Below, one piece after another: positions 1 to 64,000 of a DNA stretch of 64,000 nucleotides; position 1 is the first letter of the stretch, and every line of letters starts with the position of its first letter. The DNA is from Pseudofrankia inefficax. Its GTDB lineage: Bacteria; Actinomycetota; Actinomycetes; Frankiales; Frankiaceae. The stretch lies in the NCBI RefSeq assembly GCF_000166135.1, contig NC_014666.1, forward strand, positions 6,386,001 to 6,450,000, read 5' to 3'. The notes below the pieces were generated by a model that worked only from the letters and a program-made list of their open reading frames with translations, made no database searches and had not been told where the DNA came from. Position numbers and translations under genes: made by a program.

Positions 1-907
1 TGAAGCTACCGGCAAAAAGCGGGGTCAGCTGAAGGCTCGGCTTCTGAACGGCGGCCACGGAGGCCGTCGCCGGTGCCGAGGTCACCCACTGGCCGCCCGG
101 GAGCCGGCCGCTGGCGACGGCGCTGACGTAGATCGCTCCTCGGTCGAAGTCCGCGGGAGTCGAGGTTGTCTGCAGGGCGCAGGTCATCGACTGACCGGGC
201 GCGAGTACCTGCGCCGGGCAGGTGGCCGCGGGGCCGGGCCGGCTCGTCTCCAGGATGGAGACCTCGCTCAGCGGCGCGGCGCCGGTGTTGGTCACGACGA
301 AGGTGAAGCTCAGTGGAGTGCCGCTGGCGCTGAAAGAGGGCTGATCCGCCGAGCCAGTGATGCTGAGCGAGCCGGGCAGCGCGGTGGACGTGAGGCTGTG
401 CGCCGGGTCGGAGGTCACCGGAGGGCCGGACGGCGGCGTGCCGTTCGCGACCGCGGTGTTCACGACCCGTCCGCGGTCGACGTCCGCCTGGGTCGTCACG
501 TAGGTGGCGGCGCAGGTGGTGGTCGCCCCCGGGACCAGTTCCGCGGCCGTGCAGGTCACCGGCGACACGCCCGCGAGCGCGTCGTGGACGACGACGTTCG
601 TGAGCGGGGTGTCGCCGCTGTTCGTCACCAGGTAGGAGAAGTCGAGCGTCTGCCCGGCGCCGGAGAACGAGCCCGGGGCCGCGGAGGTGGCGACCGTGAT
701 CGCGGGAGTCAGCGTCGCCGCGGCGAGTGGGAGTCTGCCGGAAGCGGACGGATCGCCGGCAGCGGGCCTCGCGACGGCCATCGCCGGCGCCGCCGTCGCA
801 GTCAACACGGTCAGCGCGACCACGGCCGCGACGAGCCAGGCCATTGGGCCCGCGGATCCGGCTGATGCGAGCAGCCGCTCGCGGCGCCCCGCTGGACGTC
901 TCGACAT
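1..907 (-). CDS. Secreted DUF7507/DUF11-type repeat protein, partial
   Basis: The reading frame is open from an ATG at 907 (preceded by GAGGAG) to the left edge, giving at least 302 residues with no stop, so the C-terminus lies outside the window. The N-terminus is an Arg-rich stretch, a hydrophobic segment (about residues 22-42) and an Ala-x-Ala signal-peptidase site. Two Ig-like repeats follow, each with the pattern VTNSG/VTNTG ... PLT/PLS ... TC ... L.PG ... TC ... T.AD.DRG ... N/S.A.A, diagnostic of the DUF11/DUF7507 family of surface proteins. Each repeat carries two Cys that could form a disulfide. Likely an exported, cell-wall or matrix protein; no enzymatic domain is visible. A different frame across the same DNA is also long, but its Arg-rich product is a GC artefact. 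Confidence 0.8.
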   Translation of the reverse strand, partial: MSRRPAGRRERLLASAGSAGPMAWLVAAVVALTVLTATAAPAMAVARPAAGDPSASGRLPLAAATLTPAITVATSAAPGSFSGAGQTLDFSYLVTNSGDTPLTNVVVHDALAGVSPVTCTAAELVPGATTTCAATYVTTQADVDRGRVVNTAVANGTPPSGPPVTSDPAHSLTSTALPGSLSITGSADQPSFSASGTPLSFTFVVTNTGAAPLSEVSILETSRPGPAATCPAQVLAPGQSMTCALQTTSTPADFDRGAIYVSAVASGRLPGGQWVTSAPATASVAAVQKPSLQLTPLFAGSF

Positions 908-1160
908 GCTCGCTCCTCGGCGTGGCCACCCGCCGAGACCCGAGACTCTGGCGGGCCGGCGGCAGACGTTGATGGACCGGCACAGCGCGGTCCCACGTCC
1001 CAGCCAGGTCCGGGACGCCCGGCGAGGATTACACAGAGTGATCGAAGATCGGCGGAGCTCGTACGCGGCGAGTCGGGTCTCGGGCCGAGCCCTCGGAAGC
1101 GGCGGCTGACGTCCGCCACACCCGTGCGCGGACGCGGACCGAGCCGCGGAGATCGGCGCG

Positions 1161-1295
1161 CTACGGCGATTTCGTCGCGACGACGACCGTCAGCACCTGG
1201 GAGCGCGATCTCCGCAACCTTTTCGCCCTGGGCTGGCCGAGCAGGAAGTTCGCGGGCCGCAGGGTGAATTCCGGGGCCCTCGACAGCGCGTAGAC
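1161..1295 (-). pseudogene. Possible C-terminal fragment of a methyltransferase-like gene
   Basis: On the minus strand an open stretch ends in LTVVVATKSP and a stop at 1161-1163. It has no start codon and abuts the decayed IS6 transposase. The ending resembles the last beta strands of class I SAM methyltransferases, but the stretch is only about 44 residues, so the assignment is weak. It may be a host gene cut by the insertion sequence. The rest of 908-1296 shows no gene. Confidence 0.25.
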
Positions 1296-1296
1296 C

Positions 1297-1698
1297 CTAC
1301 GGTCGGTCAATCCGTGGCCGCAGCCGTGCCTTCAGCCGGCCGTGATCGGCTTCGATCAGTTGTTCGCGTACCGGGCGTCCACGTGATGGGCAGCGGGCAG
1401 CTGCTCGTCGAGGACCCGTGGGTAGGCCGCGGCCCGGTCGGTGGTCACCTCGACCGGCCGGGCTGTGGCGGCACGGCCGGGCCACGTCGATCAGCAACGG
1501 CGTGAACCGTGCCACCCACCTGTAGACACTGACGTGATCGACCACGATGCCGCGCTCGGCCAGCAGCTCCTCCACGTCTCGGTAGGACAGGCCGAAGCGC
1601 AGGTACCACCCGACTGCCAGCACGATCACTTCCGCAGGGAACCGGAACCCCGCGAACTCGGAGGCCGGAACCACGGGACGGACACGCCGACGATGCAC
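1297..1698 (-). pseudogene. IS6-family transposase remnant (internally deleted, frameshifted)
   Basis: The N-terminal 75 codons match IS6/IS26-type transposases: PAEVIVLAVGWYLRFGLSYR, DVEELLAERGI, VDHVSVYRWV and FTPLLIDVARP. The text then jumps into another frame that reads EVTTDRAAAYPRVLDE and HHVDARYANN, the region just before the third catalytic residue, and returns to the first frame as IEADHGRLKARLRP. The central DDE segment with the first two catalytic Asp residues is missing (about 65 codons), and the two frame changes kill the product. The 3' end is also lost after RLRP. The element cannot transpose. It lies 150 bp from tRNA-Arg; terminal inverted repeats could not be recognised. Confidence 0.8.
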
Positions 1699-1849
1699 CG
1701 GCCGATCATGCCCGAGCGGCTAGCCGGATCACGGCGCCCCGCCAACACAACAGGGCCACCTCCGACCGCGACCCATACACATCAGAACGATCTTCGCAAC
1801 CGTACGCACAGGCATGGCGACGGTACGCAGGTTCGCACCTTGCCTGGAT

Positions 1850-1925
1850 TGGCGCGCCCGGCAGGGATCGAACCTGCGACCCAGTGCTTAGAAGGCACTC
1901 GCTCTATCCGCTGAGCTACGGGCGC
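1850..1925 (-). tRNA. tRNA-Arg (anticodon UCU)
   Basis: Reading the minus strand from 1925, the sequence folds as a complete cloverleaf: acceptor GCGCCCG pairing with CGGGCGC, D-arm GCTC/GAGC, anticodon stem AGTGC/GCACT with loop CTTCTAA (anticodon TCT), T-arm with GTTCGATC, and an encoded CCA (plus-strand TGG at 1850-1852). It decodes AGA and AGG, rare codons in this genome. No duplicated 3' end, as expected for an integrated element, is visible nearby. Confidence 0.97.
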
Positions 1926-2185
1926 TCATGTTCCATTGTGCGGCCTCGTGTTCGCCACACCGTGGGACGAGACGGCCCGCGTCCGCGCCAGTCCGGAATG
2001 TCGGATCGCCCGGGGCGATCCACGGTGGCTGGCGGGAGTCGGAGAGCGCTCAGAACAGGTGCTTCCGGCGTCCTCCTGCGGGCCGCGCCCATGATGCCCG
2101 GACAGAGGCCCCGGCGCCACAGGCTAAAGGTCCCGACGCGCGACCCCGCTTGACCTGAGTTCGATCACTCTAGCGGTGCCGTCGT

Positions 2186-2229
2186 CTGTCCCGGGACCGG
2201 GCGCGCTCGGAGCGCCCGGTCCCGGACAG
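2186..2229. terminator. Strong hairpin downstream of aldo/keto reductase
   Basis: CTGTCC(C)GGGACCGGGCGC pairs with GCGCCCGGTCCCGGACAG over 18 base pairs with one bulged C and a 7-nt loop. It lies about 45 bp past the stop of the minus-strand reductase. There is no U-tract, as is common for actinobacterial terminators. Confidence 0.7.
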
Positions 2230-2275
2230 GCGGACCACAGCCGAGTCACCAGCCGCCGAGGCTGGCCTGGCTAGG

Positions 2276-3157
2276 TCAGCGGCCGGCGGCCTCGAGGGTC
2301 TCGAACTCCTCGTCGGTGAGCGTGATCTCCGCGGCGGCGACGTTCTCCTCGAGGTGGGAGACCGACTTGGTGCCCGGGATCGGAAGCATCACCGGCGAGC
2401 GGCGCAGCAGCCAGGCAAGCGCGAGCTGCGCCGGCGTCGCGCCGTGTGAGGAGGACGCCGCGTCGAGCGGGCCGCCTGGGCGGGCGAGAGAGCCGGTGCC
2501 GACCGGGAACCACGGGATGAAGCCCAGGCCCTCGCGCTCCGCGTACTCCAGCACGTCCTCGGAGGCACGGTCCGCGAGGTTGTACCGGTTCTGCACGCTG
2601 ACGACGTCGACGATCGACCGGGCCTGCTCCAGCTGGTCGACGGTGACCTCGGACAGGCCGATGTGGCGGATCTTGCCCTCTTCCTGCAGCTTCTTCAGCT
2701 CGCCCAGCGACTCCTCGACCGGGGTGCGCGGATCGATCCGGTGGAGCTGGAACAGGTCGATCCGCTCCACCTTCAGCCGCCGCAGCGACATCTCGACCTC
2801 CTGGCGGAGGTACGCGCCGCGGGCGAGCGGAACCCAGACCGACGGCCCGGTCCGGAGGAGGCCGGCCTTCGTCGCGATCACCAGGTCTTCCGGGTACGGG
2901 TGCAGCGCCTTGGCGATCAGTTCCTCGCTGACGTACGGACCGTAGGAGTCCGCCGTGTCGATGAAGTTGACGCCAAGCTCGACAGACCGCCGCAGCACCT
3001 GGACCGCGCCGTCCGGGTCCGCGGGCGGCCCCCACACCCCCGGCCCCGTGATCTGCATCGCGCCGTAGCCAAGCCGGTTCACGGTCAGGTCGCCGCCGAG
3101 CCGGAAGGTCCCGCTGGCGATGGCCGACGGCTGTGACGTGCTCGTCGCACTCGACAT
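2276..3157 (-). CDS. Aldo/keto reductase
   Basis: The 293-residue protein has the full length of a single-domain (alpha/beta)8 aldo/keto reductase, which reduces aldehydes or ketones with NADPH in the cytosol. The catalytic tetrad is visible: Asp67 in NFIDTAD, Tyr72 in SYG, Lys97 in IATKAG and His139 in FQLHRID. The C-terminal cofactor segment [14 protein letters not shown] carries the usual phosphate-binding Lys-Ser. The ATG at 3157 follows GAGGGGACGAAC. The closest type is the oxidoreductase group that includes YajO-like and mycobacterial AKRs; the substrate cannot be inferred. It stands alone, followed by a strong hairpin, and is divergent from ssb. Confidence 0.93.
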
Positions 3158-3497
3158 GTTCGTCCCCTCACTGGTCAGACAGGGCTCGCACTCCGCCGGG
3201 TCCCCGCCCCGGCCCGTGCGGGCGCGGCGTCGCGCAGGCCCACGCCGCGGGGGCTACGCCGACCACCGATCGCTGGCAACCGCGGCTCCGGGGTCAGTGT
3301 TCCCAGCTCGACCGGATCGTGCTCGCCGACCCGGCCGAGCTGTGGACAGATCGGCGTCGTCCACAGCCGGCACCGGCCCTCTTCCCTCGCCTTCCGCGAA
3401 CAGCCACTCTGGCGGCGCGCCGGGGGCCCACGCTCCCCCGGCGCGACCACCCCTCGCGCACCAGTCCCCAGCGAACCCCGTGTCCCGGGAGGTCGGC
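3158..3497. other. Intergenic region, 340 bp, between divergent AKR and ssb
   Basis: This stretch should carry the promoters of both divergent genes. A plus-strand frame runs in phase into ssb from 3120, but its residues are Arg/Pro-rich and unlike any SSB N-terminus, so it is taken as non-coding. No clear operator was recognised. Confidence 0.4.
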
Positions 3498-4094
3498 ATG
3501 CTCGACGCGAACATCACCCTGGTCGGCAACCTCATCGACAACCCCAACCTGAGGATCACCCCGACGGGCGCCTACGTGTGCTCGTTCCGGATCGCCTCGA
3601 CGGCCCGCCGGTACGACCGCGCGCAGGACCGTTGGATCGACAGCGCCCCGCTGTTCATCGACATCATCTGCTGGCGCCGGCTCGCCGAGCACGTCGCCGC
3701 CAGCCTCGGCAAGGGCGACCGCGCGCTGGTGTCCGGCCGGCTCCAGCAGAACGAGTTCCAGACCCTCCAGGGCGAGCGACGCCGTCGTTACGAGATCTAC
3801 GCGGAGGCGGTCGGCCTGGAGCTCACCTGGCATCCGGCCCGGATCAACCGCGCCGTCCGTGGCGACGGGACCATGACGGTCCAGACCGGCCGGGCGGACG
3901 CCACCCCGGCGCCCGGTGGCCCGCCGGACGCCGTCACCCAGGACAGCTCGGCCGAGCTCGCGGACGTGTCCTGGGCCGACGGGGACATTGCGGCGGAGGT
4001 CGACGACGGGCTCCCGTCGGTCCCCGACCTCGACGAGGCGGCCGGGGAGGTCGCCGCTGGCTGGGCGGCCGTCGGCGAGGACGACCAGCCATGA
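3498..4094 (+). CDS. ssb: Single-stranded DNA-binding protein (SsbB-like paralogue)
   Basis: The ATG at 3498 follows GGGAGGT and opens a typical SSB OB-fold: ITLVGNLIDNPNLRITPTG, then SFRIASTARRYD, IDIICWRRLAEH and KGDRALVSGRLQQNEF, within residues 1-110. SSB binds single-stranded DNA as a tetramer in replication, repair or uptake. The 198-residue chain has a long acidic C-terminal tail but lacks the DDDIPF-type tip of the main replicative SSB (it ends GEDDQP). That suggests the secondary actinobacterial paralogue (SsbB type, linked to sporulation or competence in Streptomyces; established knowledge). Its stop overlaps the start of the downstream membrane glycosyltransferase by 4 bp (ATGA), an unusual partnership. 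Confidence 0.92.
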   Translation: MLDANITLVGNLIDNPNLRITPTGAYVCSFRIASTARRYDRAQDRWIDSAPLFIDIICWRRLAEHVAASLGKGDRALVSGRLQQNEFQTLQGERRRRYEIYAEAVGLELTWHPARINRAVRGDGTMTVQTGRADATPAPGGPPDAVTQDSSAELADVSWADGDIAAEVDDGLPSVPDLDEAAGEVAAGWAAVGEDDQP

Positions 4095-6451
4095 CGGGCA
4101 CGCTCCTGACGGCCGGCGCCCGACCCATCCGTGGGTCGGCGCGCCGGCCGCCAGGCCTCGGAGTTGGCGCCCGCCAGCGCTCCGATGGCGAGAAACCACC
4201 GTCGGCCCAGCCTCGCCCGGCGCAGGGGCTGTCCGCCTGGGCGGATACGCTCACGCTGGTGGAGAGCGTGCGGGATGACCGGGAAGGGCAGGCCGCGGCG
4301 GCCGCCGTCCCGGGGCAGATCGTGACTCTGCCCGCCGAACGAGACGGCGAGGCAGCCGAGCCCGCCATCGACGACGCCGTCGACGGTCCCCGCGGCGCCG
4401 CCGTCGAGCAGACCCCGGACACTCCTCCGAGTCCTGCCGGCCGACGGCGACTCGTGGCCATCATCGGCGGCCGGGTGCGAGCCGTGAGCCCGACCGGCTG
4501 GTACGTCGCGGCTTTGGCCGTGGTCGCGGCCGGGATCGCGCTGCTGGTCAAGTACCTGCTGTTCCCGCACCTGTCGATCAACAACGACGAGGCCCTGTAC
4601 CGCCTGCAGGCGCAGACGTTGGCCTCCGGGCACCTGTTCCCGCGGGCCGGAACGCCGGCCGGGTCGTTCGCGCCCTGGCTAGCCAAGGGCGTGCACGGCC
4701 ACTACGTCCTCAAGTACACCCCCTTCGTACCAGCGCTTTTCGCGCTCAGCCTGCTGGCGACCGGTGGCTTCGGCACCGGGCTCGCCGTGATGGCCGCGCT
4801 GGCCGTCGTGGTCACCTACCGGCTCGGGCTGGCGCTGTTCGACGATCGACGGGTGGCGGCGGTGGCCGCCACGCTGTTCACCACGTCACCGTTGGTCGTG
4901 CTGCTCGACGGCATGCTGCTCGCGTACCTGCCGGTCCTGGTGATGATCGAGCTGGCCGTTCTCGGCCTGCTGCGTGGCGTGGCCGCGGCCCGGGCACCGG
5001 CGACGCGGCGCGGCTGGCGGGACCGGCGCGGCTGGGCGCTGGTCGGCGCGGGGCTGGCGGCCGGCATCGCGGCCGCGGTACGGCCCTTCGACGTGCTGAC
5101 CCTGCTGGCCCCGCTGGCGGTGTGGGCCGTCGTGACCGCCCGCGGCGGGCGATGGTGGCTGGCCGGCCGGGCGGGCATCGGCCTCGCGGTGCCGGCGGCG
5201 CTGTTGCTCGCCTTCGACGCGGCCGCGACCGGATCGCCCTTCCAGCTGCCGTTCACCTACCTCGAGTCCGAAGACAAGATGGGCTTCGGGGTACGCCGGC
5301 TCTACCCGACGGACCGGGCACACCACTTCACCCTGCTCGACGGCCTGTCGTCGGTCGGCCTGCACCTGTTCCTGCTGGGCGGGTGGGCCTGCGGCGGCGT
5401 GGTGCTGCTGGGCTGCGCGATCGGTGCGCTCGCCCGGCGCCGGATCGGCGGTGCCGGGGTCATGCTCGGCATCGGCGCGCTGGTCTTCCTGGCCGGATAC
5501 GTCGCCTTCTGGGGCGCCTGGAACGCGGCCTTCCTGTGGGGCGGCATCCGTTTTCTGGGACCGTTCTACGTGCTGCCGGTGCTGGCCGTCCTGGTCCAGC
5601 TGGGCGCTCGGGGGCTGGTGGACCTCGCGGCCTGGCGGCCCAGGCTCGGCGGCGCGGCGGTCACCGTCATCGCGGGACTGACCTGCCTGGTCCTGGCGAC
5701 CGCGGTCCCGGCCAACGCGACGCTGACCCGGCATGACCGCGACCTCGACCGGATCGTCGACGCGCTACCGGGCCGCGCGGTGATCTTCCTGTCGGTCGAC
5801 CCGATCTATCTGATGCACCCGACCTCGCTGGCCGCCAACCCACCGGGCCTCGACGGGCGCATGTTGTGGGCGGTGACGCGCGGCGGCGGTCCCGACGAGG
5901 CGGTGCTCGCCAGATACGCCGGCCGGCCGGCGTATCTGTTGCGCATCCCGGCCGCGTACAACCGGACCCCGGACTCGCCAGCCGGCGCGCGGCTCGAACG
6001 CCTGGCCAACCAGGTCGGTGCCGAGGTGACGCTGGACGTGACCATCGACCCGTCGCGCGACCCGGCGAAGGCCGCCCGGCTGGTACTCACCACCGACGCC
6101 GGCGACGTCTCCTACCCGATCGACCCGACCCGGCCGGTCCACGCCCAGCTGGTCATCACCGCGCACGGAACGACGCTGCGCGGCCTGACGGCCTCGACCG
6201 GTCTGCGGGGCACGCCACGGTGGCTGCACCACAGGAAGGCGCCCGCCGCCAGCAAGGTCGGTACCCGCACGGTCGGGCTGGCCCTCTACACGACCCCCAC
6301 CGCGTCCGGGAAGGAGCAGTGGGTCGACCGGGAACTGGCACCGACCGTCGTCGGCCGGGACGGCCAGGTCGCCGTCCTGGCCTCCACAGGTCAGGTCAGT
6401 GCCACGCCCGACCCGGCCGCCCCCCCGATCCATCTGGCCGCGGCACACTGA
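4091..6451 (+). CDS. GT39-like membrane glycosyltransferase
   Basis: The 786-residue protein starts at the ATG overlapping the ssb stop. Residues 1-130 are low-complexity and probably disordered; about ten hydrophobic segments follow from residue 137 (for example GWYVAALAVVAAGIALLVKY). The first extracytoplasmic loop contains NNDEALYRLQAQTL; the Asp-Glu pair is the catalytic motif of GT-C fold dolichyl/polyprenyl-phosphate sugar transferases (PF13231/GT39). The last 200 residues are soluble and probably face outside. Likely role: transfer of a sugar from a polyprenyl-phosphate donor to a wall polymer or protein. The true start may be downstream, because the N-terminal 130 residues are not conserved-looking. 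Confidence 0.82.
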   Translation: MTGTLLTAGARPIRGSARRPPGLGVGARQRSDGEKPPSAQPRPAQGLSAWADTLTLVESVRDDREGQAAAAAVPGQIVTLPAERDGEAAEPAIDDAVDGPRGAAVEQTPDTPPSPAGRRRLVAIIGGRVRAVSPTGWYVAALAVVAAGIALLVKYLLFPHLSINNDEALYRLQAQTLASGHLFPRAGTPAGSFAPWLAKGVHGHYVLKYTPFVPALFALSLLATGGFGTGLAVMAALAVVVTYRLGLALFDDRRVAAVAATLFTTSPLVVLLDGMLLAYLPVLVMIELAVLGLLRGVAAARAPATRRGWRDRRGWALVGAGLAAGIAAAVRPFDVLTLLAPLAVWAVVTARGGRWWLAGRAGIGLAVPAALLLAFDAAATGSPFQLPFTYLESEDKMGFGVRRLYPTDRAHHFTLLDGLSSVGLHLFLLGGWACGGVVLLGCAIGALARRRIGGAGVMLGIGALVFLAGYVAFWGAWNAAFLWGGIRFLGPFYVLPVLAVLVQLGARGLVDLAAWRPRLGGAAVTVIAGLTCLVLATAVPANATLTRHDRDLDRIVDALPGRAVIFLSVDPIYLMHPTSLAANPPGLDGRMLWAVTRGGGPDEAVLARYAGRPAYLLRIPAAYNRTPDSPAGARLERLANQVGAEVTLDVTIDPSRDPAKAARLVLTTDAGDVSYPIDPTRPVHAQLVITAHGTTLRGLTASTGLRGTPRWLHHRKAPAASKVGTRTVGLALYTTPTASGKEQWVDRELAPTVVGRDGQVAVLASTGQVSATPDPAAPPIHLAAAH

Positions 6452-6601
6452 CGAGCACGCTGACCGGCCCTGCCACGGCGATGCAGCTGGGATGACCCAG
6501 CTCTGCAACGGCGGTGCCGCTGGGGTGGCCGCGGCCACCTGGCCGCCCGGCCCGGTTCGGGCCCGGCGGACCGAGGGCGGCCGCGGCGAGGAAGAGCGGA
6601 G

Positions 6602-7138
6602 CTAGCCGAGAAGGGCTTCGAGGTCCGGGCGGATCTCGTCCGGGGTCACCGACGGCTCGTAGCGCCGGATGACCTCACCGTCGGTGCCGACGAGGAACTT
6701 GGTGAAGTTCCACTTGATCTGGTCCGTACCGATCCGATCCGGAAAGGTCGTCGAGATGAAGTCGTAGAAGCCGCCGAACTGCGGCCCGAAGTCGCCGGGG
6801 GCCTCGGCCCGCAGATAGCCGTACAGCGGCGCGGCGTCGGAGCCGTTCACGTCGACCTTGCTGAACACCGGGAAGGTGACGTCGTACGTGGTCCGGCAGA
6901 AGTCCTGGATCTCCGCGTCGGTGCCCGGCTCCTGCTCCAGGAACTGGTTGCAGGGGAAGCCGAGGATCTCCAGGCCCTTGCCCTGCAGGTCCTGGTACAG
7001 GGACTGGAGGCCCTCGTACTGCGGCGTGAGGCCGCACTTGCTGGCGACGTTGACGATGAGCAGGGCCTTGCCGGCGTAGTCGCCAAGCGAACGGGTTCCA
7101 CCGTCGGCGGTGGCGACCGTGTAGTCGTAGACACTCAT
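6602..7138 (-). CDS. Glutathione peroxidase family thiol peroxidase
   Basis: The 178-residue protein matches the GPx fold. Peroxidatic Cys35 lies in NVASKCGLTPQY, Gln65 in GFPCNQFLEQEPG, and Trp143-Asn144 in IKWNFTKFLV. Cys replaces selenocysteine. A further Cys81 (DFCRTT) sits where thioredoxin-dependent members have the resolving Cys, so reduction by thioredoxin is likelier than by glutathione, which actinobacteria lack (established knowledge). The start is set at MSVYDYTV, the usual N-terminus; an in-phase upstream extension overlaps the neighbouring thioesterase and looks spurious. It removes hydrogen and organic peroxides in the cytosol. Confidence 0.94.
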   Translation of the reverse strand: MSVYDYTVATADGGTRSLGDYAGKALLIVNVASKCGLTPQYEGLQSLYQDLQGKGLEILGFPCNQFLEQEPGTDAEIQDFCRTTYDVTFPVFSKVDVNGSDAAPLYGYLRAEAPGDFGPQFGGFYDFISTTFPDRIGTDQIKWNFTKFLVGTDGEVIRRYEPSVTPDEIRPDLEALLG

Positions 7139-7215
7139 GATGCGGTCCGACACTCCCGAAAGGTCCGAATACTGACAGTCCTGACGTCCAACACGAAACG
7201 CCGACTTGCCTCTCG

Positions 7216-7686
7216 TCAATTCCCGCCGCGGAAGGCCATTTTTTCCAGCAGCGCCCGGCGGTCCGGTGGGACCGGGGTCGTCGAGCCCTCGACCCGGTGG
7301 ACCAGGACCGCGTCGGCCAGCCCGAGGCACCGGCCGTCGCGGAACAGCCCGGCGTAGTAGATCACCGACGACCGACCGATCGGGCCGATGGCGACACCGA
7401 CCTGGAAGGTGCCCGGGTAGTGCGCCTCGGCGAGGTAGTCGACCTTGGACTGGGCGACCAGGAAATGGAACGGTCCGGCCTTCGCCGAGCCGTGGAGGCT
7501 GAACAGGCCGAGCAGTTCGTTGTTGAACGTCGCCCGGGCGTCCTCGTAGTACGAGACGACCGCGACGTTGTTGATGTGGCCCAGGTTGTCCACGTCGGCG
7601 AACCGGGCGCGGATCTCATGCACCCACGGGTACCGCGCCAACTCCCTGCGTTCAGGGTCCGGCGTCATCCGCACCGGTGTCTCCAC
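7216..7686 (-). CDS. Acyl-CoA thioesterase, 4HBT hotdog family
   Basis: The 156-residue single hotdog domain has the YbgC/4-hydroxybenzoyl-CoA thioesterase motif: RFADVDNLGHINN, with the catalytic Asp at 31 or 33 and the conserved GHINN turn, followed by YYEDAR. It hydrolyses the thioester of an acyl-CoA. The start is GTG at 7686 with GAGGAG six bases upstream. It is in the same orientation as, and 78 bp before, the peroxidase gene, and just after the LLM oxidoreductase, so the three may be co-transcribed. The acyl chain is unknown. Confidence 0.9.
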   Translation of the reverse strand: METPVRMTPDPERRELARYPWVHEIRARFADVDNLGHINNVAVVSYYEDARATFNNELLGLFSLHGSAKAGPFHFLVAQSKVDYLAEAHYPGTFQVGVAIGPIGRSSVIYYAGLFRDGRCLGLADAVLVHRVEGSTTPVPPDRRALLEKMAFRGGN

Positions 7687-7722
7687 ACCTGCTCCTCTGA
7701 CTCGGAGGTTCGTCTGAACGAG

Positions 7723-8739
7723 TCAGACCGCGGCGGTGACCGCGGCGAGAAGCTCCGACCACAGCGCAGGCTCGGCGTCGTAGCCGCTGTAGAACGTCAG
7801 GCGCTCGTAGACCTTGCCGACCTTCGCGACGAGCTTCGGCCCGACCTCGGCGGGAGTGCCGACGACGGAGAACTCGTGCAGCATCTCGTCGGTGATCACG
7901 TCCGCCATGTCGTCCCAGCGGCCCTGCTTGGACAGCGTGTTGAGCTCGTCCTGGGCCTCGCCCCAGCCGTGCAGCTCGAGAACCTGGCGGTAGGCGGGCG
8001 TCGAGCCGTAGAAGGCGATCCGGGCCTTGGTGCCCTGGATGGCGGCGGCCAGTTCCTCCTCGGTGCGCCCGATGGTGACGAACGAGGGGCCGTTGATGAC
8101 GAAGCCGTCCAGGCCGTCCTTGCCGGCCTTCGCCCGGCCGCGCAGCAGAGCGGGGACGGTCACCTGCTCCAGGTACCGCATGGTGGTGAACGGATGGACG
8201 AAGAAGCCGTCCGCGACCTCGCCCGCGACCTCGGTCATCTTCTCGCCCACGGCGGCGAGGAAGACCGGCGGCGGTCCATACTCGTGCGGCTCGGGGGTGA
8301 AGAACGGCGTCATCAGGGTGTGGGAGTAGAAGTCACCGCGGAAGTCGAGCTTGACGCCCTCGTGCCAGGTGGCCCAGATCGCCCTGGTGGCCAGGATGAG
8401 CTCCCGCATCCGGGCCGCGGGGGCTGACCAGGGCATCGAGAAGCGCCGCTCGATGTGCGGCTTGATCTGGGAGCCCAGGCCCAGGACGAACCGGCCTTCG
8501 GCGTAGCGGGCCAGGTCGTAGCTCGTCGAGGCGAGTGTCATCGGGGAGCGCGCGAACCCGATCGCGATGGCGGTGCCGATGGTGATCGACTCGGTGGCCA
8601 TCGCGGCCTGCAGGCACTGCAGGAACGGGTCGTGCTTCGTCTCGGACGTCCAGCCCCCGGCGTAGCCGTCGCTCTCGATCTTCGCGGCCGCCGTCCGCGT
8701 GGCGCCGATGTCGTCGGACAGGCTCGCGTCGATCTTCAT
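7723..8739 (-). CDS. LLM-class F420-dependent oxidoreductase (TIGR03617-like)
   Basis: The 338-residue protein begins MKIDASLSDD, preceded by GGAGGAAACCGG, and has the luciferase-like TIM barrel pattern: YAGGWTSETKHDPFLQ, TIGTAIAIGFARSP, LGLGSQIKPHIERRFSMPW, the hallmark beta strand and insertion of actinobacterial F420-dependent reductases. The C-terminal EFSVVGTPAEVGPKLVAKVG is typical too. It uses reduced F420 or FMN to reduce an unknown substrate. An in-phase ATG 11 codons upstream lacks a ribosome site and is rejected. Presence of an F420 enzyme fits the actinobacterial assignment. Confidence 0.9.
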   Translation of the reverse strand: MKIDASLSDDIGATRTAAAKIESDGYAGGWTSETKHDPFLQCLQAAMATESITIGTAIAIGFARSPMTLASTSYDLARYAEGRFVLGLGSQIKPHIERRFSMPWSAPAARMRELILATRAIWATWHEGVKLDFRGDFYSHTLMTPFFTPEPHEYGPPPVFLAAVGEKMTEVAGEVADGFFVHPFTTMRYLEQVTVPALLRGRAKAGKDGLDGFVINGPSFVTIGRTEEELAAAIQGTKARIAFYGSTPAYRQVLELHGWGEAQDELNTLSKQGRWDDMADVITDEMLHEFSVVGTPAEVGPKLVAKVGKVYERLTFYSGYDAEPALWSELLAAVTAAV

Positions 8740-9200
8740 CCGGTTTCCTCCCACTGGCTGCCGTCTGAGCATGGCCCGCCGCCGAGAGCCAGGGGCGCCG
8801 GCCCGGCCTGACGGCGTGGTCCCGGCCCACGCTCCCGCCCGGCGGGCGGATGGGGCAACCGATCGGGTGCTCGGCCGTGGTGTGACATCCGCGACGCCCG
8901 CGCCACCGACGGGCTCGGGTCAGGAGTCGACGCAGGGCGACGCGAACCAGTCGCACGCGGCGCAGCACCCCGGAGAACGGGCCTCCGGGGCCGGCATGCC
9001 GCTGAGCGCACCGATGGAGGCCGAACGCGCCACTCCGACCGGGTAACGGCGAAGCGCGGTGTGTCGCGCCCGAACCGCCGAACGTTGACTACCTAGCGCA
9101 ATCAATCGCTACTCTGCGTATACGGTCGCGGCGTTCAGGAGTAAGACGGGCCTACGGATGGCCAACCAGAGTCATCCGGCCCGGGACGAAGGGATGATCT
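8740..9200. other. Intergenic region, 461 bp
   Basis: No gene is supported. Open frames here have Arg/Pro-rich, non-protein-like translations. The region separates the divergent oxidoreductase and glycosidase genes. A possible promoter lies near its right end. Confidence 0.4.
9085..9115 (+). promoter_or_regulatory. Possible sigma-70-type promoter for the GH26-like gene
   Basis: TTGACT (9085-9090) and TACTCT (9110-9115) are separated by 19 bp, in a locally AT-richer stretch about 90 bp before the glycosidase start. Spacing is longer than ideal, so this is tentative. Confidence 0.35.
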
Positions 9201-11528
9201 GTGCCCCTGGGAGCCGCCGGCGAGCCGACCGAACCCACCTCTGCGCCGGTCTCGGCCGGCGGCCAGGTGGCCAGACGGGGGGGACCGCCGGTGCCTGCGG
9301 GGAGACACCGCCGCCGGGCCCGCGACCCGATCCTGGCCTGGCTGGGCGCCCCTGCCGCCGACGCGGCCGCCCCAGGCCCCGCCGCCCGCGCGGCGCGACG
9401 CCGGCCGCGGCCGGGGTCGCGACTGCGGCCACGCCTCACCAGCCTGGCCGTCCTGACCGTCGCGCTGGTGCTCGGCGCGGTCGTGACCCCGAACGCCGTC
9501 TACGCCGCCTCACCCGGGATCCCCGGTTCGGATGTGGACCCGAGCACCCTGCCCGGAGTCCTGCGCAGCGCGGCGCCGCCGCCGACGATGACCGGGATCA
9601 GCCAGGTCCCGATCCTGACGACCACCGCGCCGGCCACCGAGCCACTCGCCGACGCCGACCTCCAGCACACGATGATCCAGACCGGCGGGATCACCCCGCT
9701 CGCCGCCACCCAGTCGGCCGTCATCGAGGACACCAACGTCGGGGCCGGCGTCGGGCGGGTCAGCTACGGCGGGAACTGGACCGTCTGCGGCGGCTGCGTG
9801 CCGTCAAGCCCGAACCGTTCGTTCGAGTACTCGCTGGCCGCCGGTGACACCGCCACCGTCCAGTTCACCGGCACCCAGGTCAGGATCTACGGCGTCAAGG
9901 AGCGGGCCGGCGGCCTCGCCAGCGTGCAGGTCGACAACGGGGCGACCACCAACGTCGACACCTACGCCCCCAACTCCAGCAACGCGCTGCTCTACGACTC
10001 GGGAACGCTCCCGAACGGCGTCCACACGGCGGTCCTGACCAACCTCGGGCAGCGCAACGCCGCCTCGGCCGCGTTCGCCGTCTCGTTCGACCGCGCGGAG
10101 ATCTTCACCGACCCGGGCTCGGGCAGCGGCGGGACCAACCCGCCGCCGACCGGAACCAAGACCACGATCGAGGACACCGCGATCGGCGCGGACAGCAACC
10201 AGGTTGTCTACAACGGGAACTGGACGCTGTGCGGCGGCTGCGTGCCGTCCACGCCGAACAGGTCCTTCCGCTACTCGCTGACCGCCGGCGCCACCACCAC
10301 GATCCGCTGGACCGGGAACCGCATCCTGATCTACGGCGTGAAGGAGCAGGCCGGCGGGCTGGTGACCGTGAGCGTGGACGGCCGGGCGACCGCCACCGTC
10401 GACACCTACGCGCCCACCTCCAGCAACGCGCTGATCTACGACTCGGGCCAGCTGTCATTCGGTGACCACGTCGCGGTCGTGACGAACATCGGCCAGCGCA
10501 ACTCCGCCTCCGCGGCCTTCGCGGTGTCGTTCGACCGCGCCGAGACCTACACCAGCGCGGACACGGGAGGCGGCGGCGGCACGGGCGGGGGCGGCACGGG
10601 CGGCGGCGGCACGGGCGGGGGCAACCGGTCCGGCCAGCCCTGGCTGTCCGGCGCGAACGGCGACCCGCTGATCACCCCGCAGGACGTCGACGGGTTCTGC
10701 TCGTTCCGCGGCAACCTGTGCGACATCGCGCAGGTCTACGTCGCGCGGGACAGCTGGTCCTCGATCGTCCAGCCGTCCTTCGCCGAGACGAACTTCAACG
10801 GCTGGCCGGGCAAGCTCGTCCTGACCGTGCCGCCGTTCCCGGAGGACCACACCTCCAACCTGGCCACCTGCGCGACCGGCGCCTACAACAGCTACTGGCA
10901 GCAGTTCGGCCGGACGCTCAACGCGACCGGGAGGCAGAACTCGATCGTCCGGCTGGCCTGGGAGGCCAACGGCGACTGGTACCCGTGGGCCGGCACGAAC
11001 GCCTCCAACTACATCAACTGCTTCCGCCAGGTCGTCAACGCGATCCGCTCGACCGCGACCACCAGCCCGCTGTTCGACTGGACGATCAACGCCCACTACT
11101 CGCAGAACCCGCCGAGCCACGTCCCGACCGACCTCTACCCCGGCGACCAGTGGGTCGACATCGTGTCGATCGACGCCTACGACCACTTCCCGCCGTCGTT
11201 CACGCTCGACCAGTTCAACGACCAGGCCGAGGCCATGGGCGGCATCACCTGGCTGTACAACTTCGCCCGGGCCCACGGCAAGCTGTTCGGCGTCCCCGAA
11301 TGGGGCGTGGCCTCCGGGTCGGGCGACGACGGCGGCGGCGACAACGCCAGCTACATCCAGTTCATGCGCGACTGGATGGTGGCGCGCGCCGGTCACGGCA
11401 TGTACTACGAGTCGTACTTCAACAACTGCGAGATGGAGAACGTCGGCTCGAACCTCTTCCGGCCGGTCGGCGATCACTGCCTCTACCAGAACACCGCGGC
11501 GGCTACCCGCTACGCGCAGCTGTGGTGA
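9201..11528 (+). CDS. Secreted GH26-like glycosidase with two tandem beta-sandwich modules
   Basis: The 775-residue protein starts at GTG after GAAGGGATGATCT. A 78-residue Arg/Pro-rich N-region precedes a hydrophobic export segment (about 80-101). Residues 172-304 and 321-451 are two copies of one module (EDT..G ... GNWT.CGGCVPS ... IYGVKE.AGGL ... VDTYAP.SSNAL.YDSG ... GQRN.ASAAFAVSFDRAE), a jelly-roll carbohydrate-binding-like fold. A Gly/Thr linker (452-476) leads to the catalytic barrel. The GH26 signature is visible: acid/base Glu588 in LAWEANGDWYPW and nucleophile Glu700 in VPEWGV. GH26 enzymes cleave beta-mannans or related beta-glycans. It ends 26 bp inside the 3' end of the convergent DUF222 gene. 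The long N-region suggests either a later true start or an atypical leader. Confidence 0.86.
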   Translation: MPLGAAGEPTEPTSAPVSAGGQVARRGGPPVPAGRHRRRARDPILAWLGAPAADAAAPGPAARAARRRPRPGSRLRPRLTSLAVLTVALVLGAVVTPNAVYAASPGIPGSDVDPSTLPGVLRSAAPPPTMTGISQVPILTTTAPATEPLADADLQHTMIQTGGITPLAATQSAVIEDTNVGAGVGRVSYGGNWTVCGGCVPSSPNRSFEYSLAAGDTATVQFTGTQVRIYGVKERAGGLASVQVDNGATTNVDTYAPNSSNALLYDSGTLPNGVHTAVLTNLGQRNAASAAFAVSFDRAEIFTDPGSGSGGTNPPPTGTKTTIEDTAIGADSNQVVYNGNWTLCGGCVPSTPNRSFRYSLTAGATTTIRWTGNRILIYGVKEQAGGLVTVSVDGRATATVDTYAPTSSNALIYDSGQLSFGDHVAVVTNIGQRNSASAAFAVSFDRAETYTSADTGGGGGTGGGGTGGGGTGGGNRSGQPWLSGANGDPLITPQDVDGFCSFRGNLCDIAQVYVARDSWSSIVQPSFAETNFNGWPGKLVLTVPPFPEDHTSNLATCATGAYNSYWQQFGRTLNATGRQNSIVRLAWEANGDWYPWAGTNASNYINCFRQVVNAIRSTATTSPLFDWTINAHYSQNPPSHVPTDLYPGDQWVDIVSIDAYDHFPPSFTLDQFNDQAEAMGGITWLYNFARAHGKLFGVPEWGVASGSGDDGGGDNASYIQFMRDWMVARAGHGMYYESYFNNCEMENVGSNLFRPVGDHCLYQNTAAATRYAQLW
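9718..10553 (+). repeat. Intragenic duplication of a ~130-codon module
   Basis: Nucleotides 9718-10112 and 10165-10553 encode two copies of the same domain in the GH26-like protein. Many blocks are identical at protein level, including CGGCVPS, IYGVKE, VDTYAP and AFAVSFDRAE, which indicates an in-frame duplication. Confidence 0.85.
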
Positions 11529-12297
11529 GGTCGGTGACGGCGCGGTAGCACCGCGCCATCACCAGCAAGGCGTCGGCGCGCCGCTGGGCCGGGTTCCTGG
11601 CATCACCCGGCCCAGCGGCGACCCGCGCGGCCAGGCGCAACGCGTCCAGCAGCGTGCGGGCATCGTCGACGGGAACCGTCCCGCAGATCGTCACCCGGCC
11701 GTCCGGGCAGCCGGCGGCACCAGCCGGGACCGTCAGCAGTGACAGCGACCGGGCCCGCCGGGCGGCCTCGGCGTCACCCGCCACCCCGCGAGGGTCGACG
11801 TCGCGCAGCCACCGGTCGACGGCGGCGCGGACCTCGCCCGGGTCGGCCCGGCGGGCGAGCGCCGTGAGCTCCGCCTCGGCCGGCCCGGCCAGCGCGACCA
11901 GCCTGGGGGCCGACGCCGTCGGGATCGTCAGGGCCAGCACGTGGTCAAGCCCCACGTCCCCGCGCCGGAAGGCGTCGGCCAGCACCGGCAGGGCGGCCAG
12001 CGCCCGCGCCGCGACGAGCAGCGCGGCCGCGGCGGCCCACGTCAGCCGGGTCCGCTGGGCAAGCCAGCCGGCCGGTTGCGCGGCGTCGCCGTCGGACCGC
12101 GGCCCGGCGGCTCCCGCCCGGGCGCGCGAGCCGGCCGCGGCGCCGACCGCCCGCACCAGCGCCGCCTGCGCGGCCGCCACGACCCCGACCAGCTGGCCGA
12201 TCAGCTCGGCGGCCGCCTCGGGCGGGAGTGCCGTGGGCTCGATCGCGGCCAGCGCGCGGCGCAGCGCGGCCAGGGAATCCCGCTCCTCCTGGTCCAT
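11503..12297 (-). CDS. DUF222 (13E12-type) protein lacking its HNH domain
   Basis: The 264-residue Ala-rich product resembles the N-terminal DUF222 domain of 13E12 repeat-family proteins: an initial helical segment, WLAQRTRLTWAAAAALLVAARAL, LPVLADAFRRGDVGLDHVLAL and the terminal RRADALLVMAR motif. Family members usually run on for another 100-200 residues into an HNH nuclease; here the chain stops after MARCYRAVTDLTTAARSG. The last 26 bp overlap the convergent glycosidase gene. It is probably a truncated or degenerate copy; the DUF222 core itself is intact. Function of the domain is unknown, and without HNH no nuclease activity is expected. Confidence 0.7.
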   Translation of the reverse strand: MDQEERDSLAALRRALAAIEPTALPPEAAAELIGQLVGVVAAAQAALVRAVGAAAGSRARAGAAGPRSDGDAAQPAGWLAQRTRLTWAAAAALLVAARALAALPVLADAFRRGDVGLDHVLALTIPTASAPRLVALAGPAEAELTALARRADPGEVRAAVDRWLRDVDPRGVAGDAEAARRARSLSLLTVPAGAAGCPDGRVTICGTVPVDDARTLLDALRLAARVAAGPGDARNPAQRRADALLVMARCYRAVTDLTTAARSG

Positions 12298-12398
12298 GTC
12301 ATCGTCCTTCGAGCCCCCGAAGGTCCGGACGGCCGGGCAGCCGCCAACGCGTCCGATCTCGAACGCCTGTTCGATAATAGGTCAGCCTGGGCGCCGCT

Positions 12399-12806
12399 TC
12401 AACCGGCCGTGCCACCGGGTGGCCGCTGCCGGTCGACGAGGACGTCGACGAGATGGTCCAGCTCGGCCGCCGGGTCGGCGGTGACGCCGGTGTGCACGGG
12501 CGACGTCTGCACCACGGTGCTGCGCGGCGCCGTGAGCCAGCGGAACCGCTCCCCCGGCGACATCACGCCGGCCGCGCCCGCCGCCGGACCGCCGACGCAC
12601 ACCTTGTGCAGCGCGTCCAGGTGGGTGCGCACGGCGCCGAGGTCGAGGAACGGGTCCAGCGCGGCGAGCCGGTCGCCGTCCAGGAGGCAGCGCAGCTCCA
12701 GGTAGCCGGCGCCCTGGCACCACAGCAGCACGCCGACGTTCATGCACTCGCCGCGCTCGACCCGCGGCACGACCCGCACCAGCGCGTACTCGAACAGCTC
12801 AGCCAC
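12399..12806 (-). CDS. DUF3037 protein, partner of HipA-like kinase
   Basis: The 135-residue protein begins at GTG after GGGAGGACCGCC and reads FEYALVRVVPRVERGECMNVGVLLWC, the DUF3037 signature. Its start overlaps the last 8 bp of the upstream HipA-like kinase gene, so translation is coupled. DUF3037 and HipA-like kinase genes form a conserved actinobacterial and proteobacterial pair (established association; role unknown). DUF3037 may be a substrate, antitoxin or adaptor for the kinase, but nothing in the sequence decides this. Confidence 0.88.
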   Translation of the reverse strand: MAELFEYALVRVVPRVERGECMNVGVLLWCQGAGYLELRCLLDGDRLAALDPFLDLGAVRTHLDALHKVCVGGPAAGAAGVMSPGERFRWLTAPRSTVVQTSPVHTGVTADPAAELDHLVDVLVDRQRPPGGTAG

Positions 12807-13758
12807 GGCGGTCCTCCCGGGCCCGGGTGAGCGCCGGGCGCAGCCACGCCGGTGGGGCCCGGCGCTCGTCCGCGGCCGCGGCCTCCCGCCGGGCCGCGGC
12901 GACCGTCCCCGGGTGCACCGCCGTCATGGCCTCCAGCCAGGGCCGGTCCCCCGCGACCCGGGCGGTGAGCCAGTCGACGTACCGCCCCGGCTCGACGTCG
13001 AGCCAGCTCGCCTGGACCGCGGCCACCACCGGGGCCAGCAGGTCCGGGCCGACCAGCGGCGCGAGCGCGGCGTCGGCGGCCCGCAGCGCGCCGGCCGGGT
13101 CGTCGCCGAGCGCCGGCAGCAGCACGTGCTCCTCCCAGCGAGGCAGGACCCGCAGGTCGGGTTCCGGGGGCGGCCCGGGCGCGGGGTCCGGCCCGGCCGA
13201 CCTGGCCACCCAGCCGTGGTGGGGGTACAGCGCGGCGCCATGGTCGATGAGCCACAGCCGGCCGCCCCAGACGAGCAGGTTCGGGTTGCGCCACGACCTG
13301 TCGACGTTCAGCGTCAACGCGTCCAGCCAGATCACCCGCGCGGCCAGCCCCGGGTCGACGGTGAACGCGAGCGGGTCGTAGGTGATCGAGCCGGGCAGGT
13401 AGTCGATCCCCAGGTTCGGGCCGGCGCTGGCCCGCAGCAGGTCCTGGATCTCCTGGTCGGGCTCGACCCGGCCGAGCACCGGGTCGACGTCGATGACGAC
13501 GAGCTCGGGCACCGGGAGCCCGAGCGCGCGGCCCAGCTCGCCGACGACCACCTCGGCGACCAGCGCGCGCACGCCCTGCCCCGCGCCGCGGAACTTCACC
13601 ACCCAGGTCCCGAGGTCGTCGGCCTCCATGATCCCGGGCAGGCTGCCGCCCTCTCGCAGCGGCGTGGCGTACCGGATCGCGCGGACCTCTCGCAGCACCA
13701 CCTCTCGCCGCACCTCTGCCACCACCGCTCCGCCAGACCTGGGCCGACGCCGTTCCAC
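12799..13758 (-). CDS. HipA-family kinase-like protein
   Basis: The 319-residue product has the compact HipA-like fold found beside DUF3037. EGGSLPGIMEADDLGTWVVK carries the probable ATP-contacting Lys, VDRSWRNPNLL the catalytic-loop Asp and metal-binding Asn, and LIDHGAALY a DFG-equivalent. It lacks the HipB antitoxin neighbour and the extra N-terminal subdomain of classical HipA. Probable Ser/Thr kinase with unknown target. The reported start is the outermost GTG; family members usually begin near LREVRAIRYATPL, so a GTG at 13698 or 13701 is an alternative. The gene is translationally coupled to DUF3037 downstream. Confidence 0.85.
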   Translation of the reverse strand: MERRRPRSGGAVVAEVRREVVLREVRAIRYATPLREGGSLPGIMEADDLGTWVVKFRGAGQGVRALVAEVVVGELGRALGLPVPELVVIDVDPVLGRVEPDQEIQDLLRASAGPNLGIDYLPGSITYDPLAFTVDPGLAARVIWLDALTLNVDRSWRNPNLLVWGGRLWLIDHGAALYPHHGWVARSAGPDPAPGPPPEPDLRVLPRWEEHVLLPALGDDPAGALRAADAALAPLVGPDLLAPVVAAVQASWLDVEPGRYVDWLTARVAGDRPWLEAMTAVHPGTVAAARREAAAADERRAPPAWLRPALTRAREDRRG

Positions 13759-13848
13759 CGGGCGCGCCAGCCAGGCGGGGGCGGGCCGTGCGGCGGGAAC
13801 CCCGGGCGCAGGTCGCCCACCGAGATCCAGCGTGTTCGGCGTCGAAGA

Positions 13849-14655
13849 TTACCCGGGGGGCAGGCCGGCCGCGATCCGCAGGGCCGGCAGGTCCCGGATC
13901 TTGATGCGCCGGTAGCCCCACTCGATGACCCCGTCCTGGCGCAGCGCGCGCAGCGCCTTGTGCACCGTCGGGTCCTTGGCGCCGACGAGGGCGGCGAGCT
14001 CCCCCTGGGTCAGCGGCATGCCCAGCGCCCGTAGCCCGCCGCCGTCGTCGACGCCGTAGGCGCGGTCCAGCTCGACGAGCACCCGGGCCACCCGGACGGC
14101 CACCGAACAGCCGGCGAACTCGACCCGCCGGCGGATGCTGAACCGGGTCTTCGCGACGATGCTGTGGCTGATCGCCGCCGCCGCGCTCGGGTCGGTGGCC
14201 AGATAGGCGGCGAACTCCTCCGCCCTGATCACCTTGGCCAGCACCTTGCCGACGGCGGTGACGGTCGCGGAGCGCGGCTGGGAGTCGATGCCCGCGAACT
14301 CGCCGACGACGTCACCCCCGTGCCGGACGGCGAGCAGCGCAACGCCCCCGTCCTCGGTCAGCGCCGTCACCTTCGTCCAGCCGCGCAGCAGCACCGCGAC
14401 GAACGTCGTCGGGTCACCCTCCCGCATGATCGGTATTCCGGAGGTGAACTCCCGGAACCCGCCGAGGGCGAGCATGCCCGCCTGCGAGTCCGCCGGCAGC
14501 CGGCCGAGCAGCGTCTGCTCGGGCCAGCGCCGGGCGGACCCGGCCGACCACTGCGCGTGTGCGTCCTGCTCCCCCACGGTGCCCCCAGCCGCCGGCGCGG
14601 AGCACCCCGCCGCCGCGTCGCAGATGTCGGCGCCCGGCCTGCCCGTCGCGCCCAC
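13849..14655 (-). CDS. Crp/Fnr family transcriptional regulator
   Basis: The 268-residue product has a cyclic-nucleotide-binding-like beta-roll (about 47-160): GIPIMREGDPTTFVAVLLRG, HGGDVVGEFAGIDSQPRSATV, then the dimer helix and a winged helix (about 195-250) with PLTQGELAALVGAKDPTVHK as the recognition segment. The glutamate and Arg of the cAMP pocket appear as GEFAGIDSQPRSA, so nucleotide binding is plausible. The first 40 residues are not conserved-looking; a GTG at 14577 with GGGGGCACC upstream may be the true start. It controls unknown promoters. The neighbouring pirin gene is in the same orientation upstream. Confidence 0.88.
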   Translation of the reverse strand: MGATGRPGADICDAAAGCSAPAAGGTVGEQDAHAQWSAGSARRWPEQTLLGRLPADSQAGMLALGGFREFTSGIPIMREGDPTTFVAVLLRGWTKVTALTEDGGVALLAVRHGGDVVGEFAGIDSQPRSATVTAVGKVLAKVIRAEEFAAYLATDPSAAAAISHSIVAKTRFSIRRRVEFAGCSVAVRVARVLVELDRAYGVDDGGGLRALGMPLTQGELAALVGAKDPTVHKALRALRQDGVIEWGYRRIKIRDLPALRIAAGLPPG

Positions 14656-14791
14656 ACAGTCCAGCCATAGTGACCTATTTCTGGAACTTGCACCGGCCGA
14701 TCGGCCAGCCGGAGCGACGGATCACCCGCTCCAGCTGGCCCCTGCGCGCCTCTCCACGCCGGTCGGGGCACCGCCGGCCGGCGTCAGCCGG

Positions 14792-15760
14792 TCAGACGCG
14801 GTGCGGCATGAGGGCGTTGGCCGGGATCACCCCGAGCTTGCCCTTCTGGAAATCCTCGACGGCCTGCTCCAGCTCCTGGCGGGTGTTCATGACGAACGGG
14901 CCGTACTGCGCGACCGGCTCGCGGATCGGCTGGCCGCCCAGCAGCAGGACCTCCAGGTTCGGGGTGTGCGCGTCCTGGTGGGCGCTCGCCGCGAAGACCA
15001 GCCGGTCCCCGGCGCCGAGCACGGCCAGCTGACCGGTCTCGATGGGCGCGTCCTTCGGGCCGATGGTCCCGGCACCGGCGAGCACGTAGGCCAGCGCGTT
15101 GAACTCGGTGTTCCACGGGATGTCGACCCGGGCGCCGGGGCTGACGGTCACGTGCGCGAGCGTGATCGGGGTGTGGGTCGAGCCAGGGCCGCGGTGGCCA
15201 CCGATCTCGCCGGCGATGATCCGCAGCAGCGCGCCGCCGTCCGCGGTGCTCACCAGGCCCGCCTGGCCGCCCTCCAGGTTCTGGTAGCGCGGCGGGGTGA
15301 ACTTGTCCTTGGCCGGCAGGTTGACCCACAGCTGGATGCCGTGGAAGAGGCCGCCGCTCTCGACGAGCGCGGCCGGCGGCGTCTCGATGTGCAGGATGCC
15401 GGCGCCGGCGGTCATCCACTGGGTCGCGCCGTCGGTGATGATCCCGCCGCCGCCGTGCGAGTCCTGATGCTGGAAGGTGCCGTCGATCATGTAGGTGACC
15501 GTCTCGAAGCCCCGATGCGGGTGCCACGGCGTGCCCTTGGGCTCGCCGGGCGCGTACTCGACCTCGCCCATCTGGTCCATGTGGACGAACGGGTCGAGGT
15601 CGGCCTTGCTCACCCCGGCGAAGGCCCGCCGGACCGGGAAGCCCTCGCCCTCGTAGCCGAGAGGAGCAGTAACGATCTTCCGGACGGGGCGCGGGATGTC
15701 TCCGAGCCCCGGCCCGGCAAGCCGAGGCAACGAGACGGTGTCGGCGGTGACGGCGGGCAT
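14792..15760 (-). CDS. Pirin family protein
   Basis: The 322-residue double-cupin protein starts at ATG after GGAGGAAGTCCC. The metal site is visible: HPHRGFETVTYMIDG gives two His, and GILHIETP gives the third His and Glu. Pirins bind Fe(II); some are quercetin 2,3-dioxygenases and others act as redox sensors. The C-terminal cupin ends QYGPFVMNTRQELEQAVEDF, also standard. It is likely a cytosolic iron protein responding to electrophiles or oxidants. An imperfect TTGC-N4-GCAA palindrome lies 16-27 bp upstream of the start and might be its operator. Confidence 0.92.
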   Translation of the reverse strand: MPAVTADTVSLPRLAGPGLGDIPRPVRKIVTAPLGYEGEGFPVRRAFAGVSKADLDPFVHMDQMGEVEYAPGEPKGTPWHPHRGFETVTYMIDGTFQHQDSHGGGGIITDGATQWMTAGAGILHIETPPAALVESGGLFHGIQLWVNLPAKDKFTPPRYQNLEGGQAGLVSTADGGALLRIIAGEIGGHRGPGSTHTPITLAHVTVSPGARVDIPWNTEFNALAYVLAGAGTIGPKDAPIETGQLAVLGAGDRLVFAASAHQDAHTPNLEVLLLGGQPIREPVAQYGPFVMNTRQELEQAVEDFQKGKLGVIPANALMPHRV

Positions 15761-15775
15761 GGGACTTCCTCCTTG

Positions 15776-15787
15776 ATTGCACGCGCA
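15776..15787 (-). promoter_or_regulatory. Possible MarR-type operator upstream of pirin
   Basis: TTGCACGCGCAA is an imperfect palindrome (TTGC-N4-GCAA) located just upstream of the ribosome site of the pirin gene, a spacing that would block transcription or initiation. No MarR gene is present in the window, so this is tentative. Confidence 0.3.
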
Positions 15788-16475
15788 ACTATCGACCACT
15801 GTAACGAAGGTCGGCCCCCCAAGCTTCCGCGTCCCCCGGGGGGCGTTTTCCAGCGAGACGGCCCGGTCCGGCCGATGTCACGGCCGGGGTCGGACGGGCA
15901 CCGGGCCCGGCACGACGACCCCGGCCCGCGGGGCACGGTTCCCTCACTCCGAGTAGCGCCAGAGCACCACGGGACTACGCCGCGTATGGCCAATGCGAGT
16001 GATGACCCGGTCCGCGTCGCTCATGACACGCCGGGACTTTGGTAAACACCGTGTGACGATGGACACCGGATGCTCGACGGAACGCTACCTTCGGGGACGT
16101 GGATCGCCGATGCTCACGGCAAGAGCGGATCATCCAGGAACGCATCCTGGGCGTCAGCCGGCTACGTGGGCGCCAACGCCCCCGTGACAACCGCGGCGGC
16201 GCGCACCTCGCGTCCCGGCCGCCGGACCGTCGCCGGCCTCGCTGACCTGGCCCGCGGCCGTTCTGGTCGCGCCGGACGAAGCCCGCACGGGTTCGCCCGC
16301 GGCACGTTCGGGCCAGTCAGCCCGAGCGCCCGGCCACGCCCCGGAACGGGGCCGGGCCGGCTCGAAACCCTGTTGTCGCTCCGGCCGTTCCGCCCGGTAC
16401 TATGGCGAAGCCCAGTCAGGACGGTCTTGCGCCGCCCCGCATCGGGCCGCCTTCACCGGTACTCCGGCGAGGCAT
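15788..16475. other. Intergenic region, ~690 bp, between pirin and tRNA-His
   Basis: No convincing gene was found. An open plus-strand frame at 16070-16486 has no ribosome site, runs into the tRNA and gives an Arg/Pro/Ser-rich product. The right end probably holds the tRNA promoter. The remainder shows no recognisable structure. Confidence 0.4.
16373..16403 (+). promoter_or_regulatory. Possible promoter of tRNA-His
   Basis: TTGTCG (16373-16378) and TACTAT (16398-16403), 19 bp apart, lie about 70 bp upstream of the tRNA. The TACTAT hexamer is a good -10 match; the -35 is weak. Confidence 0.4.
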
Positions 16476-16552
16476 GGTGGGTGTAGCTCAGCTGGTAGAG
16501 CACCGGGTTGTGGTCCCGGTGGCCGCGGGTTCAAGTCCCGTCACCCACCCCA
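16476..16552 (+). tRNA. tRNA-His (anticodon GUG)
   Basis: Acceptor GTGGGTG pairs with CACCCAC, and an extra 5' G at 16476 faces C73, the histidine identity pair. The D-arm is GCTC/GAGC, the anticodon loop TTGTGGT carries GTG, the T-arm reads GGTTCAAGTCC and CCA is encoded. It sits directly beside the oligoribonuclease gene, an arrangement also seen in Streptomyces. Confidence 0.97.
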
Positions 16553-16623
16553 GTTCAGCGGGCAACAGGCCGGCCGCGAGGAAGCCCTCGCGAGGCCGGC
16601 CACCGCCGCCGCTCCCAGGAAGA

Positions 16624-17304
16624 TCAGTCCGCCGTCGGGCCCGCGGTCGCGGGCGCCGCGTCGGGGGCGCTGCCGTTGTCCGATGGTGCCGCCGCCAGCT
16701 CGGCGTCGGACTCGGCCCGAATCTCGGTGGCCGCCGCGCGCGCCTCGTCGGTCGTGGGACCGGGCGCGCCGACGAAGACAGTGCGGCGGTAGTAGCGCAG
16801 CTCCTCGATGCTCTCGCGGATGTCGGCGAGGGCACGGTGGCCGCCACGCTTGGCGGGGGCGGCGTAGTAGGCACGCGGGTACCAGCGGCGAGCCAGCTCC
16901 TTGACCGACGACACGTCGATCATCCGATAGTGCAGGTAGCTGTCCAGCTCAGGCATGTAGCGGGCGAGGAACGTGCGGTCGGTGGCGATCGAGTTCCCGC
17001 ACAGCGGCGCCCGCCGGTTCTCCGGGACGAGGGTGCGCACGTAGGCGAGCACCTGCTGCTCGGCCTCGGCGACGGTGAGTGTCGAGGCGCGGACCGCCTC
17101 GGTCAGCCCCGAGGTCGCGTGCATGTCCCTGACCACCGGCACCATCGTCTCAAGGACCGGGTCCGGCGCGGAGATGACCAGGTCGACCCCGTCGCCGACG
17201 ACGTTGAGCTCCCCGTCGGTCACCAGGCAGGCGACCTCCAGCAGCACGTCCGAGGCCGGGTCGAGGCCCGTCATCTCACAGTCGATCCACACCAGGCGGT
17301 CCAT
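16624..17304 (-). CDS. orn: Oligoribonuclease
   Basis: The 226-residue protein is a DEDDh 3'-5' exonuclease that degrades 2-5 nt RNAs and pGpG to mononucleotides. Motifs are [14 protein letters not shown] (Exo I), [12 protein letters not shown] (Exo II) and [11 protein letters not shown] (Exo III), with the catalytic His and Asp. The family is about 180-200 residues; this copy has an extra 45-residue Ala/Pro/Asp-rich C-terminal tail. The start is placed at MDRLVW, as in the family; a GTG 12 codons upstream has a better ribosome-like stretch (GGTGGGGG) and remains possible. Convergent with tRNA-His. Confidence 0.93.
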
Positions 17305-17385
17305 CTGTCTGACACTAGGGTTTCCCCGCGTCAGCGTCACGCGGCCCCCACCTGACGGCCACCCTGACGGGCCAGTCCGGGCCGG

Positions 17386-17865
17386 TCAGGGATTCTGGAC
17401 CAGGAAGTGCACGGAGCGAGGACTGATCTGGGCGTTGAGGGGTGTCGCGGTCAACGTGTAGTCGCCGTTCGAGACCTGCGTGGTGCGCCAGCCGCCCGGA
17501 TGCGGGGAGAAGAGGTAGGGCGAGCTCTCGGCCAGCCACTGGCCGGGGGCGCCGGCCAGGGTGTAGTTGATCGGCCCGACGTCACCGGTGGTGATCAGCG
17601 TGATCGCGACGTCCCCGCGTAGTGTCTGGCCGTCCTCGACGCCCTGGAACGTGACGATCACCGGGCGGAACTCGACCGGCGCGGTCGACGCGCCCGTGCC
17701 GCCGCCGGCCGGGGCCGGCAGCGAGGCGCCGGCCAGGGCGGGAGACTTCGCCCCGCCGTTGTCCGTCTCGGTCTGGCGGTGGTAGTCGATGACCAGCAAC
17801 GGCATCAGCACCAGCGCGATGATGAACAGCATCAGGCCCAAATATCCACGCCTGACCGCGTCCAT
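17386..17865 (-). CDS. Membrane-anchored Ig-like protein, unknown
   Basis: The 159-residue product begins with a short cytoplasmic MDAVRRG, a single membrane segment (YLGLMLFIIALVLMPLLVI) and a Pro/Gly-rich spacer. The outer part reads VEFRPVIVTFQGVEDGQTLRGD, then a beta-rich region with DYTLTATPLNAQISPRSVHF, like the Ig-type domains that describe intensified or ornamented surfaces. No catalytic residues are evident. Probable role: extracytoplasmic structural or binding protein. It lies 81 bp upstream of orn in the same orientation. Confidence 0.65.
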   Translation of the reverse strand: MDAVRRGYLGLMLFIIALVLMPLLVIDYHRQTETDNGGAKSPALAGASLPAPAGGGTGASTAPVEFRPVIVTFQGVEDGQTLRGDVAITLITTGDVGPINYTLAGAPGQWLAESSPYLFSPHPGGWRTTQVSNGDYTLTATPLNAQISPRSVHFLVQNP

Positions 17866-18012
17866 GCTGCTCGTACCCTTCCGTCGGCACCGACCGGAAT
17901 GTGGTCCCTGGGGGTGTCACTGTAGCCCGCCGCTCCCGGTGACCTTGACACCAGCCCGCCGTCCGACCCGCCCGCCCAGCCCGCCGCCCATGGCCGTCAG
18001 CCGGGGGTGCGG

Positions 18013-18801
18013 TCACCTCGGAGCGCGGCCGGGCGACGACGGGCCGGCGCCCAGCACGCAGTCCTCGCAGACGGCACGGGCGCCGCCCTGGGCCAGCCGG
18101 TAGATCAGGCAGCAGCTGCGCCGGCGGAACCGGGCCGGGCCGACCCGCCCCCCGGTGTCGAGCAACGGGCCGCCATTCCCGCCGCACAGCTCGTCGACGA
18201 CGCGCCAGGCCGCCGCGGCGAACGCCGGCTCGGCGAGCCCGATCATCTTCGCGGCGCCGGCCACGGCCGAGGCGACGTTGCCCCACAGCACCTTCTCGGA
18301 CACCGGGTAGCCCCGCCCGACGGCCTCGACGATGGGCGCGACGACCGGCAGCAGCGTCCCGGCCGCGAACCGCTCCGCTCCCCCGGGCTCCGGGGCGTCG
18401 CCGGCGGGAGGCGACGGCGCGTCGGTGAAGGCGAGGGGGAACGGTCCGCCGAGGACGTCGCGCCAGTAGAGCCTGCGCGGGTCGAGCGCGAGCGGGCGGC
18501 CGACCACCGTCAGCGCGAGCGCCGGCGCGACCAGCCGGGCGCACAGACCGAGCTGGGCGACGGACACGGCCACGCGCTCGTCGACGGTCTCGGCCGGGCC
18601 CGAGCGGGCGGCGGCGAGCGCCGAGCGGACCGCGCGGACCCGCCTGTCGAAGGCCCCGGTCGCGGGGTCGGCCAGGTCGGCGACCACCGCCCAGCCCGCG
18701 GGTGGAGGCCCGCCACCCGGAAGCCGGTCCAGCGCGAAGTACGGCCCGAACCGCGCTCCCAGCTCGGCGGGCCCGCCGGGGTCCTCCCGCACGCCGACCA
18801 T
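18013..18801 (-). CDS. FhuF-like (2Fe-2S) ferric-reductase family protein
   Basis: The 262-residue protein ends with RRSCCLIYR ... CEDCVL, the Cys-Cys-xn-Cys-x2-Cys cluster motif of the FhuF C-terminal domain, which binds an unusual [2Fe-2S] centre. FhuF proteins reduce Fe(III) in imported hydroxamate siderophores. The region GNVASAVAGAAKMIG before it also matches FhuF-type proteins. The N-terminal half is Ala/Pro-rich and less conserved. No siderophore transporter is nearby. The start (ATG at 18801) is the outermost and has only a weak ribosome site. Confidence 0.85.
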   Translation of the reverse strand: MVGVREDPGGPAELGARFGPYFALDRLPGGGPPPAGWAVVADLADPATGAFDRRVRAVRSALAAARSGPAETVDERVAVSVAQLGLCARLVAPALALTVVGRPLALDPRRLYWRDVLGGPFPLAFTDAPSPPAGDAPEPGGAERFAAGTLLPVVAPIVEAVGRGYPVSEKVLWGNVASAVAGAAKMIGLAEPAFAAAAWRVVDELCGGNGGPLLDTGGRVGPARFRRRSCCLIYRLAQGGARAVCEDCVLGAGPSSPGRAPR

Positions 18802-18862
18802 GCTAGGCCGGGCGCCCGCGGACAGGCCTGCCCCGCGGGCCCGGTCCTGCCCGTCCGGTGGG

Positions 18863-19330
18863 TCAGGCCCGGTCGGGACCGCGGCGGGGGTCCGGGACCG
18901 GCGGGGCGAGGACCTCCAGCCGCGAGCCGACCTCGGCCAGCACGTGGGCCCAGGCGTCCCGCAGGTCGTCGTTGCCGTCGGGGCACAGGTCGTCGATGGA
19001 GAGCATGATCACACTGCCGTCGCCGGCCGGCAGGACCTCCCAGGTGACGATGACGGTCGCGTCCACGCCGTCGGGCAGCGGCGCGCCGAGGGTGTAGGTC
19101 AGCCGGTGGGGCGCCGTGGCCCGCAGCACGGTGCCGAAGACGTCGGTGCCGCCGGCGGTCAGCCGGACCGGCGAGCCGGCCTGCCAGTCGGACACCAGCC
19201 GCCGGTCGGGCAGCATGGCGCCCGGTCCCTCGACGCCCGGCTCATCGTCACCGACGAGCACCCACCACACCTCGTCCGGCCCCGCCGCCACGGACGTGGA
19301 CAGGAAGCTCGTCCGGAACGGCTCACGCAT
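18863..19330 (-). CDS. SRPBCC (AHSA1-type) protein
   Basis: The 155-residue product has the START-like helix-grip pattern: FLSTSVAAGPDEVWWVLVGD at the start, a central DWQAGSPVRL and RATAPHRLTYTLG, then a beta strand VDATVIVTWEVLP and a long C-terminal helix (DDLRDAWAHVLAEVGSRLEVL). These bind hydrophobic ligands or act as co-chaperone-like domains. The start at MREPFRTSF has AAGGG nine bases upstream; two further in-phase ATG codons lie upstream but badly spaced. No regulator or partner is adjacent. Confidence 0.8.
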   Translation of the reverse strand: MREPFRTSFLSTSVAAGPDEVWWVLVGDDEPGVEGPGAMLPDRRLVSDWQAGSPVRLTAGGTDVFGTVLRATAPHRLTYTLGAPLPDGVDATVIVTWEVLPAGDGSVIMLSIDDLCPDGNDDLRDAWAHVLAEVGSRLEVLAPPVPDPRRGPDRA

Positions 19331-19675
19331 GGCTCTCATCCCTTCAGCCGCACCTGGCCCCGCTGACACAGGTGGACGCGCGCGACAGGGCGCGTGAGGA
19401 CCATGCTGACGTCCGGATCAGGCCGCTGAGCTGCGCTGTCGCGCCGCGGACGTGTAACGACACGGACACCACCCGTTCCGCGCGGCCCGGCGGCGCCGGC
19501 CGTCGAGCCGGTGGACGGATCGGCGGGACCGGCCCGGCGTCGCCGGTGCCAGGGTCCCGGCCGCGGGCCAGGGGCCATGTGTCGAGCCGGTGAAGCCTTG
19601 GCGAGATCGGCGGAATCAGCTGGACCGCGGGGCCGGTGCTCATAAGGTTCACCGGGGGGTGATGGGAGGAGGCTG
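19331..19675. other. Intergenic region, 345 bp
   Basis: The region lies between divergent genes. No RNA gene or clear small frame with a ribosome site was recognised. Confidence 0.35.
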
Positions 19676-20215
19676 GTGACCACCTACGCGGCGCTGTTGC
19701 GGGGGATCAACGTGGCCGGGCACGCGAGCGTCGCGATGGCGGACCTACACGCCGTCTTCGCCGGCCTCGGGTTCGCCGGTATCTCGACCTACCTGCGGTC
19801 CGGCAACGTGCTGTTCGGCACCGAGGCACCGCCCGCCGCGCTGGCCGCGGACATCGAGGCGCGGCTGAACCGGGAGATCGGGGTCCGCACCACCGTCCTG
19901 CTGCGCACCCGCGACGAGCTCGCAGCGCTGGCCGCCGCGAACCCGTTCCTGGACCGGCAGGACGATCCGACCAAGCTGCACGTCACCTTCCTCGCCGAGG
20001 AGCCGGGCCGGGCCCGGGCCGCCAGCCTCGCGGCGCTGGCCGGCGCGGGCGAGGAGGTCACGGTCGTCGGGCGGGACGTCTACCTGCACTGCCCGAACGG
20101 CTACGGGCGCACGAAGCTCAACAACACCAACATCGAGAAGAAGCTCGCGGTCACCGGGACGACCCGCAACTGGCGCACCGTCGTGGCGCTGCGCGACCTC
20201 ACCTGCGCCGTCTGA
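19676..20215 (+). CDS. DUF1697 family protein
   Basis: The 179-residue product starts at GTG after GGGAGGAGGCT and shows the DUF1697 signature: YAALLRGINVAGH, LGFAGISTYLRSGNVLF, FLAEEP and YGRTKLNNTNIEKKL. The last block, normally R(T/S)KL.N...E..L..., is intact. The biochemical role of this widespread cytosolic family is unknown. The gene is monocistronic, with ribokinase 154 bp further on the same strand. Confidence 0.92.
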   Translation: MTTYAALLRGINVAGHASVAMADLHAVFAGLGFAGISTYLRSGNVLFGTEAPPAALAADIEARLNREIGVRTTVLLRTRDELAALAAANPFLDRQDDPTKLHVTFLAEEPGRARAASLAALAGAGEEVTVVGRDVYLHCPNGYGRTKLNNTNIEKKLAVTGTTRNWRTVVALRDLTCAV

Positions 20216-20369
20216 CGGTCAAGCGCTCGACCGGCGTGGGGCGCCACGCGAGGATCACGCTGTCCGACGCCGCCGCGACCGGCTGCCGCGAGCGCCGACG
20301 GACCGGAGTTCGCGGTAGGTGTCGGCGTCGTCGCCTTTGCGCGCCGGCTGGGAGGGTTCACGATGAGGC

Positions 20370-21323
20370 GTGGCTGAGCGCGGGCAGACCGCCGGATGGT
20401 CGGGCGGCCGGGTGGTCGTCATCGGTTCGATCAACATGGACGTCGTCGTCACGGTGGAGCGGATGCCGCTGCCCGGCGAGACGGTCGCCGGCGGCTCGGT
20501 GCACCAGATTCCCGGCGGCAAGGGCGCGAACCAGGCGGTCGCCGCCCGCCGGCTCGGCGCCCCGACGGCGTTGGTCGGCGCGGTGGGGGCCGACGGGTTC
20601 GGCGCGGTGCTCGCCGGCTTCCTGGGAGCGGAGCGGATCGACACCTCGCTGGTCCGCATGGAGCACGGGCCGTCGGGCACGGCCCTGATCACGGTCGCCA
20701 ACGGCGGCGAGAACACGGTGATCGTGGTGGCCGGGGCGAACGGCTCCGTCAGCCCGGCCCGGGTGGCCGAGGCGACGATCCGGGCCGGCGACGTGCTGCT
20801 GCTCCAGGACGAGATCCCCGGTGAGACGAACGAGGCCGCCGCCCGCGCGGCCAGGGCCGTCGGGGCGAGGACGGTCCTCAACCTCGCGCCGTTCCGGGCG
20901 CCGAGCCCCGGCCTGTTGGCCGCGACCGACGTCCTGATCGTCAACGAGACCGAGTTCGCCGAGCTGGTCGAGGCCCCGCGTGCCGACGCCGCGGCGATCG
21001 CCGAACGCCTGCGCGCCGAGTTGACCGCCTGCAACGGCCAGCCGGTCGGCGACGTCGTGGTGACCCTCGGCGCGCAGGGCGCGCTGGCCCGGATCGGCGG
21101 CGAGGTGCTGGCCCTGCCCGGCCGGCGCGGCCCGGTGGTCGACACGACCGGCGCCGGGGACTGCTTCTGCGGCGCCTTCGGCGCCTCGCTCGCCGCCGGG
21201 CTGCCGGCCACCGCCGCCCTGGAACGGGCCAACGCCGCCGCGGGCCTCGCGGTCGGCCGCTTCGGCGCCGGCCCGGCCATGCCAACCGCGACCGAGGTCG
21301 ACGCCGCCCTCAGCGGCGTCTAG
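20370..21323 (+). CDS. rbsK: Ribokinase
   Basis: The 317-residue PfkB-family kinase has both signatures: GSINMDVVVTVERMPLPGET with PGGKGANQAVAARRLGA near residues 18-60, and DTTGAGDCFCGAFGASLAAG near 256, where the Asp is the catalytic base and GAGD forms the anion hole. NETEFAEL matches the ribokinase-specific segment. It phosphorylates D-ribose at O5 for entry to the pentose phosphate pathway. The start is the codon for MAERGQ; no Rbs transporter or LacI regulator is adjacent, so a different sugar is possible. Confidence 0.92.
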   Translation: MAERGQTAGWSGGRVVVIGSINMDVVVTVERMPLPGETVAGGSVHQIPGGKGANQAVAARRLGAPTALVGAVGADGFGAVLAGFLGAERIDTSLVRMEHGPSGTALITVANGGENTVIVVAGANGSVSPARVAEATIRAGDVLLLQDEIPGETNEAAARAARAVGARTVLNLAPFRAPSPGLLAATDVLIVNETEFAELVEAPRADAAAIAERLRAELTACNGQPVGDVVVTLGAQGALARIGGEVLALPGRRGPVVDTTGAGDCFCGAFGASLAAGLPATAALERANAAAGLAVGRFGAGPAMPTATEVDAALSGV

Positions 21324-21363
21324 CACCGTGTATGGCCACAGCCAGCCGGCGTGATCGCCGTTC

Positions 21364-21407
21364 GGCCGCTACGTCTCCGGGTACAGGCCGCTACGTCTCC
21401 GGGTACA
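21364..21407. repeat. 22-bp tandem duplication at the stop codon of aldehyde dehydrogenase
   Basis: The 22-bp unit beginning GGCCGCTACGTCTCCGG occurs twice head to tail with no mismatch (21364-21385 and 21386-21407). The boundary falls at the end of the dehydrogenase gene, whose stop (21391-21393) lies in the second unit. Confidence 0.95.
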
Positions 21408-23022
21408 GGGAGTAGGACGGGAAGTTGCCGTAGAGGTGCTCGTGGGGGTCGCTGCCGACGGTGACGGCGTGGACGAGGTGTTCGCCGCCGACGAAGGCGC
21501 CCTTCCAGGAGGCGCCCCGGCCGCCGAACGGCTCGGCGCGGTCGCCGCGGGACCGGGGCTTGTTGATCCCGATCTTGAAAGCGGCCAGCTCGGCGGACAT
21601 CCGTCGGGCCTTGTCCTCGTCGTCGCAGGCGAGTGAGGCGACCAGCGCGCCGTTCGAGGCGTTCATCGCGGCCAGCAGCTCGGCCTCGGAGTCGACCAGC
21701 ACGATCGTGTCCACCGGCCCGAACGGCTCCGCGTGGTGCAGCGCGCAGGAGGTCGGCGGGGACAGGATGGCCGTCGGTGTGGCGTAGGCGGCGGTGTCCT
21801 GGCCGGAGAGGAACCGGCCGTCGGCCAGGCTGCCCCGATAGAGCGGGACGCCCCCCTTCGCGATCGCCTCGTCGACCCGGCTGGCGAGCTCGGCGGCCTT
21901 CACCGAGTTGATCAGAGGACCGAAGTCGAGATCCGGCAGGTCCTCGTCGTCGGCGCCTACCGCCAGGGGGTGGCCGAACCGGATCGACTCGACGACCGGC
22001 AGGTACATCCTCAGGAACTCGTCGAACAGCTGGCGCTGCACCACGTAGCGCGGATAGGCCGTGCAGCGCTGCTTGGCGTACTCGAAGCCCTTGCGCAGGT
22101 GCCCGGCGAGCAGGTCCCACTGCGAGAACTCCCAGATGCCCCAGGCGTTGAGGCCCTCCTGCTCCAGGAAGTGCCGCTTGCCGGTGTCGACGAGCGCGGC
22201 CGCGACCTGGCCGCCGGCCGAGCGGCCGCCGACGAACGCGAGTGCGCCGATCTCGGGCGCCCGGACCAGCGCTCCGGACAGCCGCGAGCCGGGGCCGGAC
22301 ACGAGCGAGACCGGCAGCCCGGCCCGGTGCGCGAGCGCGCACGCCAAGGTCAGGCAGGCCGCGCCGCCGTCCGTCGGCGTCTTCGCGATCGCCGCGTTGC
22401 CGGCGAGCACCTGCACGAGCATGGCGTGCATGAGCACGCTCATCGGGTAGTTCCAGCTGGCGATGTTGCTGACCGGCCCGGGCAGCGAGGCGCGTCCGGC
22501 GACCATCCCGCCGATCTCGTCGAGGTACCAGCGGACGCCGTCGATCGCCCGGTCGACGTCGGTCCTGGCCAGCCGCCACGGCTTGCCGATCTCCCAGACG
22601 AGCAGCTGCGCCAGCGTGTCCCGGTGGGCGTCGAGGGCGTCGACCGTGGCGGCCACCCGGGCGGCGCGTTCGGCCAGCGGCACGTCCCGCCAGGCCCGGT
22701 GGTCGGCGAGCGCCGCGCCGATCGCCTCCCGGGCCTCGCCGAGCTCGATCATCGGCGGGCCGGCGATCGGGCGGCCGTCGACAGGCGAGACGCTGCTCGA
22801 CAGCGGGACACCGGTCGCGCGCCAGGTACCGCCCCACAGGTTGAGCAGCCGGCCGTCGCGGAACGCCTCCGGCGCCGCCGTCTGGGCCCGGGCGAGGACG
22901 TCGTCCCAGCCGGTGCCGGGCTTCAGCCGCAGGCGGCGGCTCGCGGCGGGATCGACCCGGCCGGCGGGCTGATCGCCGGCGGCGGTGCTGGTGGCGCGAC
23001 GCGCGCCCGCGGCGGTAACCAT
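21391..23022 (-). CDS. Aldehyde dehydrogenase family protein, diverged
   Basis: The 543-residue product has the ALDH domains: SWNYPMSVLMHAMLVQVLAGN (NAD-binding and Asn), FVGGRSAGGQVAAALV, QRCTAYPRYVV with the catalytic Cys, and EPFGPVDTIVLVDS. The usual LELGG motif with the general base is replaced by FLEQEGLNAWGIWE, and the chain is longer than ordinary members. It probably oxidises an aldehyde with NAD(P), but substrate is unknown. The start is placed at MVTAAG because codons upstream (ACA, ATA, CGA, CCA, TTG) lack the G/C third positions of the gene; a frame open to 23145 exists. Confidence 0.83.
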   Translation of the reverse strand: MVTAAGARRATSTAAGDQPAGRVDPAASRRLRLKPGTGWDDVLARAQTAAPEAFRDGRLLNLWGGTWRATGVPLSSSVSPVDGRPIAGPPMIELGEAREAIGAALADHRAWRDVPLAERAARVAATVDALDAHRDTLAQLLVWEIGKPWRLARTDVDRAIDGVRWYLDEIGGMVAGRASLPGPVSNIASWNYPMSVLMHAMLVQVLAGNAAIAKTPTDGGAACLTLACALAHRAGLPVSLVSGPGSRLSGALVRAPEIGALAFVGGRSAGGQVAAALVDTGKRHFLEQEGLNAWGIWEFSQWDLLAGHLRKGFEYAKQRCTAYPRYVVQRQLFDEFLRMYLPVVESIRFGHPLAVGADDEDLPDLDFGPLINSVKAAELASRVDEAIAKGGVPLYRGSLADGRFLSGQDTAAYATPTAILSPPTSCALHHAEPFGPVDTIVLVDSEAELLAAMNASNGALVASLACDDEDKARRMSAELAAFKIGINKPRSRGDRAEPFGGRGASWKGAFVGGEHLVHAVTVGSDPHEHLYGNFPSYSLYPET

Positions 23023-23597
23023 GTCTGCACGGTGCGCCATATCGCGGCCGGACGCCATCGGGGACAGCCGGAGTCGATCAGCCAATGGTCGCGCGGATAT
23101 CGCTGTGACGCGCGGACCCGCGGCAGGCTCACGGCAATTCGGCATCCAGTGCAGAAAATACGTAAAGAAGTCTGATGGAAAGAGGAGGCCTGGTTACGGC
23201 CCGGCGATCATCAGACGAGCGCCGCTTGGGACCGACGTCACGCCGGTCCGCGTGAATCCAGGGAACCGTCCCGTCTGGTCGGTGTTGTGGCAAAAGATTC
23301 CGGTTCACAGAGGTATCATCCGGTCATGTCGGAAGCGTTCCGCCCGGAGGCGCCCAGCAGCGGGCACAGCTCGCTGGCCAGCACCATCGCGCGTCGGCCG
23401 ACGCTACCGACGGACATCTTTTGATGACGCGGGATTCAGCCCGGCGGTGCCACCGGGACTCGCGGCATGACACGGCACGAACGTCGACGCAACCACTGGT
23501 ACACGTCTCATCACGTAGAGTGGACAGGTACTCGAACCGCTATTCGCCGGTAGTCCCATTAGTTACTTCCGAACGATCCGTTCGTAGATTTCCGGGT
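23023..23597. other. Intergenic region, ~575 bp
   Basis: The base composition is lower in GC than the neighbouring genes. It separates divergent dehydrogenase and response-regulator genes and should hold both promoters. No RNA or operator was recognised with confidence. Confidence 0.4.
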
Positions 23598-23602
23598 GTG
23601 TG

Positions 23603-24322
23603 ATGACGGCCAGTGTCGTTCCGCCGTCGGCCGCCGCCGAGGCCGACCCGATCCGTCAGACGAGTCCGATCCGGGTTCTCGTAGTGGACGACCATGAGCT
23701 CTTCCTCCAAGGCCTGCAGACCGTCCTGGAGATAGAAGATGACATCCGCGTCGTCGGCCGCGCCGGCAACGGCCAGGAGGCCGTGTCGCTGGCCGCCGGG
23801 ACCACGCCGGACATCGTGCTCATGGACGTCCGGATGCCGCTGCGCGACGGGATCGCCGCCACCGGTGGCGTGAAGAGGGCCGTCCCCGGCGTGAAGATCG
23901 TCATGCTGACGGTCAGCGACGAGGAGAACGACCTCTTCGAGGCGATCAAGGCCGGCGCCGTCGGGTACCTGCTCAAGTCGATCCCGCCGCACGAGGTCGC
24001 CGACGCGGTCCGCTCCGTCCACCACGGCCAGAGCCTGATCAGCCCGTCGATGGCGTCCAAGCTCATGGCCGAGTTCGCAAGCATCGCCCGTGGCACGGAC
24101 GACCGGCCCCGGCTGCACACCCCGCACCTGACCGCCCGCGAACTCGAGGTGCTCAAGCTCGTCGCCGAGGGCCGGGCCAACCGCGAGATCGCGCGCAAGC
24201 TGTTCATCAGCGAGAACACGGTCAAGAACCACGTCCGCAACATCCTGGACAAGCTGCAGCTGCACTCGCGGATGGAAGCCGTCATGTACGCCGTCCGTCA
24301 GGGCCTCTTCGACATCGAATAG
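23603..24322 (+). CDS. NarL/FixJ-type response regulator (orphan)
   Basis: The 239-residue protein has a receiver domain (VLVVDDHELFLQGLQ; acidic pair Asp29-Asp30; phosphoacceptor Asp75 in VLMDVRMPL; Lys in GYLLKSI) and a LuxR-type DNA-binding domain at the C-terminus (LTARELEVLKLVAEGRANRE, then NTVKNHVRNILDKLQLHSR). No histidine kinase gene is adjacent, so it is an orphan in this window. A GTG at 23600 directly precedes the ATG and may be the start. A perfect 15-bp hairpin follows the stop, so the transcript probably ends there. Confidence 0.93.
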   Translation: MTASVVPPSAAAEADPIRQTSPIRVLVVDDHELFLQGLQTVLEIEDDIRVVGRAGNGQEAVSLAAGTTPDIVLMDVRMPLRDGIAATGGVKRAVPGVKIVMLTVSDEENDLFEAIKAGAVGYLLKSIPPHEVADAVRSVHHGQSLISPSMASKLMAEFASIARGTDDRPRLHTPHLTARELEVLKLVAEGRANREIARKLFISENTVKNHVRNILDKLQLHSRMEAVMYAVRQGLFDIE

Positions 24323-24357
24323 GGCCGCGCCGGCGGCAATTCGCCGCCGGCGCGGCC
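24323..24357 (+). terminator. Perfect 15-bp hairpin after response regulator
   Basis: GGCCGCGCCGGCGGC pairs exactly with GCCGCCGGCGCGGCC around the 5-nt loop AATTC, one base after the response-regulator stop. Confidence 0.85.
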
Positions 24358-24590
24358 GGTCGGGCGCCGAGCGCCCGCCCAACGCCTGCTGTCCCATCAT
24401 GTGGACGTCGATGGCCGGGCTGATCAGGGGTCGGTGTCCCGGCGCGACACGCTTCGCGGTGGCGGCGGTGGTAGGTGATCGCTCTCGCGCTCAGGAAGGT
24501 CTGCCGGTGTTCGACCGCGCGTGTCACGATGTTGTGGGCGGCAACGACGCACCGTCGACGAGGGTGCGGCCCCGGGCCCCGGGAGGTCAG

Positions 24591-24950
24591 ATGGCGAGCG
24601 CGGCCAGGGCACGGCGGGCGGCAGGAACGGCGGCCATGGCCGTGTCGACGGCGACAGTCGCCGTGTCGGCGGCCGCGACGGCCGCCGTCGTCGGCTCGGT
24701 GGCCGCCGTCGCGTTCACCGCGCGGGTCGCCGCCGCGGTGGCCTCGGGCGCCCTCTCCGCCGCGTCCGGGCCCGCCGCCGCGGCGTCGTCACGGGCTGCT
24801 GCCGCCGCCGCGAGCGTCACCGCGGCCACGCCCGCGACCGTCGCCGCCGCCTCGGCGGCCCTCGCGTCGGCCGCGATCGCCGTCCGCGCCCGCTCGGCCG
24901 CCCTCGCCGTCCGGGTCGACAGCCGGTCGGGGGCATCCTCGGACGGGTGA
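24591..24950 (+). CDS. Ala-rich small protein upstream of cobU, unknown
   Basis: The 119-residue frame starts at ATG right behind GGGAGGTCAG, a strong ribosome site, and its TGA overlaps the GTG start of cobU (GTGA). Nearly half the residues are Ala, the rest mainly Val, Ser, Thr and Arg, with no recognisable domain. An amphipathic or membrane-associated helix bundle is possible. Evidence for reality is positional: ribosome site plus 4-bp coupling to a known gene. Against it, GC-rich DNA easily produces Ala-rich frames. No homologue can be named. Confidence 0.5.
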   Translation: MASAARARRAAGTAAMAVSTATVAVSAAATAAVVGSVAAVAFTARVAAAVASGALSAASGPAAAASSRAAAAAASVTAATPATVAAASAALASAAIAVRARSAALAVRVDSRSGASSDG

Positions 24951-25570
24951 GCCTTCGACGTTTTCCGCCGTTCACCCGTCGAGCGGCCCGCGCGACGGCG
25001 CCGGGCCGCCGGGTCCTGATCACCGGTGGTGCGCGGTCCGGCAAGTCCCAGCTGGCCGAGGACATGCTCGCCGGCCGGGCCCAGGTCGTCTACCTGGCGA
25101 CCGGCGCCGTGCCCACGGCCGACGACCCCGAATGGTCGGCCCGGGTCGCGACGCACCAGGCACGCCGGCCGGCGAGCTGGACCACGGTCGAGACCGCGGA
25201 CGCCGCAGGCATCCTCGCCGCCGACCCGGCCGCGGCCGGCCCCCGCGCGGTGCTGTTCGACTGCGTCGGCACCTGGCTGACGGCCGCGATGGACGCCAGC
25301 GGGATCTGGGCCGCCGACGAGGCCGGCGGCACCGTGGCGACCACAGCGGACGCGGCGCTCGCCCAGGCCCAGGACCGCCTGGTCGCGGCCTGGGCGGGCA
25401 CCACGGCCGACGTCGTCGCGGTGACGAACGAGGTCGGGTCTGGAGTCGTCCCGGCGACCAGGTCCGGCCGCCGGTTCCGCGACGAGCTCGGCCGGCTCAA
25501 CACCCGGCTGGCCGCGGTCGCGGACGAGGTCTGGCTGTGCACGGCCGGTATTCCGCTACGTATCCGGTGA
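24947..25570 (+). CDS. cobU: Adenosylcobinamide kinase / guanylyltransferase
   Basis: The 207-residue protein has the P-loop GGARSGKSQLAE near residue 24, ATGAVPTADDPEWSARVATHQ with the GMP-accepting His, RRPASWTTVET, FDCVGTW and VTNEVGSGVVP, all standard CobU motifs. It phosphorylates adenosylcobinamide and then attaches GMP to give AdoCbi-GDP in late cobalamin assembly. The GTG start overlaps the stop of the small Ala-rich gene. It precedes cobS by 154 bp and cobT further downstream on the same strand. Confidence 0.93.
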   Translation: MSLRRFPPFTRRAARATAPGRRVLITGGARSGKSQLAEDMLAGRAQVVYLATGAVPTADDPEWSARVATHQARRPASWTTVETADAAGILAADPAAAGPRAVLFDCVGTWLTAAMDASGIWAADEAGGTVATTADAALAQAQDRLVAAWAGTTADVVAVTNEVGSGVVPATRSGRRFRDELGRLNTRLAAVADEVWLCTAGIPLRIR

Positions 25571-25723
25571 CTTCTCCGACCATCGCAGGAGTGTCGGGCT
25601 TGGGTGGCCTGCCCGAGATGGGGCAGGATGATCAGGGACCACCTGGCGCGGAGCGTGCATGGGCACGCGAAAACCACCTTGTACGTCGATACCGTCGAAA
25701 GCGGCGGCAGAGGAGGACCGGCC

Positions 25724-27055
25724 ATGACGACACCGGACGGTGGTGGCGGCCCCGGCGACGAGCCTGGCTACCCGAACGAGCGCTATGCGGGCTTCGACCC
25801 CGGCGACGACACCGGTAACTACACCCAGCCCCTCGGCGGCGCCGCACCCAGAGGCCCGGCGCCCGGCGCCCCGATACCCGGGGGTGGCGACAGCTGGCGA
25901 CGCGGCGACGTCGAGGACGTGGGCGTCGAGGGCCTGCTGTCCTACGGCGACCAGGACCTGCCCGACCAGCGCCAGTCCCGCCGGGGCTGGAAGGTCCCGA
26001 CCAGCGGCGGTCACCGGGCCCGGCCGCGCGCCGACGGCTACCCCGCCGACGCCCCCGGGACACAGCCCCGTTCGGGGCAGCGCCCGCCGACCCAGGCGAC
26101 GGCGGCCTTCGGCCGTCGGGTCGGCGACGGTGTCGGCTGGGTCCGCGAGCGGGCCGCCGGCGGCGTGACGGCGCTGCGCGGCCGCCGGGCCGAGACGCCG
26201 GCGGCGAGCCGGCGCCGGGGCGCGGGAGGCGAGCCGGCGGCGCTGCGCGCGCTCCCGCTCGCCGTCGGCATGTTCACCGTGATCCCCCTACCGGCCAGCC
26301 GGTCCGGACGCGACGCCGTCGACACGGGACTCGCCGGGTGGGCGCTGCGCTGGCTGCCGGTGCTGGGCGGGCTGCTCGCCCTGGTCGGCTGGGCGGTCTC
26401 ACTGATCTTCTGGCGCGGCTACGGCACCGGCGCTGGTTTCCTCGGCGCGGTGGCCTGGGTCGGCGTCATGGCGCTGCTCACCCGGGGGTTGCACCTCGAC
26501 GGGCTGGCCGACCTGGCGGACGGGCTCGGCAGCCGGCGACCCGCCGAGGAAGCCCTGACGATCATGCGACGCTCGGACATCGGGCCGTTCGGGGTGACCT
26601 CGCTGATCGCCGTCCTGCTGCTGCAGCTGGGCGGCGTGCTGACGGTGATGGCGTCGGCGAGCCGGGCCCAGGGGCTCGTGGTCCTGGTGGTCGCCGCGGT
26701 GGCCGGCCGGCTGGCCGCGCTCGACGCCGCCCGCCCGGCCGTCCCACCGGCCCGGCCCGGCGGCTTCGGCGCGCTCGTCGCCGGGACCGCCCCGGCCGCC
26801 GTTCGGGCGGCCGCCGTGGGCGCGACCCTGCTACTCGGCTGGCTGCTGCTCGCGCTGACCTCGACCAGCCTCGCGCGGGCCCTGTGGCTGCCGTTCGCCG
26901 TCCTGGTCGGGCTCGCCGCCGGCCGGCTGGTGACCTGGCACACTGTCCGCCGGCTCGACGGCATCACCGGTGACGTCTTCGGCGCCGTCATCGAGATCAC
27001 CACGACCGTCACCCTGCTGGCGGTCGGGGCGATCATCGCCTGGGGCGGCATCTAG
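25724..27055 (+). CDS. cobS: Adenosylcobinamide-GDP ribazoletransferase with long N-terminal extension
   Basis: The 443-residue product starts at ATG after GAGGAGGACCGGCC. Residues 1-170 are Gly/Pro/Arg-rich and probably disordered; the CobS core begins at ALRALPLAVGMFTVIPLPASR and has several membrane segments plus GLHLDGLADLADGL, the signature of the family. It joins AdoCbi-GDP with alpha-ribazole to give adenosylcobalamin, at the membrane. Ordinary CobS is about 250 residues, so the extension is unusual. It lies between cobU and cobT. Confidence 0.92.
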   Translation: MTTPDGGGGPGDEPGYPNERYAGFDPGDDTGNYTQPLGGAAPRGPAPGAPIPGGGDSWRRGDVEDVGVEGLLSYGDQDLPDQRQSRRGWKVPTSGGHRARPRADGYPADAPGTQPRSGQRPPTQATAAFGRRVGDGVGWVRERAAGGVTALRGRRAETPAASRRRGAGGEPAALRALPLAVGMFTVIPLPASRSGRDAVDTGLAGWALRWLPVLGGLLALVGWAVSLIFWRGYGTGAGFLGAVAWVGVMALLTRGLHLDGLADLADGLGSRRPAEEALTIMRRSDIGPFGVTSLIAVLLLQLGGVLTVMASASRAQGLVVLVVAAVAGRLAALDAARPAVPPARPGGFGALVAGTAPAAVRAAAVGATLLLGWLLLALTSTSLARALWLPFAVLVGLAAGRLVTWHTVRRLDGITGDVFGAVIEITTTVTLLAVGAIIAWGGI

Positions 27056-27212
27056 CCGCCCGCGACCGGCCGTGGCCGGCTCCCGCGTGCAGGCGCGGGG
27101 CCGGTCCCGGCCGGGACCGCGGCGTTCGGGAACCGCGGTCCGTCGGTCACGTTCGGCCGCCGTGCACCATGGACCTTCGGTAACGTCCGGGCCGGACCGA
27201 GGGAGGCGCCAG

Positions 27213-28325
27213 ATGAGTCCCGAATCGCCGGACACGGCCATGCTCGACGCGTTGATCGCCCGTATCGAGGTGACCGACCCGACCGTCGCCCAGGCCGCGC
27301 GGGAGCACCAGGACCGGCTGACCAAGCCGCGCGGCTCGCTCGGCCAGCTGGAGGACGTGTCGGTCCGGCTCGCCGCGCTGGCCGCGGTGGTGCCCGCGCC
27401 CGTGCCGGCCACCCCGGCCGTCGCCGTGTTCGTCGGCGACCACGGGGTGCACGCCCAGGGCGTGTCCCCGTGGCCGCGCGAGGTGACCGGGCAGATGGTG
27501 GCGAACTTCCTGGCCGGTGGCGCGGTCGTCAACGCGCTCGCCCGCCAGGTCGGCGCGACGGTCCGGGTGGTCGACGTCGGCATGTCGCCGGAGGCCGCGG
27601 CCGTCGTCGCCGCGGCACCGGGGCTGGACCGCCGCTCGGTGCGCGCCGGTACCGGTGACATCACGGTCGAGCCGGCGATGAGCCGCGCCGAGGCGCTGGC
27701 GGCGATCGCCGCCGGGGCCGCGGTCGCCGAGGGCCTGCTGGCCGAGGGGCACGACCTCCTGGTGACCGGCGACATGGGCATCGCCAACACCACGCCGTCT
27801 GCCGCGCTCGTCGCCGCGCTGCTCGGGGCCGACCCGGCCGCCGTGACCGGGCGCGGCACCGGCATCGACGACGCGACGCTCGCGCACAAGGTCGACGTCG
27901 TGAGCCGCGCGGTCGGGCGTGCCACGGCGGACGGTGTCACGGCGGACGACCCGCTCGGGGTGCTGGCGGCGGTCGGCGGCGTGGAGCACGCGGCGACGGT
28001 CGGGTACCTGCTCGCGGCCGCGGCCGCCCAGGTGCCGGTCGTGCTCGACGGGGTGATCGCCTGCTCGTCCGCGCTGGTGGCCGCGCGGCTCGCGCCCGCC
28101 GCCCGCGCGGCGATGTTCGCCGGCCACCGGTCGGTCGAGCCCGGCGCGTCGGCGGCCCTGGCGGCGCTCGACCTGGTGCCCCTGCTCGACCTGGGCATGC
28201 GGCTGGGCGAGGGGTCCGGCGGGGTGCTGGCCGTGCCGGTCATCCAGGCCGCGGCCCGCGTCCTCGCCGAGGTCGCCACGTTCGACGGCGCCGGCGTCAC
28301 CGACAAGACCGCCGGCCAGGAGTAG
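27213..28325 (+). CDS. cobT: Nicotinate-nucleotide-DMB phosphoribosyltransferase
   Basis: The 370-residue protein starts at ATG after GGGAGGCGCCAG. TKPRGSLGQLE, FVGDHGVHAQGVSPWP, GDMGIANTTPSAALVA and GMRLGEGSGG are CobT signatures; the Glu of GEGSGG (about residue 333) is the catalytic base. It makes alpha-ribazole phosphate from dimethylbenzimidazole and nicotinate mononucleotide, the substrate consumed after dephosphorylation by CobS. It completes cobU-cobS-cobT. A hairpin follows between it and the convergent hydrolase. Confidence 0.94.
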   Translation: MSPESPDTAMLDALIARIEVTDPTVAQAAREHQDRLTKPRGSLGQLEDVSVRLAALAAVVPAPVPATPAVAVFVGDHGVHAQGVSPWPREVTGQMVANFLAGGAVVNALARQVGATVRVVDVGMSPEAAAVVAAAPGLDRRSVRAGTGDITVEPAMSRAEALAAIAAGAAVAEGLLAEGHDLLVTGDMGIANTTPSAALVAALLGADPAAVTGRGTGIDDATLAHKVDVVSRAVGRATADGVTADDPLGVLAAVGGVEHAATVGYLLAAAAAQVPVVLDGVIACSSALVAARLAPAARAAMFAGHRSVEPGASAALAALDLVPLLDLGMRLGEGSGGVLAVPVIQAAARVLAEVATFDGAGVTDKTAGQE

Positions 28326-28369
28326 TCCCCCGGCCGGCGTGGGCCCGTCAGCCTGACGGGACGTCCGAC

Positions 28370-28401
28370 GTGCCCGGGCCCCGATCGCGGAGCCCGGGCA
28401 C
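28370..28401. terminator. Bidirectional hairpin between cobT and the H1-tailed hydrolase
   Basis: GTGCCCGGGC pairs with GCCCGGGCAC around a 12-nt loop, in the 80-bp gap between the convergent genes. A smaller 7-bp hairpin (CCCGTCA/TGACGGG) lies just left of it. Confidence 0.7.
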
Positions 28402-28405
28402 CTGG

Positions 28406-30322
28406 TCAGCGAACGTCGCCGGTGGCGCCGCGTGGAGTCGCCGGCTGGTTCTCGCCGCCCGCGCGGGTGGCGGTTCGGCGCGGTGTGCCGGCCGCGGCCC
28501 GGCCCGAGCCAGTGGCGGCCCGGCCGGAGCCAGTGGCCGCTGCCTTCGGCGCCGTGATCGTCGCGGCCTTCGTGGGCCCTCGCCTCGCCGTCGCGGCCTT
28601 CGCCGGCCCAGGCTTCGCCACGGCGGCCTTCAGGGTCCCGGTTCTCGCCGTCCCGGGCGCCTTCACCGCCCCGGGCGTCACGGCGGACGGCTTCACGGCG
28701 GCGGCCTTGGACGTCCCGGGCCTGACTGTCCCGGCCTTGGCTGTCCCGGCCTTGGACGTCACGGCCTTGGACGTCACGGCCTTGGACGTCACGGCCTTGC
28801 CGGTCGCGGACCTGGCTGTCGCCGACTTGGCGGTCGGGGCCTTCACCGGCGTCGGCTTCACGGCCTCAGGCTTCACGGCTCGCGTCTTCGCGGGCTCGGC
28901 CCTCAGCGTCGCCGCTCTCCCGGTCGCCGCTCGCGCCGTCGCCGCCTTCGGGGTCACCGCCTTCGGGGTCACCGCCTTCGGGGTCGTTCCCTTCACGGTC
29001 ACCGGCTTTCGAGTCGCCGCCTTCGAGGCCTCGGACCTCGGCGTCCCGGGTCTCAGGGAGCCGGCCGCCGTCGAGGACGGGGTCACGGCCCGGGTGCCCA
29101 GGCGGCTGGCCGCTGTCCCGACCGCGTCGGCGGGGCGGGCGACGGGGCGCCGGGCGACGCGCTGGGCCGGCGCGCCGTCGGGGATGCCGGCGTGCGCGCG
29201 CCAGGTGCGGGCCAACGCGCGGCCGGCCAGGTCCGCGATCCTGGGGTCGTTCCAGTACCAGACGTGCGACAGCGGGCCGCGAGCCGCCCACCAGGGCCCC
29301 ACCGTCATCCGGACGTCCTCGCGGACCGCGAGCCGGTACTCCTCGGACAGCGGCCGCAACGGCTGGCTGACGAGGTCATACGGCGAGTAGACGTTCACCC
29401 AGCCGCCGGCCCCCGTCCGGCCGGGCGCCTCCCGCCGCCGTGGGCTCGTCGCCAGGCCCTCGGGGTCGCCGTCGAGGCCGGCGGCCGGCGCCGGCACGAG
29501 CAGCGGCCGGTGGAAGCCGCGCGAACGCAGCGAGTAGAGCCCCAGCGGACTGCCCAGGGTGATCAGGTCGGTGAGGGTCTCGCCGCGCTCCAGCCGGGAC
29601 GGCGTCGGGCCGATCGCCAGCCTCGTCGCCGCCGGGATCAGCCGGCGCGGTGTCGGCTGTTCGTCGGCCGCGCCGCGCAGCTGCGGCGGCACCCGGCCGG
29701 GACCGGTCGGGACGCCACCGCGGGCGAGCGGCCCGCCGCGCGGGTACTGACCGTGCTCGACCTGCAGGTCATAGAAGTAGTTGCTCGCGATCACCGAGCC
29801 GAGGCTGTGCCCGAGGACGCACAGCGGCGCGTCCGGGCCGGCCGCGACGGCCAGTTCCCGCAACGCCACCGCGACCCGGGTGTGGATCGCGTCGTAGACG
29901 GTGTGGTCCCGCTCCCCGGCGATCTGGTAGGCGATCGCGTCGCCGGCGAACTCGGTGGTCACCCAGCGCAGCGTCGGCCACGGCAGCGGGCCGGCGAACG
30001 GGACCCGCGGCAGCAGCGCGGACGACGACAGCGCGAGCATCGCCAGCCGGGAGCCATGGTCGACCCGGCTGGTCTGGCGCTTCAGCCAGCGCACATAGCG
30101 TGCCTGGCCCGGGCCGAAGCAGCGCTGGAACAGCTCGTCCTCGGCGGACTGGAGCACCGGCGCCCAGAAGGTCGGGCGCACGATGAGCGCGTCGTCCGGG
30201 TCGGCGCCGGAATGCTTCGCGAACGCCCGTCGCAGCAGCTCGACGGCCCGGTCGCCGTAGCCGGCGTCGGCCGTCTCCACGCCGTGGATCAGCGTGACGG
30301 CGATCCGCGGGGTGGCCGTCAT
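28406..30322 (-). CDS. Alpha/beta hydrolase with histone-H1-like C-terminal tail
   Basis: The 638-residue product has an N-terminal hydrolase domain (about 1-390): RIAVTLIHGVETAD at the first strand and CVLGHSLGSVIASNYF with the nucleophile Ser in GHSLG. Residues from about 400 to 638 are almost only Ala, Thr, Lys, Arg, Pro and Val, in repeats such as KAVTPKAVTPKAATARAATG and KAVTSKAVTSKAGTAKAGT, with very few acidic residues. Such tails resemble histone H1, HupB and PhaF. The ATG overlaps the stop of the GMC oxidoreductase by 4 bp, so the two are translated together. Likely an esterase or lipase; substrate unknown. Confidence 0.85.
   Translation of the reverse strand: MTATPRIAVTLIHGVETADAGYGDRAVELLRRAFAKHSGADPDDALIVRPTFWAPVLQSAEDELFQRCFGPGQARYVRWLKRQTSRVDHGSRLAMLALSSSALLPRVPFAGPLPWPTLRWVTTEFAGDAIAYQIAGERDHTVYDAIHTRVAVALRELAVAAGPDAPLCVLGHSLGSVIASNYFYDLQVEHGQYPRGGPLARGGVPTGPGRVPPQLRGAADEQPTPRRLIPAATRLAIGPTPSRLERGETLTDLITLGSPLGLYSLRSRGFHRPLLVPAPAAGLDGDPEGLATSPRRREAPGRTGAGGWVNVYSPYDLVSQPLRPLSEEYRLAVREDVRMTVGPWWAARGPLSHVWYWNDPRIADLAGRALARTWRAHAGIPDGAPAQRVARRPVARPADAVGTAASRLGTRAVTPSSTAAGSLRPGTPRSEASKAATRKPVTVKGTTPKAVTPKAVTPKAATARAATGRAATLRAEPAKTRAVKPEAVKPTPVKAPTAKSATARSATGKAVTSKAVTSKAVTSKAGTAKAGTVRPGTSKAAAVKPSAVTPGAVKAPGTARTGTLKAAVAKPGPAKAATARRGPTKAATITAPKAAATGSGRAATGSGRAAAGTPRRTATRAGGENQPATPRGATGDVR
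28752..28796. repeat. Three tandem copies of a 15-bp unit in the hydrolase tail
   Basis: TTGGACGTCACGGCC occurs three times in a row without mismatch, encoding KAVTS-type pentapeptides on the minus strand. A second array, TTCGGGGTCACCGCC, starts at 28947 with two perfect copies and one partial copy. Confidence 0.9.
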
Positions 30323-33018
30323 CGGGCCACCGCCGCCCGGCGCGCACCGGCGCCGCCCGTGGCGGCGCCAGGCACCGCACCGCGCACCGCCGAGCCGGCC
30401 GGACCGGCGGCCTGGAGCGGCACGTCGACCGCCGTGGCGGCGCCGGACCTCAGCCCGCTCGCGTCGACCGGTCCCTTCCCGGCCGGGCGCTCGCCGGCCG
30501 GTCGGCTGGCCACGCCACGGCCACCGCTCGACGCCCTGGTACCCGCGCCGCCGGCCTTCGCCGTGCTCACCCGGCCAGCGGCCTTCGCGGTGGACGCCTG
30601 GCCAGCGGCCTTCGCCGTACTGGCTCGGCCGGCGACCTTCGCCGTGGTCGACCGGCCAGCCGAAGTCTTGGACATCGCCTGACCGGCCGGCTTCGCCGTT
30701 CGCGCCGGCTCCGCGATCTTCGCCGTGGTCGCGCGGCCAGCGGACGTCGTGGTCACCGCCTGACCGGCCGGCTTCGCCGGGCCGAGTGCCTTCGCCGGCG
30801 TCGCCCGGCCCGCGGCCTTCGCCGCCGTCGCCCGGCCAGCAGGCTTCGCCGCCGCCGTCCCGCCGGTGGCCCTCGTCCCGCCGGTCCCGGTGCTCTGCCG
30901 TGCCTGGGTGGTGGCGGTCCTCGTGCCCGCCGCCCGGCTCCCGGTGGGGGCCGTCGTGGACGCCTTCATCGCCGTCGATCCCTTCGTCCCGCTGCTCGTT
31001 CTGGGGGCGGACGTCCGGCCGCCCGCGCTCGTGGCCGCTCTGGACACCGAGCCACCGCCGTGAACCGAGCCACCGCCGGCCGCCGAGGCGCCGGCCCTGG
31101 CGGACGTCGTCGACCGGGCCGTCCTGGTACGGGTCGTGCCGGATGGAACGGCCAGGGCGCGAGTGCCCGGCGAGGTTCGCGGCCGGGGCACCGTCCTGGC
31201 ACGGCGGCGGCCGTCGGCGACCATCCGCTGGGCGGCCCGGTCGGCGAACGCCGCGATCGTGAGCGCGGGCGCCGCGCCGACCGGACCGGGGAAGACCGCC
31301 CCGTCCACGACGTACAGGCCGGGATGCCCGAACACCTGCCCGAACTCGTCGACGACGCCGTCCCGCGCGCTGGTTCCCATCGACGCGCCGCCGAGCGGGT
31401 GCGCGGTCGTCCGCTGGTGCGCGGTCCCCGGGCCTGCCTCGAAGCGGCCGCCGAGTTCCGCGGCCAGCTCGGCCATCGTCGCGCGGACCCGCTCCAGGTA
31501 CTCGTCGTGGCCGGCCCCGGACCGCTCGACGGCGAGCCGGTCGCCGTCCAGTCGCAGCACCCCGTCGGTTCCGGCCCGGCCCACCGCTAGCAGCGCGAGC
31601 AACGGCTCGGCGGCGGCGCCCGCGTCGGCCAGCCGGGCGAGCCGCCCTCGCAGGTCGCCGCCCGCGCCACCGAACAGCCGCGCCGCCACCCATTCCCGCG
31701 CGTCCCTGGCCAGCCGCAGCGAGCGGCCGACACCGGGTAGCCCCAGACCGGCCGGCAGTCCGGGCACGCCGTGGCCGCCGGAGCCGTGCAGGGCCACCTC
31801 GCGGGCCGCGAGCAGCCAGGACAGGAAGGCCGGGACGCCCGCGTCGTGCAGGACGAAGCCGGGCCCGCTGCCCTGGAGCGCGGCCGGCAGCTGGACCGCG
31901 CCGGTGATGGTCGGGGCACCGCCGGCCGGCCAGGCCGGCCGGTCGCCGTGCCGGGCGCCGACGACCAGCCCGAGCACGTCGCCGTTGCCGCTGAACTCGT
32001 GGCCCAGCAGCGGGCTCACGGCCGGCAGGCCCGGACGGGCCCGCAGGAGCAGATAGGTCGAGCCGAGCGCACCGGCCGCCAGCACCACCCGCGAGCAGCG
32101 CACGGCCCGCATCGGCAGGGCGACGGTGTCGACAGGTGTGCCGTCGACGGCCCGATGGTGCTCCACATAGCTGACGACCCAGCCGCCCTCGCCGTCGGGC
32201 GCGATCCCACGCACCTCACAGCGGGTTCTGATCTCCGCGCCGTGGTAGGCGGCGGCGGACAGATAGGTGTGGTCGAGGCTGTTCTTGGCGCCGTGGTTGC
32301 AGCCGAGCACGCAGTCGCCGGCGAGCTGGCAGGTGGTGCGGGCTCGGCCGTGCACGTTGCCGTAGGCGGCCTCCGGCAGCGCGAGCCCCGGTGCGGTGGT
32401 TCCACGCACGCCGAAGCTGACGGCGAGCGCGGGCGCGCGCCAGTCCAGCCCGGCGCGCCGCGCGGCCGCGCGTACCGCGGCGGGCCGTCCGGCGTTCTCG
32501 TAGCCCGGCCGGCCGGCCGGGAACGGCGTCGCGCCGAGCATCCTCTCGACGGCGTCGTAGTGCGGCTCCAGGTCGGCGCGGCCGACCGGCCAGGGCTGGC
32601 CAGCGGTGGCCCGGCGGCGGGTGGAGCCACGGCCGGCCCCGCTCCCCCGCGAGCCGGCCCCGCCGCGGGCCGCGCCAGCGCCCGGCGGGTCCGCTCGGGC
32701 GAACCAGCGCTCCTCGGCTCGCTCCAGCGCGTTCGCGAAGATCAGCGAGCCGCCGCCCAGCCCTGCGGACACCACGGCGTCGCTCCCGCCGAGGGACCAG
32801 ACGTCGAAAAGCCCGTGCCTGCCGGCATCGGGGTCCCAGAAGGCCCCGGCCAGCTCGGCGGGCGAACGAGGAAAAGAGCCTGGCGGGTACGCCCGGCCAC
32901 GTTCTAGCACCAACACGTCGCGCCCGGCCTCGGCGAGCCGGAACGCGGTGACCGATCCACCGAAGCCCGACCCTACGACGACGGTCTCGACCTGTTCGGG
33001 CGCGGACTTGCGGACCAT
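30319..33018 (-). CDS. GMC (cholesterol-oxidase-like) oxidoreductase with histone-H1-like tail
   Basis: The 899-residue protein begins TVVVGSGFGGSVTAFRLAEAG, an FAD-binding GxGxxG motif, followed by LGGGSLIFAN and the GMC C-terminal box HPLGGASMG with the conserved His, then LYVVDGAVFPGPVGAAPALT. The Asn expected in the NP of G-x-NP-x-LT is replaced by Ala (GAAP), an odd change in the active site. From about residue 606 to 899 the chain is a Lys/Arg/Ala/Thr/Gly tail with KAAGRAT-type repeats. Nearest family: ChoD-type sterol oxidases. It is coupled to the hydrolase downstream and may act on a sterol-like or long-chain alcohol. Confidence 0.87.
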   Translation of the reverse strand: MVRKSAPEQVETVVVGSGFGGSVTAFRLAEAGRDVLVLERGRAYPPGSFPRSPAELAGAFWDPDAGRHGLFDVWSLGGSDAVVSAGLGGGSLIFANALERAEERWFARADPPGAGAARGGAGSRGSGAGRGSTRRRATAGQPWPVGRADLEPHYDAVERMLGATPFPAGRPGYENAGRPAAVRAAARRAGLDWRAPALAVSFGVRGTTAPGLALPEAAYGNVHGRARTTCQLAGDCVLGCNHGAKNSLDHTYLSAAAYHGAEIRTRCEVRGIAPDGEGGWVVSYVEHHRAVDGTPVDTVALPMRAVRCSRVVLAAGALGSTYLLLRARPGLPAVSPLLGHEFSGNGDVLGLVVGARHGDRPAWPAGGAPTITGAVQLPAALQGSGPGFVLHDAGVPAFLSWLLAAREVALHGSGGHGVPGLPAGLGLPGVGRSLRLARDAREWVAARLFGGAGGDLRGRLARLADAGAAAEPLLALLAVGRAGTDGVLRLDGDRLAVERSGAGHDEYLERVRATMAELAAELGGRFEAGPGTAHQRTTAHPLGGASMGTSARDGVVDEFGQVFGHPGLYVVDGAVFPGPVGAAPALTIAAFADRAAQRMVADGRRRARTVPRPRTSPGTRALAVPSGTTRTRTARSTTSARAGASAAGGGSVHGGGSVSRAATSAGGRTSAPRTSSGTKGSTAMKASTTAPTGSRAAGTRTATTQARQSTGTGGTRATGGTAAAKPAGRATAAKAAGRATPAKALGPAKPAGQAVTTTSAGRATTAKIAEPARTAKPAGQAMSKTSAGRSTTAKVAGRASTAKAAGQASTAKAAGRVSTAKAGGAGTRASSGGRGVASRPAGERPAGKGPVDASGLRSGAATAVDVPLQAAGPAGSAVRGAVPGAATGGAGARRAAVAR

Positions 33019-33373
33019 GCGGCCTCGGCCCCTTCGCTGCGACAGTCGGTCAGCACCGATTCGTAGCGCACGGTAGTCGACTGGCTGCCGTCTGTCGAAG
33101 GGGCGGGGACCCGCGCCGAGCGTCCGCGCTCCGCGCCTCGTCTCGACCCGCTGCGCCCCAGCGCCTCCTCACGTCGCCGGGCGCTCATGACCGGCGGCCG
33201 GTCGCAGGGGCGCCCGGTCTCCCAGCCGGGTCACGCCACAAGGTCGGTCGCGGCGCCGTTACCCGATGGTGGTGACCGGCGCCGACCAGCTGAAGTCGGC
33301 AAGCCGACTGGATTGGCGACATGGCCGAGGTGAATGAAGTGGCGGAGCGCACGGGGCGTGGCGTAAAACACCC

Positions 33374-33403
33374 GGAGCCGGCCAGGCAATCCTGGCCGGC
33401 TCC
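33374..33403 (-). terminator. 13-bp hairpin with T-run, possible small-RNA terminator
   Basis: GGAGCCGGCCAGG and CCTGGCCGGCTCC form a perfect 13-bp stem with a 4-nt loop. On the minus strand it is followed by GGGTGTTTT, a U-rich tail that is unusual in this genome. Confidence 0.65.
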
Positions 33404-33604
33404 GAAAGGTGCGCCGCCGCCGGCATCGGCCGGCGGGTTTAGGCGGGCCATCCGAGCGGCGCCTGACGGCCGATCGGATGGCTGTTACCAGGCCTCTTGC
33501 CCGGCCGCATTCGAGCCGAATGACCCTCCGCACAACAACGGCCGTCGGGTACTCGGGTAAAGCGGCTCTCGAGAGGACGAAGAAAGGTGACAGAGGCCAC
33601 TGGG

Positions 33605-33631
33605 GAGCCGTGGGCGGGCCGCCCACGGCTC
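33605..33631 (-). terminator. Hairpin downstream of the 56-aa gene
   Basis: GAGCCGTGGGC and GCCCACGGCTC form an 11-bp perfect stem with a 5-nt loop, 12 bp past the stop of the small gene on the minus strand. Confidence 0.8.
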
Positions 33632-33642
33632 GGCGGGCGTTC

Positions 33643-33813
33643 TTACCAGGCAGCGCCCTGGCGGAAGAGGATGACCTCGATCTCCTGCCGGGCGTTCGGC
33701 GACAGGGCGTCCTGGGACAGGTAGGTCTCGAGGGCCCGGCGCTCGCGACGGGCGGCACGACGGGCGCTGGCGGTGGTGAGCAGACGCTCGATGGGGGAAG
33801 TCTCGTTACGCAT
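33643..33813 (-). CDS. 56-residue basic helical protein, unknown
   Basis: A short frame starts at ATG 33813 with AGGAGCC spaced nine bases upstream and ends at TAA 33643, followed by a good hairpin. The product reads MRNETSPIERLLTTAS, then ARRAARRERRALETYL, then a Leu/Ala-rich helix ending ILFRQGAAW. The middle is strongly basic and helical. It is like the small Arg-rich proteins widespread in actinobacteria, whose role is unknown; nucleic-acid binding is a guess. Ribosome site, codon use and terminator make it a convincing gene despite its length. Confidence 0.75.
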   Translation of the reverse strand: MRNETSPIERLLTTASARRAARRERRALETYLSQDALSPNARQEIEVILFRQGAAW

Positions 33814-34404
33814 GTCTGGCTCCTGGGACAGGTGTGGCGGCTAACGCTTTCCGATGGCCGCACATTTATTCTGAACCTTCTTTCCGGACTTTTCGAGCTT
33901 CCGCGACGTGAGCTGGAACGCATACCAGAAGCGTGTGCGGAACGCCATCAGTGCGACGTGGCCCGGACCACAATCACCTGGGAATACCGTCCATTTCAGT
34001 GGCGCCGGTCACAGGCTTTCCCATTCGGTCCGTACTCCACGCATTCCTTTGGATTGGCCGCCGCCAGTCGGACCGCCCGACGCCTTTGCGCAGGTCATCG
34101 CCGGGAATCGAGCGAGCACCGCGGGCCGCCGACGAGCTCGGTCCGGCGGGGTCGCGGGGTCGTGCCCGGCTCGGCTGGCCGGCACCGCCCGTCGAGGCGA
34201 CTGGCCACCGAGCGTGACCACGCGATGCCATCCAGCCGATTCGGGAGGCGGGCTCGGCCTCGACAGAGGGCCAACCGAGGACAACACGGCGAGCCACGTC
34301 ACAGCGTCGCCATTCCTTTACTGTCTGGTAGAAGTTCGTTGCAGGGAGCGAACGGCCAGACCGGCGGACCGCGGTGACGCGGCGCCGACGCGACGGGAGG
34401 TTGC
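33814..34404. other. Intergenic region, ~590 bp, lower GC
   Basis: The stretch is less GC-rich than the genes around it (for example ACATTTATTCTGAACC near 33866). It likely contains the promoter of the 56-residue gene on the minus strand. No other supported feature. Confidence 0.4.
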
Positions 34405-34614
34405 GTGTTGCGCCACCAGCTGCGGCGGGCGGCCGCGGTCATCGCGGCGGCCAACGACGAGGACCTGCTGCGCCTGCGCGGCGGCGAGGACCAGGCCGAG
34501 GGCCGGGCGGTGTACCGGTGGCGCCGCGTCGGCCGGCCGCCCGCGCCGCGCGAGGCGCCCGACCACGCGGGCCACTGGCACCGCGGCGCCCGGCCGGCCT
34601 CCGACGCCGTCTGA
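34405..34614 (+). CDS. Small hypothetical protein
   Basis: The 69-residue frame begins at GTG, four bases after GGGAGG. It reads LRHQLRRAAAVIAAANDEDL, then LRLRGGEDQAEGRAVYRWRR and a Pro/His-rich end. It looks like a soluble basic protein with no known domain. The ribosome site and isolated position favour a real gene, but no neighbour or homologue confirms it. Confidence 0.45.
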   Translation: MLRHQLRRAAAVIAAANDEDLLRLRGGEDQAEGRAVYRWRRVGRPPAPREAPDHAGHWHRGARPASDAV

Positions 34615-34857
34615 CCAGAGCTCCGGCGACCCGCCGGCCCGACCATCGCCCCGGACCGCCCGGCCGAGGGTAGCGGCGGTCACGCCGGACCCAGCCCGAC
34701 CATGATCGACCGATACGTTCGCGTAGGACGTTCGACGAACGTCGCCTGCCTGGTCACGTCCCATCGCGCGCGGAACGCACGGCGCGCCTCGGTCGACGGG
34801 CGCGCGGCCCGGCGACGCGGTGGACGTGGGGCTGGCAGGGAGGGCGGTGGGCGAGCG

Positions 34858-35733
34858 ATGAGCACGGTGGGCGGGCCGAACGGGGCCGAGGCGGTCAGCC
34901 TGGACCCGGCTAGGAATGCGGGCAGGCCGTTCGACGACGGGACCGTGCCGCCAGGCCAGGCCGGCGTCACCCTGCTGGATCTGCTGGATCTGGAGGAGCT
35001 CGACCGGGACCTGTACCGCACCACCGCCGTCTTCGACGAGCCGTACTCGCTGTTCGGCGGCCAGGTCGCGGCGCAGGCGCTGCTGGCGGCCGGCCGGACG
35101 GTGCCGGACGACCGGCTGCCGCACTCGCTGCACGGCTACTACCTCAGCCGGGGCAACGCGGCCCGGCCGGCGATCTTCCGGGTGGAGCGGGACCGGGACG
35201 GACGGTCGTTCTCCGCGCGCCGGGTGGTCGCCATCCAGGGCGGCCAGGTGATCTTCAACATGTCCTGCTCGTTCCACCGGCCGCAGACCGGCCTCGACCG
35301 GCAGGCCGGGCCGCCGCCGGCGGCCGAGGCGCCCGCGTCACTGCCGCCGCTGCAACTCCCCCGGCTGTTCGACGTGGAATGCCGGCGCCCGGCGCAGCCG
35401 TATCCGGACGCCGACTGGGAGACCAGGTTCTGGGCCCGCGCGACCGTGCCGCTCACCGACGACCCGCTGCTGCACGCGAGCGTGCTGACGTACCTGTCCG
35501 ACGTGTCCGGTGGGCTCGCCGCCTGGCACGACGGACGCTCCCACTCAGGCGCGAGCCTCGACCATGCCGTCTGGTTCCACCGCCCGGCCCGGCTGGACGA
35601 CTGGGTCCTCATGGACGTCACGCCGCTGTCCGCCGCCGGCGGCCGTGGCCTCTACAACGGCACCATCCACTCCGGCGACGGCCGGCTGGTGGCCACCATC
35701 ACCCAGGAGTGCCTGTTCCGCGACGTCGCCTGA
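34858..35733 (+). CDS. tesB: Acyl-CoA thioesterase II (TesB-type)
   Basis: The 291-residue double-hotdog protein shows LLDLLDLEELDRDLYR at the start, SLFGGQVAAQAL, HSLHGYYLSRGN, SLDHAVWFHRP and ATITQECLFR, the conserved TesB blocks including the Asp and Gln of the catalytic network. It hydrolyses medium to long acyl-CoA in the cytosol. The start is the ATG of MSTVGG; its ribosome-like GGGAGGG is a little far. Its 3' end lies on the opposite strand to the monooxygenase and overlaps it by 189 bp. Confidence 0.92.
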   Translation: MSTVGGPNGAEAVSLDPARNAGRPFDDGTVPPGQAGVTLLDLLDLEELDRDLYRTTAVFDEPYSLFGGQVAAQALLAAGRTVPDDRLPHSLHGYYLSRGNAARPAIFRVERDRDGRSFSARRVVAIQGGQVIFNMSCSFHRPQTGLDRQAGPPPAAEAPASLPPLQLPRLFDVECRRPAQPYPDADWETRFWARATVPLTDDPLLHASVLTYLSDVSGGLAAWHDGRSHSGASLDHAVWFHRPARLDDWVLMDVTPLSAAGGRGLYNGTIHSGDGRLVATITQECLFRDVA

Positions 35734-37281
35734 GCGGCGCTGGGCCGGCACCGGCTCGAACCGCAGCTCGGGCCCGCCGACCCGGCCGAACCGCAGCGCG
35801 CGCACGTCGGCCAGGTAGTTCATCCGGGTCCGCCACGGCCCGCGCTCGCCCTGCCTGGGCAGTTCGGCCGCGCCTCGCAGCACGTAACCCGAGCTGAAGT
35901 CGAAGAACGACGCCTCGCCCGCCTCGCCCGCCCCGGCGGGTGGATCGGCGGGCTCCGGGACGAAGGCCTGGAGCCGGTGGCGGTCCAGATGGCGCAGCAG
36001 GCGCGCGAGGTGCTCGCCGACGAGGTCGACCTTCAGCGTCCAGGACGCGTTCGTGTAGCCGAAGGCGAAGACGAAGTTCGGCACGCCCTCCAGCATCAGG
36101 CCCTTGTACATCCGCCGGTCGGGTACGGGCACCAGGGCGCCGTCGACCGTGAGCGGGATGCCGTCGAACATCTTCAGCCGCAGGCCGGTCGCCGTGACGA
36201 CGAGGTCGGCCGCCAGCTCCGCGCCGGAGCGCAGCCGGATCCCGCCCTCGACGAACGTGTCGATCTCGTCGGTGACGACGTCGACGCGCCCGCCCCGGAT
36301 CGCGGCGAACAGGTCGCCGTCGGGCACGAGGCACAGCCGCTGGTCCCACGGGTCGTAGCGGGGGGTGAAGTGCCGGGCGACGTCGTAGCCGGGCGGTAGC
36401 GACCGTGCGACCCGGGCGAGCAGCGTGCGGCGCACCAGCTCCGGGCGCCACCGGCTCAGCCGGAACAGCAGCTGCTGGCGCACGATGTTGCGCCAGCGGA
36501 CCAGCCAGGCGGCCCAGCGGTCGGGCAGGACGCGGCGCAGCCGGGTCGTCGCCGGGTCGACCGCGGGCATCGAGACGACGTAGGTCGGCGAACGCTGCAG
36601 CATGGTGACCCGGGCGGCCCGTTCCGCGAGCGCGGGCACCAGCGTCATCGCGGTCGCGCCGCTGCCGATCACGACGACCCGCGCGCCGGTGTGGTCGAGG
36701 TCGTCCGGCCAGTGTTGCGGATGCACGACCCGGCCGGTGAACGCGGCGCGGCCGGGGAAGTCCGGCTCGTAGCCGCGGTCGTAGTGGTAGTAGCCCGTCG
36801 CCGCGACCAGCACGTCACAGCTGAGCTGGATCCGGCGCGGCCGCTCGCCGGGCGGCACGGACGACCCGGCGCCCTCGGCCGACGGCCCGGCCGCGTCGCG
36901 GGTGAGCTCCACATCGACGGTCCAGCGGGCCCGCTCGCTCGACCAGCTGGCCGCGACGACGCGGTGTCCGTAGCGGATCCGCTCGTCGATGCCGTGCTCG
37001 CGGGCGGTGTCGGCCAGATAGCGCAGGATGGCCGAGCCCTCCGCGATCAGCCGGGGCTCGGTCCACGGCCGGAACCCGTAGCCGAGGCTGCTCATGTCCG
37101 AGTCCGAGCGGACGCCGGGGTAGCGGAACAGGTCCCAGGTGCCGCCCAGCGCGCCGCGCGCCTCCAGCAGGGCGACGGCCCGGTGGGGGTGGTGGTCCTT
37201 GAGGTGGACGGCGATCCCGATGCCGGACAGGCCAGCCCCGATGATCAGTACGTCCAGGTGCTCGACCGGTCGACTCACCAT
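35545..37281 (-). CDS. Flavin-containing (Baeyer-Villiger-type) monooxygenase
   Basis: The 578-residue protein has FAD motif IIGAGLSGIGIAVHL near the start, NADPH motif VVIGSGATAMTLVPAL and FTGRVVHPQHWPDD, matching the FxGxxxHxxxW(P/D) fingerprint of Baeyer-Villiger monooxygenases. It inserts oxygen into a ketone or oxidises a heteroatom using NADPH and O2. The start is the ATG of MVSRPVEHL. The usual end would be near GGPELRFEPV; here the frame runs 63 codons further through the antisense strand of tesB, giving a Gly/Val/Arg-rich tail that is probably a late frame change rather than a working domain. Confidence 0.9.
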   Translation of the reverse strand: MVSRPVEHLDVLIIGAGLSGIGIAVHLKDHHPHRAVALLEARGALGGTWDLFRYPGVRSDSDMSSLGYGFRPWTEPRLIAEGSAILRYLADTAREHGIDERIRYGHRVVAASWSSERARWTVDVELTRDAAGPSAEGAGSSVPPGERPRRIQLSCDVLVAATGYYHYDRGYEPDFPGRAAFTGRVVHPQHWPDDLDHTGARVVVIGSGATAMTLVPALAERAARVTMLQRSPTYVVSMPAVDPATTRLRRVLPDRWAAWLVRWRNIVRQQLLFRLSRWRPELVRRTLLARVARSLPPGYDVARHFTPRYDPWDQRLCLVPDGDLFAAIRGGRVDVVTDEIDTFVEGGIRLRSGAELAADLVVTATGLRLKMFDGIPLTVDGALVPVPDRRMYKGLMLEGVPNFVFAFGYTNASWTLKVDLVGEHLARLLRHLDRHRLQAFVPEPADPPAGAGEAGEASFFDFSSGYVLRGAAELPRQGERGPWRTRMNYLADVRALRFGRVGGPELRFEPVPAQRRSGDVAEQALLGDGGHQPAVAGVDGAVVEATAAGGGQRRDVHEDPVVQPGRAVEPDGMVEARA

Positions 37282-37507
37282 TGCCACCCCCGACCCCTGA
37301 CCTGCCCTATCGCGGCAAGTCAACCCGAAGACGACGGTAGGTCGCGCAGCGGCCCTTCGGGCGGAATCCGGGTGGGAACGCGGACATCGGCCCAGGTCGG
37401 GCGGCCTGGGCGAGCGGGAGGCCACCTTTCGTGCCCATCAGCTGACCGTGAGTGCGGCCATCGGTCGGCAGCGCGCCGGGGAACGGCCCGACGCCCGACG
37501 GAGAGCC

Positions 37508-38686
37508 TCAGGAGGTCTCGGCGTCGAGGGCGGGCCGGGGACGCACCCGCGGGCTGTCGGCCTGGCGCAGGAAGTCCTCGAAGCTGGGTGGGTCCGGGAG
37601 CGGTCGCCCATCGGCCGCGGCGCGCAGCTGGTCCACCAGCGACGAGACGTACCACCGCCGGAATGCCCAGTGCTGCGGCGGCGCCTCCAGGGTCAGCAGC
37701 CGGGCCTGCCGGGCGTACTCGTCCGCCTCGTCGAGCGCCGTCAGGTAGCGCTCGCCGGCGTCGGCGGCGCTCGCCGGCAGCGAGAGCTCCAGGCGGGTGC
37801 TGCGCTGCCCGGCGGCCGCGGCCTCGATCGCCTGCTGGCGGATGAGCCGCCTGGCCTCGGCGAACCCGGTGGTCACCTGGCTGATCAGCTCGGCCAGCCG
37901 GGGCGGGACGGCCGAGCTCTCCCCGCTGGAGGCGCCCGACGCGGCCAGGGCGAACTCCCGGACGATGCTGTCGACGTGGCTCTTCGCCGCGAGCAGCAGC
38001 TCCGTCGAGACGTCCCCGAGGCAGACCCGGTATCGAGGCTCCGGCGCCGGTTCGGCCTGGCAGGGCGACCACGGCTGGGCCGCCACCGGCGACATCGGCG
38101 TCCCGGGTCCGGCGGCCGGCCGCGCCGGGGTCGGCACGACCGGCTGTGGTGCCGTTTCCGGTGGTGCCGTTTCCGGTGGTGCGGTTGCCGGTGGGGCGGT
38201 CGGCTGTGGCCCGACCGTCAGCGGCACCGGCGAGTCGGCGAGATCGAGCTCGGCCCAGACGACCTTGCCGTGACCGTTGAGCAGGGTGCCCCAGCGCGCG
38301 GCGAGGCCGGCCACCAGCGCGAGGCCTCGGCCGGTCATCATGTCGGCGCCGCCCCGGGCCCGCAGCGGCGCCACCGGGCTGGTGTCGGCCACCTCCAGGC
38401 GCAGGCAGTCGGGGCGAGCGACGACCCGCAGGTCGACCGGCGGCGCTCCATGCAGTACCGCGTTCGTCAACAGCTCACCGGCCAGCAGCTTCACATCCCC
38501 GACCAGGTCCCGCACCGGCGCGGACCCGTTCGCGAGCCCGGCGCCGAGTACCCGCCTGGCCAGCGGCACGGCATCCGGCGACGCGTCCACCCGTAGCTGC
38601 ACGAGGACCTCACCGTCGGGTCGGCCACCGCCGGGCGGCTCCCCTTCGGGGACCGCGCCCCGCGGGCTCGGGTCGCGGTCGGTCAC
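37508..38686 (-). CDS. RsbW/SpoIIAB-like ATPase (anti-sigma-type) with extra C-terminal domain
   Basis: The 392-residue product has an N-terminal GHKL ATPase fold: N-box LLAGELLTNAVLHG near residue 70, D in EVADTSPVAP and GRGLALVAGLAARWG (G2). Such proteins bind sigma factors or anti-sigma partners, or act as serine kinases in stress cascades. A Pro/Thr-rich linker (TAPPETAPPETAPQP) and a helical C-terminal domain with LAELISQVTTGFAEARRLIR follow. The partner is not adjacent. Start at ATG, downstream of the GH3 gene in the same orientation. Confidence 0.82.
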   Translation of the reverse strand: MTDRDPSPRGAVPEGEPPGGGRPDGEVLVQLRVDASPDAVPLARRVLGAGLANGSAPVRDLVGDVKLLAGELLTNAVLHGAPPVDLRVVARPDCLRLEVADTSPVAPLRARGGADMMTGRGLALVAGLAARWGTLLNGHGKVVWAELDLADSPVPLTVGPQPTAPPATAPPETAPPETAPQPVVPTPARPAAGPGTPMSPVAAQPWSPCQAEPAPEPRYRVCLGDVSTELLLAAKSHVDSIVREFALAASGASSGESSAVPPRLAELISQVTTGFAEARRLIRQQAIEAAAAGQRSTRLELSLPASAADAGERYLTALDEADEYARQARLLTLEAPPQHWAFRRWYVSSLVDQLRAAADGRPLPDPPSFEDFLRQADSPRVRPRPALDAETS

Positions 38687-38864
38687 TCGCGTCCCCTGGT
38701 CGGCGGACCACTGGACAAAGCGCGCAAAGGTCTTCCCCGTCGCTCCGTAGGTCCTTCGGGATTATTTCCGTGCTTATCCCGGCCTACCCGGTCGAAGGAT
38801 GGGCGAACCGCCGAGTCGCCTCCATGACAGTCAGGCCGATCCGCGGACAGCGGCCCCAGGGCGC

Positions 38865-41459
38865 TCAGCCGTCGACGGTCACCAGCAGCGTCGTTCCCAG
38901 CGGCAGGCTCGCGCTGGACGGGCCGACGCGCAGCTCGAACGCGCCGGGCTCCGCCAGCCAACCGGCGTCGGCGCCGGGGGCGGCGGGCCGCCAGTGCTCG
39001 AAGACGCGGCCGGTGAGGCGGACGGGAACGGTCACGGTCTGGCCGGCTGCGGCGTCGACGGCCGCGAACCCGGCGAGCCAGAGCGCCGGGCGCTCCACCC
39101 CCGACTCGGGCCGGCTCAGGTAGGCCTGGACGACGGTCCGGCCGGGCCGCGCGCCGGTGTTGCGGACGGTGACGTCGACCTGGGCCGACTCGCCGGCCCG
39201 GACCACAGCCGGCCCGTCGAGCGCCTCGTACGACCAGGTGGTGTAGCCGAGCCCGTGGCCGAACGGGTAGGCGGGCGCGGGCCCGGTCCGCCGGGCCCAG
39301 CCGCGGTAGCCCACGTGGATGCCCTCGGCGTAGTCGAGCGCCCCGTCGACGGGGGTGACCGACAGGACCGGGCAGTCCTCGGCGCGGTCCGGCCAGGTGG
39401 TCGGCAGCCGGCCGCCTGGCTCTGCCCGGCCGAGCAGCACGTCGGCGAGCGCCGCGCCGAACTCCTGGCCCGGGAACCAGGACAGCAGCACCGCGGCCAC
39501 CTCGCCGCGCCAGGGCAGCGCCACGGGCGCGCCCGCGTTCACCACCGCGACCGTGCGCGGGTTCACCGCGGCGACCCGGCGGACCAGCTCGTCCTGGCCC
39601 TCCGGCAGTGCCAGCCCGGCGCGGTCGACGCCCTCGCTCTCGGCCCGGTCGGAGGTGCCGACGACGACCACCACCGCGTCAGCCGCCGCGGCCAGCGCGA
39701 CGGCCGACTCGAACTCCACGTCCGGTGGCGACGACGGCTCCTCGGCGAGCAGCCCGAACGAGGCGACGGGCATCCCGGCGAGCAGATCGTGGCGCAGTGT
39801 GACCAGTGCGTCCTGGCCCTCGGTCAGCCGAAGACCGTCCCACCAGACCGAGGGCCGCATGAAGCCGGCGACGAGGTCCCCGCCCGGCGGCTCCATCATC
39901 CCGTCGAAGAGCACGGTCTCGGCGCCGTCGACCGTGACGGTCAGCGCGAACCTGCCGGTGCCGGCCATGCCGAACGAGTGACGCCCGGTGGCCTGCGCCC
40001 GGACCAGCGCGGTCACCTCGATCCGGGCGCAGTCGGCCAACACCGGGTCGTCCATGAACAGCAGCCGGCCGGCCAGCCGGCGTTCCACCCGCAGCTCCTG
40101 GCCGCGCGTCCCGAGGAAACGCAGCCGCAGCCCGGGCTCGCCGGACACGGGGTCACGGGCGTTGTCGCTCGTCAGCGGCGCCGGCCAGGGCTCGGCGCGC
40201 ACGCCGGTGGCGGTCACCACCTCGACGTCGTCGCCGAGCGCGGCCCGCAGGCCGGCGGCCGGGCCGACCAGGTGCGGCGGGAAGACGGTCGCGCTACCGC
40301 CGCCCTGGCCGCGTGGCAGCGTCGCGTTCGGCCCGATGACGGCGATCCGCCGCCGGCGGGCCGCGCCGGCCGTGACGCCGGCACCGGCGCGGGACCGCTC
40401 CGAGACGGGCGACGCGAGATCGTCCCAGGGGAGCAGGCCGCCCTCGTTGCGCAGCAGCACCATCCCGGCCGCGGCGGCCTCCCGCAGCAGGGCGCGCGCC
40501 GGCGGCCCGGCCGGGTCGGCGCCCTCGTTCACCGCCCGCTCGACCGCCGGCGGCGCGGGGGTGGCCACGCCCGAACCGTCAGGGGCCGGGTCGGGCAGCG
40601 CGCCGACACGGGCGGCGAGGCGCAGCAGCCGCCGGGCCTTGTCCTCGACGATCTCCGCCGCGACCTCGCCGGACTCGACGGCCGCGACCAGCGCCGGCCC
40701 CCACGGTCCGAACGGGCCGGGCATCACCAGGTCCAGCCCCGACAGCGCGGCCGGGACCGCCGAACGGGTCGCGAACCAGTCCGAGACGACGACGCCGTCG
40801 AAGCCCCAGAGGTCCTTCAGCGGGTCGCGCAGCAGGGGGTTCTCGGTCATCGTGACGCCGGCGACGCTGTTGTAGGCGGCCATCACCGCCCAGGCGCCGG
40901 CCTCCGTCACCAGCGACTCGAACGGCGCGAGGTAGACCTCCCGCAGCGCGCGCTCGTCCACCCGGGCGTCGACGGTGAACCGGTCGGTCTCGGACTCGTT
41001 CGCCACGTAGTGCTTCACCGTCGCGGCGACCCCGCCGTCCTGGATGCCGCGGACCAGCGCCCCGCCGGCCCGCGCGGTCAGCAGCGGGTCCTCCGCGAGG
41101 CACTCGAAATGCCGGCCGCCGAGCGGGCTGCGGTGCAGGTTGACGGTCGGTCCGAGCACGACGTGCACGCCCTTCGCCCGGGCCTGCGCGGCGACGAGGT
41201 GGCCGACCCGGCGCAGCAGCGCCTCGTCCCAGGTGGCCGCGAGCGCGGACGGGCAGGGCAGGCTCGCCGAAGGTTCCCGTTCGTCGGCGCGTTCGCCACG
41301 CACGCCGGCCGGGCCGTCGGACAGCACCATCGCCTCGAGGCCGACCTCGGGCGCCGGCCGGGTCCGCCAGAAGGTGGCCCCGGTCAGCAGCCGGACCCGG
41401 GCAGCCAGGTCCAGCCCGGCAAGCGCCTCGACGACGACCTTCTCGACTGTGTCCGTCAC
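38865..41459 (-). CDS. GH3 family beta-glycosidase
   Basis: The 864-residue product shows LSDGPAGVRGE, LACPSALAATWD-like LPCPSALAATWD, HYVANESETDRFTVDARVDE and GVVVSDWFATRS, whose Asp is the nucleophile. A PA14-like insertion and a C-terminal fibronectin-type domain (VTVRNTGARPGRTVVQAYLS) complete the usual architecture. It removes terminal beta-glucosyl or xylosyl residues. The frame extends upstream to 41588, but the GTG at 41459 (DTVEKVVVEA) fits the family; the ribosome site GGTGGA is weak. No signal peptide, so cytosolic, acting on imported oligosaccharides. It is part of the locus with the SAF dehydrogenase and apiosidase-like gene. Confidence 0.91.
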   Translation of the reverse strand: MTDTVEKVVVEALAGLDLAARVRLLTGATFWRTRPAPEVGLEAMVLSDGPAGVRGERADEREPSASLPCPSALAATWDEALLRRVGHLVAAQARAKGVHVVLGPTVNLHRSPLGGRHFECLAEDPLLTARAGGALVRGIQDGGVAATVKHYVANESETDRFTVDARVDERALREVYLAPFESLVTEAGAWAVMAAYNSVAGVTMTENPLLRDPLKDLWGFDGVVVSDWFATRSAVPAALSGLDLVMPGPFGPWGPALVAAVESGEVAAEIVEDKARRLLRLAARVGALPDPAPDGSGVATPAPPAVERAVNEGADPAGPPARALLREAAAAGMVLLRNEGGLLPWDDLASPVSERSRAGAGVTAGAARRRRIAVIGPNATLPRGQGGGSATVFPPHLVGPAAGLRAALGDDVEVVTATGVRAEPWPAPLTSDNARDPVSGEPGLRLRFLGTRGQELRVERRLAGRLLFMDDPVLADCARIEVTALVRAQATGRHSFGMAGTGRFALTVTVDGAETVLFDGMMEPPGGDLVAGFMRPSVWWDGLRLTEGQDALVTLRHDLLAGMPVASFGLLAEEPSSPPDVEFESAVALAAAADAVVVVVGTSDRAESEGVDRAGLALPEGQDELVRRVAAVNPRTVAVVNAGAPVALPWRGEVAAVLLSWFPGQEFGAALADVLLGRAEPGGRLPTTWPDRAEDCPVLSVTPVDGALDYAEGIHVGYRGWARRTGPAPAYPFGHGLGYTTWSYEALDGPAVVRAGESAQVDVTVRNTGARPGRTVVQAYLSRPESGVERPALWLAGFAAVDAAAGQTVTVPVRLTGRVFEHWRPAAPGADAGWLAEPGAFELRVGPSSASLPLGTTLLVTVDG

Positions 41460-41796
41460 GCGCTCATCGTCCACCCGGCGGGCCCCGGCCGTCTCTCGTC
41501 CAGGGGGGTGGTCGTCGGGCCCCCGCGGGGCTGGCCATCGCGCGGGTTCGGGGTCGCGTCGGGACGCGGTCCAACCTTCCACACGCAAGTAGTAGTAAGT
41601 TCCAGTAACTGGAGAGTTCTGCCGAACCCACCCCTAGGACCTCGTGCGCACCCACCCGCGGCCGCCCGCTCGCGGATTCCGCGCGCGCCCGAACCACGCA
41701 TCGGGCACGGGCCCGATGCAGGTACCCGGAACCCGCCCGGTCCCGACGCCCGATCGACTGCCCCGATCTGGTCAGCGGGGCGCCCGGCGGGGTGGG
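41460..41796. other. Intergenic region, 337 bp, upstream of GH3
   Basis: The GH3 promoter should lie here on the minus strand. A 13-bp palindrome at 41601-41613 is listed separately; no gene was seen. Confidence 0.4.
41601..41613 (-). promoter_or_regulatory. Palindromic possible operator upstream of GH3
   Basis: TCCAGTAACTGGA is an odd-length palindrome in an AT-rich patch in the intergenic region 5' of the glycosidase. It has the size of a regulator site. No LacI or GntR regulator gene is in the locus. Confidence 0.35.
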
Positions 41797-43083
41797 CTAC
41801 GGACGGACGCCCGGCTGCAGCGGCAGGGACGCCGCCCGGCCCTGGCCGGCGACGCCCGGCGTCGAGCACGCCGCGTCGAGCGTCCAGCGCCAGGCCCGCA
41901 GGGCCAGGCTCTCCGGCACGGACACGTCGGCGAACCGCACCGTCTCGCCGGCGGCCACCGGACGCTCGACGGTCGCGCCGGCCAGCAGGCCGATCGGCAC
42001 GTGGTCGGGCTCGTCGGCGATCAGCACCGCCTCGCCGCGCACCTCGAACCCGCCGATCGCGGTCTCGATCCGCTCCCCCGCCGCGAGCGGGCGCTTGGCC
42101 ACGGCCGCCACACCGACCCGCGGGCGCGGGCCGTTGTTGAAGGCGACCGGGTCGCCGCGCAGCAGCCGGTCGACCGTGAGCGGGACCTCCAGGTTGCACA
42201 GGTGGAACGGCCGCTCCAGGAGCACGTAGGGCGAGTCTCCGAGCCGGACCTTGTAGTACCGGAGGAACTCGCCGAGCTCCTCCTCGAAGGTCGCGACGAC
42301 GAACACGCCCGGGTTGCCCCGCTCCGGGAGCACGTAGTCGGCGATCGGCGTGCCAAGGGTGGCCGCCGCCTCGGCGAGCGGCAGGGCACCGGTCGGCACG
42401 GAGTCGGTGCGCGGCCCGAGCAGGCCGCGGCGGGCGATCGTGGCCCCCAGGCCGTTGGCGACCAGCGCCTGCTCGATCTGGAGCTTGGTGCCGTCCGTGA
42501 ACGACGTGACCTGGGTCAGCGAGATCCCCTGGCGCTCGGCCCAGTAGGCCATCTCCGCCGGCTTCGGGTGATGGTTCAGGAAGCCCTTGATGTTGCCGTA
42601 GACCAGCGGGGTCAGGCCCATCTGGCGGACCTCGTGCGCGAGCAGGGCGAGGCTGCCTGGCTGGTCGCCCTGGGCCTCGACGACCACTCCGAGGCTCGCC
42701 AGGTAGGAGCCGGCGGTCACCTGCAGCTCGGCGTCCATCGTGATGACCGGCAGTCTGGCGGCCAGGGCCTGGACGGCGACCTCGGTCCCGTGCACCGGGT
42801 CCCCGGTGGTGATGATGACGAGGTCCGACTGGGCGATCAGGCGGTCGGTCGAGTGCGTCAGCAGCCCGGCCCACGGCCCGTCGACCTCGTCGATCGGGCG
42901 CCGGGTGAGGACGCTGGACACGGTCAGCCGCGGGGTCCGGCTCAGCACGTGCGCGAGGCCGCGCGCGGTGTAGCCGGTACCGACGATCCCGACTCTGACA
43001 TCGGTCGGCAGCAGCATCGGCGCCGCGGCGGCGGCGGTCGGCCACACGACGTGGGAGGCGGATCGCACGGTTCTTGTAGTCAT
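41797..43083 (-). CDS. Predicted dehydrogenase with SAF domain (COG4091-like)
   Basis: The 428-residue protein starts with an NAD(P)-binding fold VRVGIVGTGYTARGLAHVL, followed by LVIITTGDPVHGTEVAV, VVEAQGDQPGSLALL and GNIKGFLNHHPKP; the C-terminal third (VGVAAVAKRPLAAGERIETA) is a SAF domain. This is the predicted homoserine dehydrogenase-like/SAF family, found in sugar and polyol catabolic clusters; the reaction is not established here. Between an apiosidase-like gene and a GH3 gene it probably oxidises a released sugar acid or aldehyde. Start at ATG 43083. Confidence 0.85.
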   Translation of the reverse strand: MTTRTVRSASHVVWPTAAAAAPMLLPTDVRVGIVGTGYTARGLAHVLSRTPRLTVSSVLTRRPIDEVDGPWAGLLTHSTDRLIAQSDLVIITTGDPVHGTEVAVQALAARLPVITMDAELQVTAGSYLASLGVVVEAQGDQPGSLALLAHEVRQMGLTPLVYGNIKGFLNHHPKPAEMAYWAERQGISLTQVTSFTDGTKLQIEQALVANGLGATIARRGLLGPRTDSVPTGALPLAEAAATLGTPIADYVLPERGNPGVFVVATFEEELGEFLRYYKVRLGDSPYVLLERPFHLCNLEVPLTVDRLLRGDPVAFNNGPRPRVGVAAVAKRPLAAGERIETAIGGFEVRGEAVLIADEPDHVPIGLLAGATVERPVAAGETVRFADVSVPESLALRAWRWTLDAACSTPGVAGQGRAASLPLQPGVRP

Positions 43084-43256
43084 TCAGCGCTCACTAGTCG
43101 TCAGAATGCCGGCGCGCAGGCCGCCGCCATTCGGGCTGAAGAGGACACACCACCACATTCCGGGCATCAGTGACCTCCCTCACATACCATTCCCCACAGT
43201 TGGCTGTGGACTCGTCACGCCCACAGCCGCCGCCGTCCCACCGGCTCAGGGCCGGG

Positions 43257-44564
43257 TCAGGTCAGCACCACGAGTGGGCCCTCCCGGGCCGCGTGCGCGA
43301 CGAACTCACCCAGGTCAGGGGCGAAGTAGCGGGCACCGGCCGCGGTCCGCGCCGGGCCGGCGAGCGAGCCGTCGGGGAAGTACGTCACCGCGCCCGCGCC
43401 GCCGGGTCTGGACCGGGTGATGGACCGCAACGTGCCGCCCGCGGCGTCGACCGTGGTCGTGCCGGCGGCGTCCGGCCAGCCGGCCGCCCGCAGCACCCGG
43501 TGGCTCGCGCCGAGCAGCGCCGGGGTGGCCAGCGCGGCGGCGTCATCGAGGCTCTGCTTGCCCCAGTGCGCGAGGAACGCGCCGTCGCCGACGTTCCACA
43601 TCCCGTGGGCGCCGTAGCAGTAGGCCGCCGCGCCGGACAGCATCGACACCCAGTAGGCGAAGAGCTGGTCGTCGGTGCCGAAGTCGTCGAGGATGCCCTC
43701 GTACCAGGGCTCCAGGTTGATGAACGGCCGCCCGGGGAAGCGCTCGGCGACCCGCGCGGGCCACTCCCAGAGCAGGCGCCGGCTCGCCGGGTCATGCCCG
43801 GTCTGCACGGTGACGGCGGCGAGCAGGTCGTCGCGGTCCAGGGCGTCGGCGCTGGTCTCGCCAGAGATCACGTGCGCGAGCAGCGGCCGGTCGGTCGACG
43901 TGGCGAGGCCGGTCAGGACGGCGTCCCAGCCCGCGCGGCGGGCCCCAACGGCGCCGGCATACCGGTTGTGGACGTAGGAGCGCCACAGCCGCCGCAGCAC
44001 CGCCCGCGCCGCCGGGGACCCACGGTGGGCCAGCACCCGGCTGGACAGCTGGCTCCTGACGGCGGCGGGGATCAGGTCGTCGGTGGTCCGGTCCGGCAGC
44101 AGCAGGGACTCGGTGCCGATCCACAGATTGGTCTCGCCGCTCACGCAGTACAGGACGTCGAGGTCGTCGAGCCGCTCGACGAGGCGGTCCCACCAGCGCT
44201 GGGCGCCGGGCACGCCGAGCCAGGCGAGCTGATGGCCCCAGCAGCCGTAGACGACCGCGGTGAGCCCGGCGGCGTTGAGGGCCTGGATCTTCTCCCTGGC
44301 CCGGTCGAGGTACCCGGGGTTGGGGCGCCCGTCCGGGAACCAGGCCGGCCCGACCGTGCTCCAGGCGTTGCGGTTGCCGGGGCCGACCTCGGGCGGGATG
44401 CCGACGACGAGCTGCACGGCGGTGAAGCCCTGGGCGGCGCGCAGCCGGGCCAGCTCGGCGAACCGGTCGTCGGAGAGGCGCCCGGTGAGCGCGAACCACC
44501 ATGTGTCGGCCAGGAAGCATGGAACGCCCCGGCGGGACGCGTCCGGCACTCCTGACGACGGCAT
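43257..44564 (-). CDS. Apiosidase-like glycoside hydrolase (DUF4038/GH140-type barrel)
   Basis: The 435-residue protein matches apiosidase-like TIM barrels: RGVPCFLADTWWFALTGRLSDDRF, PNPGYLDRAREKIQALNAAGL, TAVVYGCWGHQL, CVSGETNLW with a candidate acid/base Glu, and INLEPWYEGILDDFG with a second acidic residue. GH140 apiosidases release D-apiose from rhamnogalacturonan II. No signal peptide is visible, so the enzyme would be cytosolic. The start is ATG 44564 with GAGGTCC. An in-phase open extension to 44720 has a poor N-terminus. It heads the SAF-dehydrogenase/GH3 run. Confidence 0.82.
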   Translation of the reverse strand: MPSSGVPDASRRGVPCFLADTWWFALTGRLSDDRFAELARLRAAQGFTAVQLVVGIPPEVGPGNRNAWSTVGPAWFPDGRPNPGYLDRAREKIQALNAAGLTAVVYGCWGHQLAWLGVPGAQRWWDRLVERLDDLDVLYCVSGETNLWIGTESLLLPDRTTDDLIPAAVRSQLSSRVLAHRGSPAARAVLRRLWRSYVHNRYAGAVGARRAGWDAVLTGLATSTDRPLLAHVISGETSADALDRDDLLAAVTVQTGHDPASRRLLWEWPARVAERFPGRPFINLEPWYEGILDDFGTDDQLFAYWVSMLSGAAAYCYGAHGMWNVGDGAFLAHWGKQSLDDAAALATPALLGASHRVLRAAGWPDAAGTTTVDAAGGTLRSITRSRPGGAGAVTYFPDGSLAGPARTAAGARYFAPDLGEFVAHAAREGPLVVLT

Positions 44565-44790
44565 GGACCTCAAGGCACTCCAGAAACCAGTCACTCGCGT
44601 CGCACGAGGCGCGGACCGTGGTCGACGAGCGAGGCCAGACGGATCACCACGGCCGGGACATAAGGCAACGATCGTGGGCAGCCCGAACTGTACCCGGGCA
44701 CTCTGAGCCTCTGGCAGCACGTGTCTGTTGACGGACAGCGAAACGGCGTGCTAACGCAGGTCCGGACGCCTGTCGAGGCGCCGGCCGCGG

Positions 44791-45444
44791 TCAGGCCGTG
44801 ACCGGCTGCGGGCGCTCCTGGTCGGGCTCCGCGGGCGACGCGGGCGTCCCGGAGGCGGACACGGGACGAAGCAGATCCCGGACGGCCGAGCGGAGCTCCA
44901 TCCGCAGCTCGTCGACCGGGAGGTCGTCGAACACCTCGCTGGACATCGCCATCCCCGCCGCCACCGCGCCGAACGCGAACGACAGCCGCAGCCGCTGCGC
45001 GCGCGGCACGCGGGTGTCCGTCAGCAGCGCGCGGAACCGCTCCTCGATGTCGTGGTTCGCCTCACCGTGGGGATGCGAATGCGCGATCTTCTCCAGCGCC
45101 GCGTGGTTGCGCATGTGCAGCAGGAACAGCTTCCGGTTGTCGAACAGCTGGTCGATGAACTCGTCGAGCAGGCCCACCCAGTCGCCCGGGGCGACCCGGT
45201 CCCAGTCGAACCGGTCGATGGTGGCCTGACCGAGGTCGTGCAGCCGCAGATGCAGAGCCAGCAGGATGTCGTCCTTGCTGGCGAAGTGGTAGTAGAGCGC
45301 CGCCTTCGAGAAGCCCATCCGCTCGGCGATCTCACGCAGCGACGTCTTCTCGAAGCCCTCCGTCGTGAACAGGTCCAGGGCGACGTCGAGGATCTGTTCC
45401 CGCGTGCTCTTCTCGCCCGCGGGTCGTGCCGGCGGCCTGGGCAT
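44791..45444 (-). CDS. TetR family transcriptional regulator
   Basis: The 217-residue product has the TetR helix-turn-helix: STREQILDVALDLFTTEGFE, TSLREIAERMGFSKAALYYHF and ASKDDILLALHLR, followed by an all-helical ligand-binding part. A GTG at 45447 directly precedes the ATG. It is divergent from a DrrAB-like exporter with an inverted-repeat element between them, so it is likely the local repressor whose ligand is the exported compound. Confidence 0.93.
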   Translation of the reverse strand: MPRPPARPAGEKSTREQILDVALDLFTTEGFEKTSLREIAERMGFSKAALYYHFASKDDILLALHLRLHDLGQATIDRFDWDRVAPGDWVGLLDEFIDQLFDNRKLFLLHMRNHAALEKIAHSHPHGEANHDIEERFRALLTDTRVPRAQRLRLSFAFGAVAAGMAMSSEVFDDLPVDELRMELRSAVRDLLRPVSASGTPASPAEPDQERPQPVTA

Positions 45445-45493
45445 CACCCGATGTTACCCGTCTGACGTTCGACAGCCAGGGTTCCCGGAGCAC

Positions 45494-45543
45494 TTACTTG
45501 ACGACCGGCAGGTTTTCAGGTCCGCTTACCGTGCGGCAAGTAA
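45494..45543 (+). promoter_or_regulatory. Inverted repeat operator between tetR and ABC exporter
   Basis: TTACTTGACG (45494-45503) and its near-perfect inverse CGGCAAGTAA (45534-45543, i.e. TTACTTGCCG) flank a 30-bp spacer in the divergent intergenic region. Nine of ten positions match. The left half overlaps a TTGACG that could be a -35. Typical placement for TetR autoregulation. Confidence 0.6.
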
Positions 45544-45565
45544 ACAACCCGAACGGGAGACCCCG

Positions 45566-46609
45566 GTGGCCCAGCTGATGATCGAGGCCGAGAGCCTCAG
45601 CAAGCGCTACGGCGAGACGCAGGCGCTCGCCGGCATCGACCTGACCGTGCCGGCCGGCACGATCCTCGGCGTGCTAGGCCCGAACGGCGCCGGCAAGAGC
45701 ACGGCCGTGCGCATCCTGACCACGCTGGCCAGGCCGACCGGCGGCTGGGCCAGGGTGGCGGGCCACGACGTCGTCACCCAGGCCGGCGAGGTCCGCCGCC
45801 GGATCGGCGTCACGGCCCAGGACGCGACCCTCGACGACGCCCTCACCGGCCGGCAGAACCTGCGGATGGTCGCCGAGCTGGCCGGCCTGCGCCGTGGCGC
45901 GGCCGCGGCCCGGGCCACCGAGCTGCTCGACCGGTTCGAGCTGACCCACGCGGCCGAGCGGCAGGTGCGCGGCTACTCCGGTGGCATGCGCCGCCGGCTC
46001 GACCTCGCGGCGAGCCTGGTCGCGAACCCGCCGGTGCTGTTCCTCGACGAGCCGACGACCGGCCTCGACCCGACCAGCCGGGCCCGGATGTGGGACGTCA
46101 TCCGGGAGCTGGTCGCGGCCGGGACCACCCTGCTGCTCACCACCCAGTACCTCGACGAGGCGGACGCGCTGGCCGACCGCGTCGTGGTCATCGACCATGG
46201 CCTGATCATCGCGAACGGGACCCCGACCGAGTTGAAGAGCGCCGTCGGCGGAACCCGCCTGGAGGTCACGCTGACCACCGCCCACCCGGGGGCGGTCGGC
46301 GCGCTCGCGCCGCTGGTCGGGGGCCGGGTCGACGTCAGCCAGGACGGCCGGCGGCTGCGGGCCGCGGTCGACGCCGGAGCCGGGGTCGCCACCGCGGTGA
46401 TCCGCGCGCTCGACGCGGTCGGCGCCGTCGTCGACGACGTCGCGGTGCACGCGCCGTCCCTCGACGACGTCTTCTTCGCCCTCACCGGCACCGACAGCAC
46501 CACCCAGCCGACCACCGACGAGCCCACTGCTCCGCTTCAGCGAAGCGGGACCGACCAGGCCGGCGCGTCGGCCGACGCCTCCTCCGACCAGTTGCAGGGA
46601 GCCTTGTGA
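45566..46609 (+). CDS. DrrA-like ABC exporter ATP-binding protein
   Basis: The 347-residue product starts at GTG after GGGAGA. Walker A is GPNGAGKST, the Q-loop is TAQDATLDDAL, the signature YSGGMRRRLDLA, Walker B LFLDEPTTGLD and the H-loop TTQYLDEAD. A C-terminal domain (VTLTTAHPGAV ...) and a Thr/Ser-rich tail match the DrrA daunorubicin-resistance subfamily. It energises export through the permease encoded by the next gene, 1-bp overlap (TGATG). Controlled by the divergent TetR. Confidence 0.94.
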   Translation: MAQLMIEAESLSKRYGETQALAGIDLTVPAGTILGVLGPNGAGKSTAVRILTTLARPTGGWARVAGHDVVTQAGEVRRRIGVTAQDATLDDALTGRQNLRMVAELAGLRRGAAAARATELLDRFELTHAAERQVRGYSGGMRRRLDLAASLVANPPVLFLDEPTTGLDPTSRARMWDVIRELVAAGTTLLLTTQYLDEADALADRVVVIDHGLIIANGTPTELKSAVGGTRLEVTLTTAHPGAVGALAPLVGGRVDVSQDGRRLRAAVDAGAGVATAVIRALDAVGAVVDDVAVHAPSLDDVFFALTGTDSTTQPTTDEPTAPLQRSGTDQAGASADASSDQLQGAL

Positions 46610-47472
46610 TGACCCAGCTCGCGCCGGCGCTAGACGGCGCCACCATCCCCTCCGTCGGCACCGCCGCCCGCTCCGGCGGCCTCGCCCGCGCCGCGCGGGA
46701 CGTGATTGTCCTCACCCGCCGCAACCTCATCCACATCGCCCGCGAACCACTGCAGCTGTCCGACGTGCTCATCCAGCCGGTGCTGTTCACGCTGTTGTTC
46801 ATCTACGTGCTCGGCGGCGGGATCTCGGTCCACGACGCCTCGTACAAGGACTTCGCGGTCGCCGGGCTGATCGCGCTGAACCTGACCACGGCGTCGATGG
46901 GAACGGCGGTCGGGCTGACGTCCGACCTGTCGACCGGGGCGATCGACCGGTTCCGGGCGCTTCCCGTCTGGCGGGCCGCGGTTCTCGTCAGCCGCTCGCT
47001 GTCAGACCTGCTGTCCGCGCTGCTCTGCGAGACGATGGTGATCCTGACCGGGCTCGCTATCGGGTGGCGGCCACACACCTCGGTGCCGGAGTTCATCGCG
47101 GCGATGGCGATCCCGCTGCTGTTCACCTACGCGTTGACCTGGGCGACGGCGTGCCTCGGCCTGGTCAGCGAGGGGCCGGAGAGCGCGCAGGGCATCGGGC
47201 TGGTCATCCTCTTCCCGTTGGCGATCGTGTCCAACTCGATGGTCCCCACCTCGGGAATGCCGGCGGTCGTGCGGGCGATCGCCGACTGGAACCCGGTCAG
47301 CTCGGTCGCCGCGGCGACCCGCGACCTGATGGGCAACCCGAACCCGTCCGCGCAGGTGCACGCCTGGCCGATGCAGCACCCGGTCGTCGCCGCGGTCCTC
47401 TGGTCGCTGGCGATCCTCGCGGTCTTCGCCCCGCTCGCGGTCAGCCTCTACCGCCGCCGGACCACCGACTGA
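46609..47472 (+). CDS. DrrB-like ABC-2 type permease
   Basis: The 287-residue protein has about six membrane segments (LLFIYVLGGGI, IALNLTTASMG, LLFTYALTWATACL, IGLVILFPLAIVSNS, VVAAVLWSLAILAVFAPLAV) and the ABC-2 motif FRALPVWRAAVLVSRSLSDL. Its ATG overlaps the ATPase stop. It forms the pore for drug or lipid export. The ligand is unknown. Confidence 0.93.
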   Translation: MTQLAPALDGATIPSVGTAARSGGLARAARDVIVLTRRNLIHIAREPLQLSDVLIQPVLFTLLFIYVLGGGISVHDASYKDFAVAGLIALNLTTASMGTAVGLTSDLSTGAIDRFRALPVWRAAVLVSRSLSDLLSALLCETMVILTGLAIGWRPHTSVPEFIAAMAIPLLFTYALTWATACLGLVSEGPESAQGIGLVILFPLAIVSNSMVPTSGMPAVVRAIADWNPVSSVAAATRDLMGNPNPSAQVHAWPMQHPVVAAVLWSLAILAVFAPLAVSLYRRRTTD

Positions 47473-47648
47473 CGCGAACGGGGGCACAGCCGGGCGCGGG
47501 CTGGAGCACAGTCTGACGCGGGCTGGGGCACAGCCGGAGGCGTCGCGCGATCGGCGCTAGTAGCTTGCCTTCGACGGAACGGGCCGGCGGTCAGCCCGCC
47601 GGACCGTTCCCCGCGTTCCCCACCCGCCTCACCGCACAGGGACGGACC

Positions 47649-48386
47649 ATGAGCGAGATCCGTTACGAGGTCAGCGACGGTGTGGCCGTCGTGACGCTGG
47701 ACGCGCCCACCCGGCGCAACGCCCTCACGCTGGCGATGGCGGCGGAGCTGGTCGCGGCGCTCGACGAGGCCGACGCGGACCCGCGGGTCGGCGCGGTCGT
47801 CATCGGCGGCGGCGCGTCGTTCTGCGCGGGCGCGGACCGCGCGGTCCTCGGCGCGGCCGGCACGGACCCCGCCGCCGACGACCACTTCACGGCCATCGAG
47901 GCGATCTACCAGGCCTTCCTGCGGGTCGGCCAGGTGAAGACGCCGACCATCGCGGCGATCCGCGGCGCGGCTGTCGGCGCCGGGATGAACCTGGCGCTGG
48001 CCCCCGACCTGCGGGTCGTCGCCCACGACGCCCGGCTGATCTCCGGCTTCCTGCGGATCGGCCTGCACCCCGGCGGCGGCCACTTCGCGCTGCTCGACCG
48101 CGCGGCCGGCCGGGAGACGGCGGCCGCCATGGGCCTGTTCGACGCGCAGCTGTCCGGAACCCGCGCGGTCGAGCTGGGCCTGGCGTGGACGGCCGTCGAG
48201 GATGGCGCTGTCGACGCCACCGCGTTCGAGCTGGCCGCCCGCGCCGCCGCCGACCCCGCCCTCGCCCGGCGCGCCGTCGCCTCCTTCCGCCGCGAGACCG
48301 GCAACCCGGGCGTCTCCTGGGACGTCGGCGTCGAGGTCGAACGCTCCCCCCAGATGTGGTCCATGCGCCGCAAAGCCAAGCCCTAG
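47649..48386 (+). CDS. Enoyl-CoA hydratase/isomerase family protein
   Basis: The 245-residue crotonase has VAVVTLDAPTRRNALTLAM, GGGASFCAGADRAVLG and AAIRGAAVGAGMNLALAPDL, the oxyanion-hole segments, then the isomerase helix LISGFLRIGLHPGGG. A Gly sits where the second catalytic Glu of hydratases is often found (HPGGG), so isomerase or hydrolase chemistry is also possible. It acts on a CoA thioester in fatty acid or aromatic breakdown. Start is ATG 47649. Short GGGCACAGCC direct repeats lie in the preceding gap. Confidence 0.9.
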   Translation: MSEIRYEVSDGVAVVTLDAPTRRNALTLAMAAELVAALDEADADPRVGAVVIGGGASFCAGADRAVLGAAGTDPAADDHFTAIEAIYQAFLRVGQVKTPTIAAIRGAAVGAGMNLALAPDLRVVAHDARLISGFLRIGLHPGGGHFALLDRAAGRETAAAMGLFDAQLSGTRAVELGLAWTAVEDGAVDATAFELAARAAADPALARRAVASFRRETGNPGVSWDVGVEVERSPQMWSMRRKAKP

Positions 48387-48515
48387 CCGGGCGGCCCTGG
48401 CGTTATGCACTCCTAGCTTGATCACGGATCGCAATTCGCCCGCGTGATCTTATGAACAGGCCCGGTCGGACCATGCCTTGTCGATGATCCGGCGGGTCCG
48501 AGGCCTCAGAACGCT

Positions 48516-48547
48516 AAGCAGCCCCCCAGTTGACCGGGGGGCTGCTT
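48516..48547. terminator. Strong bidirectional hairpin
   Basis: AAGCAGCCCCCC pairs exactly with GGGGGGCTGCTT around an 8-nt loop, between the convergent crotonase and membrane-protein genes. Confidence 0.9.
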
Positions 48548-48572
48548 GCGATCAGACGAATTGGGGCGACGA

Positions 48573-49217
48573 CTAGATCGCTTGCGTCCGCTGAGCTGAG
48601 ATGACGACGCACTTGAACTGGCCAGGTGGCTGTTTGAACGACTGGGCCTGCTCGGGCTGCTGCTGCCCCGCCGCCAGGGTGTTGATGATCGCGTAGCCGT
48701 CGCCGTACTTCTGTGCGCCGTCGACCGACTGGAACGCGATCTGAATCGAATAGTTGCTGGCCTTCCCCGACGTGTTGTGGACGAGGACCTGGGCGGTCAT
48801 CATGCCGAGATCGTCGGTGCCGCAGCTGGAGATCGTGACGTCTTCAGGATGCTGGAACAGGCCCTGGGCCTGCGTCCCGCCCTTGGCGGCGGTACTGGTC
48901 GCCGAGGCGCCGGCCGTCCCGGTGCCACCGCCGCCGCTGGAGGCTACCGCGGCGACGCAGGACACGAGGATGATGCCGACGACGGCGAGCGCGGCCCAAA
49001 GCGGCCAGCGGCGCTTCTTCGCAGGGGCCGGCGGTGGGGTTTGCTGCTGGTAGCCATAGGTGGGCTGGTAGCCGACGGGCTGCTGGCGGCCGTCGCGGTC
49101 GCGGTAGTCGCCTCGCTGGTAGGGCTCTTGGTATCGCGGTTGCCGGTCATCGTGGTGGTGGCCGCGGCCGCTCTGGTCGCTGTACCCGCCGTCGTCGCCG
49201 TAGTCGTAGCGTGGCAT
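48573..49217 (-). CDS. Membrane protein with hydrophilic N-tail and FxLYD-like outer domain
   Basis: The 214-residue product starts MPRYDYGDD after an AGGGGGACACAGGG. It has an Asp/Tyr/Gln/His-rich cytoplasmic tail, a single membrane segment (WPLWAALAVVGIILVSCVAAV) and an outer domain with DVTISSCGTDDLGMMTAQV, VLVHNTSGKASNYSIQI and VVISAQRTQAI. The outer strands resemble the beta-sandwich FxLYD/DUF4352-type domains of many actinobacterial proteins. The charged tail may bind a cytoplasmic partner. Function unknown. Confidence 0.7.
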   Translation of the reverse strand: MPRYDYGDDGGYSDQSGRGHHHDDRQPRYQEPYQRGDYRDRDGRQQPVGYQPTYGYQQQTPPPAPAKKRRWPLWAALAVVGIILVSCVAAVASSGGGGTGTAGASATSTAAKGGTQAQGLFQHPEDVTISSCGTDDLGMMTAQVLVHNTSGKASNYSIQIAFQSVDGAQKYGDGYAIINTLAAGQQQPEQAQSFKQPPGQFKCVVISAQRTQAI

Positions 49218-49473
49218 CCCTGTGTCCCCCTGTAGATGGTCCGGGAACGCTAGCGCACGCTTGCTCGCCAGACAGCGACAAGGGTGTAGCGGATCGTCGG
49301 CGTGTCTGAAGGTCCTCCTGGTGCACGCGGGTAGTTGTCGGGATAGTGACGCCGGGCGGCGTCCTGTCAGCCTGTGCGATGCTGGGCGAACAGCAAATGA
49401 TCTGGCGCGTCGGACCCACCGAATGGCGCCACGTGCACCCATCGAGGGTCACGCCTCCCGGTCGACCGTTGCT

Positions 49474-50010
49474 TCAGCCGTCCGGCGGCCTGTCTAGCCG
49501 GTAGAGGATCTGATCCTTCCAGGGCCCGACGCTGCCATGGCCGGTGACCTCGAAGCCGAGCTTGGCCGCGACCCGCTGTGAAGCGATGTTGGCGGGGTCG
49601 ATGATCGAGATCAGATGGTCCGCTGGCAGAGTCGCCCAGCCCCAGGCGATGGCCGCGGCCCCAGCTTCGGTCGCCAGGCCCGAGCCCCAAAGGTCGCGTC
49701 GGATCGACCAGGCAGCTTCGACTGACGGCCACTCGAAGGCGGCGTAGAGGCCGGCCCTACCGACGAACTCCCCGGTCTCGCGCAGCTCGACGGCCCACAT
49801 TCCGAAGCCGCGCAGCGCCCACATGCCGATCAGGTGGGTGACCAGACGCCACGTGCCGGCAGTGTCGAACGTGCCGCCGTTGTGCTTCATCGTCTCTTCG
49901 TCGGCGTTCATCGCCGTATAGGGAGCGATGTCGTCTGGACACCACGCGCGCAGGATCAGACGGTCCGTAGTCACGGTGGGGATCGTGAAGGAAGTGCCCG
50001 CGGACGTCAT
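49474..50010 (-). CDS. GNAT family N-acetyltransferase (RimJ-like)
   Basis: The 178-residue protein has the RimJ/RimL GNAT pattern: TDRLILRAWCPDDIAPY, EAAWSIRRDLWGSGLATEAG (acetyl-CoA loop), ISIIDPANIASQRVAAKLGF and a terminal GSVGPWKDQILYRL. It transfers acetyl from acetyl-CoA to an amine, substrate unknown. Its ATG overlaps the stop of the TPR regulator by 4 bp, so it belongs to that transcript. Confidence 0.9.
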   Translation of the reverse strand: MTSAGTSFTIPTVTTDRLILRAWCPDDIAPYTAMNADEETMKHNGGTFDTAGTWRLVTHLIGMWALRGFGMWAVELRETGEFVGRAGLYAAFEWPSVEAAWSIRRDLWGSGLATEAGAAAIAWGWATLPADHLISIIDPANIASQRVAAKLGFEVTGHGSVGPWKDQILYRLDRPPDG

Positions 50011-51278
50011 GACGCTGGGCCCGCGGTGAGGGCAAGCATCGCCGGGGCGTCGTGCATCCGGCCGTGCAGTTCCGTGACAGCCTGAACGGATCGGTGCGGC
50101 GCCATGATGCCGGCAAGTTCACCAGCTCGCGCCCAGACGGTGTAAGTCGGCCGCCCGGCGACGAGGTCGAGTGCCTGCGAAGCCGCGTCGGCTGCCGCGG
50201 GGACGTCGGCGCTCAGTAGGGCGCGGGCGTGTGCGAGCAGCGCGTTCGCGTGCATCTCGTAGGAGGCATCAGGTCGGCCCTCGTACGCGGCGACGGATGC
50301 GGCTGTGATCGGAAGTGCCTCGTCGTGCCGGCCGAGCCGGGCAAGGGTTCCACCGGCGATGAGCTGGCCCCAGGCCGCGGTGTAGGGCTCGCCCGACGGT
50401 TCAGGCACCGCTGGGTTCGGCGAGCGGTCCATCAGCTCAAGGGCCCGCATCGCCCCGGTCTCGTTGCCGAGCGCGCCGAGCGCTCGGGCCTCATATGCCG
50501 CGAGGGTCGCCGTGTCATACGAGTACCCCCAGCGCCGGCCCTCAGCGGCGACCACTGCGGCTTCCCGGTAGTCACCCGCGTAGAAGTGCAGGGTCGACCA
50601 CATCGTCGTGACCGCGGAGGACAGAGCCGGATCGCTGGTGCCGACGGCGTGCTCTTCGGCAAGTTCGAGGAACGTAGCCGATCCCGCCGGGTCGCCCATA
50701 TTGAAGGTAAGCCGGCTGAGCAGATAGGCGAGCTGTCCGGCCGCGACGCGGAACGCGGGGCGTAGCCGGTCGGACTTCCAGGCGTCCGCGACGATCCCCT
50801 CCGCGAGGTGCCAGTGCTGTCCGACGACGGGTAGCAGGGCTGCATGCGGCGTGACTCCGTAGGTCTCGGTCACGGTGCGGATGGCGTGCTGGAGAAGAAG
50901 CAGATCACCGCGGCCGGGGGCTGTCCGCCCGGTTCGGATACGAACCGTAATTTCACCGGCGCTGGCGATCAGTCCGGCGAGAAGATCACGACGATTCGTC
51001 GGGTCCACCTCCTCGTCTACCCGAGGGCAGTCGTTTCGTCCGTGCCGCTCATCGTCGTACGCCCGCCACGCCTCAGTCAGGATGTTCCGTCCGCCAAGCC
51101 CCCGATCAAGCGCGGCGGCCAGGTTCTGGGACATGCCCCTGCCCTGGCGGGCACGGCGGATTGCCGAGCCGTCGACGTGGCACAGCCGCTCCACGTCGGC
51201 CCAGGTCCGGTCACCTTTCAGGCGTTCCAAGACCCGCAGCAGGTTCCGGTGTGCCGACGGCAGCGACTGGTCTGTCAC
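50007..51278 (-). CDS. XRE-like HTH plus TPR regulator
   Basis: The 423-residue product starts at GTG after AGGGAGAATCT. Residues 1-60 form a short HTH-like domain (TWADVERLCHVDGSAIRRA, then GRGMSQNLAAALDRGLGG), followed by RRDLLAG and TPR-like helices over the rest (for example TFLELAEEHAV, TLHFYAGDYREAAVVAAEG, ALLAHARALLSADVPAAAD). This is the architecture of actinobacterial XRE-TPR regulators of secondary metabolism or conjugation. It is divergent from the Cys-rich protein and APH gene, with GTTCTCCC half-sites between. It is coupled to the GNAT gene. Confidence 0.82.
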   Translation of the reverse strand: MTDQSLPSAHRNLLRVLERLKGDRTWADVERLCHVDGSAIRRARQGRGMSQNLAAALDRGLGGRNILTEAWRAYDDERHGRNDCPRVDEEVDPTNRRDLLAGLIASAGEITVRIRTGRTAPGRGDLLLLQHAIRTVTETYGVTPHAALLPVVGQHWHLAEGIVADAWKSDRLRPAFRVAAGQLAYLLSRLTFNMGDPAGSATFLELAEEHAVGTSDPALSSAVTTMWSTLHFYAGDYREAAVVAAEGRRWGYSYDTATLAAYEARALGALGNETGAMRALELMDRSPNPAVPEPSGEPYTAAWGQLIAGGTLARLGRHDEALPITAASVAAYEGRPDASYEMHANALLAHARALLSADVPAAADAASQALDLVAGRPTYTVWARAGELAGIMAPHRSVQAVTELHGRMHDAPAMLALTAGPAS

Positions 51279-51280
51279 AG

Positions 51281-51353
51281 ATTCTCCCTGGTCAGCAGCC
51301 TGGCCGGGTGGGAGGACAGCTAAGTTCTCCCGGGAGAACACCAATGTTCTCCC
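51281..51353. promoter_or_regulatory. GTTCTCCC operator cluster between divergent operons
   Basis: A perfect 16-bp palindrome GTTCTCCCGGGAGAAC lies at 51324-51339; a third copy of the half-site GTTCTCCC is at 51346-51353, 22 bp (two helical turns) from the first. A weaker copy, ATTCTCCC (51281-51288), overlaps the ribosome site of the TPR regulator. The layout suits autoregulation and control of both divergent operons. Confidence 0.65.
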
Positions 51354-51556
51354 TGTCACCGAATGCCTCCAGATTGTGTCATGGCGGCTGTCGGAACCGT
51401 GCAAAACCGGGCGCACGACAAAGCAGGCTAACGCCACGTCATGTTGTTCGACTTCGCCGGCCGAATTCAGGCACTACCGCCCGACAGTGACCCGCGTCCG
51501 CCCCGGGTGATGACCCCGTCCCGGGGCGGACCCGCTCACACCGCGTAGGAGGCATC

Positions 51557-52024
51557 GTGACAACCCTCGCCCCACCACCCACCGAAACTCCGCCGACGGC
51601 ACGACATGGCCGGGACATCCTCGACCCCGACCTGTTCGCCCGGCTCACCGCCCGGCTCGGAGCCGACCATCCGGACGTTGCCGACAATGCGGAACGGATC
51701 ATCGACCAGACGTCCGCGTTCCTCGCGACCTGTGCCGCGAACCCCGACGCCCGCTTCAGCCCTTCGGCCGCCGTCGATCTGGGCTGGCACACCTTCCTGC
51801 TGTTCACCTGGGACTACGCCGTCTTCTGCCGTGAGCAGGCCGGCAGATTCCTGCACCACGTCCCCGACGAGCCCGGCGAGGCACCGGCCGGCGTCGCCGA
51901 CCGCGGCGCTACCGTGGCCGCGATCCGCCAGGCCGGATACGAGGTGCACGCCGACCTGTGGTTCGCGGCCGGGCAGTGCAGCCAGTGCTACCAGGGTTGC
52001 CACGACGACCCGAAGGGGGTCTGA
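51557..52024 (+). CDS. Metal-ligand-rich small protein (glycine-rich-domain-protein-like)
   Basis: The 155-residue product starts at GTG after AGGAGG. A helical N-half carries VDLGWHTFLLFTWDYAVFC and RFLHHVPDEP, His/Cys residues like those in the DUF1399-type domain of glycine-rich-domain proteins. The C-terminus has the dense motif GQCSQCYQGCHDDPKG, three Cys and one His in about 10 residues, a likely zinc or iron site. Three bases separate its stop from the APH gene. Role unknown; the ligand pattern is consistent with a metal-binding or small enzymatic protein. Confidence 0.7.
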   Translation: MTTLAPPPTETPPTARHGRDILDPDLFARLTARLGADHPDVADNAERIIDQTSAFLATCAANPDARFSPSAAVDLGWHTFLLFTWDYAVFCREQAGRFLHHVPDEPGEAPAGVADRGATVAAIRQAGYEVHADLWFAAGQCSQCYQGCHDDPKGV

Positions 52025-52027
52025 GTC

Positions 52028-52921
52028 ATGCCCCGAGTCACCTGGACCGACCTTCCGGAAACCACCCGGACCGCCGTACAGGCCGTGTTCGGCGAGGCGA
52101 AGCGCGTCGACGATCTCGCCGGCGGGCTCATGCCGGGCATGGCGTGCCGCCTTCACGCGGACAACGGCATCGTCTTCCTCAAGGCGGTTCGCGCCGACAG
52201 TCCGGCTTTCCGTCTATATGTCAACGAGACGAGGGTGAATGCGGCCTTGCCGAACGACGCACCCTCGCCGCGACTGCTGTGGACGGCGGAGCTGAATGGC
52301 TGGCTGCTGCTGGTGTTCCCGTGCCTCGAAGGGCGGACCGTGGACCTCAGCCCGGCATCACCGGACCTGCCCGCCGTCCTCGACACGCTCGCCCTTCTCG
52401 GCAAGGCTCTGACCCCATCGCCGTGGCCGACCGCGCCGGCCGTCGCGGCGAACATCACCGCTCTGCAGGAGAAGGCTCACCGGCTTCTGACCCGTCACGA
52501 CGTCGGGCTTCCCGGCCGCGACCTGTTCGCCGACCTGCTGTCCGGACTGGACCTCGACGAGTTCGCCGGCGGCAGCCTGGTCCACTACGACATCCACGCG
52601 GGCAACCTGCTGGTCACGGAGCAGGGCGTACAGGTCCTCGATTGGGCGTTCGCCGCCGCCGGTGCGCCGTGGATCGACGCCGCGATGCTGGTACCCCGCC
52701 TGATCGAAGCGGGCCACTCCCCAGCCATCGCGGAGGACCTCGTCTCCCGCCTGCCGGCTTGGGACTCCGCGCCGTCGGATGCCGTCACGCGCCTCGCCGC
52801 GCTCTGGACACTGTTCCGCCACTACAAGGCGCTGTTCGGACCGGCGGACGCCCGCGAGGCCCGTGTCCGGGCCACCACAGCTGGCCGGGCCTGGGTCGAG
52901 CACCGGATGGCCCTCCGGTAG
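52028..52921 (+). CDS. APH-fold small-molecule kinase
   Basis: The 297-residue product has the aminoglycoside phosphotransferase/choline kinase fold: AGGLMPGMACRLHADNG near the start, VFLKAVRADS with the ATP Lys, LVHYDIHAGNLLV (HxDxxxxN catalytic loop) and VLDWAFAAAGAPWIDAAMLV (the DFG-equivalent Asp). It phosphorylates a hydroxyl group of an antibiotic, sugar, homoserine or other metabolite. It is tightly coupled to the Cys-rich gene and lies opposite the TPR regulator/GNAT transcript. Confidence 0.88.
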   Translation: MPRVTWTDLPETTRTAVQAVFGEAKRVDDLAGGLMPGMACRLHADNGIVFLKAVRADSPAFRLYVNETRVNAALPNDAPSPRLLWTAELNGWLLLVFPCLEGRTVDLSPASPDLPAVLDTLALLGKALTPSPWPTAPAVAANITALQEKAHRLLTRHDVGLPGRDLFADLLSGLDLDEFAGGSLVHYDIHAGNLLVTEQGVQVLDWAFAAAGAPWIDAAMLVPRLIEAGHSPAIAEDLVSRLPAWDSAPSDAVTRLAALWTLFRHYKALFGPADAREARVRATTAGRAWVEHRMALR

Positions 52922-52944
52922 GTCAAGAATCCTGCCGTCGAATC

Positions 52945-52979
52945 AGCCGGCCGGCGCGATCTAATCGCGCCGGCCGGCT
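52945..52979 (+). terminator. Perfect 16-bp hairpin after the APH gene
   Basis: AGCCGGCCGGCGCGAT pairs exactly with ATCGCGCCGGCCGGCT around the loop CTA, about 25 bp past the stop. Confidence 0.9.
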
Positions 52980-53099
52980 CCACGTTTCGACCGAGATCTC
53001 TGCGCTAAACGCGGCCGGACGATGCTCATCAGCTCGCGGGCGGTCCGACCGTCGAGACCCTGCCTGCGGCCGAGTAACCGTAAGGGCCGGTTTGCCCCC

Positions 53100-53330
53100 T
53101 TCGGGCCGCCGTCACACGACACCACGGGCTTGGGGTCTCCCCCAGCGGGTCCACCAACTCACTGAACATCCGAGCTTCCCTGCCGCCGCCTACGAGGTAC
53201 TCAGGGCGGGTCGGATCTGGCTCACCGAGGAGGTGGAGGCGTGGATGCACGCGACAGGACGGCCGATGGACTACTGGGGCAACGCCGACTTCCACGACAG
53301 GCGGCGCTCTGAGCGAGGCAAGGACTGCGG
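53100..53330 (+). pseudogene. AlpA/excisionase-type DNA-binding remnant
   Basis: One frame reads QRVHQLTEHPSFPAAAYEVL, then RAGRIWLTEEVEAWMHATGR, the C-terminal half of AlpA-like or MerR-like excisionase proteins. In the neighbouring frame LGVS directly precedes it, so one base has been lost in the C-run near 53134 and the helix-turn-helix is split. No start codon or N-terminus is left. It runs into the convergent lipoprotein gene. Same family as the intact gene at 62010. A relic of a mobile element. Confidence 0.6.
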
Positions 53331-53357
53331 ACGGCGACGCGGTGGGCATTCGCCCCT

Positions 53358-53705
53358 TCAGCCCAGAATGGCGTCTGCTGCGGCCGTCACGGCGGCCTTG
53401 TCTTCCCCGCCGACGGCCCACAGGTCGCGCTTCTCAACCGGGTAGCCGGTGGCCGTCACGAAGGTGACCCAGGCGTCGCGCTTGGCGTGATCGGTGAAGG
53501 CTGCGATCTGGATCGACTTGCCGTTGGTCGTCTGGCAGTCGCCGGACGTCGGGGTGATGGCGTCGCCAGCCCGATCGGTCAGCGTGCAGCCAGCCCGGCG
53601 TGCCAGTTCGTCGATGCGGACCGTGCCGGTCGGACCGCTTCTCACGCTGCCACCGCATGCGGCTACCGCCACCGCTAGCGCGAGTACCGCCAAGCCACGA
53701 CGCAT
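53358..53705 (-). CDS. Putative lipoprotein, paralogue of its neighbour
   Basis: The 115-residue product has a signal LAVLALAVAVAACGGS with a lipobox Cys. The mature part reads DELARRAGCTLTDRAGDAIT, GDCQTTNGKSIQIAAFTDHA and KRDAWVTFVTATGYPVEKRD, ending WAVGGEDKAAVTAAADAILG. The order of Cys, KRD.WV and terminal W/G matches the protein encoded directly upstream, so the two arose by tandem duplication. Its ATG overlaps the upstream stop (TGATG). Function unknown; extracytoplasmic. Confidence 0.75.
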   Translation of the reverse strand: MRRGLAVLALAVAVAACGGSVRSGPTGTVRIDELARRAGCTLTDRAGDAITPTSGDCQTTNGKSIQIAAFTDHAKRDAWVTFVTATGYPVEKRDLWAVGGEDKAAVTAAADAILG

Positions 53706-54130
53706 CAGGCACCGATCGCCGTCGCGAAAGTCTCCGCTCCTGCGGCCCCGATGGACCCCGCGGCCCACCGGTCTCCAGTCTTCGCGGTCATCCCGAGACC
53801 TTCACCGAAGCTCACCCACTGGTCGCGCTTGGCGTTGTCGTCGAAGGTCGCGACGGTGACCTCCTGACCGGCGAGGGTGCAGCGGCCCACCTCGCGCGAG
53901 TAGAGCTGCGGATCGATAACCCTGCCCTGGCAGCCGGCCTTGGCCATCAGGTCGGCGACGGAGCGCGGCGCAGCGGCGACACCCTTGAGGGGCACGTAGG
54001 CGCCGGAGTAAGACGCGCTTGAGCTGGGAACGGCGCCGACGGCAGTCCCATCGTCACTCCCGCACGCCGTGATGACCGCGAGTGGGCCCAGGACGAGGCC
54101 AGCGGTGGCGAGCAGACGGGTTCGACGCAT
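53705..54130 (-). CDS. Putative lipoprotein, paralogue of its neighbour
   Basis: The 141-residue product has signal LLATAGLVLGPLAVITACGS with a lipobox Cys. The mature part has an extra 35-residue segment, then DLMAKAGCQG, CTLAGQEVTVATFDDNA and KRDQWVSFGEGLGM, GDRWAAGS. It shares the framework of the downstream lipoprotein (AGC, then a C, then FxDxAKRD.WV, then W.xG). The conserved Cys pair suggests a disulfide. Probably binds something outside the cell. Confidence 0.78.
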   Translation of the reverse strand: MRRTRLLATAGLVLGPLAVITACGSDDGTAVGAVPSSSASYSGAYVPLKGVAAAPRSVADLMAKAGCQGRVIDPQLYSREVGRCTLAGQEVTVATFDDNAKRDQWVSFGEGLGMTAKTGDRWAAGSIGAAGAETFATAIGA

Positions 54131-54293
54131 GACAAATCCCCCTCGTGTCGTAGCGGGGACACCCTAGACCGTGCGTCAGAGTTGCGGCGCTGCCCCTTGT
54201 CCAAGACCAACCGCACTGCCACCTTGGTCCGATTGGACGCGCAGAGCGCGCGATCTCCCGCCCTGTGACGTCCCGGGGGGACAGGGGAACACA

Positions 54294-54887
54294 ATGAAGA
54301 CACGGATCGTGGCTGCGGTCGCGTTAGCGATGACGCTGGCGGCCTGCGGCGGGTCAGGCTCGGGCGGCGGGCAGGCAACAGCCGCGACGCGGAGTGAATC
54401 GGCGACGGCGGCGCCCGAGACTGCTACTGACACGCTGGGGGCGAAGGTCGACGATGCGTCGGCGGCTGTCTGTGTGGCACTCCGCGATGGCAACGCCGGC
54501 TCCGTGATCTCGAACATCGGGAACTACTTGCAAACCACCCAGACTGCCGCCACAGCGCTCGTAACCGCGATCGCCGCGGCCCGCTGCTCGGATCTGTTGG
54601 TACCTGCGGATCCGACGACCGGGCCCACCACGGTCCCGCCTGCGGCGGAGACGACCATCGGGCCGGGCACATGGCTGGTCGGCAAGGACATCCAGCCGGG
54701 CACTTTCGAGACCACGACCACCGGCACGGGGATCGGTAGCTCCTGCTACTGGGCGCGGCTGTCCGGCACGTCCGGCGACTTCAAGGAGATCCTCGCGAAC
54801 GGCAACGTCGAAGGCCACGGCATCGTGACCATCAAGCCAACCGACGTGGCGTTCCAAACCCCCTGCACGTGGACGAAGATCAGCTGA
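54294..54887 (+). CDS. Putative lipoprotein with WLVG-DIQPGTF domain
   Basis: The 197-residue product starts at ATG with a GGGGGGACAGGGGAAC stretch upstream and has signal IVAAVALAMTLAACGGSG with a lipobox. A Ser/Ala linker and a helical part (about 45-95) lead to GPGTWLVGKDIQPGTF, then CYWARLSGTSGDFKEILANG and CTWTKI, a small beta domain common in actinobacterial secreted proteins. Each of its two Cys could bond. It is divergent from the lipoprotein pair. Confidence 0.75.
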   Translation: MKTRIVAAVALAMTLAACGGSGSGGGQATAATRSESATAAPETATDTLGAKVDDASAAVCVALRDGNAGSVISNIGNYLQTTQTAATALVTAIAAARCSDLLVPADPTTGPTTVPPAAETTIGPGTWLVGKDIQPGTFETTTTGTGIGSSCYWARLSGTSGDFKEILANGNVEGHGIVTIKPTDVAFQTPCTWTKIS

Positions 54888-54966
54888 TCCGAGGGCGACG
54901 AACACCGATGCGTCTCAGCGAGATACAACGCCCCTGATAGCGACCACTGGAGGGCCAAAACAGCGA

Positions 54967-56037
54967 TCATGGAGAGGCCGGGACCTGGCGAAGCTCCTCG
55001 ATGGCGTCGATCAGACCCCAGCGCAGGGCTGTGGGGGCGTCGAGGAAGGTGCCGGTCAGGACGAGCCAGGCGGTGCGGCGGCGGCCGATCCGGCGGGTGA
55101 CGCTGACGGTGCCGCCCGCGCCGGGGACCAGGCCGAGTGCCAGCTCGGGCAGCTGGATGGCGACGTCGGGGGCCGCGACGACCCGGTCGGCGAACGCGGG
55201 GATCTCGATGCCGGCCCCGACGCAGGCGCCGTGGAGGTGGGCCACGACGCGGTGCGGGCAGCGGATGATCTCGGCGCCGGCGCTCGCGCCCGTCCTGACC
55301 AGGTGTGCGCGGGCCAGGTCGCCCGCGGTGCCGAACTGGCTGAGGTCGCCGCCGGCACCGAAGGACGGCCCGTTCGCCGTCAGCACGACCTCGGTCAGCG
55401 TGGCGTCGGCGGAGGCCTCCCGCAGGGCGGCGACGAGCGCGTCGCGGGTGAACGTGTCGAAGGCGTTGCGCGCCTCGGGGCGGTTGAACGTCAGGACCAG
55501 GCGGTCGCCGTCGCGCCGGCGCAGCAGCGGCCGGTCGGCGTCCCGATGGGGGCGTGGGCCGCGGGCGGCGAGCCAGCGGGCGAAGTCCCCGCCGGCTAGC
55601 AGTGTCGAGTAGGCCAGCGACTCGGCCACCAGCCCATCCAACGGTTCGAGCCGTGGCGTCATCCGCAGCAGGCCCACCAGCGCGACCGCGGCCTCCGGAT
55701 GGTCCGCGACGGCCCGGTCGAGGGCGGCCACCGCGGCGGGCACGTCGTCGCCCGGCCTGAGCACCTCGGGAAGCAGCACGTCGAGCGCCCCCTCGGCGCC
55801 CCTGCCGGGATCACCATGACGGCCGGTACCGCTGTCGGCGCCGGGGCCGACACCGACCAGCAGCAGGGGCGGGCGGCGGGCGGCGAGCGCGGTCAGGTCG
55901 TCCGGGTGGGCGTCCGCGAGGTCGACGCAGAGGATCGGCGCGGGGAAGAGGTCGGCCAGGTCCGCCGGTTGGAGCGACCTGACCAGGTCCAGCGCGGTCG
56001 CCGCCGGCAGCGGCTGCGCACCCAAGGTCGCTGTCAC
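54967..56037 (-). CDS. Enoyl-CoA hydratase/isomerase family protein, N-terminally extended
   Basis: The 356-residue product has the crotonase core in its second half: RLVLTFNRPEARNAFDTFTR, GPSFGAGGDLSQFGTAGD, CPHRVVAHLHGACVGAGIEI and LALGLVPGAGGTVSVTR. The first 170 residues (ATLGAQPLPAATALDLVRS ... DLADLFPAPILCVDLADA) are unlike usual hydratases and may be a separate domain. The start is GTG 56037; the ribosome site is poor. Opposite it, on the other strand, starts a CoA transferase, so the two are likely functionally linked. Confidence 0.82.
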   Translation of the reverse strand: MTATLGAQPLPAATALDLVRSLQPADLADLFPAPILCVDLADAHPDDLTALAARRPPLLLVGVGPGADSGTGRHGDPGRGAEGALDVLLPEVLRPGDDVPAAVAALDRAVADHPEAAVALVGLLRMTPRLEPLDGLVAESLAYSTLLAGGDFARWLAARGPRPHRDADRPLLRRRDGDRLVLTFNRPEARNAFDTFTRDALVAALREASADATLTEVVLTANGPSFGAGGDLSQFGTAGDLARAHLVRTGASAGAEIIRCPHRVVAHLHGACVGAGIEIPAFADRVVAAPDVAIQLPELALGLVPGAGGTVSVTRRIGRRRTAWLVLTGTFLDAPTALRWGLIDAIEELRQVPASP

Positions 56038-56241
56038 GGCTCTACCGTAGGCCTGCGCGGTTCCGCGAGACCGACGACCGGTTCGCCCGGTTGAACCGGC
56101 CGCCCGGTTTCGCCGGTCCGACCGGTTGAGCCGCGCCGTCGTGTGACCAGCGGCCAGGCTGCCGGTCCGCCGGCCTCGCCCGGGCTGCGCTCGGCGGGCG
56201 TCGGCTCGGTGCGGCTGGCCTCGGCCGGGCGATGACGACTT

Positions 56242-57759
56242 GTGGGCATGGGGGTGGCGACGATGGTGGGGGCCCTGCTGGACTCGGCGCTGACCGACTG
56301 GGCCGCCGACCTGCGGGCCGGCCGGATCGGCTCCGCCGGATGGGCTGGCGGTGTCGAGCCCGCCTGGGCGGCCAGCGGCGCGATGGCGCTGACGGGACAG
56401 CCCGACGGACCGCCGCTGGGGCTCACCGTGCCGCTCGTCGCCCGGCTGGACGCCGCACTGGCGGTGATCCGGACGCTCGCCGCCGGCCTCGGCCACCCGT
56501 TCCCCCCGGCTGACGCGTCAACCGGGGGTGCACCGCCCAGCGCGGGCCCGCTGCTCGGCGAGCGCGCCGCCGCCCTCGGGCTGACCCGCGGCGGGGTCCT
56601 GTCCGCGGGCCGGGCGGCCCGGCTGGTCCAGGCGGCCGACGGCTGGCTGGCGGTGAACCTGGCCCGGCCCGACGACGTCGACCTGCTGCCCGCCTGGCTG
56701 GAGGCGGAGGTCGAGCCGACCGCCGCCGACCGCGCCGCCGACGTGCGCCCGGTGGCCGAGCGGACCGTGGCTGCGCCGGTCCGGCCCTGGACGAACCTGG
56801 CCGCGCTGGTCGCCACCCGCCCGGCGGCGTCGCTGGTCGAACGGGCAGAGCTGCTCGGCCTCGCGGTCTCGCTCGCGGTCGATCCGGCCGCGGCGGCGGC
56901 CGACGAGCAGGCGAGGGCTCGGGGCCAGCGGTTCCCGTTCGCGCCCTTCCTCGTCGACGGGCTGCCGCCCGAGGCAGCCGCCCGCGCCGCGCCGCGCCGT
57001 CCGGAGGCCCGCCGGGACGGAGGGTTCAGCGTCGTGGACCTGTCCTCGTTGTGGGCGGGGCCGTTGTGCGCGCAGTTGCTCGGGCTCGCCGGCGGGCAGG
57101 TGGTCAAGGTCGAGGGGGCGGGCCGGCTCGACGGCGCCAGGCAGGGGCCGCCCGACTTCTACGACCTGCTGCACGCCGGGCAGGCCAGCGTGACCGTCGA
57201 CCTGCGGGCGCCGGCCGGCCGGGCGGCGCTGGTCGGGCTGATCGAGCGCGCGGACGTCGTGCTGGAGGCCTCCCGGCCGCGGGCGTTGGAGACGCTCGGC
57301 ATCGACCCGACCGCCATGATCGCCCGCAACCCGCGGCTGACGTGGGTGAGCATCACCGGCTACGGCCGGACCGGGCCGTGGCGGCAGCGGCCGGCCTTCG
57401 GCGACGACGCGGCGGCCGCGGCCGGTGCGGTCGCCGTCGACGGGGCCGGCGGCCCGGTCTTCCTCGGTGACGCGATCGCCGACCCGGTGACCGGCGTCCT
57501 CGCCGCGGCGGGCGCGCTCGCCAGCGTCGCGGCCGGTGGTGGCCACCACCTGGACGTCGCGCTGCGCGAGGCCGTCGGGTCCCTGCTCGCCGGTCGGCCG
57601 GTCCTGCCGGACCGTGACCCGACCGCCGCCGACGGCTCACCGGTCCGGGTCGCGCCGCCGCGGCTGCGCGCGCCGCGCGGACGGGCCGCGCCCGCGGGCC
57701 AGGACAACGACCGGCTGCTCGCCGGAGCGGGGCCGTCGACCATCGCGGGGCAGTCGTGA
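56242..57759 (+). CDS. Class III CoA transferase (CaiB/BaiF type)
   Basis: The 505-residue protein has a partially repeated layout: an incomplete N-terminal copy and a full second half with VVDLSSLWAGPLCAQLLGLAGG, VVKVEGAGRLDGARQG, ADVVLEASRPRALETLGID, WVSITGYGRTGPW and PAFGDDAAAAAGAVAVDGAG. The catalytic Asp is expected in the PAFGDD segment. It moves CoA between carboxylic acids. Several starts (GTG 56242, ATG 56248, ATG 56263) are possible; the last has GGGGGTGG upstream. It precedes an amidohydrolase gene. Confidence 0.88.
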   Translation: MGMGVATMVGALLDSALTDWAADLRAGRIGSAGWAGGVEPAWAASGAMALTGQPDGPPLGLTVPLVARLDAALAVIRTLAAGLGHPFPPADASTGGAPPSAGPLLGERAAALGLTRGGVLSAGRAARLVQAADGWLAVNLARPDDVDLLPAWLEAEVEPTAADRAADVRPVAERTVAAPVRPWTNLAALVATRPAASLVERAELLGLAVSLAVDPAAAAADEQARARGQRFPFAPFLVDGLPPEAAARAAPRRPEARRDGGFSVVDLSSLWAGPLCAQLLGLAGGQVVKVEGAGRLDGARQGPPDFYDLLHAGQASVTVDLRAPAGRAALVGLIERADVVLEASRPRALETLGIDPTAMIARNPRLTWVSITGYGRTGPWRQRPAFGDDAAAAAGAVAVDGAGGPVFLGDAIADPVTGVLAAAGALASVAAGGGHHLDVALREAVGSLLAGRPVLPDRDPTAADGSPVRVAPPRLRAPRGRAAPAGQDNDRLLAGAGPSTIAGQS

Positions 57760-57793
57760 CCCCGGGCACCGCGCACGCGTGGACGGGGCCGTC

Positions 57794-59230
57794 ATGCTGA
57801 TCGTGAACGCGGAGATCGACGGCCGGGGCGGCCGGGCCGTGCGGGTCGAGAACGGGCTGGTCGTCGCGGTGGGTGCCGGGCCGGGCGACAACCCCCGGCC
57901 GGGCGCGGCCGAGGACGTCGTCGACGCGCGCGGCGGGATGTTGCTGCCCGGCCTGCACGACCACCATCTCCATCTGCTCGCGCTCGCGGCAGTCGCCTCG
58001 TCGGTGCCGGCCGGCCCGCCGGCCGTGCGGACCGCGGCCGAGCTCGCCGCCGCGCTGCGGGCGGCAGCGCGGCCGGGCGGCTGGGTGCGAGCGGTCGGGT
58101 ACCACGAGTCCGTGGCGGGCGATCTCGACCGGGCCGCGCTCGACGCGATCGTCGGCGACGTCCCCGTGCGCCTGCAGCACCGGTCCGGGGCGCTCTGGAT
58201 CGTCAACTCACCCGCGCTCGCGGCGCTGCGCGCGGCCGGCGAGCGGGACGGCGCGGGCGCGGGTGGCGCGCTGCCCGCGGACGGCCGGCTGTTCCGGTCG
58301 GACGAGCGGCTCGGCCGGCTGCTCGGGCTCGCCGGGGCCGGTGGCGGCGTCGAGCTTGCCGACCTCGCGGTCGTCGGCGCCCGGCTGGCCGGCTACGGCG
58401 TCACCGGGCTCACCGACGCGACGGCGACCACCGGTCCGGCACAGGTCACGACGCTGCGCGGGGCGCTGGAGACCGGCGCACTCCCGCAGCGTCTGCTGCT
58501 GACCGGGCCGCCCGGCGTCGACGTCGCCGGAGCCAGCGTCTCCCCGGGGCGGCTCAGGCTCGGCCCGGTGAAGATCGTGCTGGACGACGGGCAGCCGGTC
58601 GACCTCGACGAGCTGGCCGAGACGGTGCTGGCGGCGCGGCGACGGGCCCGGCGGGTCGCGGTGCACTGCGTGACGAGGCTGCAGCTGGCGCTGGCCCTGG
58701 CCGGGTTCGACGCGGCCGGCGGGACGCTGCCCGGGGACCGGATCGAGCATGCCGCCGTGCTGCCGCCCGACCTGCTGGACGCGGTCGTCGCGGCGGGGCT
58801 GACCATCGTGACCCAGCCACACTTCCTGGCCGAGCGCGGCGACGCGTACCTGGCCGACGTCGACCCGGACGACCTGCCCTGGCTCTACCGGTGCGCCGGT
58901 CCGATCGCCGCCGGCGTGCCCCTCGCCGCGGGTACCGACGCTCCGTTCGGGGGCGACGACCCGTGGGCGTCGATGCGCGCCGCGGTCCACCGCGCGGCCC
59001 CGTCCGGCCGGGTCCTCGGCCCCGACGAGACCCTCACCGCGGCGCGGGCGCTGGAGCTCTACCTCGGTGACCCCGCCGACCCCGGCGGACCACCGCGCCG
59101 CGTCGTCGCGGGGACGCCGGCCGACCTGTGCCTGCTGGCCGAGCCCCGCCGCGCCGTCCTCGCCGATCTCGACCCCGGCCCAGCCGTGCTGACGATGGTC
59201 GACGGCACCGTCGTGCACCACGGCCGCTGA
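57794..59230 (+). CDS. Amidohydrolase family protein (YtcJ-like)
   Basis: The 478-residue product has the metal-dependent amidohydrolase fold: MLLPGLHDHHLHLLALAAV with the first His pair, VAVHCVTRLQLALAL, GDRIEHAAVLPPDLL with the His, and AAGTDAPFGGDDPWASM with the metal Asp, plus the C-terminal beta-domain GTPADLCLLAEP. It hydrolyses an amide or ester of unknown type in the cytosol. The start is the ATG of MLIVNAEI; an in-phase GTG lies five codons earlier. It follows the CoA transferase by 34 bp. Confidence 0.9.
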   Translation: MLIVNAEIDGRGGRAVRVENGLVVAVGAGPGDNPRPGAAEDVVDARGGMLLPGLHDHHLHLLALAAVASSVPAGPPAVRTAAELAAALRAAARPGGWVRAVGYHESVAGDLDRAALDAIVGDVPVRLQHRSGALWIVNSPALAALRAAGERDGAGAGGALPADGRLFRSDERLGRLLGLAGAGGGVELADLAVVGARLAGYGVTGLTDATATTGPAQVTTLRGALETGALPQRLLLTGPPGVDVAGASVSPGRLRLGPVKIVLDDGQPVDLDELAETVLAARRRARRVAVHCVTRLQLALALAGFDAAGGTLPGDRIEHAAVLPPDLLDAVVAAGLTIVTQPHFLAERGDAYLADVDPDDLPWLYRCAGPIAAGVPLAAGTDAPFGGDDPWASMRAAVHRAAPSGRVLGPDETLTAARALELYLGDPADPGGPPRRVVAGTPADLCLLAEPRRAVLADLDPGPAVLTMVDGTVVHHGR

Positions 59231-59368
59231 CGTCCGCGACCCGCCACGCCCCCGCGGCCGAGCCGGCCGAGCACCGGGGCGGCCGGGAGCATTCGCGCAT
59301 ACGTGCCGTTCTTCCCGTCGCGGGACAGTCCCCTGCTCGACATCTGTCGGCCACGTACAGTCCACCGT

Positions 59369-60262
59369 ATGGTTAACGGCTTCGGCCCACGGTCCGTCGC
59401 ACGGCGGCTGGGCCCCGCCGGTTCCCTGCTGGTCGGCACGGCCAGGCTCACGAAGGCCGACGACGGCCCCGTCGCCTCGCGCGCACGGCAGCTGCGCGCG
59501 GCCGCGCGCCTGCGCCACCGCCAGCTTCTCCAGCTGATCGACCCGCCCGGGCCGCACGGCCGGGCGACCGAGATCAGCACGCTGTCCGGCGCCGCGCGCC
59601 GCTTCCTGACCCACCCCCGACCGCCCGTGCTGCTCGGCGTAGTGGGCACCCTGGCCGCGGCGCGGCTGACGCGCGGCGACTTCCGCCGGTCCGACGCGGC
59701 CGTCGCGCTGGGCCTGGCCTCGGCGCAGCCGTTCGTCGAGTGGGGCATCCACCGCTACGTGCTGCACGCCGCGCCGACCGGCCGGCTCGGCCGCGCCGCC
59801 TACCAGAGCGCCGGCTGGGGCCACGCGCAGCACCACGAGGACCCGGCGAACCTGAACTCCATGTTCATGCGCGGCCAGGACGTGCTCGGCGCGGGCGCCC
59901 TCGCGCTGGCCGCCGGGACTTTCGGCTCACCCCGGGTCTCGACCGGGATGCTGTGCCTGGGGGTTGCCGTGTTGGCCTACGACTGGACCCATTTCCTGAT
60001 CCACACCCGCTACCAGCCCACCTCGGAGCTGTACCGGCGCATCTGGCGCAGCCACCGGCTGCACCACTTCCGCAACGAGCGCTACTGGCTGGGCGTCACG
60101 TCCCCCATAGCCGACCTGGTGCTGCGCACCAACCCGGCGCGCGAGGACGTCCCCGTCTCGGCGGGCGCCGCCCATCCAGAGATCCACCCCGTCCAGCGAC
60201 GGGCCGGCGCGGACCCGGGCGGCTCCGCGCGGCCGGCGGCCGGATCACCCAGCCCAGCCTGA
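59369..60262 (+). CDS. Fatty-acid-hydroxylase/sterol-desaturase family membrane protein
   Basis: The 297-residue protein has the His boxes of di-iron membrane hydroxylases: HRYVLH, HAQHHEDP, and HTRYQPTSE with HRLHHFRNER later; membrane segments VVGTLAAARL, ALGLASAQPFVEW and AAGTFGSPRV ... GMLCLGVAVLAYDW lie around them. It hydroxylates or desaturates a lipid using O2. The start is the ATG of MVNGFGPRS; a 22-codon upstream extension is less likely. Confidence 0.87.
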   Translation: MVNGFGPRSVARRLGPAGSLLVGTARLTKADDGPVASRARQLRAAARLRHRQLLQLIDPPGPHGRATEISTLSGAARRFLTHPRPPVLLGVVGTLAAARLTRGDFRRSDAAVALGLASAQPFVEWGIHRYVLHAAPTGRLGRAAYQSAGWGHAQHHEDPANLNSMFMRGQDVLGAGALALAAGTFGSPRVSTGMLCLGVAVLAYDWTHFLIHTRYQPTSELYRRIWRSHRLHHFRNERYWLGVTSPIADLVLRTNPAREDVPVSAGAAHPEIHPVQRRAGADPGGSARPAAGSPSPA

Positions 60263-60309
60263 CGGGCCGAGCCGGCGAGCCGCAGTGGCCCGCCGGCCGA
60301 GACCCGCGG

Positions 60310-60816
60310 CTAGAACCCGGTCTTGCGGAAGTCCCAGCTGACGACCTTCTCGGGGACCAGCTTCAGCCAGGCGTGCCGGCCGTCGATGTGGAACTTGCCG
60401 TTGCCGTACTTCTCGCCGAACAGCCGTTCCGGCTCGGCGAGAAGCTCGGTGTTGGCCGCGTCCCCCGTCCGCGGCGCCTCGCCCACCACGGCGACCTTGC
60501 CGATCAGCTCGACGCCGCGCAGCTCACCGAACCCGTGACCGGTGTCGATGATCACCGAGACCCGCGGGTCACGGATCACGTCGGTCCAGCGCTGGCTCTT
60601 CACGATGCTGTTGAGCCAGAACGCGGAGCCGTCCCAGACGAACCACAGCGCCGACGTGTGCGGAGCGCCATCGGCGCCGACGGTCGAGACCCGGCAGGTG
60701 CGCTCCTCGGCGAGGAACGCGTCGACCTCCGCCGGGGTCATCGCGATCCGCCGGCCGCGCCGCTGCTGGCGCGGCGCTGCCGCGGCCTGGCCGTCCGTCG
60801 CGGTCTCGAGACTCAT
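60310..60816 (-). CDS. PPOX-class flavin/F420-binding protein
   Basis: The 168-residue product starts at ATG after AAGGGCGACGAGG. The split-barrel pattern is RTCRVSTVGADGAPHTSALW, FVWDGSAFWLNSIVKSQRW, DPRVSVIIDTGHGFGELRGV and WDFRKTG at the end. Such proteins bind FMN or F420, or haem in some members, and reduce small molecules. Here residues 1-25 are an Arg/Gln-rich tail. Orientation opposes the preceding hydroxylase gene. Confidence 0.85.
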   Translation of the reverse strand: MSLETATDGQAAAAPRQQRRGRRIAMTPAEVDAFLAEERTCRVSTVGADGAPHTSALWFVWDGSAFWLNSIVKSQRWTDVIRDPRVSVIIDTGHGFGELRGVELIGKVAVVGEAPRTGDAANTELLAEPERLFGEKYGNGKFHIDGRHAWLKLVPEKVVSWDFRKTGF

Positions 60817-60944
60817 CCTCGTCGCCCTTCGTCGCTTGACCGGAACCCCTAGGTCTGTCTGCATCCGGGCAGACCCGTTCCCGCCTGCGACTTTAGTGTG
60901 TCCCGCGGCGTGGACGCCCGAACTGCGACCGGCCCAGCAGGCGG

Positions 60945-61502
60945 CTACCGCAGGCCCCCGAGCCACGCCGGTACCTGTTCCCAGGTAAGCAGCTCCCAGA
61001 CGAGCCGGTACTGCGCCCGCCCATCGACCTCGACCCGGACCTCGTGCGGGACGGCGGTCCGGCCCAGGCCGAGCGGCGGGCAGACCGCGCAGGTCACCAC
61101 CGGCGTCTGCACCCCTCGTCGGTCGCGCAGGAGGTCGGCGACCGCGAGCGCGAGCGCCGTCCGCCCCGGCGACACCCCCACCGGGCACACCACGACCGCG
61201 CCCACGTGCCCGAGCCGCGCCATGCTCAGCGCCACCCGGGCCAGCTCGCCGGCCCGGAGCTCGACGAAGTGCAGGTCGGCCCGCAGCTCGCCGACGACGT
61301 CCCGCGAGCGCTTCGCCAGCAGCTTGTCCGACCGGTCCGCCTCGGCGGCACGCCGCTGCAGCAGCAGCCCGGCCCGGTCCGGCAGCGCGAGGCTCACCAG
61401 CTCGGTCCGCCGGGCACCTCCCGCCGCCCCGACGCCGGGCACGTCGATCCGCGCGACGTCCAGCCGCGCCCTGGTGACCATCTCTTTCGTCCCCCGTTCC
61501 AT
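60945..61502 (-). CDS. Conserved-looking hypothetical protein
   Basis: The 185-residue product starts at ATG after GAGGGAGCC; the frame has good third-position GC. It reads LDVARIDVPGVGAAGG, ELVSLALPDRAGLLLQRR, then LHFVELRAGELARVALSMAR, GHVGAVVVCPVGVSPGRTAL and a terminal YRLVWELLTWEQVPAW. The alternating strands and helices suggest an alpha/beta soluble protein. No known family was recognised. It lies 16 bp after the acidic-repeat gene, so they are one transcript. Confidence 0.6.
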   Translation of the reverse strand: MERGTKEMVTRARLDVARIDVPGVGAAGGARRTELVSLALPDRAGLLLQRRAAEADRSDKLLAKRSRDVVGELRADLHFVELRAGELARVALSMARLGHVGAVVVCPVGVSPGRTALALAVADLLRDRRGVQTPVVTCAVCPPLGLGRTAVPHEVRVEVDGRAQYRLVWELLTWEQVPAWLGGLR

Positions 61503-61518
61503 CGTTGGCTCCCTCGGG

Positions 61519-61926
61519 TCAGCGGAACAGCGAGCGCCACGGCCGGGCGGGCCCGTCGGCGGTGGCGCTGGACCAGAAGAATGACGTCGCGAACTCCTCC
61601 TCGGGCTCGGCGTCCGCAGGCTCAGCGTCCTCGGGCTCGGCGTCTTCGGGCTCGGCGTCCTCGGGGTCGGCGTCCGCGGGCGCGGGCAGAGCCGCCGGGC
61701 TGCCCGGCGCGGGGTCGTCCGCCGGCGTGGCCGCCAGCACCGCGTCCGCCACCTCCTGAGCCCACGGCACCTCGCCCGGCGACGGCCGGGCGCCCCGCGG
61801 GCCGAGCCTGGAAGCGAGCCCAGACCGCCTGGTCCTGGGTCCTCGGGTGTCATGGGGCGCCGTCGACGGATTGGGGTCGACCGCTCCCGTCTGTTCCTCG
61901 TTGCCGGCCTGATTCGGGTTGCGCAT
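61519..61926 (-). CDS. Acidic pentapeptide-repeat protein, unknown
   Basis: The 135-residue product starts at ATG after AGGAGAGGCC. A basic, Pro-rich first half (RTRRSGLASRLGPRGARPSP, then WAQEVADAVLA) is followed by the acidic run DADPEDAEPEDAEPEDAEP, then ADAEPEEE and a hydrophobic end FATSFFWSSATADGPARPWR. The repeat is encoded by 15-bp units. Strongly polarised charge is unusual; a DNA-mimic or chaperone-like tail is a guess only. Cotranscribed with the hypothetical gene downstream. Confidence 0.6.
   Translation of the reverse strand: MRNPNQAGNEEQTGAVDPNPSTAPHDTRGPRTRRSGLASRLGPRGARPSPGEVPWAQEVADAVLAATPADDPAPGSPAALPAPADADPEDAEPEDAEPEDAEPADAEPEEEFATSFFWSSATADGPARPWRSLFR
61604..61678. repeat. 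Five tandem 15-bp units encoding DAEPE-type repeats
   Basis: Five imperfect copies of a GGCTCGGCGTCCTCG-like unit lie inside the acidic protein gene; each encodes one acidic pentapeptide on the minus strand. Confidence 0.85.
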
Positions 61927-62009
61927 GGCCTCTCCTGACGCTCCTGGCACTGCCGTAGCAGACAGTGTCGCACCCGTCAGTTTTAGCGTCCGCAGGCGTG
62001 GAGCGCTTC

Positions 62010-62216
62010 GTGACTATCGGCTACCTGATGAGGCGGCTAAAGGTGTCGCGTACGCGCGCCTACCAGCTCACTCGCCGTCCGTCGTACCCCGTCCCGGCCG
62101 GCTTCGCCGACCACATGCGGATCTGGCGCAAGTCCGACGTCGACGCCTGGCTGACCGCCCACCGCCCCGATGCCCTGCCCGACGAGGAAGCCGCGCCGGA
62201 CGACGAACCCGAGTGA
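62010..62216 (+). CDS. AlpA-like helix-turn-helix protein
   Basis: The 68-residue product starts at GTG with GGAG six bases upstream: TIGYLMRRLKVSRTRAYQLT, RRPSYPVPAGFADHMRIWRK and SDVDAWLTAHRP, then an acidic tail. The helix-turn-helix and the (I/V)W-x-x-x-DVxAW ending match AlpA/excisionase proteins that activate integrase genes or act as excisionase. No integrase is in the window. An upstream in-phase GTG at 61965 lacks a ribosome site. It is divergent from the acidic-repeat transcript. Confidence 0.75.
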   Translation: MTIGYLMRRLKVSRTRAYQLTRRPSYPVPAGFADHMRIWRKSDVDAWLTAHRPDALPDEEAAPDDEPE

Positions 62217-62231
62217 CCGCTGGCGGGTTAG

Positions 62232-62903
62232 CTACCCGCCGGCCGCGACGGCGGCGCAGAAGTCGATGAGGTGGCGGCACTCCTGCTCGTCAGGGATGGT
62301 GCCCGCACCGACGTGCCGAGCCAGGGTGCCGATCACCGCGCGTTGCACGACCCGGGCGTCCAGCTCGGGATGCGGGCGGCCCGCCGCGGCGAACGGGGCG
62401 ATCAACAGCTCGCCGAGCTGGTCGTCGAGCACCGCCCGACCGGCCGGGTTGCCGCCGACCGACAGGCGGCTGAGCGCCGCGTCCGGACGGGCCGGGTCCG
62501 GGCGGGCCAGCGGCGCGAGCAGCCCCTCGACCCAGGCGGCGACCTGGTCGGCCGGCTCGCTCTGCTTCGACATCTGGTGGCGCAGGTAGGAGCGGGTGCG
62601 CACGACCCCGCGTTCCATCACGGCGTGCAGCAGCTCGTTCTTGCCGGCGAAGTACCGGTAGAAGGTCTGGTTGGACGTGCCGGCCTCGGCGACGATGTCG
62701 GCCACCCGTGGCTCGGCGGGCGCGATCCGCTCGACCACCCGCATGGCGGCGTCGAGAATCTGCTCGATCTCCTCGAGCGCGTCCTGCTGGGCGCGGCCGA
62801 GCGCCCGGTCCACCGCGGCCCGTACGGAGTCAGGCATCCGCTCCCAGTCCACCCCGCGAGTGTCCCGCGCGGTCCGCGCGCGCTCCGCGCCGGTGGTCGT
62901 CAC
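62232..62903 (-). CDS. TetR family regulator
   Basis: The 223-residue protein has the TetR helix-turn-helix (ILDAAMRVVERIAPAEPRVA, then IVAEAGTSNQTFYRYFAGK) after an unusual 50-residue N-terminal lead. The C-terminal domain is helical with a ligand cavity. It starts at GTG with a TATATT -10 element six bases upstream, so the transcript is probably leaderless. The adjacent alcohol dehydrogenase gene, on the same strand upstream, is a likely target. Confidence 0.85.
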   Translation of the reverse strand: MTTTGAERARTARDTRGVDWERMPDSVRAAVDRALGRAQQDALEEIEQILDAAMRVVERIAPAEPRVADIVAEAGTSNQTFYRYFAGKNELLHAVMERGVVRTRSYLRHQMSKQSEPADQVAAWVEGLLAPLARPDPARPDAALSRLSVGGNPAGRAVLDDQLGELLIAPFAAAGRPHPELDARVVQRAVIGTLARHVGAGTIPDEQECRHLIDFCAAVAAGG

Positions 62904-62920
62904 ACCGGAAATATAGTTCC
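62904..62920 (-). promoter_or_regulatory. Leaderless promoter with palindrome for the TetR gene
   Basis: TATATT (minus strand 62915-62910) lies six bases from the GTG start and sits inside GGAAATATAGTTCC, a GGAA-N6-TTCC palindrome. It could be both -10 and operator. No -35 was recognised. Confidence 0.45.
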
Positions 62921-63045
62921 CTCAAGACGGAAACGCTATTCTGCGCCCGACTCAACGCCGCTGCGGCAAGGCGCGCCCCACCAGCTCCGCGCGGCCCGCC
63001 AGGCGACGCGAGGCCGCCAGGTCCCGACGCCTCCCGACCCGAAGC

Positions 63046-64000
63046 CTAGAAGACGAGCGCCCCGCGCAGGATGCGGCCGGCGGCGAGGTCCGCGTAGCCC
63101 TCGTTGACCTGGTCGAGACGATAGGTCTTCGTGACCAGTTCGTCGATCTTGAGGATGCCGGCGCGGTAGAGGTCGAGCAGCTTCGGGATCTGCGCCCGCG
63201 GGCTGCTGGAGCCGTACAGGCAGCCGCGGATGTCCTTGTTCATCATCGCCATCGCGAACAGGTTGAGGTCGGTCTGGCCCTGCGCCATCGGGGCCACCGA
63301 CGTCACGACGCAGGTGCCGCCCTTGGCCGTCAGCGTCAGCGCGGGCTCCAGCAGACCGCCGAGCATGACGCCGAACGTGCAGATCACCGCGTCGCACATC
63401 TGCCCCCGGGTGAGCGCCCCGACGCCGGCGATCGCCTCCTCGATCGAGGCGTAGACGTGTGTCGCGCCGAACCGCTCGGCCTGCTCACGCTTGAACGCGA
63501 CCGGGTCGACGGCGATGATCTGACGAGCCCCGGCGATCTTCGCGCCCTGCACGGCGTTGATGCCGACGCCGCCGACCCCCAGCACCGCGACGGTGTCGCC
63601 GGGACGGACCTCGGCCCGGTTGACGGCCGAGCCGAACCCGGTCGCCACGCCACAGGACACCAGCGCCGCGGCGGTCCACGGGATGTCCTGGTCGATCTTC
63701 ACCACGCTCGACTCGGCGAGCAGCTGGTGCTCGGCGAACGCCCCCAGCTGGGTGAACCGGGCGACCGGCTCCGTGCCGATCCGGTGCGCCACCCGGCCGT
63801 CGGTGATCATCCCAAGGTCGAACAGCTTCATGCCGTCGTCGCAGAGGTACCCGCGGCCGGACCTGCAGGACCGGCACCTCCCACAGGACGGGATGAACGA
63901 CATCGCCACATGGTCGCCGGGCGCGACCGAGGAGACGCCCGGGCCGACCGCGACCACCTCGCCGGCCCCCTCGTGGCCGCAGATCACCGGGTAGTGCGGC
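63046..64000 (-). CDS. Zn-dependent alcohol dehydrogenase, NDMA-type, partial
   Basis: The frame is cut by the right edge and already open at PHYPVICGHEGAGEVV. The Zn residues are visible: GHE, then PSCGRCRSC, with the four-Cys structural zinc site CGRCRSC..GR.YLC. The NAD-binding motif is VLGVGGVGINAVQGAKIAGA. GVATGFGSAVNRAEVRPGD matches NDMA-dependent or mycothiol-linked alcohol dehydrogenases, which carry tightly bound NAD(H). It oxidises primary alcohols or formaldehyde-like substrates. At least 317 residues are present; about 45 N-terminal residues lie outside. The flanking TetR gene probably regulates it. Confidence 0.92.
   Translation of the reverse strand, partial: PHYPVICGHEGAGEVVAVGPGVSSVAPGDHVAMSFIPSCGRCRSCRSGRGYLCDDGMKLFDLGMITDGRVAHRIGTEPVARFTQLGAFAEHQLLAESSVVKIDQDIPWTAAALVSCGVATGFGSAVNRAEVRPGDTVAVLGVGGVGINAVQGAKIAGARQIIAVDPVAFKREQAERFGATHVYASIEEAIAGVGALTRGQMCDAVICTFGVMLGGLLEPALTLTAKGGTCVVTSVAPMAQGQTDLNLFAMAMMNKDIRGCLYGSSSPRAQIPKLLDLYRAGILKIDELVTKTYRLDQVNEGYADLAAGRILRGALVF

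Follow-up and report, generated by a model that had tools for sequence, protein, structure and literature searches.

The question raised by this locus is why two overlapping genes of Pseudofrankia inefficax encode enzymes that both run on into long, basic C-terminal tails: the tails may hold the enzymes on a cellular surface, or they may be repeat expansions that the proteins tolerate. The analysed window is the whole stretch of 64,000 nucleotides containing the gene pair; it is located in an 8.8-Mb single-contig genome (G000).

Gene Pair and Its Neighborhood

The following genes were annotated using ORF analysis and, for the neighbors, Pfam.

30319..33018, minus strand: GMC-family FAD oxidoreductase with a C-terminal tail (ORF, 899 aa)
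28406..30322, minus strand: alpha/beta serine hydrolase with a C-terminal tail (ORF, 638 aa; M1 at 30322, stop at 28406)
30319..30322, minus strand: ATGA overlap of the GMC gene stop and the hydrolase gene start (4 bp)
34702..35733, plus strand: acyl-CoA thioesterase gene (TesB-like), divergent neighbor
35545..37425, minus strand: FAD monooxygenase (FMO-like), neighbor

The ORF coordinates agree exactly with the two protein lengths and the 4-bp overlap reported in the first-pass annotation of this DNA. The same overlap was found in all three genomes that contain both genes (L024 and L025 do not differ from the window in this respect). A TesB-like ORF also adjoins the GMC gene in L024, L025, and L026, and FMO-like ORFs, judged by eye, are located near it in L024 to L028. 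On the other flank of the gene pair, a CobU-type gene was identified using Pfam, with further ORFs between. The Rfam scan of the window detected two tRNAs and nothing else.

Extent, Composition, and Coding Status of the Tails

30322..31176, minus strand: GMC tail, residues 615-899 (composition, charge, repeats)
28409..29158, minus strand: hydrolase tail, residues 389-638 (composition, charge, AlphaFold2, repeats)

The tail boundaries (~615 in the GMC protein and ~389 in the hydrolase) are our choice. Both tails are rich in Ala, Thr, Lys, Arg, and Gly, and neither contains Phe, Trp, or Tyr. The GMC tail (285 aa) has a net charge of +38, with 4.9% Lys, 9.8% Arg, and 1.4% Asp+Glu, and the hydrolase tail (250 aa) has a net charge of +42, with 9.6% Lys, 9.6% Arg, and 2.4% Asp+Glu. 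The term "histone-H1-like" originally applied to them is generous: Lys makes up 5–10% of the residues, net charge per residue is 0.13–0.17, and the HC2 profile (PF07382) misses both tails, its two matches in the genome being below the cut-off and outside the window. The tails contain tandem repeats of 18, 27, 54, and 81 bp (GMC) and of 15, 21, 30, and 45 bp (hydrolase), all units being multiples of three base pairs.

The open frames of G000 and of the related genome G033 reach recognizably homologous ends in both genes, which indicates that the tails are truly coding; an origin as a wrong-frame artefact was ruled out mainly on this ground. GC3 (0.82–0.92 across six tail blocks) is by itself not a clean indicator, with GC2 slightly exceeding GC3 in two of the blocks (GMC 601-700 and hydrolase 601-638). 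Gaps in the tails were taken from protein alignments, are therefore in frame by construction, and provide no evidence on the frame. In the three tails computed, Lys is 3–4 times as frequent as expected from independent positional base frequencies (observed/expected: 14/3.6 for the GMC tail of G000, 18/6.5 for the GMC tail of G030, and 24/5.7 for the hydrolase tail of G000). The balance of Lys against Asp+Glu is reversed between tail and body in all nine proteins compared (Fisher p 4e-6 to 8e-13; the proteins are related, so these tests are not independent).

The two tails are unlike in order and alike in composition, as had been proposed from the sequence alone: the score of the GMC–hydrolase tail alignment is equalled or exceeded by 53 of 100 shuffles. 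With no signal above shuffles, homology between the two tails was rejected. The AlphaFold2 program predicts the hydrolase tail to be disordered (pLDDT ~30, no secondary structure from residue 388 on). The model of the GMC protein was poor (mean pLDDT 32) and was set aside, and we infer that the GMC tail is disordered as well.

The GMC Enzyme Body

32299..32331, minus strand: Cys triad C230, C236, C240 (C-x5-C-x3-C; shared by all 13 aligned rows, both tailed and untailed)
31399..31401, minus strand: H540, aligned with the cholesterol oxidase active-site His (His447 in PMC5722936; HMM alignments)
31270..31272, minus strand: A583, at the position of the active-site Asn (Asn485 in cholesterol oxidase and Asn519 in B. 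cepacia glucose dehydrogenase, BcGDH; alignments)
32599..32691, minus strand: Gly/Ala/Arg/Ser-rich loop insert, residues ~110-140 (alignment)

The GMC protein scores above the Pfam cut-offs for GMC_oxred_C (E 2.7e-18, 67.3 bits versus 24.6) and GMC_oxred_N (E 1e-7, 32.5 bits versus 23), and its Rossmann GxGxxG motif begins at residue 16, placing a folded domain right at the start. The body evolves under purifying selection (dN/dS 0.17–0.37 in 15 pairs from six genomes). Its nearest solved relative by sequence is cholesterol oxidase (E 2.4e-25; profile E 8e-37), which differs in lacking Cys at all three triad positions and in having Asn where the tailed GMC proteins have Ala or Gly. Assignment of the protein as a cholesterol oxidase was rejected according to the curated NCBIfam model (168.7 bits, cut-off 850).

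The spacing of the Cys triad is the same as that reported for the 3Fe-4S ligands of BcGDH, Cys212/218/222 (PMC6719666), and the distance from the active-site His to the Asn site is 43 residues both in the GMC protein (H540/A583) and in BcGDH (His476/Asn519, numbered as in that report). Unlike these shared spacings, the sequence match of the GMC body to BcGDH and to fructose dehydrogenase is confined to the C-terminal block, and no alignment with BcGDH crosses the loop, so that the Fe-S assignment rests on Cys spacing and position. On these features, the protein is probably of the Fe-S type, with a putative cluster.

While the catalytic His540 is kept, the second His/Asn site is occupied by Ala583. 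At this site, Ala is found in three and Gly in three of the six tailed GMC proteins, versus Asn in all nine untailed homologues read. An active His/Asn pair is accordingly not claimed here, and membership in the GMC family rests on the Pfam models. The basic loop insert of ~30 residues is present in 6/6 tailed rows and in 0/7 untailed rows of the alignment.

The Hydrolase Body

29804..29806, minus strand: S173, nucleophile in GHSLG (invariant in 7/7 rows)
29375-29377, minus strand: D316 (invariant in 7/7 rows)
29264-29266, minus strand: H353 (invariant in 7/7 rows)

A GxSxG motif and a Ser-Asp-His triad, as expected of a serine alpha/beta hydrolase, were found in seven of seven relatives, the roles of D316 and H353 being assigned solely from position and conservation. 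The AlphaFold2 model has a moderate core (mean pLDDT 49.7, tail included), and its first predicted strand is at residue 7; thus, here too, the folded domain begins right at the start. The best fold matches of this model are DDHD/NirD domains (Z 14.7, 14.6, and 14.1), the top one aligning over 244 residues with an rmsd of 3.8. These three rows are 0.8–1.4 above other lipases, including LCAT, which follow from Z 13.3 down; the best Foldseek E value was just 0.05. However, identity with the top match is 14%, and DDHD is absent from the ten Pfam families matched by the seven hydrolase members (E up to 10, HMMER filters on). For the latter reason, the hydrolase is called DDHD-like in fold and not a DDHD member. 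A PDB profile search returned a capsid protein (E 0.0014) and a lipase (E 1), which were judged to be chance or uninformative matches.

Mammalian DDHD2 is described as a triglyceride and phospholipid lipase. The lipid chemistry suggested for the gene pair in the first-pass annotation is plausible in the light of the DDHD-like fold, the TesB-like and FMO-like neighbors, and a patatin gene at a related Streptomyces locus (L003).

Distribution of the Tailed Enzymes

The hydrolase was found in 3 of 35 family genomes, all of them within genus g1 (3 of its 8 genomes), and that of the relative Frankia sp. AgB1.9 (L002) is 95% identical. Wider searches found it in one of 396 phylum genomes, which was its own genome (four candidates scored per genome), and in none of 199 genomes of group g9 (a search run without a positive control). 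Close GMC orthologues (72–94% identical) are present in six of the eight genus genomes; at E 1e-90, the GMC protein was found in 4 of 148 class genomes, one of them outside the genus (eight candidates scored per genome). Among plasmid records, three contain hydrolase relatives (27–30% identical) and three contain GMC relatives (40–47%), one of the GMC records being read further.

Within the genus, all six close GMC orthologues are tailed, with tails of 264–412 residues as read (the G028 tail runs off the contig end), and so are all three hydrolases. The tails are thus real and are found again in relatives, and, as was initially thought, they are not part of the enzyme folds. The alternative that they arose by slippage in a single strain is ruled out. 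Outside the genus, a tail was found on none of the ten GMC loci with a readable C-terminus, namely, L003, L029 to L035, L088 (judged from its last 60 residues), and a 578-residue Pseudonocardia plasmid protein (L144), and on none of the six hydrolase relatives L003 to L008. Beyond the genus, all homologues with a readable C-terminus are thus tailless, a state that had been named in advance as evidence against the scaffold idea, while inside it every copy found is tailed. The GMC proteins of L003, L031, and L088 have a different C-terminal region, which looks similar among the three by eye and, in L003, is matched by no Pfam family.

The two tailed proteins do not always occur together. Three genomes (G030, G028, and G032) encode a tailed GMC protein and show no hydrolase match, which indicates that the GMC tail is independent of the hydrolase. 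The gene that follows is a DUF1697 gene in G030 and a like ORF in G032, the contig of G028 stopping within the tail. With half of the six tailed-GMC genomes in this state, the earlier idea of a two-enzyme system held together by the tails is not supported. Conversely, Streptomyces ochraceiscleroticus (L003) contains an untailed GMC protein (50% identical), the patatin, and a hydrolase relative (41%) together, so that linkage of the two genes is possible without tails. In the flanking DNA covered, no GMC gene was found near the other five hydrolase loci.

Similar Tails Elsewhere in the Genome

A composition census was carried out on 1,664,000 bases of G000 (18.9% of the genome; the window and 80 further 20-kb stretches). 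Within this sample, the strict rule (at least 9 Lys, at least 20 Ala, and at least 85 AKTPRSGV per 100 residues) was passed by the two window ORFs only, and the loose rule (6 Lys and 80 AKTPRSGV per 100 residues) added seven other ORFs. Applied to 296 kb sampled from G030, the loose rule picked out its GMC protein and one other Lys/Ala-rich ORF (L132). A Lys-Ala spacing pattern searched across the whole G000 genome gave eight matches at four places (control, one). One place is the hydrolase tail itself; the others are a Lys/Ala loop inside a membrane protein, a protein in which the Lys/Ala stretch is only short, and a Lys/Ala/Thr-rich tail of ~130 residues on an amidohydrolase (Amidohydro_2, E 4e-11). 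Since this pattern catches the hydrolase tail and not the GMC tail, it overlooks tails. Such tails are thus rare in G000 and not unique, at least one further metabolic enzyme having one. A protein search of the genome with the hydrolase tail, in which 150 of 326 candidates were scored, returned no sequence other than the query at E up to 10, which tells little because sequence of this low-complexity type is down-weighted.

The topoisomerase TopA of G000 ends in a style similar to both tails. Its densest 60 residues carry a charge of +17, versus +11 and +12 in the two tails, and its last 80 residues average 0.16 charge per residue, the same as the tails.

Evolution of the Tails

Two subclades were compared, G000/G033/G031 and G030/G028/G032. 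Within the former, dN/dS is 0.18–0.30 for the enzyme bodies, 0.50–0.60 for the GMC tails, and 0.71–0.98 for the hydrolase tails (the last two hydrolase values are based on 100 codons only), and the tails contain many indels. Values of 0.50–0.98 indicate little positional constraint. In G031, the hydrolase frame stops after ~100 tail residues, and the remainder, including the recognizable end, is in another frame; this is either tail loss or a sequencing error.

Between the subclades, the GMC bodies are 72% identical (dS 0.58–0.65). The GMC tail of G000 aligns with those of G032 and G028 no better than shuffles (28 and 39 of 100 reach the score) and with that of G030 barely (0 of 100, Z 2.9). 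All GMC tails of both subclades nevertheless contain no aromatic residues, 4.4–6.8% Lys, and a charge of +31 to +42. In a drift simulation of a 285-residue tail (100 runs by substitutions alone to a distance of 0.6, under two base compositions), the tails remained alignable, with Z of 10–25 against the observed 0.3–2.5. Drift produced 2–13 aromatic residues, where none is observed, and left 1–10 Lys (0.4–3.5%) against the observed 16–21 (4.4–6.8%). Net charge (simulated +15 to +44, observed +33 to +42) and acid count (simulated 5–21, observed 5–11) do not discriminate, and both were dropped as proof of selection in view of the overlapping ranges.

In the adjacent intergenic stretch, ~600–715 of 1,683 bp align between the subclades. 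Most of it is thus unalignable too; the tails do not stand alone in having lost alignment, and the use of this loss as proof of unusual tail turnover is weakened. As dS understates neutral distance under strong GC3 bias, the neutral distance may be larger than that simulated, which leaves the kept composition no less striking; our odds were therefore left unchanged. What stands is that a Lys-containing, aromatic-free composition persists while the order of the tails changes. Selection on tail composition is to us the simpler reading of this, and copying of existing units could do likewise.

Possible Roles of the Tails

The reading that we favor, tentatively and at a little under even odds, is that disordered polycationic tails anchor two lipid-processing enzymes and that this anchoring is coded by composition, with order free. 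Both enzymes would be cytosolic: the GMC flavoprotein would be of the Fe-S type and the hydrolase a serine lipase/esterase with a DDHD-like fold, and translation of the two genes is probably coupled. Each tail would be a generic multivalent anchor making many weak Lys/Arg contacts, so that the folded bodies could do the chemistry while the tails hold the enzymes on a surface; nucleoid DNA or RNA, polyphosphate, and the anionic phospholipid layer of membranes or lipid bodies are candidates. If composition is all that matters, tail order could be rewritten through repeat gain and loss. An anchoring role is suggested for both tails, and the target surface and the substrates of the enzymes are guesses. 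In favor of polycationic anchoring are the two adjacent tails as the sole strict hits in the genome sample, the tails on every genus copy with Lys and the absence of aromatics kept despite reordering, the similarly tailed TopA of G000, and the precedents described below. Against it, the charge is less dense than in the best 60 residues of TopA, no tailed homologue was found outside the genus, repeat copying alone could maintain the composition, and the hydrolase tail of G031 is shortened, unless its frameshift is a sequencing error.

Nearly as likely as polycationic anchoring is that the tails are tolerated, near-neutral, high-GC repeat expansions, in which copies keep the composition and there is no binding job. 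The arrays of 15, 18, 21, 27, 30, 45, 54, and 81 bp agree with such turnover, as do the relaxed dN/dS, the numerous indels, and the unkept order of the tails, the 30-residue low-complexity insert also present within the GMC body, and the frameshift in one of three hydrolase tails; Lys/Ala-rich sequence on an unrelated amidohydrolase, in a membrane protein loop, and in L132 of G030 points the same way. Tolerated turnover fits less well with two strict hits side by side and none elsewhere in 1.6 Mb of genome, with a tail on 6/6 GMC orthologues, and with the Lys excess and zero aromatics of all GMC tails. An unlikely alternative is that the GMC flavoprotein has degenerated or been repurposed and now acts mainly as a scaffold, the tail and the Fe-S/FAD body together forming an anchor or sensor that responds to redox state instead of an alcohol oxidase. 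The replacement of Asn in every tailed protein suggests this, as does the lower kcat reported for the Asn485Leu variant of cholesterol oxidase (PMC5722936), yet the body has a low dN/dS and retains His540, the Cys triad, and the FAD motif, and the calculations given in the same report assign to Asn485Ala a cost of just 4.8 kJ/mol in substrate binding, versus 36–41 for the other two residues. Attachment to the cell wall or surface, through Ala/Pro/Thr-rich and possibly glycosylated regions as in secreted actinobacterial proteins, is highly improbable: Thr and Pro are part of the tail composition and Extensin_1 is matched weakly (E 0.014; 15.7 bits versus a cut-off of 105), but both proteins begin with a folded domain and inspection by eye detected no signal peptide on either.

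A more elaborate form of polycationic anchoring, which we consider a long shot, is that a lineage-specific, redox-active GMC scaffold (Asn lost, Fe-S site kept, tail gained) and a separately tailed DDHD-like lipase of the same operon share a nucleoid or polyphosphate/lipid-body surface. In that case, the tails encoded by the two neighboring genes, being unrelated and yet alike in composition, would be convergent targeting signals. In the reports cited here, bacterial lysine-rich tails belong mostly to granule proteins or to proteins that act on DNA; should coupled metabolic enzymes anchor by such tails, bacterial enzyme placement could be composition-coded and not sequence-coded. The GMC protein offers a clean test case, being one enzyme with tails of unrelated order and with untailed homologues as controls.

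Comparison with Known Systems

Literature searches, narrowly worded and hence no proof of absence, found no paper on H1-like tails in actinobacteria, on Pseudofrankia GMC proteins, or on lysine-rich disorder in Frankia. Among better-known proteins, AlgP and PhaF of Pseudomonas and MLDS of Rhodococcus resemble the window's proteins in having a long basic Lys/Ala/Pro C-terminal region and in being linked to granules or droplets and DNA. According to the report on MLDS (PMC5504291), its Lys-rich C-terminus binds DNA and its N-terminus targets lipid droplets; the net charge of the whole protein is given as +55 for AlgP and +35 for PhaF, and the AlgP C-terminus is required for polyphosphate granule spacing (PMC9239181). 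These proteins differ in not being enzymes and in having tighter KPAA or PAKKA repeats.

The lysine-repeat tails of actinobacterial TopA, Ku, and HupB are reported to bind DNA or raise processivity (PMC7398561). Like the tails considered here, those of TopA, Ku, and HupB/HupS are C-terminal, Lys/Ala-rich, and built of degenerate repeats, and in TopA the tail is carried by an enzyme, so that the combination of an enzyme with a lysine tail is already known. The difference is in the bodies, which are DNA-acting in TopA, Ku, and HupB/HupS, whereas the tails of the window are on metabolic enzymes.

Sequences Accompanying the GMC Oxidoreductase and Hydrolase Genes

One further conserved feature was noted beside the gene encoding the tailed GMC oxidoreductase:

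33643-33813, minus strand, ORF of 56 residues, upstream of and on the same strand as the GMC gene

This small ORF was present in all six genomes carrying a tailed GMC oxidoreductase, and a comparison of its product with Pfam gave no match. As for the hydrolase, its tail in the genus relative G031 is interrupted by a frameshift at approximately 11570-12000 of locus L025, and the remainder of the tail runs on in another frame.

In the untailed GMC homologues of Streptomyces ochraceiscleroticus (locus L003, 2028-4475) and of loci L031 and L088, a C-terminal region occupies the position of the tail in the tailed proteins. By visual comparison, these three regions resemble one another; that of the L003 protein, the one scanned against Pfam, showed no match there.

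Among the untailed hydrolase relatives, the protein of locus L007, whose record is titled Comamonas sp. KCTC 72670, resembles its counterparts in Pyxidicoccus (L004) and Myxococcus (L008). The flanking ORFs of L007 resemble the ones at the Pyxidicoccus locus. The title of this record may therefore be wrong.

Other Lys/Ala-Rich Proteins

In the genome that encodes the pair, a Lys/Ala/Thr tail ~130 residues long is also carried by an amidohydrolase (Amidohydro_2), whose gene lies at ~8,334 kb. At ~6,065 kb (loci L078/L079), KAVAGK-type repeats form an internal loop flanked by hydrophobic stretches of one protein, which on visual inspection appears glycosyltransferase-like. The protein encoded at ~630 kb combines a ChaB domain with two repeats, a long one of Ser/Lys/Ala and one of KVVEKPVV type; at its end is a Rho_N match below the cut-off for that family. 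In a sampled stretch of the genus relative G030, a further ORF (locus L132, 6951-8369) contains a Lys/Ala/Thr-rich region close to its end.
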